The position numbers were made by a program, and so were the translations under genes. Below, one piece after another: positions 1 to 13,315 of a DNA stretch of 13,315 bases. This DNA comes from Defluviicoccus sp. GTDB taxonomy: Bacteria > Pseudomonadota > Alphaproteobacteria > MPNO01. Location: NCBI GenBank assembly GCA_028820945.1, contig JAPPHW010000294.1, positions 1 through 13,315 on the forward strand, in the 5' to 3' direction. Within the stretch, counting starts at the first letter, position 1. Every line of letters starts with the position of its first letter. The notes under the pieces are model-generated. The model had not been told where the DNA came from, made no database searches, and was given only the letters and a program-made list of their open reading frames with translations.

Positions 1-91
1 TGAGGATGCCCGGCAGCGCGCCGTCGAACTGAACGTCGACCACGGCGCCCATCACTTGGGTGATGCGTCCCGATTCGCCCGTCGTTGCCAT
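1..91 (-). CDS. atpD: F1F0 ATP synthase subunit beta, N-terminal fragment (runs off left edge)
   Basis: The catalytic beta subunit of the F1 sector hydrolyses or makes ATP at the alpha/beta interfaces. Only the first 30 codons are here, starting with ATG at 91. They read MATTGESGRITQVMGAVVDV and continue QFDGALPGIL, the usual beta-subunit N-terminal beta-barrel opening. A good ribosome-binding site (GAGGAAGAGAG) sits directly upstream at 92-102. The gene follows atpG after 29 bases on the same strand, the normal F1 order. The P-loop and catalytic residues lie outside the window. Confidence 0.93.
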   Translation of the reverse strand, partial: MATTGESGRITQVMGAVVDVQFDGALPGIL

Positions 92-120
92 CTCTCTTCC
101 TCTTCGACTGGATCCGGCGC

Positions 121-1017
121 CTAAACCGCTTCGGCGCCGGAGATGATCTCGATCAGTTCGCTGGTGATAGCGGCCTGGCGCGACCTGTTGTAGTCGAGCG
201 TAAGCCGGTCGATCATGTCGCCCGCATTGCGGGTGGCGTTGTCCATCGCCGCCATCCGCGCACCCTGTTCCGAGGCCGCGTTCTCGAGCAATGCCCGGTA
301 GACCTGGACGGAAAGGTTAAGCGGCAACAGCGTTTCCAGGATTTCGCCTTCCTCGGGCTCGAACTCGTAGATCGCCTTCGCGCCGCCCGAATCCGTTTCC
401 GCTTCCTCGTCCGCTCTCTCGGGCGGGCCGAAGGGAATGAGTTGCTGGACCGTGACGATCTGCGTGATCACCGACCGGAACCGGTTGTAGACGACCGTGC
501 ACGTGTCGAAGCCGTCCTCGTCGTACAGCGCGAGCAGCCGGTTCGCGATGGCCAGCGCATCCTCGAAACCGAGCCGCGGGCGGCCGACATCGTCGATCGT
601 GTCGACGATCAGGCTGCCATAGTCGCGGATCAGCTGTCCGCGTCCCTTGCGGCCGACGCAAAGTATCCTGACGGTCTTGCCGGCGGCGGTCAGTTCGCGG
701 ATCGACCGACGGGCCTCCCTCACGATCGACGAGTTGAACCCGCCGCAAAGGCCGCGATCGGAGGTCGCCACCACCAGCAGGTGGACGTCGTTCTTGCCGG
801 TTCCGGCGAGAAGCCGCGGCGCGCCCTCGCTGCTGCCGAGACTCGCCGCGACCGAACCCAGCATGCGTTCCATGCGCTCGGCGTAGGGCCTGGCCGCTTC
901 CGCCTGTTCCTGCGCCCGGCGAAGCTTGGCCGCCGCGACCATCTTCATCGCGGACGTGATCTTCTGCGTCGACTTGACGCTGTTGATCCGCGTGCGCAGG
1001 TCCTTGAGGCTGGGCAT
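121..1017 (-). CDS. atpG: F1F0 ATP synthase subunit gamma
   Basis: The gamma subunit is the rotating central shaft of F1 and couples proton flow through F0 to ATP synthesis. The 298-residue protein has the long N-terminal helix (residues about 1-50, with the [20 protein letters not shown] core), the [10 protein letters not shown] segment at 86-95, and the C-terminal helix ending in ITSELIEI at 284-291. These two helices form the shaft coiled coil. An acidic linker at about 200-212 is the variable insert expected in alphaproteobacterial gamma subunits. The ATG at 1017 fits the family N-terminus, though the ribosome-binding site is weak. The gene follows atpA by 24 bases and precedes atpD by 29, so it belongs to the same transcript. 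Nothing about it is unusual. Confidence 0.97.
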
Positions 1018-1041
1018 GGGCTCGGGTTCCGCGCGAGGTGG

Positions 1042-2573
<1,532 letters not shown>

Positions 2574-2574
<1 letters not shown>

Positions 2575-3134
2575 CACGCGGCCCCTTTCATCGATATCTG
2601 CAGCTTTTCGAGCTTGGTCCTGAGCGAGGAATCGACCATGCGCGAGCCGACCTTGACGATCAGCCCGCCGAGAATGCCCGCATCGACATGGGCGTCGATC
2701 GACACGTTGGCGCCCACCGAGCGCATCAGCGCGGTCTCGAGGGCGGAGCGCTGGGAGTCGCTGAGCGGCTGGGCCGAGGTTACCTCCGCCGTCATCTCGC
2801 CCCGTCGTTCGGCCAGCAGCGCGCGGTAGACGTCGATCATGCCCGGCAGGGCGAACAGCCTCCGGTTACGAGCGACGACGTTGACGAACCGGCGCGTCAG
2901 GTCGCCGATGCCCGCGCGTTCCATCACGGCGTCCACCGCCGCCGCCTGTTCGTCCCGCCCCACCACCGGGCTGGTCAGGACGCGCGCGAGATCGGGAGCC
3001 TCCCGGATCATCGTCTGCAGGCCGGTCAGGTCGTCCCGAACATCGTCCAGCGCGCCCTGCTCATCGGCGAGTTCGAACAGCGCATGGGCGTAACGGCCCG
3101 GAAGGCCGGACACGTCTATCGGTGTTGCGGACAC
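2574..3134 (-). CDS. atpH: F1F0 ATP synthase subunit delta
   Basis: The delta subunit (OSCP equivalent) caps the F1 head and joins it to the peripheral stalk. The 186-residue protein has the N-terminal helical bundle start ([17 protein letters not shown] at about 13-29) and the family C-terminal signature [20 protein letters not shown] at about 153-172. The start is a GTG at 3134. It fits the usual length, but only a weak GGGG stretch lies upstream, so the exact start is less certain than the identity. It is the first F1 gene of the operon, and the promoter should lie in the 137-base gap upstream. In many alphaproteobacteria priA sits upstream of atpH; here an ABC transporter permease gene does. 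Confidence 0.94.
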
Positions 3135-3271
3135 GTATATCTAACCCCGACCGTATCGACGGCAACTCTTTGAAAAACAACGCATTTTGGCTGTCTCGGC
3201 ATCCGGACTGGACGCCCGTTTTCGAAGGCAGGGGTTGGTATCACACCCGATAAGGCCTTGCAACCCGGCGT
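3135..3271 (-). promoter_or_regulatory. Gap upstream of atpH, presumed ATP synthase operon promoter region
   Basis: These 137 bases separate the transporter permease stop codon from the atpH start and are less GC-rich than the flanking genes. The operon promoter should be here, but no strong -35/-10 pair stands out. The best weak match on the minus strand is TTGCAA, 17 bases, then TACCAA, with only 3 of 6 consensus bases in the -10 box. No convincing Rho-independent terminator follows the permease gene; an AAGGCCTT palindrome at 3252-3259 is too short to count. Read-through from the transporter operon into atpH therefore cannot be excluded. Confidence 0.3.
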
Positions 3272-4054
3272 CTAGCCGCCAGCCGTCGCATATTGCATAT
3301 CGCCCCGGGTCGCCCAGCCGGTGAAGCGGTTGTCGAGAACCGCGAAGATCGCGTACATGCCGATCGCCATGGCGGCGATCACGATCAGACCGGCGATCAT
3401 CAGCGCCATGTTGAAGTTCGAGCTCGCGACCAGCATCAGGTGCCCGATCCCGTCGCCGCCCGCCACGGTCTCGGCGATGACCGCGCCGACGAAGGCGAGC
3501 GTGATCGCGATCTTGAGCGAGGCGAACAGATAGGGGAGCGAACGCGGGATTCCGACCTTGATCACGATGTCCCGCTCATGCGCGCCGAGCGCGCGCAGCA
3601 CGTCGCGAAGCTCGGGCTCGATGGTGGCGAGCGCGACGGCGACGTTCACGACGATCGGGAAAAAGCAGAGGATGAAGGCGGTTATCGTTGCCGTCGTCAG
3701 CCCGATCCCGAACCAGACCATCAGGATCGGCACCACCGCCACCTTGGGAATGCTGTTGAAGGCGACCAGCAGCGGGTAAAGCGCCGCGTAGACCGGTTTG
3801 GAGATGCCGATAAAGACGCCGAGCACGATGCCGAACACGACCGCGATGCCGAAGCCCAGCAGCGTCGCGATAAGCGTCGGGACCGCGTTGTGCCAGAGTG
3901 CCACACGGAACTCCCACACCGCGTAGAACGACGAACTCGCGGTCGGCAGCACCACCGCGGGCACGTCGAACAGGCGTACGCCGATTTCCCAGATGACGAT
4001 GCAGGCCAGCGTCACCAGCCACGGCGACAGCCGTTCGACGGTCTTGCTACTCAT
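3272..4054 (-). CDS. ABC transporter permease, SsuC/TauC/ThiX-like
   Basis: This is the inner-membrane channel subunit of an ABC importer. The 260-residue protein is strongly hydrophobic, with about six membrane segments (roughly 12-30, 62-84, 92-115, 119-141, 177-196 and 216-238). Between segments four and five is the cytoplasmic EAA-type coupling loop that docks on the ATPase (about 146-174, with LGAHERDIVIKVGIPRSLP). This architecture is that of the taurine/nitrate/sulfonate/HMP importer permeases. Its ATG (4054) lies 8 bases inside the end of the ATPase gene, showing a coupled operon. There is only one permease gene, so it probably acts as a homodimer. The permease does not reveal the substrate; the binding protein and gene context point to a pyrimidine-like compound. 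Confidence 0.9.
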   Translation of the reverse strand: MSSKTVERLSPWLVTLACIVIWEIGVRLFDVPAVVLPTASSSFYAVWEFRVALWHNAVPTLIATLLGFGIAVVFGIVLGVFIGISKPVYAALYPLLVAFNSIPKVAVVPILMVWFGIGLTTATITAFILCFFPIVVNVAVALATIEPELRDVLRALGAHERDIVIKVGIPRSLPYLFASLKIAITLAFVGAVIAETVAGGDGIGHLMLVASSNFNMALMIAGLIVIAAMAIGMYAIFAVLDNRFTGWATRGDMQYATAGG

Positions 4055-4853
4055 CGTCGGATCTCGCGATGTTGATGTGGTGGCGGAGTTCCTGGACGAG
4101 TTCCACCGTCTCCCGCCTGTACATATGTTCGAGCGTGCGCGGGCGTTGCATCTCGATGTTCCGCTCGAGGATGATCCGCCCGGGCCGCGCGCTCATCACA
4201 TAGACCTTGTCGGCGAGGTAGACCGCCTCGCGAAGGTCGTGGGTGACCAGCATCACCGTGCATTTCCGCTTCATGTAGAGCGTCTGGAGCACGTCCCAGA
4301 GCTCTTCGCGGGTAAAGGCGTCGAGCGCGCCGAACGGCTCGTCGAGCAGCAGCAGGTCGGGCTCGTGGACCAACGCGCGGCAAAGCTGTGCCCGCTGCTG
4401 CATTCCGCCCGACAGCTGCCACGGCGCGCGGTCGCCGAAACCCTCGAGACCCACGGTCGCGAGCAACTCGTCGGCAACTGCTTCGTATTTCGCCTTTTCC
4501 CGGCGGAATTGCTGGCGGTGCGGCTCGACGATCTCCATCGGCAGCAGCACGTTCTCCCGGGTGGAGCGCCACGGCAGGAGCGTCGCGTTCTGGAATGCCA
4601 TGCCGACGATTTTGAGCGGCCGGTCGACGATCTGTCCGGCGACCGAGACGCGACCTTTGTTGGCCTTGATCAGCCCGGCAACGACCTTGAGCAAGGTCGA
4701 CTTGCCGCAGCCGCTCGGCCCGACCAGCGAGATGAAGTCGCCCCGCTCCATCGTAACGCTGGCACCCTGCAGCGCCAGCGTTCCGGAATCGTCCTCGTCC
4801 CCCGCGCTGTTGCGGTAGGTGAGGTCGATCTCGTCTATCTCGATAAAAGCCAT
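4047..4853 (-). CDS. ABC transporter ATP-binding protein, TauB/SsuB/ThiZ-like
   Basis: This cytoplasmic ATPase powers the importer. The 268-residue protein shows every ABC motif in order: Walker A GPSGCGKST at 45-53, Q-loop Q88, signature LSGGMQQR at 147-154, Walker B LLLLDEP at 167-173, D-loop GALD at 175-178 and switch histidine H205. The MAFQNATLLPW segment (about 85-95) is typical of nitrate/taurine/HMP importer ATPases. The C-terminal tail is short, with no regulatory domain. The start is ATG at 4853, without a clear ribosome-binding site. The binding-protein gene ends 56 bases upstream, with a strong hairpin in that gap, and the permease gene overlaps the 3' end by 8 bases. Confidence 0.93.
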   Translation of the reverse strand: MAFIEIDEIDLTYRNSAGDEDDSGTLALQGASVTMERGDFISLVGPSGCGKSTLLKVVAGLIKANKGRVSVAGQIVDRPLKIVGMAFQNATLLPWRSTRENVLLPMEIVEPHRQQFRREKAKYEAVADELLATVGLEGFGDRAPWQLSGGMQQRAQLCRALVHEPDLLLLDEPFGALDAFTREELWDVLQTLYMKRKCTVMLVTHDLREAVYLADKVYVMSARPGRIILERNIEMQRPRTLEHMYRRETVELVQELRHHINIARSDDE

Positions 4854-4870
4854 CGACGGTCTTGAACGAT

Positions 4871-4909
4871 AGAGGAAAGGGGCGGGCGCGCGGCCCGCCC
4901 CCTAAACCC
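4871..4909 (-). terminator. GC-rich hairpin between binding-protein and ATPase genes (partial terminator or mRNA stabiliser)
   Basis: A perfect 9-bp inverted repeat, GGGGCGGGC (4879-4887) and GCCCGCCCC (4893-4901), has a 5-base loop. Read on the minus strand it begins about 8 bases after the binding-protein stop codon and is followed by TTTCCTCT, a short, imperfect T-tract. That fits a leaky Rho-independent terminator or a 3' stabilising stem. Such elements are common after binding-protein genes in ABC operons, where the binding protein is needed in excess over the membrane complex. The stem is seen directly; its function is inferred. Confidence 0.65.
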
Positions 4910-5938
4910 TTACTTGTGGATGAAACGCTCGGACTGGGGCGGCAGGTAGCCGTCCAGCCACATGTCGGCAGCCTTCGGCGGCTCCTTGATGCCGTAGGCG
5001 TCGGCGGCCTGGTCGATCGAACGCTGGAGGCGCGCCATGTCGATGCCGCCATAGCCGTTCTTGCGGACGTTCGGCGTCAGCACGCAGCATTTGATGCCGA
5101 GCCTCAGCCGGTCGGCCTCGACCGCCTCGTTGAGCAGCGGCTCGAACTTCTTGGCCGACGACAGCGCGAGCTGGGGTTTCTGCACCATGTCGCGAGTCGC
5201 CTTGATGGTGGCCCGAACGAAGCCGCGCACCGCATCGCCGTTCTTGGCGAGGAAGTCGGGTCTCACCGCGACGCCGTTGGCATAGGACTCCATGCCGTAG
5301 TCGCCATACATGAAGAAGGTGACGTCCTCTTCCTTGATACCGGCCGCCTTGAGATTGAGCATCGAGGAGAAAACGTGCCCCGAGATCGCGTCGACCTGCT
5401 CCTTGATGAGCATCGGCTCGCGCAGCCGCGGGTCCATGTTCTTCTTCTTCACCGAGTTGGGATCGATGCCGATGGCTTTGGCGAAGGCGGGGAACAGCTT
5501 GTAACTGGCGTCGAAGACCGGCGCGCCCAGCGTCTTGCCGACGAGCTGCTTGGGATGCGTGATGCCCGACTTCTTCAGCACGAAGATGGAGAACGGGGGC
5601 TGCTCGTACATCATCATTACGCTCTTGATCTCTTTGCCCTTGTTCTGGGCGTTGTACTGGATCAAGGCGTTGATGTCGGCGAGGCCGATGTCGTGGGTGC
5701 CGCTAACGAGCTTCTTCACCGCGTCGGCCGAGCCGCGTCCGGCGTCGATCTTCACGTCCAGACCTTCGGCCTTGTAGTAGCCCTCGTACTGGGCGATGAA
5801 GATCAGCCCGTGTGTCGACTGCGGAATCCAGTCGAGCGTGAGCCGGATCTTGGTCGCCGCGGAAGCGCCGAAGCTCCCGACCGCGACGGCGGCGGAAACC
5901 GCGGCCGCGAGCGCGACCGAGCTGAGCTTGCTTGTCAT
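4910..5938 (-). CDS. ABC transporter substrate-binding protein, NMT1/THI5-like (pyrimidine-type ligand suspected)
   Basis: This is a periplasmic ligand-binding protein of a TauA/SsuA/ThiY-type importer. With the ATG at 5938 it has 342 residues. Residues 1-27 form a signal peptide with a hydrophobic alanine/valine core and an A-S-A cleavage site before A28. The mature protein opens with LDWIPQSTHGLIFIAQYEGY (35-54), the hallmark of the NMT1/THI5-like family, followed by EGLDVKI. The frame stays open another 43 codons upstream, but those residues would bury the signal peptide and the internal ATG has a good ribosome-binding site. Family members bind HMP and related pyrimidines, riboflavin, or sulfonates. 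The adjacent pyrimidine genes suggest an orotate-like ligand; no TPP riboswitch or thiamine gene is nearby to support thiamine-precursor uptake. Confidence 0.87.
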   Translation of the reverse strand: MTSKLSSVALAAAVSAAVAVGSFGASAATKIRLTLDWIPQSTHGLIFIAQYEGYYKAEGLDVKIDAGRGSADAVKKLVSGTHDIGLADINALIQYNAQNKGKEIKSVMMMYEQPPFSIFVLKKSGITHPKQLVGKTLGAPVFDASYKLFPAFAKAIGIDPNSVKKKNMDPRLREPMLIKEQVDAISGHVFSSMLNLKAAGIKEEDVTFFMYGDYGMESYANGVAVRPDFLAKNGDAVRGFVRATIKATRDMVQKPQLALSSAKKFEPLLNEAVEADRLRLGIKCCVLTPNVRKNGYGGIDMARLQRSIDQAADAYGIKEPPKAADMWLDGYLPPQSERFIHK

Positions 5939-5943
5939 CTGTT

Positions 5944-5952
5944 TCCTCTCCC
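5944..5952 (-). promoter_or_regulatory. Ribosome-binding site fixing the start of the substrate-binding protein
   Basis: Read on the minus strand, GGGAGAGGA ends 5 bases before the ATG at 5938. This makes that ATG the start rather than the in-frame ATG 43 codons upstream at 6067. Confidence 0.75.
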
Positions 5953-6153
5953 TTTCTGGGCTGGCGCGAACAGACAGATTACCGCCCTTTCGCGCAAAAA
6001 CGAACTTTTCCGGAACGCGCGGACGCACTTTCCAGCGCAAAGCGGGCAGCTTCTGTGACCGGAACATTACAGCAGTGGGCTACCGGATGAACACCGGTCG
6101 AGCGATGCTTTTTTCCCCACGCCGTGTTGCGCGCGGCGCGGCGGCCGCCCGCG
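5953..6153 (-). promoter_or_regulatory. Intergenic region between pyrE and the transporter genes, candidate promoter/operator
   Basis: About 200 bases without a gene separate pyrE from the transporter, enough for a separate promoter. On the minus strand a -10-like TAATCT (5976-5981) lies about 30 bases before the start codon, but no good -35 box stands at the right distance. CCGG-containing elements recur here: the palindrome TTCCGGAA at 6008-6015, CCGGAAC at 6010-6016 and again at 6059-6065, and the inverted repeat ACCGG-N7-CCGGT at 6082-6098. They could be operator sites. No terminator with a T-tract follows pyrE on the minus strand, and no TPP riboswitch core is present. Confidence 0.35.
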
Positions 6154-6849
6154 TCAGCTGGCGAGCCGGGAGGCGCCGCCATGCGCCGCCGACCAGCTCA
6201 CCGGGTCGTTCATGAACCGCTCCACCTCGTCGAGCGTCGCGGCGTCGAAATAGGCGTGCTTCTTGCACACCGCGAGCACGTCCCACCATGTGGCCAGCGA
6301 GAGCATCTTCATGTCCATCTTCTCGAGCAGCTTGTGGGTCTGCGGGAAGATGTCGTAGTGGAAGATCACGAAGGTGTGGTTTACGACGGCGCCCGCCTCG
6401 CGCAGCGCCTGACAGAAGCGGATCTTGCTCTGCCCATCCGTGGTCAGGTCCTCGACCAGGATGACACGCGAGCCGGCCTCGAAATCGCCCTCGATCTGGG
6501 CGTCCCGGCCGAACCCCTTGGCCTGCTTGCGCACATACTGCATGGGGAGCATCAGCCGGTCGGCGATCCAGGCGGCGAAGGGGATGCCGGCGGTCTCTCC
6601 GCCCGCCACCGCGTCGATGGTCTCGAACCCGACCTCGCGGACGATCGAGGATGCCGCGAAGTCCATCAGCGTCTGGCGCACCCTCGGGAAGGAAATCAAC
6701 CGCCGGCAGTCGATATAGACCGGGCTCGCCCAGCCCGAGGTGAACCGGTAGGGGTCGTCGGCGCGGAACCGCACCGCCTCCACCTCGATCAGCATTCGCG
6801 CCGTCATCTCGGCGATCAACGATTCGTCCGGAAACGCCGTCGGCAGCAT
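6154..6849 (-). CDS. pyrE: Orotate phosphoribosyltransferase
   Basis: The enzyme joins orotate to PRPP, giving OMP and pyrophosphate, the fifth step of UMP synthesis; it also salvages external orotate. With the ATG at 6849 the protein is 231 residues, as for the long alphaproteobacterial PyrE type. The PRPP-binding motif is [13 protein letters not shown] at 129-141. The flexible catalytic loop is [17 protein letters not shown] at 105-121, and substrate-binding segments [13 protein letters not shown] (37-49) and [11 protein letters not shown] (82-92) are present. In the loop, the histidine of the classical KxHG pattern is phenylalanine (F113). A GTG at 6897 overlapping the pyrC stop would add 16 low-complexity residues and is less likely. 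It is the last gene of the five-gene pyrimidine block. Confidence 0.93.
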
Positions 6850-6853
6850 CCAT

Positions 6854-6862
6854 CCCTCTCCT
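6854..6862 (-). promoter_or_regulatory. Ribosome-binding site fixing the pyrE start
   Basis: Read on the minus strand, AGGAGAGGG ends 4 bases before the ATG at 6849, with its AGGAG core 8 bases away. This favours that ATG over the in-frame GTG at 6897. Confidence 0.7.
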
Positions 6863-6893
6863 CGCTCGCCCCCGCTCCACGCGCCCGGACGGC

Positions 6894-7949
6894 TCACCTG
6901 AGGCCGGAAACGATCCGCCAGGAGATCGGCGTGTCGGGTTCGAACACCCTGATCGCGTGGTCCGCGACCCCCACCGCCTCCCGGGGCGTCTCGGAAACTA
7001 CCCCTTTTTCGAGCACGATGCGGTCGGAATTCGGCTCCATGCGATAAAATTCGGCGCCCGCGCGGGACACGAAACCCTCGAGCCGGTCGAGCGCGCCTTC
7101 CTCATCGAAAACTTGTGCGACGCATTGCAGCGCGTTCGGGGCATTGAAGATTCCGGCGCAGCCGCAATCGGTCTCCTTGTCGCGCCTGGGGTGGGGCGCC
7201 GAATCGGTGCCGAGAAAGAAACGCGAATCGCCCGACGTCGCAGCCGCGCGGAGAGCCAGCCGATGGCGCTCCTGCTTCGCCACGGGGAGGCAATACATGT
7301 GCGGCCTGATCCCGCCCCGGAAGATGGCGTTCCGGTTGATCATCAGGTGATGCGGCGTGATCGTCGCGCCCAGCCCGTCCTCCGCCGCCCGCACGTAGTC
7401 GACCGCTTCGGCCGTCGTGACGTGTTCGAGGACGACCTTGAGCCCCGGGAAGTCGCGCCGCATCGGGTCGAGCACACGTTCGATATAGACCGCTTCCCGG
7501 TCGAACACGTCGACCTCGGGATCGACGACCTCGCCGTGGACGAGGAGCGGCATGCCGATCCTCTCCATCTCAGCCAGCACCGGGCGGATCGCCTCCATGC
7601 GGGTCACGCCGAACGCCGAATTGGTCGTGGCGCCGGCGGGGTAGAGCTTCACGGCATGAAAGGCGCCGTTCTCGAATCCGGACCGGATGTCGTCAGGCTC
7701 GGCGTTGTCGGTCATGTAGGCGGTCATCAGCGGCGCAAACGGATGGCCGGCCGGCAAGGCCGCCTCGATGCGCGCGCGGTAGGCCTCGGCCTCGGCCGGA
7801 ATCCGCACCGGCGGCACCAGATTGGGCATGACGATCGCCCGGCCGAAGACCGCTGCCGAGAAGCCGACGACTGTGTGCAGCATGGCCCCGTCGCGGAGAT
7901 GGAGGTGCCAGTCGTCGGGGCGGACGATCTCGATCCGTTCGGCCGTCAC
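6894..7949 (-). CDS. pyrC: Dihydroorotase, class II (E. coli PyrC type)
   Basis: The enzyme reversibly interconverts N-carbamoyl-L-aspartate and L-dihydroorotate. The 351-residue protein matches E. coli-type PyrC throughout. The metal-binding HLHLRDG begins at H15 and H17; K101 in the [13 protein letters not shown] segment is the carbamylated bridging lysine; H138 (LLVHGE) and H176 (LEHVTT) are further ligands; D249 in GTDSAPH is the catalytic acid/base. The [10 protein letters not shown] segment at 262-271 is also characteristic. The start is GTG at 7949, overlapping the upstream amidohydrolase stop by 4 bases (GTGA), so translation is coupled. All catalytic residues are intact. Placed beside an N-carbamoyl amidohydrolase and PyrDK, it could run toward ring opening as well as ring closure. 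Confidence 0.95.
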
Positions 7950-9223
7950 GGCGGGTCCATCAGCGCGCGGTAGAGAAGATCGGCGCCCTTGAGGAAATCG
8001 TCGATGTCCATCGCCTCGTTCGGGTTGTGCGAGCCGTTATGGTTGCGGATGAAGATCATGGCCGACGGGATGCCGGCCGAGGCGAACAACACGGCGTCGT
8101 GGCCCGCGCCGCTCTGGATCGTCCGCTCCGGCAGCGACAGGGACCGGGCGTGCTGCAGCAGCCTGTCCACCCAGCGCCGATCCATAATCGCCGGTTCCGC
8201 GTCGACCCTCCGGTCGAAGTTGAACATCACCCGGCGTTCGGCGGCGATCCGGTCGCACTCGCTCCGCATCAACTCGTAGAACCCCTCGAGGGTCTCGGTG
8301 TCCTCGCTCCGCACCTCGAAGCTGAAGGCGACCTCGCCCGCGATGCGCGAGACCGAGTGCGACCGCCCGTCGGTCTCGACGATTCCGGTCGTCACCACGA
8401 TGTCGTGCCCCCGGTCCAGCCAGTCTTTCCAACGGTTGTCGAGCGTGTGGATCAGCGCCGCGGTGGCCATGACCGGATCGTTCCTGAGCCCGCGCGGGAC
8501 CGCTCCCGAATGCCCCGCCTCGCCGATGCACCGGATCCTGCGGTGCCGCAGATTGCCGCGGATCGAGGTCACCACGGCGGTCGGCAGGCTGTCGGCGACC
8601 AGGATCGGTCCCTGCTCGATATGGAGCTCGATGTACCCCGCGATGTCGGCCGGATCGACCAGCGCCGTGCCCGCTTCGATCGCTTCGACCTCCGCCCCGC
8701 TGCGTTTCATCGCCTCGCCCAGGGTGCCCGCCCCGTCGCGATGCACCGAGGCGAGGTCGGCCTTCCGCAGGCGCCCGAACAGGGCGCTCGATCCGACGCA
8801 GGCCTTGCCGTACCAAGCGCTTTCCTCGCCGCGCAGCGCGATCACCCGGACCGGTCGTTTCGGCTCCGCGTGCTCCAGCCGCGCGCGCACCAGGCCGAGC
8901 AGCCCCGCGACCACCCCGGCGGCGCCGTCGAAATTGCCGCCCTCCGGCACCGAATCCATGTGCGATCCGCAGGCGATGTAAGGCGTCTTCCTCGTCTGGC
9001 CGGGCAGCGAGATCAGCAGATTGGCCGCTCTATCGGTGCCGGTTTCGAGCCCGAACCTCTCCGCGACATCGATCAGGATTTCGAAGGCCGCGTTCTCGCC
9101 CGCGCCGAAGCTCTCGCGGGAGACGCCCTGCCTTGCCGCCGTGCTCTGGCGCAGCGTGTCGAAAATCTCGACGGCGAGCGAACGCAGCTCTTCGCGCGCG
9201 GTCTGGAGCGCCGTTTCGGTCAT
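7946..9223 (-). CDS. M20-family Zn-dependent hydantoinase/carbamoylase-type amidohydrolase (candidate ureidosuccinase)
   Basis: Members of this family hydrolyse N-carbamoyl amino acids, 3-ureidopropionate or allantoate, releasing CO2 and NH3. The 425-residue protein starts with ATG at 9223, overlapping the pyrD stop by 4 bases (ATGA). The dinuclear metal ligands are visible: H88 (GSHMDS), D99 (GNFDGA), E133/E134 (RGEES), H201 (LHIEQGP) and H399 (GSHNPNE). The lid/dimerisation domain (about 215-335) contains GEAGHSG at 234-240, and H375 sits in SGAGHDA. It lies between dihydroorotate dehydrogenase and dihydroorotase, so N-carbamoyl-L-aspartate is the most economical substrate. That would make it a ureidosuccinase giving L-aspartate. 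Sequence alone does not exclude allantoate, ureidopropionate or another carbamoyl amino acid. Family assignment is firm; substrate is inferred. Confidence 0.88.
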   Translation of the reverse strand: MTETALQTAREELRSLAVEIFDTLRQSTAARQGVSRESFGAGENAAFEILIDVAERFGLETGTDRAANLLISLPGQTRKTPYIACGSHMDSVPEGGNFDGAAGVVAGLLGLVRARLEHAEPKRPVRVIALRGEESAWYGKACVGSSALFGRLRKADLASVHRDGAGTLGEAMKRSGAEVEAIEAGTALVDPADIAGYIELHIEQGPILVADSLPTAVVTSIRGNLRHRRIRCIGEAGHSGAVPRGLRNDPVMATAALIHTLDNRWKDWLDRGHDIVVTTGIVETDGRSHSVSRIAGEVAFSFEVRSEDTETLEGFYELMRSECDRIAAERRVMFNFDRRVDAEPAIMDRRWVDRLLQHARSLSLPERTIQSGAGHDAVLFASAGIPSAMIFIRNHNGSHNPNEAMDIDDFLKGADLLYRALMDPP

Positions 9224-10158
9224 CGCAGGGGGTCGACCCATTCCATGTCGGTCTCGTCCGCCTCCTCGACCGATAGCGCGCCCACGAGATCGGTCACGCG
9301 CTCGTAGCCGCGGCGCATACAGTAGCTCTCGATACCTTCGAGCACCGAGATCATCGCGGTCGGGTGGACGAAGGTCACGGTTCCCACCTGGACCGCGCTC
9401 GCGCCGGCCAGCATGTATTCGATCGCATCCTCCGCCGTCGCGATCCCGCCGCAGCCGACTATCGGGACGTCGACGGCGCGCGCGCATTGCCAGGCCATGC
9501 GGAGCACGATGGGTCGGATCGCCGGTCCGGAGAGGCCGCCGGTCACGCTGCCGAGCCTGGGGCGCTGGCTCTCGATATCGACCGCCATGGCGAGGAAGGT
9601 GTTGGCGACCACCAGCGCGTCGGCGCCCGCGGCCTCGACCGCGCGGGCGATCTCCGCGATGTCGGTGACGTTGGGGGAAAGCTTGACCCAGAGGGGAAGC
9701 GACGTGCGTCGTCGGATCGCGGCCGTGGCCCGCTCCGCCGAGGCCGTTTCGTTGGCGAAGGCCTTGCCGTCCTCTTCCAGGTTGGGGCAGGAGATATTGG
9801 CTTCGATCGCGGCCACGCCCGGCAGGCTCACCTCCTCCGCGAGGCTTGCGAAGCCGTCGACGGTCGGCGCGGAAATGCTGACCACCAGCGGCGTCGAGTA
9901 TCGCGCATAGGTCGGCAGCGTCTCCTCGTGGAAATAGGGCATGCCCTTGGACGGAATGCCGATCGAGTTCAGCATCCCTTCCGGCGTTTCGCAGACCCTG
10001 GGCAGCGCATTGCCCACTCTGAGCTCGCGGGTGATGGTCTTGATCACCATCGCGCCGAGCCGTTCGAAATCGACCGCCTTGTCGAGCCCGTCCGCGAAGG
10101 TACCCGAAGCCGGCATGACCGGGTTGGCCAGCCTGACCCCGCCGATTTCGACCTGCAT
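9220..10158 (-). CDS. pyrD: Dihydroorotate dehydrogenase, class 1B catalytic subunit
   Basis: This FMN enzyme interconverts L-dihydroorotate and orotate; class 1B enzymes pass electrons to NAD+ through PyrK. The 312-residue protein has the class 1 opening LANPVMPASGTF (10-21), FMN-contacting K40, the substrate segment NSIG (64-67), catalytic cysteine C124 in NISCPN (121-126), K159, GGLSGPAIRP (207-216) and the phosphate-binding GCGGI (235-239). A catalytic cysteine rather than serine, no N-terminal membrane helix and the adjacent pyrK all mark class 1B. The ATG at 10158 is 2 bases after the pyrK stop. An in-frame TTG at 10167 (3 residues longer) has a better-spaced ribosome-binding site and may be the true start. 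It lacks the 4Fe-4S extension of dihydropyrimidine dehydrogenase. Confidence 0.92.
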   Translation of the reverse strand: MQVEIGGVRLANPVMPASGTFADGLDKAVDFERLGAMVIKTITRELRVGNALPRVCETPEGMLNSIGIPSKGMPYFHEETLPTYARYSTPLVVSISAPTVDGFASLAEEVSLPGVAAIEANISCPNLEEDGKAFANETASAERATAAIRRRTSLPLWVKLSPNVTDIAEIARAVEAAGADALVVANTFLAMAVDIESQRPRLGSVTGGLSGPAIRPIVLRMAWQCARAVDVPIVGCGGIATAEDAIEYMLAGASAVQVGTVTFVHPTAMISVLEGIESYCMRRGYERVTDLVGALSVEEADETDMEWVDPLR

Positions 10159-10160
10159 GT

Positions 10161-11009
10161 CTACCAAGAGATCGCCTCCTGCAGGCCGAATACCGGCCCG
10201 TCCCAGCACACCCGGCGATGAGCGACGCCGCCGTCGACGCGGAACTCGCGCACGCAACAGAAGCACATGCCGAGCCCGCAGGCCATCTGCTGTTCGAGTG
10301 CCACCTGTCCGGGAATGCCGAACTCGCGCCCGAGCCGCTGGAGCAGCAGCAGGAGACGGTTGGAGCCGCAGGTGAAGAACGCATCGGCGCGGTCGTCCGC
10401 GATCAGACCGCGCAGCACGCGCTCGAGCCGCGCCGGCCCGCTGGTCCCTTCCGCGTCGGTTACCTCGATCACGTCCGCGCCTATCGCGGCAAAGCGGTCG
10501 GCCGACATCATCACCGCCGGCGACCGGGCGCTGAGCACCGCAGTCACGCCGATACCGTTCGCCGCCGCGAGTTCGGCGAGCGGCGCGAGTGTGGCAAGCC
10601 CCACCCCGCGCCCGACGACCACGATCCGCCGCCAGCCCGGCTGCAGCGCGAAACCCACGCCCAGCGGACCGAACAGATCGAGACGGTCGCCCGGTGCCAG
10701 GGTGGCCAGCGCCCGCGTGCCGCTCCCCGTGACCTTGTAGAGGAACGCCACCGTGCCCGCCTCCGGATCGGCCCGGTAGACGCTCATCGGGCGGCGGAAG
10801 AACGGTCCGTTGGGGCCGTCCTTGGGGCACAGCATGTGAAAGAACTGGCCGGCGCCGATCGACGTCGCCAGCGGCTCCGCCGTCGCGACGATGTGCATGT
10901 ATTCGGCGTTGACCGCCTCGTTCTCGATCACCTCGCAATCGAACTCGGCCGCGGCGATCGAATACGCCATCGCGTGACGGGGCTCGGCGCCCGGATCGGG
11001 GGACTTCAT
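10161..11009 (-). CDS. pyrK: Dihydroorotate dehydrogenase B electron-transfer subunit
   Basis: PyrK holds FAD and a [2Fe-2S] cluster and links the FMN of class 1B PyrD to NAD(H). The 282-residue protein has a ferredoxin-reductase-like FAD domain with RRPMSVY (72-78), a dinucleotide-binding segment VVVGRGVGLATLAPLAE (130-146), and the cluster-binding cysteines C244-x4-C249-x2-C252-x15-C268 in the family segment EQQMACG. C251 is an extra cysteine inside the cluster loop. The glycine-rich segment reads GRGVG where PyrK proteins usually have GGGIG. The start used is ATG at 11009; an ATG at 10970 (269 residues) is equally possible since neither has a clear ribosome-binding site. It is the first gene of the pyrimidine block. 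Confidence 0.9.
   Translation of the reverse strand: MKSPDPGAEPRHAMAYSIAAAEFDCEVIENEAVNAEYMHIVATAEPLATSIGAGQFFHMLCPKDGPNGPFFRRPMSVYRADPEAGTVAFLYKVTGSGTRALATLAPGDRLDLFGPLGVGFALQPGWRRIVVVGRGVGLATLAPLAELAAANGIGVTAVLSARSPAVMMSADRFAAIGADVIEVTDAEGTSGPARLERVLRGLIADDRADAFFTCGSNRLLLLLQRLGREFGIPGQVALEQQMACGLGMCFCCVREFRVDGGVAHRRVCWDGPVFGLQEAISW
10175..10180 (-). promoter_or_regulatory. Strong ribosome-binding site inside the end of pyrK
   Basis: A perfect AGGAGG on the minus strand lies within the last codons of pyrK. It is 16 bases from the pyrD ATG at 10158, which is too far for good initiation, but only 7 bases from an in-frame TTG at 10167. This suggests pyrD may start at the TTG and overlap pyrK by 7 bases. 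Confidence 0.55.
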
Positions 11010-11080
11010 TTTGCCGTTCGCGCGGTCCTAAAATCCTATGCTAGCGCAATTTTTCCCCGCTTTGTATCGGGAGGGAAAAC
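11010..11080. promoter_or_regulatory. Divergent intergenic region between pyrK and the metallo-beta-lactamase-fold gene
   Basis: These 71 AT-richer bases should carry promoters for both directions. On the plus strand TAAAAT at 11029-11034 is a good -10 candidate about 45 bases before the hydrolase start, without a convincing -35 box. On the minus strand TAGGAT (11038 to 11033) overlaps it, so the two promoters could interfere or share a regulator. The centre holds GCTAGC flanked by A- and T-runs. GGGAGGG at 11069-11075 is a strong ribosome-binding site for the plus-strand gene. Promoter calls are by eye. Confidence 0.4.
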
Positions 11081-11944
11081 ATGGCGACGGTGAGGATCGG
11101 CGAACTGGAGATCGCTCGCGTGCTGGAGGACGACACACCGGTGTTCGATCCGGGCGCGATGTATCCGGACTCGACGGCGGAGGACTTCGAGCGGGAACGC
11201 GACTGGCTCATGCCCCGGTTCTTCGACGAGGAGCGATGGCTGCTCGAATCCTGCATGCAGAGCTATGTCTTCCGGACCGAAGACCGCGCGATCCTGATCG
11301 ACACCTGCGTCGGCAACGACAAGCCGGGGCGCCGGCGCGACTACTGGTCGCACGGGCAATGGCCCTACCTGGAGAACCTGTCCGCCGCCGGCTACGCGCC
11401 CGAAGAGATCGACCTCGTCCTGATCACCCACCTCCATGTCGACCATGTCGGCTGGAACACGCGCTGGGTTGACGGAAGGTGGGAGCCGACGTTCCCAAAC
11501 GCGCGCTACGTCTTCACCGCGACGGACCTCGAGTCTCTCGAGGCCAAGCACGCGGCCGGCGACGGGCAGTACGTCCACGTCTACGAGGACAGCGTGAAGC
11601 CGATCCTCGACGCCGGGCTCGCCGACCTCGTCGCGCCCGATCATGCGGTGGAGGACGGCATCCGGTTCGAGCCCGCCCCGGGCCACACGCCGGGCCAGGT
11701 CAACATCCGGATCTCGTCCGACGGCGAGGAAGGTCTGATTGCCGCGGACGTGATCCATCATCCCATCCAGGCACGGTATCCGGGCTGGAACAGCCGCGCC
11801 TGCGAGCACCAGCCGACGGCGATCACGACCCGGCGGGCGATCTTCGAGGATGCCGCGGCGAACGACACGCTGGTGCTGCCGGCGCATTTCGAGCCCTGTC
11901 GACTGCGCCGCGAGAACGGCGCGTTCCGTTTCCTCTTCGACTGA
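11081..11944 (+). CDS. Metallo-beta-lactamase-fold hydrolase (lactonase-like), substrate unknown
   Basis: The 287-residue protein belongs to the MBL-fold hydrolases, typically dinuclear zinc enzymes that cleave lactones, thioesters, esters or amides. The metal motif THLHVDHVG gives H117, H119, D121 and H122. H202 lies in GHTPGQV, D223 in AADVIHH, and H269 in LPAHFEP. All ligands of the canonical set are intact. No signal peptide is seen, so it is probably cytoplasmic. The layout resembles the N-acyl-homoserine lactonase/ring-opening branch more than classical antibiotic beta-lactamases, but substrate cannot be read from the motifs. It starts at an ATG 5 bases after a GGGAGGG site, is transcribed away from pyrK and is followed after 46 bases by a hydroxyacid dehydrogenase, which may act on its product. 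Confidence 0.87.
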   Translation: MATVRIGELEIARVLEDDTPVFDPGAMYPDSTAEDFERERDWLMPRFFDEERWLLESCMQSYVFRTEDRAILIDTCVGNDKPGRRRDYWSHGQWPYLENLSAAGYAPEEIDLVLITHLHVDHVGWNTRWVDGRWEPTFPNARYVFTATDLESLEAKHAAGDGQYVHVYEDSVKPILDAGLADLVAPDHAVEDGIRFEPAPGHTPGQVNIRISSDGEEGLIAADVIHHPIQARYPGWNSRACEHQPTAITTRRAIFEDAAANDTLVLPAHFEPCRLRRENGAFRFLFD

Positions 11945-11952
11945 TCGCGGTC

Positions 11953-11958
11953 TATATA
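11953..11958 (+). promoter_or_regulatory. Weak -10-like box before the hydroxyacid dehydrogenase gene
   Basis: TATATA occurs in the 46-base gap, about 33 bases before the next start codon, with only a poor -35 match (TTCCTC) 17 bases upstream. It could allow independent transcription of the dehydrogenase gene, but co-transcription with the hydrolase gene is equally likely. Confidence 0.2.
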
Positions 11959-11990
11959 TCGGCCGGTTCCAACCTCGCCCGGGGAGCGTC

Positions 11991-13058
11991 ATGTCCGAGC
12001 CCACCGTCTTCGTCTTCGCCAACGCCGACCTGGAGGGCCACGGCCTCCGCCGGATGGAGGGCGCCGGCTGCCGACTGACCTATGGCGAGGAGGCGTGGCA
12101 GACGCCCGGTTGCGTGTACGAGGACGACATGGCCGCGAGGGCCGCGGAGTCGGTCGCGATGACCGGCACATCGATCCGCAGCGCGCCGGTCAACCGGCGT
12201 GTCATGGAGGGCGCGCAGAGGCTCCGCATCGTCGCCAAATGCACCGTCGGCACCGACGACATCGATGTCGAGGCGGCTACCGATCTCGGCATCGTGGTGA
12301 CCCACGCGCCTACCCAGGCCAATTGGGGCGGCGTCGCCGAGGGCGCGATGGCGATGATCCTCACGATGCTCAAGCGCAACCGGGAGAAGGACGCTCGCGT
12401 GAAGGCGGGCGGATGGAAGGACGATTCGCTGATCGGCACCTATCTCGGCCGCCGCGACGAGGACGGCTATGCCGGGCTCACCGTGGGTATAATCGGCTTC
12501 GGCCGCATCGGCGGGCGCATGGTGGAACTCCTGACGCCGTGGCACGTGCGCCTCATCGTCTGCGACCCCTTCGTCGAGGAGGAGAAGTTCGCGCGGTACG
12601 GCGTGGAGAAGGTCGATCTCGACACCCTGCTCCGCGAGTCCGACATCGTCACCATGCACCCGACGCTCAACCCCACCTCGCGCCGCATGATGGGCGCGGA
12701 GCAGTTCGGGGCGATGAAGCCGACGGCGCTCTTCGTCAACACCTCGCGCGGCGGCACGATGGACGAGGTCGCGCTCGCCGACGCGATCGAGGCTGGCGAG
12801 ATCGCCGGCGCGGCGCTCGACGTATTTCTCGACGAACCGATGGACCGCGAGTCCAAGCTGCTCCGCATGGGCAACGAGGTGCTGCTGTCGCCCCACAACA
12901 TCTCGCACAATCACGGAGGCGGGCTCGGACCGGGCATCGAATGGGCGGCGGAGGCGGTGCTGACCGCGCTCAGGGGCGAGGTGCCGGACAACGTCTTCAA
13001 CCCCGACGTGCTGCCCCGCTGGCGCGAACGCTTCGGCGGCAACGCGCTGATCGCGTGA
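11991..13058 (+). CDS. D-2-hydroxyacid dehydrogenase family oxidoreductase, NAD-dependent
   Basis: The family reversibly reduces 2-oxoacids to D-2-hydroxyacids, or oxidises D-3-phosphoglycerate in the SerA branch. The 355-residue protein has the split substrate domain, the Rossmann motif GFGRIG at 169-174, and D192 after the second strand, which favours NAD over NADP. The catalytic triad is complete: R253 (NTSRGG), E282 (FLDEP) and H302 (SPHN). The segment after the catalytic histidine, ISHNHGGGLGPGIEWA (304-319), differs from the common family pattern. The ATG at 11991 has a good site (GGGGAG) 5 bases upstream; the frame is open further upstream but only as overlap with the hydrolase gene. 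There is no ACT domain, so it is not a typical regulated SerA. Substrate unknown. Confidence 0.9.
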   Translation: MSEPTVFVFANADLEGHGLRRMEGAGCRLTYGEEAWQTPGCVYEDDMAARAAESVAMTGTSIRSAPVNRRVMEGAQRLRIVAKCTVGTDDIDVEAATDLGIVVTHAPTQANWGGVAEGAMAMILTMLKRNREKDARVKAGGWKDDSLIGTYLGRRDEDGYAGLTVGIIGFGRIGGRMVELLTPWHVRLIVCDPFVEEEKFARYGVEKVDLDTLLRESDIVTMHPTLNPTSRRMMGAEQFGAMKPTALFVNTSRGGTMDEVALADAIEAGEIAGAALDVFLDEPMDRESKLLRMGNEVLLSPHNISHNHGGGLGPGIEWAAEAVLTALRGEVPDNVFNPDVLPRWRERFGGNALIA

Positions 13059-13077
13059 GGCGCGCCCTTCGATACGG

Positions 13078-13094
13078 CCCGGACTCGATCCGGG
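13078..13094. other. Short hairpin after the hydroxyacid dehydrogenase gene
   Basis: CCCGGA (13078-13083) and TCCGGG (13089-13094) form a perfect 6-bp stem with a 5-base loop, 19 bases after the dehydrogenase stop codon. No T-tract follows on either strand, so it is not a standard Rho-independent terminator. It may stabilise the 3' end or be incidental in GC-rich DNA. Confidence 0.3.
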
Positions 13095-13113
13095 GCGCAT
13101 CGAGGGACGGCCC

Positions 13114-13315
13114 ATGAACCGGACCCTGCTGCTCGCCATCCTGCTCGGTGGGTTGCTGCTCGCCGCGGCGGTCACCGCGGTCTGGATGTGGGAGGTGGCG
13201 GGCGATGCGCCGATCGGAATCGTCGGCTTCCTCGCGATGGCGGCCGGCGTAATCGCGAGTCTCGCGCTCGGGATCGGGCTGATGCGGCTGGTCTACAGGA
13301 GCGAGCGCGAAGACG
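13114..13315 (+). CDS. Small membrane protein of unknown function, N-terminal part (runs off right edge)
   Basis: An open frame starts with ATG at 13114 and continues for 67 codons to the window edge without a stop. It begins MNRTLLLAILLGGLLLAAAV and shows two hydrophobic segments (about 4-24 and 34-58) separated by the short loop MWEVAGDAP, followed by a charged stretch (MRLVYRSERED). This predicts a two-helix inner-membrane protein with a charged cytoplasmic tail. A GAGGGA site lies 6 bases upstream of the start. It follows the dehydrogenase gene by 55 bases on the same strand and may be co-transcribed. I do not recognise the family. Confidence 0.7.
   Translation, partial: MNRTLLLAILLGGLLLAAAVTAVWMWEVAGDAPIGIVGFLAMAAGVIASLALGIGLMRLVYRSERED

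Follow-up and report, generated by a model that had tools for sequence, protein, structure and literature searches.

Five adjoining genes in a 13,315 nucleotide stretch of Defluviicoccus sp. DNA (the window) are likely to form an operon for the utilisation of orotate, or dihydroorotate, in which a zinc hydrolase, here called Hyd, would split N-carbamoyl-L-aspartate. This reading is built on observations of the genes themselves, their conservation, residues specific to the Hyd clade, extra biosynthetic pyr copies, and genes for transport, regulation and aspartate use that are linked to the block. A biochemical description of orotate breakdown goes back to the 1950s, and the chemistry is classical from orotate fermentation by Zymobacterium/Clostridium oroticum, in which ureidosuccinase (EC 3.5.1.7) performs the last step. 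Judging from gene context and conserved residues, Hyd is probably an N-carbamoyl-L-aspartate amidohydrolase, i.e., the proposed ureidosuccinase. In the literature searched, judged by titles and the starts of abstracts, no bacterial gene for ureidosuccinase or the last step of orotate degradation was found, and this enzyme seems to be without a gene in those sources. An orphan-enzyme survey matched only at the longer EC numbers 3.5.1.71 and 3.5.1.79, which have no bearing on 3.5.1.7 (PMC1940265); a second source concerns ureidoglycine carbamoyltransferase, a step other than carbamoyl-aspartate hydrolysis (PMC4016543), and a third (PMC7431475) held none of the terms looked for. Hyd-type proteins are annotated as 'Zn-dependent hydrolase' or 'N-carbamoyl-L-amino-acid hydrolase', and giving the clade a function would mend the annotation of many genomes and account for a gene found on 53 Klebsiella plasmid records; orotate use could then be tested directly.

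All five genes lie on the minus strand. The product of pyrK (10161-11009), the FAD/[2Fe-2S] electron-transfer subunit of a class 1B dihydroorotate dehydrogenase, has a DHODB_Fe-S_bind domain (PF10418, 1.1e-10, profile search) with the cysteine motif C-x4-C-x2-C, and is below the PyrK equivalog cut-offs (126 bits against the best NCBIfam PyrK model, cut-off 314). It is followed by pyrD (9220-10158), for the interconversion of orotate and dihydroorotate (NF005574, 348.9 bits, cut-off 269; SCPN motif), and class 1B is assigned from this PyrD, over its equivalog cut-off, adjoining an Fe-S/FAD PyrK recognised by PF10418. Next come Hyd (7946-9223), a zinc hydrolase of the M20 hydantoinase/carbamoylase family, the class II dihydroorotase gene pyrC (6894-7949; equivalog TIGR00856, 409.7 bits, cut-off 292.95) and the orotate phosphoribosyltransferase gene pyrE (6154-6897; equivalog NF001729, 393.9 bits, cut-off 245), whose product scores just below the cut-off of a second model (TIGR00336, 104.8 bits, cut-off 106.8). 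The preliminary description had placed pyrK, class 1B pyrD, an M20 carbamoylase-type hydrolase, pyrC and pyrE consecutively, with junctions overlapping by 4 bases or 2 bases apart, and this is confirmed as one tight run with four such junctions, i.e., a 2-base gap between pyrK and pyrD and a 4-base overlap at each of pyrD-Hyd, Hyd-pyrC and pyrC-pyrE. The pyrC-pyrE overlap hinges on where translation of pyrE begins. A likely alternative is the ATG near 6849, which follows a purine-rich stretch and gives a protein of the length seen in other PyrE sequences; with it a short gap would replace the overlap. The absence of pyrB, carA, carB and pyrF from the cluster, also described earlier, was borne out among the ten window genes scanned (a set that leaves out atpG, atpA and atpH, named by eye), which thus lack the genes that would mark a de novo pyrimidine operon. 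On the same strand lie an NMT1/THI5-like ABC substrate-binding protein (4910-5944; PF09084, 4.7e-40) and, from the domain scan and neighbour loci, the ATPase (4047-4853) and permease (3272-4054) of an ABC transporter, together a candidate importer.

In the proposed pathway the importer would bring orotate into the cell and PyrKD would reduce it to dihydroorotate, with electrons from NADH passing via PyrK. PyrC, which interconverts dihydroorotate and N-carbamoyl-L-aspartate, would then open the ring, and Hyd would hydrolyse the product to L-aspartate, CO2 and NH3, turning a reversible chain irreversible; PyrE, if present and intact, would divert part of the orotate to OMP for UMP synthesis. The direction of flux and the substrates of hydrolase and transporter are what we infer here. 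The same steps, from orotate through dihydroorotate and N-carbamoyl-L-aspartate to aspartate, CO2 and NH3, make up the Clostridium oroticum route, to which the block is likened by reaction steps; here, however, they are placed in Proteobacteria, in an operon often accompanied by PyrE and various importers, and a gene is proposed for the last of them. The Pyd route of reductive uracil degradation (PreTA, dihydropyrimidinase and beta-ureidopropionase) shares the logic of reduction, ring opening and decarbamoylation by related enzymes, but is served by a different paralog. That PyrDK, PyrC and the hydrolase supply the steps of orotate degradation, as first suggested, is supported by the conserved neighbourhood, the extra pyr copies and the clues to aspartate, with the substrate itself predicted from sequence.

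Of 543 confirmed relatives the best 80 were surveyed for their neighbourhood, so the counts apply to the nearest members of the family; 16 of these 80 loci are SAR116. Within 8 kb of Hyd, pyrE was present in 76/80 loci, on the same strand in all 76, pyrK and pyrD together in 22 and pyrC in 17, and all four pyr genes were found in 10. Among the four closest Defluviicoccus MAG loci the five-gene order recurs in three (L001, L002 and L040), while in the fourth (L003) a contig end falls inside the hydrolase gene; the NMT1/THI5-like binding protein is in the same place in all four. This shared order, together with the 10/80 loci that hold K, D, C and E, indicates that the block is not a chance assembly. 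As a control, hydantase genes were searched in nine of the 80 genomes, where clade members lay within 10 kb of pyrE in 7/9 cases, of class 1B pyrD in 5/9 and of class II pyrC in 4/9, compared with 0/27 for each gene among other family members (one of the 27, G003:C20:277927, was not fetched, and two, the Cohaesibacter copies L105 and L110, share most of the clade signature). Chance neighbours are ruled out by the 76/80 loci with pyrE set against 0/27 in the control. Aspartate ammonia-lyase (AspA) is encoded downstream in three of the 80 loci (L021, L032 and L077), a fourth (L071) has a 94-residue AspA match, and a Pseudomonas putida plasmid copy includes a malic-enzyme-like gene; the three AspA loci and this gene point to aspartate as the predicted end product.

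A survey of gene order, proposed earlier as a check, went in favour of the reading: the neighbourhood is kept well beyond one strain, plasmids included. Matches occurred on 86 plasmid records, 40 of them listed, and with a Klebsiella query on 71, 60 of them listed. Twelve plasmid regions were opened, one of which is without annotation and is excluded from the counts; pyrK-pyrD-Hyd was present in all 11 annotated regions and an importer lay beside it in 10. The P. putida plasmid has, in place of the class II PyrC, a dihydroorotase of a different subfamily (NF006688, 701 bits, cut-off 535), thus dihydroorotase activity seems to be the feature under selection. In both of the two Klebsiella regions read the cassette is adjoined by lac genes, and it had no near match across 5,426 E. 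coli genomes. The importers are diverse: among the best 80 of 543 loci, TRAP DctP and SBP_bac_3 ABC systems each lay within 8 kb in 11 and an NMT1 ABC system in six by tblastn, with L016 carrying one too, and an MFS transporter occurred in 3/3 plasmid copies scanned, with a best match to the aromatic-acid/H+ symport family that is under its cut-off. OroP of Lactococcus is a plasmid-borne orotate transporter, resembling these cassettes in their putative orotate transport from a plasmid, but degradation genes go unmentioned in the available part of that source (PMC4490491).

Hyd belongs to the M20 hydantoinase/carbamoylase amidase family, exceeding the curated cut-off of TIGR01879 (267.4 bits, cut-off 204), and shares its sequence family with the solved AllC (1z2l, 4pxd) and N-carbamoyl-L-amino acid hydrolase (3n5f). 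H88, D99, E134, H201, H399, H238 and R305, which we take to be the metal ligands and catalytic residues of the M20 family, are identical in 25/25 aligned paralogs, L105 and L110 among them. The clade has its own signature, i.e., R131, R222, N224, R244, W265, R393 and N394, found in 80/80 fetched homologues (the best 80 of 543), with each column shared by at most 3 of the same 25 paralogs; the extra arginines would suit a dianionic substrate. Four clade queries are 27-35 percent identical to their closest paralogs, rising to 38-40 for L105 and L110, which have most of the signature yet no pyr genes within 10 kb (the root of the clade/paralog tree is one paralog, an arbitrary choice). Identity with AllC is ruled out by a score of 199.6 bits against TIGR03176 (equivalog cut-off 597.75); AllC Asn277 (alignment numbering), presumably a residue with a role at the substrate, corresponds to Ser292 in Hyd, and the clade-specific arginines also differ. 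ErtE, an N-carbamyl-L-glutamate amidohydrolase whose ureido-dicarboxylate substrate is one carbon longer, is ruled out in the same way, its model NF058540 being third best among NCBIfam at 275.7 bits (equivalog cut-off 520); nothing useful was found in the literature on ErtE or the pocket residues. A preA gene beside a dihydropyrimidinase gene is the pattern of the uracil (Pyd) route. Genes resembling these two, named from score and length, adjoin 4/27 other hydantase members, in 4/9 genomes, and 0/9 clade members, which rules out the Pyd beta-ureidopropionase.

It is quite unlikely that Hyd acts on another ureido acid, such as allantoate, ureidomalonate or N-carbamoyl-beta-alanine, and owes its place among the pyr genes to something else. 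Its nearest NCBIfam models are the generic 'Zn-dependent hydrolase' and 'allantoate amidohydrolase' subfamilies, and three beta loci of the best 80 of 543 carry an AtzD/barbiturase-family gene, accompanied by amidase genes in both of the two scanned, which would fit such a substrate; against it, the remaining equivalog models of the family are under cut-off like AllC and ErtE, a separate paralog occupies the Pyd-like neighbourhood, and N-carbamoyl-L-aspartate is the sole ureido acid of the block's enzymes in the known pathway. An ordinary biosynthetic block with Hyd as an unrelated passenger would explain why the four pyr enzymes look standard, but it is hard to reconcile with the contrast in pyrE linkage between Hyd loci and other family members or with the plasmid cassettes, and is very improbable.

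Somewhat better placed, though still unlikely, is a homeostatic role, in which the operon serves mostly biosynthesis in the window lineage and Hyd is an overflow valve draining excess N-carbamoyl-L-aspartate and recovering aspartate. Pyr genes were searched in 20 of the 80 genomes from which the loci come, with two close Defluviicoccus genomes (G001 and G002) standing in for the window. In both, pyrE has no strong match besides the operon copy and a class 2 PyrD was not found, so the window genes may also be biosynthetic and a mixed salvage/biosynthetic role is possible; against this, each has a second PyrD1B over the cut-off, accompanied in G001 by a pyrK of its own, as well as a weaker match to the PyrD family next to pyrB. 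G020 likewise has strong copies of PyrC and PyrE in the operon only, and the 16 SAR116 loci among the best 80 of 543 have Hyd and pyrE without pyrK, pyrD or pyrC nearby. Against the valve, 13/20 genomes have the operon pyrE in addition to another copy, and importers, plasmid cassettes and nearby AspA point to an external substrate, as judged from gene content. Class 2 PyrD is present in 18/20 and PyrB in 20/20, and further copies of pyrC, pyrD and usually pyrE, a search for which had been proposed, do exist in these relatives.

Utilisation of orotate or dihydroorotate thus remains our preferred reading of the window, and its reach across the clade is narrower. No pyrK or pyrD was near Hyd in 58 of the best 80 of 543 loci (six of the 58 with less than 2 kb of upstream sequence), and PyrD1B over the cut-off was absent genome-wide in 9/10 searched genomes whose Hyd locus lacks pyrKD, therefore orotate reduction is not the clade's general function; such members may use dihydroorotate or carbamoyl-aspartate. 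A broader proposal, possible but doubtful, is that the clade is the missing ureidosuccinase gene family and the centre of an orotate/orotidine scavenging system that is widespread and in part carried on plasmids, and that in its pyrE-Hyd form the pyrE paralog is a new partner (sensor or enzyme), and no ordinary orotate phosphoribosyltransferase, in an undescribed pyrimidine-intermediate pathway. In the operon PyrE alignment (74 of 76 extracted sequences, after a length filter) the conserved catalytic-loop lysine is lost in half of the loci; it is kept in the PyrE of L001, a close homologue of the window's, and in the window PyrE translation.

The operon is best read as serving the utilisation of orotate to aspartate, a classical pathway, with the M20 carbamoylase-family hydrolase (Hyd; window:7946..9223, minus strand) quite probably acting as a putative N-carbamoyl-L-aspartate amidohydrolase. 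In those portions of the openly licensed literature covered by our search, no gene assignment or operon description was found for this route. The preliminary description had placed pyrK, pyrD, the hydrolase, pyrC and pyrE in this order from 11009 down to 6154 on the minus strand, and both positions and order were correct; its tight junctions, a 2-base gap and overlaps of 4 bases, were also recovered, but they number four (one gap, three overlaps) rather than three. The pyrC-pyrE overlap depends on a GTG start of pyrE, to which an ATG approximately 48 bases downstream is an alternative at least as likely. PyrD and PyrC score above curated equivalog cut-offs, of the two main PyrE models one is passed and the other narrowly missed, and PyrK contains the DHODB Fe-S domain without reaching the NCBIfam equivalog cut-offs. 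Among the listed models of the hydrolase family, only the broad hydantoinase/carbamoylase cut-off is exceeded by Hyd. Downstream lie genes for an NMT1-type binding protein, an ABC ATPase and a permease, followed by three genes read by eye as atpH, atpA and atpG, while an MBL-fold gene and a 2-hydroxyacid-dehydrogenase gene are found upstream in divergent orientation.

A protein search with the hydrolase returned 7,725 matches from 7,999 scored candidates, more distant M20 relatives among them, and most of the 120 matches listed carry either no name or one of the labels 'Zn-dependent hydrolase' and 'N-carbamoyl-L-amino-acid hydrolase'. Scanning a species-genome collection gave at least 543 confirmed relatives, the best 80 of which were used for the comparison of loci. 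Conservation beyond this strain, on which the preliminary description had made its proposal hinge, was found: the nearest of these 80 are four Defluviicoccus MAG loci (90-94 percent identity, one broken inside the hydrolase at a contig end) with the arrangement of the window, ABC and atp genes included, and pyrK-pyrD-hyd recurs in 11/11 annotated plasmid regions. Counted by tblastn within 8 kb of the hydrolase, pyrE was present in 76/80 loci, always on the same strand and within 300 bases in 56, pyrK with pyrD in 22 and class II pyrC in 17. The layouts comprised pyrE without pyrKD (52 loci), pyrKD with pyrC and pyrE (10), pyrKD with pyrE (8), pyrC and pyrE without pyrKD (6), pyrKD (3) and pyrKD with pyrC (1). 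Transport genes differ by locus (TctC 17, TRAP DctP 11, SBP_bac_3-type ABC 11, NMT1-type 6), and the regulators nearby include XRE-type (24) and LysR (18). Aspartate ammonia-lyase, the best NCBIfam model in each case, is encoded 2-3 kb downstream in L021, L032 and L077 (slightly below cut-off in the last), and L071 has a 94-residue match to it. In L007, L008, L009 and L073, which are MAG loci of Rhodospirillaceae type or from Alphaproteobacteria, a pair of short genes stands ahead of an XRE regulator and hyd-pyrC-pyrE; in L008 the second of the pair encodes a thiamine-diphosphate enzyme domain. Three beta-proteobacterial pyrE-hyd loci (L044, L048:15383-21169 and L072) carry an AtzD/TrzD (barbiturase) family gene, with amidase genes confirmed in L048 and L072.

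Across nine genomes, the nine members of the clade formed by the operon-type hydrolases lay within 10 kb of pyrE (7/9), pyrD1B (5/9) and class II pyrC (4/9), and the other 27 hydantase-family genes lay near none of these (0/27 each). Four of the 27 adjoin preA-like and dihydropyrimidinase-like genes, named from score and length only, in a set that looks like the known uracil route; the same cells can thus hold a uracil set and a separate orotate-type set. In the tree, the operon-type hydrolases (87 sequences, from the 80 loci, the window and six plasmid copies) group in a single clade that contains none of the 25 paralogs and has moderate support (0.80), and two Cohaesibacter copies directly outside it have most of the signature and no pyr context. 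R131, S135, R222, N224, R244, W265, R393 and N394 are invariant in 80/80 clade members, at which positions most of the 25 paralogs carry different residues; all of these except S135 are common to the window hydrolase and the six plasmid copies. Asn277 of E. coli AllC aligns with Ser292, which is Ser in 77/80. We infer that the extra arginines would sit in the pocket and bind a second carboxylate.

Second pyr copies, raised in the preliminary description, bear on whether the operon might instead supply biosynthesis, and were found in part among 20 related genomes, where MAG incompleteness limits the reading: PyrB occurs in 20/20, class 2 PyrD in 18/20, and the operon pyrE is an extra copy in 13, but no other strong pyrE was found in G001 and G002 (both close Defluviicoccus genomes) or in G020. 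Its status is ambiguous in G010, and the operon has no pyrE in G015, G017 and G019. On these counts most of the genomes have in the operon a second, dedicated gene set, though this is not clearly so in the window's lineage. Both G001 and G002 encode another PyrD1B, accompanied in G001 by a separate pyrK, and have a weaker match to the PyrD family adjoining pyrB, so that the pyrD of the operon is not necessarily the biosynthetic one. Orotate utilisation is a poor fit to the 58/80 loci without PyrKD nearby, six of which have less than 2 kb of upstream sequence, so that some may be cut; no PyrD1B over cut-off was found in 9/10 searched genomes of such loci, and the imported compound there may be dihydroorotate or carbamoyl-aspartate. 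In 37/74 aligned operon PyrE, a conserved Lys of the catalytic loop has given way to V, I, M, L or A (VRKKPKG to RKRPVG, RKRPMG and similar, e.g., L010, L012, L020, L034, L032). Loci without pyrKD account for 34/37 of these, and the Lys is kept in 16/17 comparison PyrE from elsewhere in these genomes, the seventeenth (L118) being a weak, doubtful PyrE.

Members of the clade were also found on 86 plasmid records, with Klebsiella accounting for 53. Twelve regions were examined, and the counts rest on the 11 annotated ones, where an importer adjoins pyrK-pyrD-hyd in 10, pyrC is present in 5 and a pyrE-like gene in 7. The order is MFS-pyrK-pyrD-hyd-pyrC-HTH-pyrE in Variovorax, MFS-pyrK-pyrD-hyd-pyrC-small protein-malic-enzyme-like gene in P. 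putida (its dihydroorotase being of a different subfamily), MFS-pyrK-pyrD-hyd-pyrE or pyrK-pyrD-hyd-pyrE in Roseomonas, TRAP-pyrK-pyrD-hyd-pyrE in Roseicitreum, Nitratireductor and Paracoccus, and a divergent ABC importer with pyrK-pyrD-hyd in Agrobacterium. The two Klebsiella plasmids examined have a divergent MFS and pyrK-pyrD-hyd-pyrC-HTH adjoining lacY and lacZ (L129:14179-18543, L135:14190-18554), the 'hypothetical' first gene of this cassette best matching PyrK models. Mammalian milk contains orotic acid (PMC10608620), and a link with the adjoining lac genes would be a guess.

Some pyrK-pyrD-hyd loci without nearby pyrE have a divergent NMT1-type ABC importer and a PNP_UDP_1 nucleoside phosphorylase (L075:11834-16011, L080:13071-17163, L137:624-4713), which might release orotate from orotidine. 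A protein of ~108-112 residues, with no Pfam match in those scanned and no convincing match in the window, follows the operon on Variovorax, Klebsiella and P. putida plasmids and in Polynucleobacter (L133:12051-12377, L129:12460-12786, L130:11657-11986, L032:8755-9081, L076:12110-12448 for the post-operon small proteins), and a weakly related protein occurs in Rhodobacterales and others.
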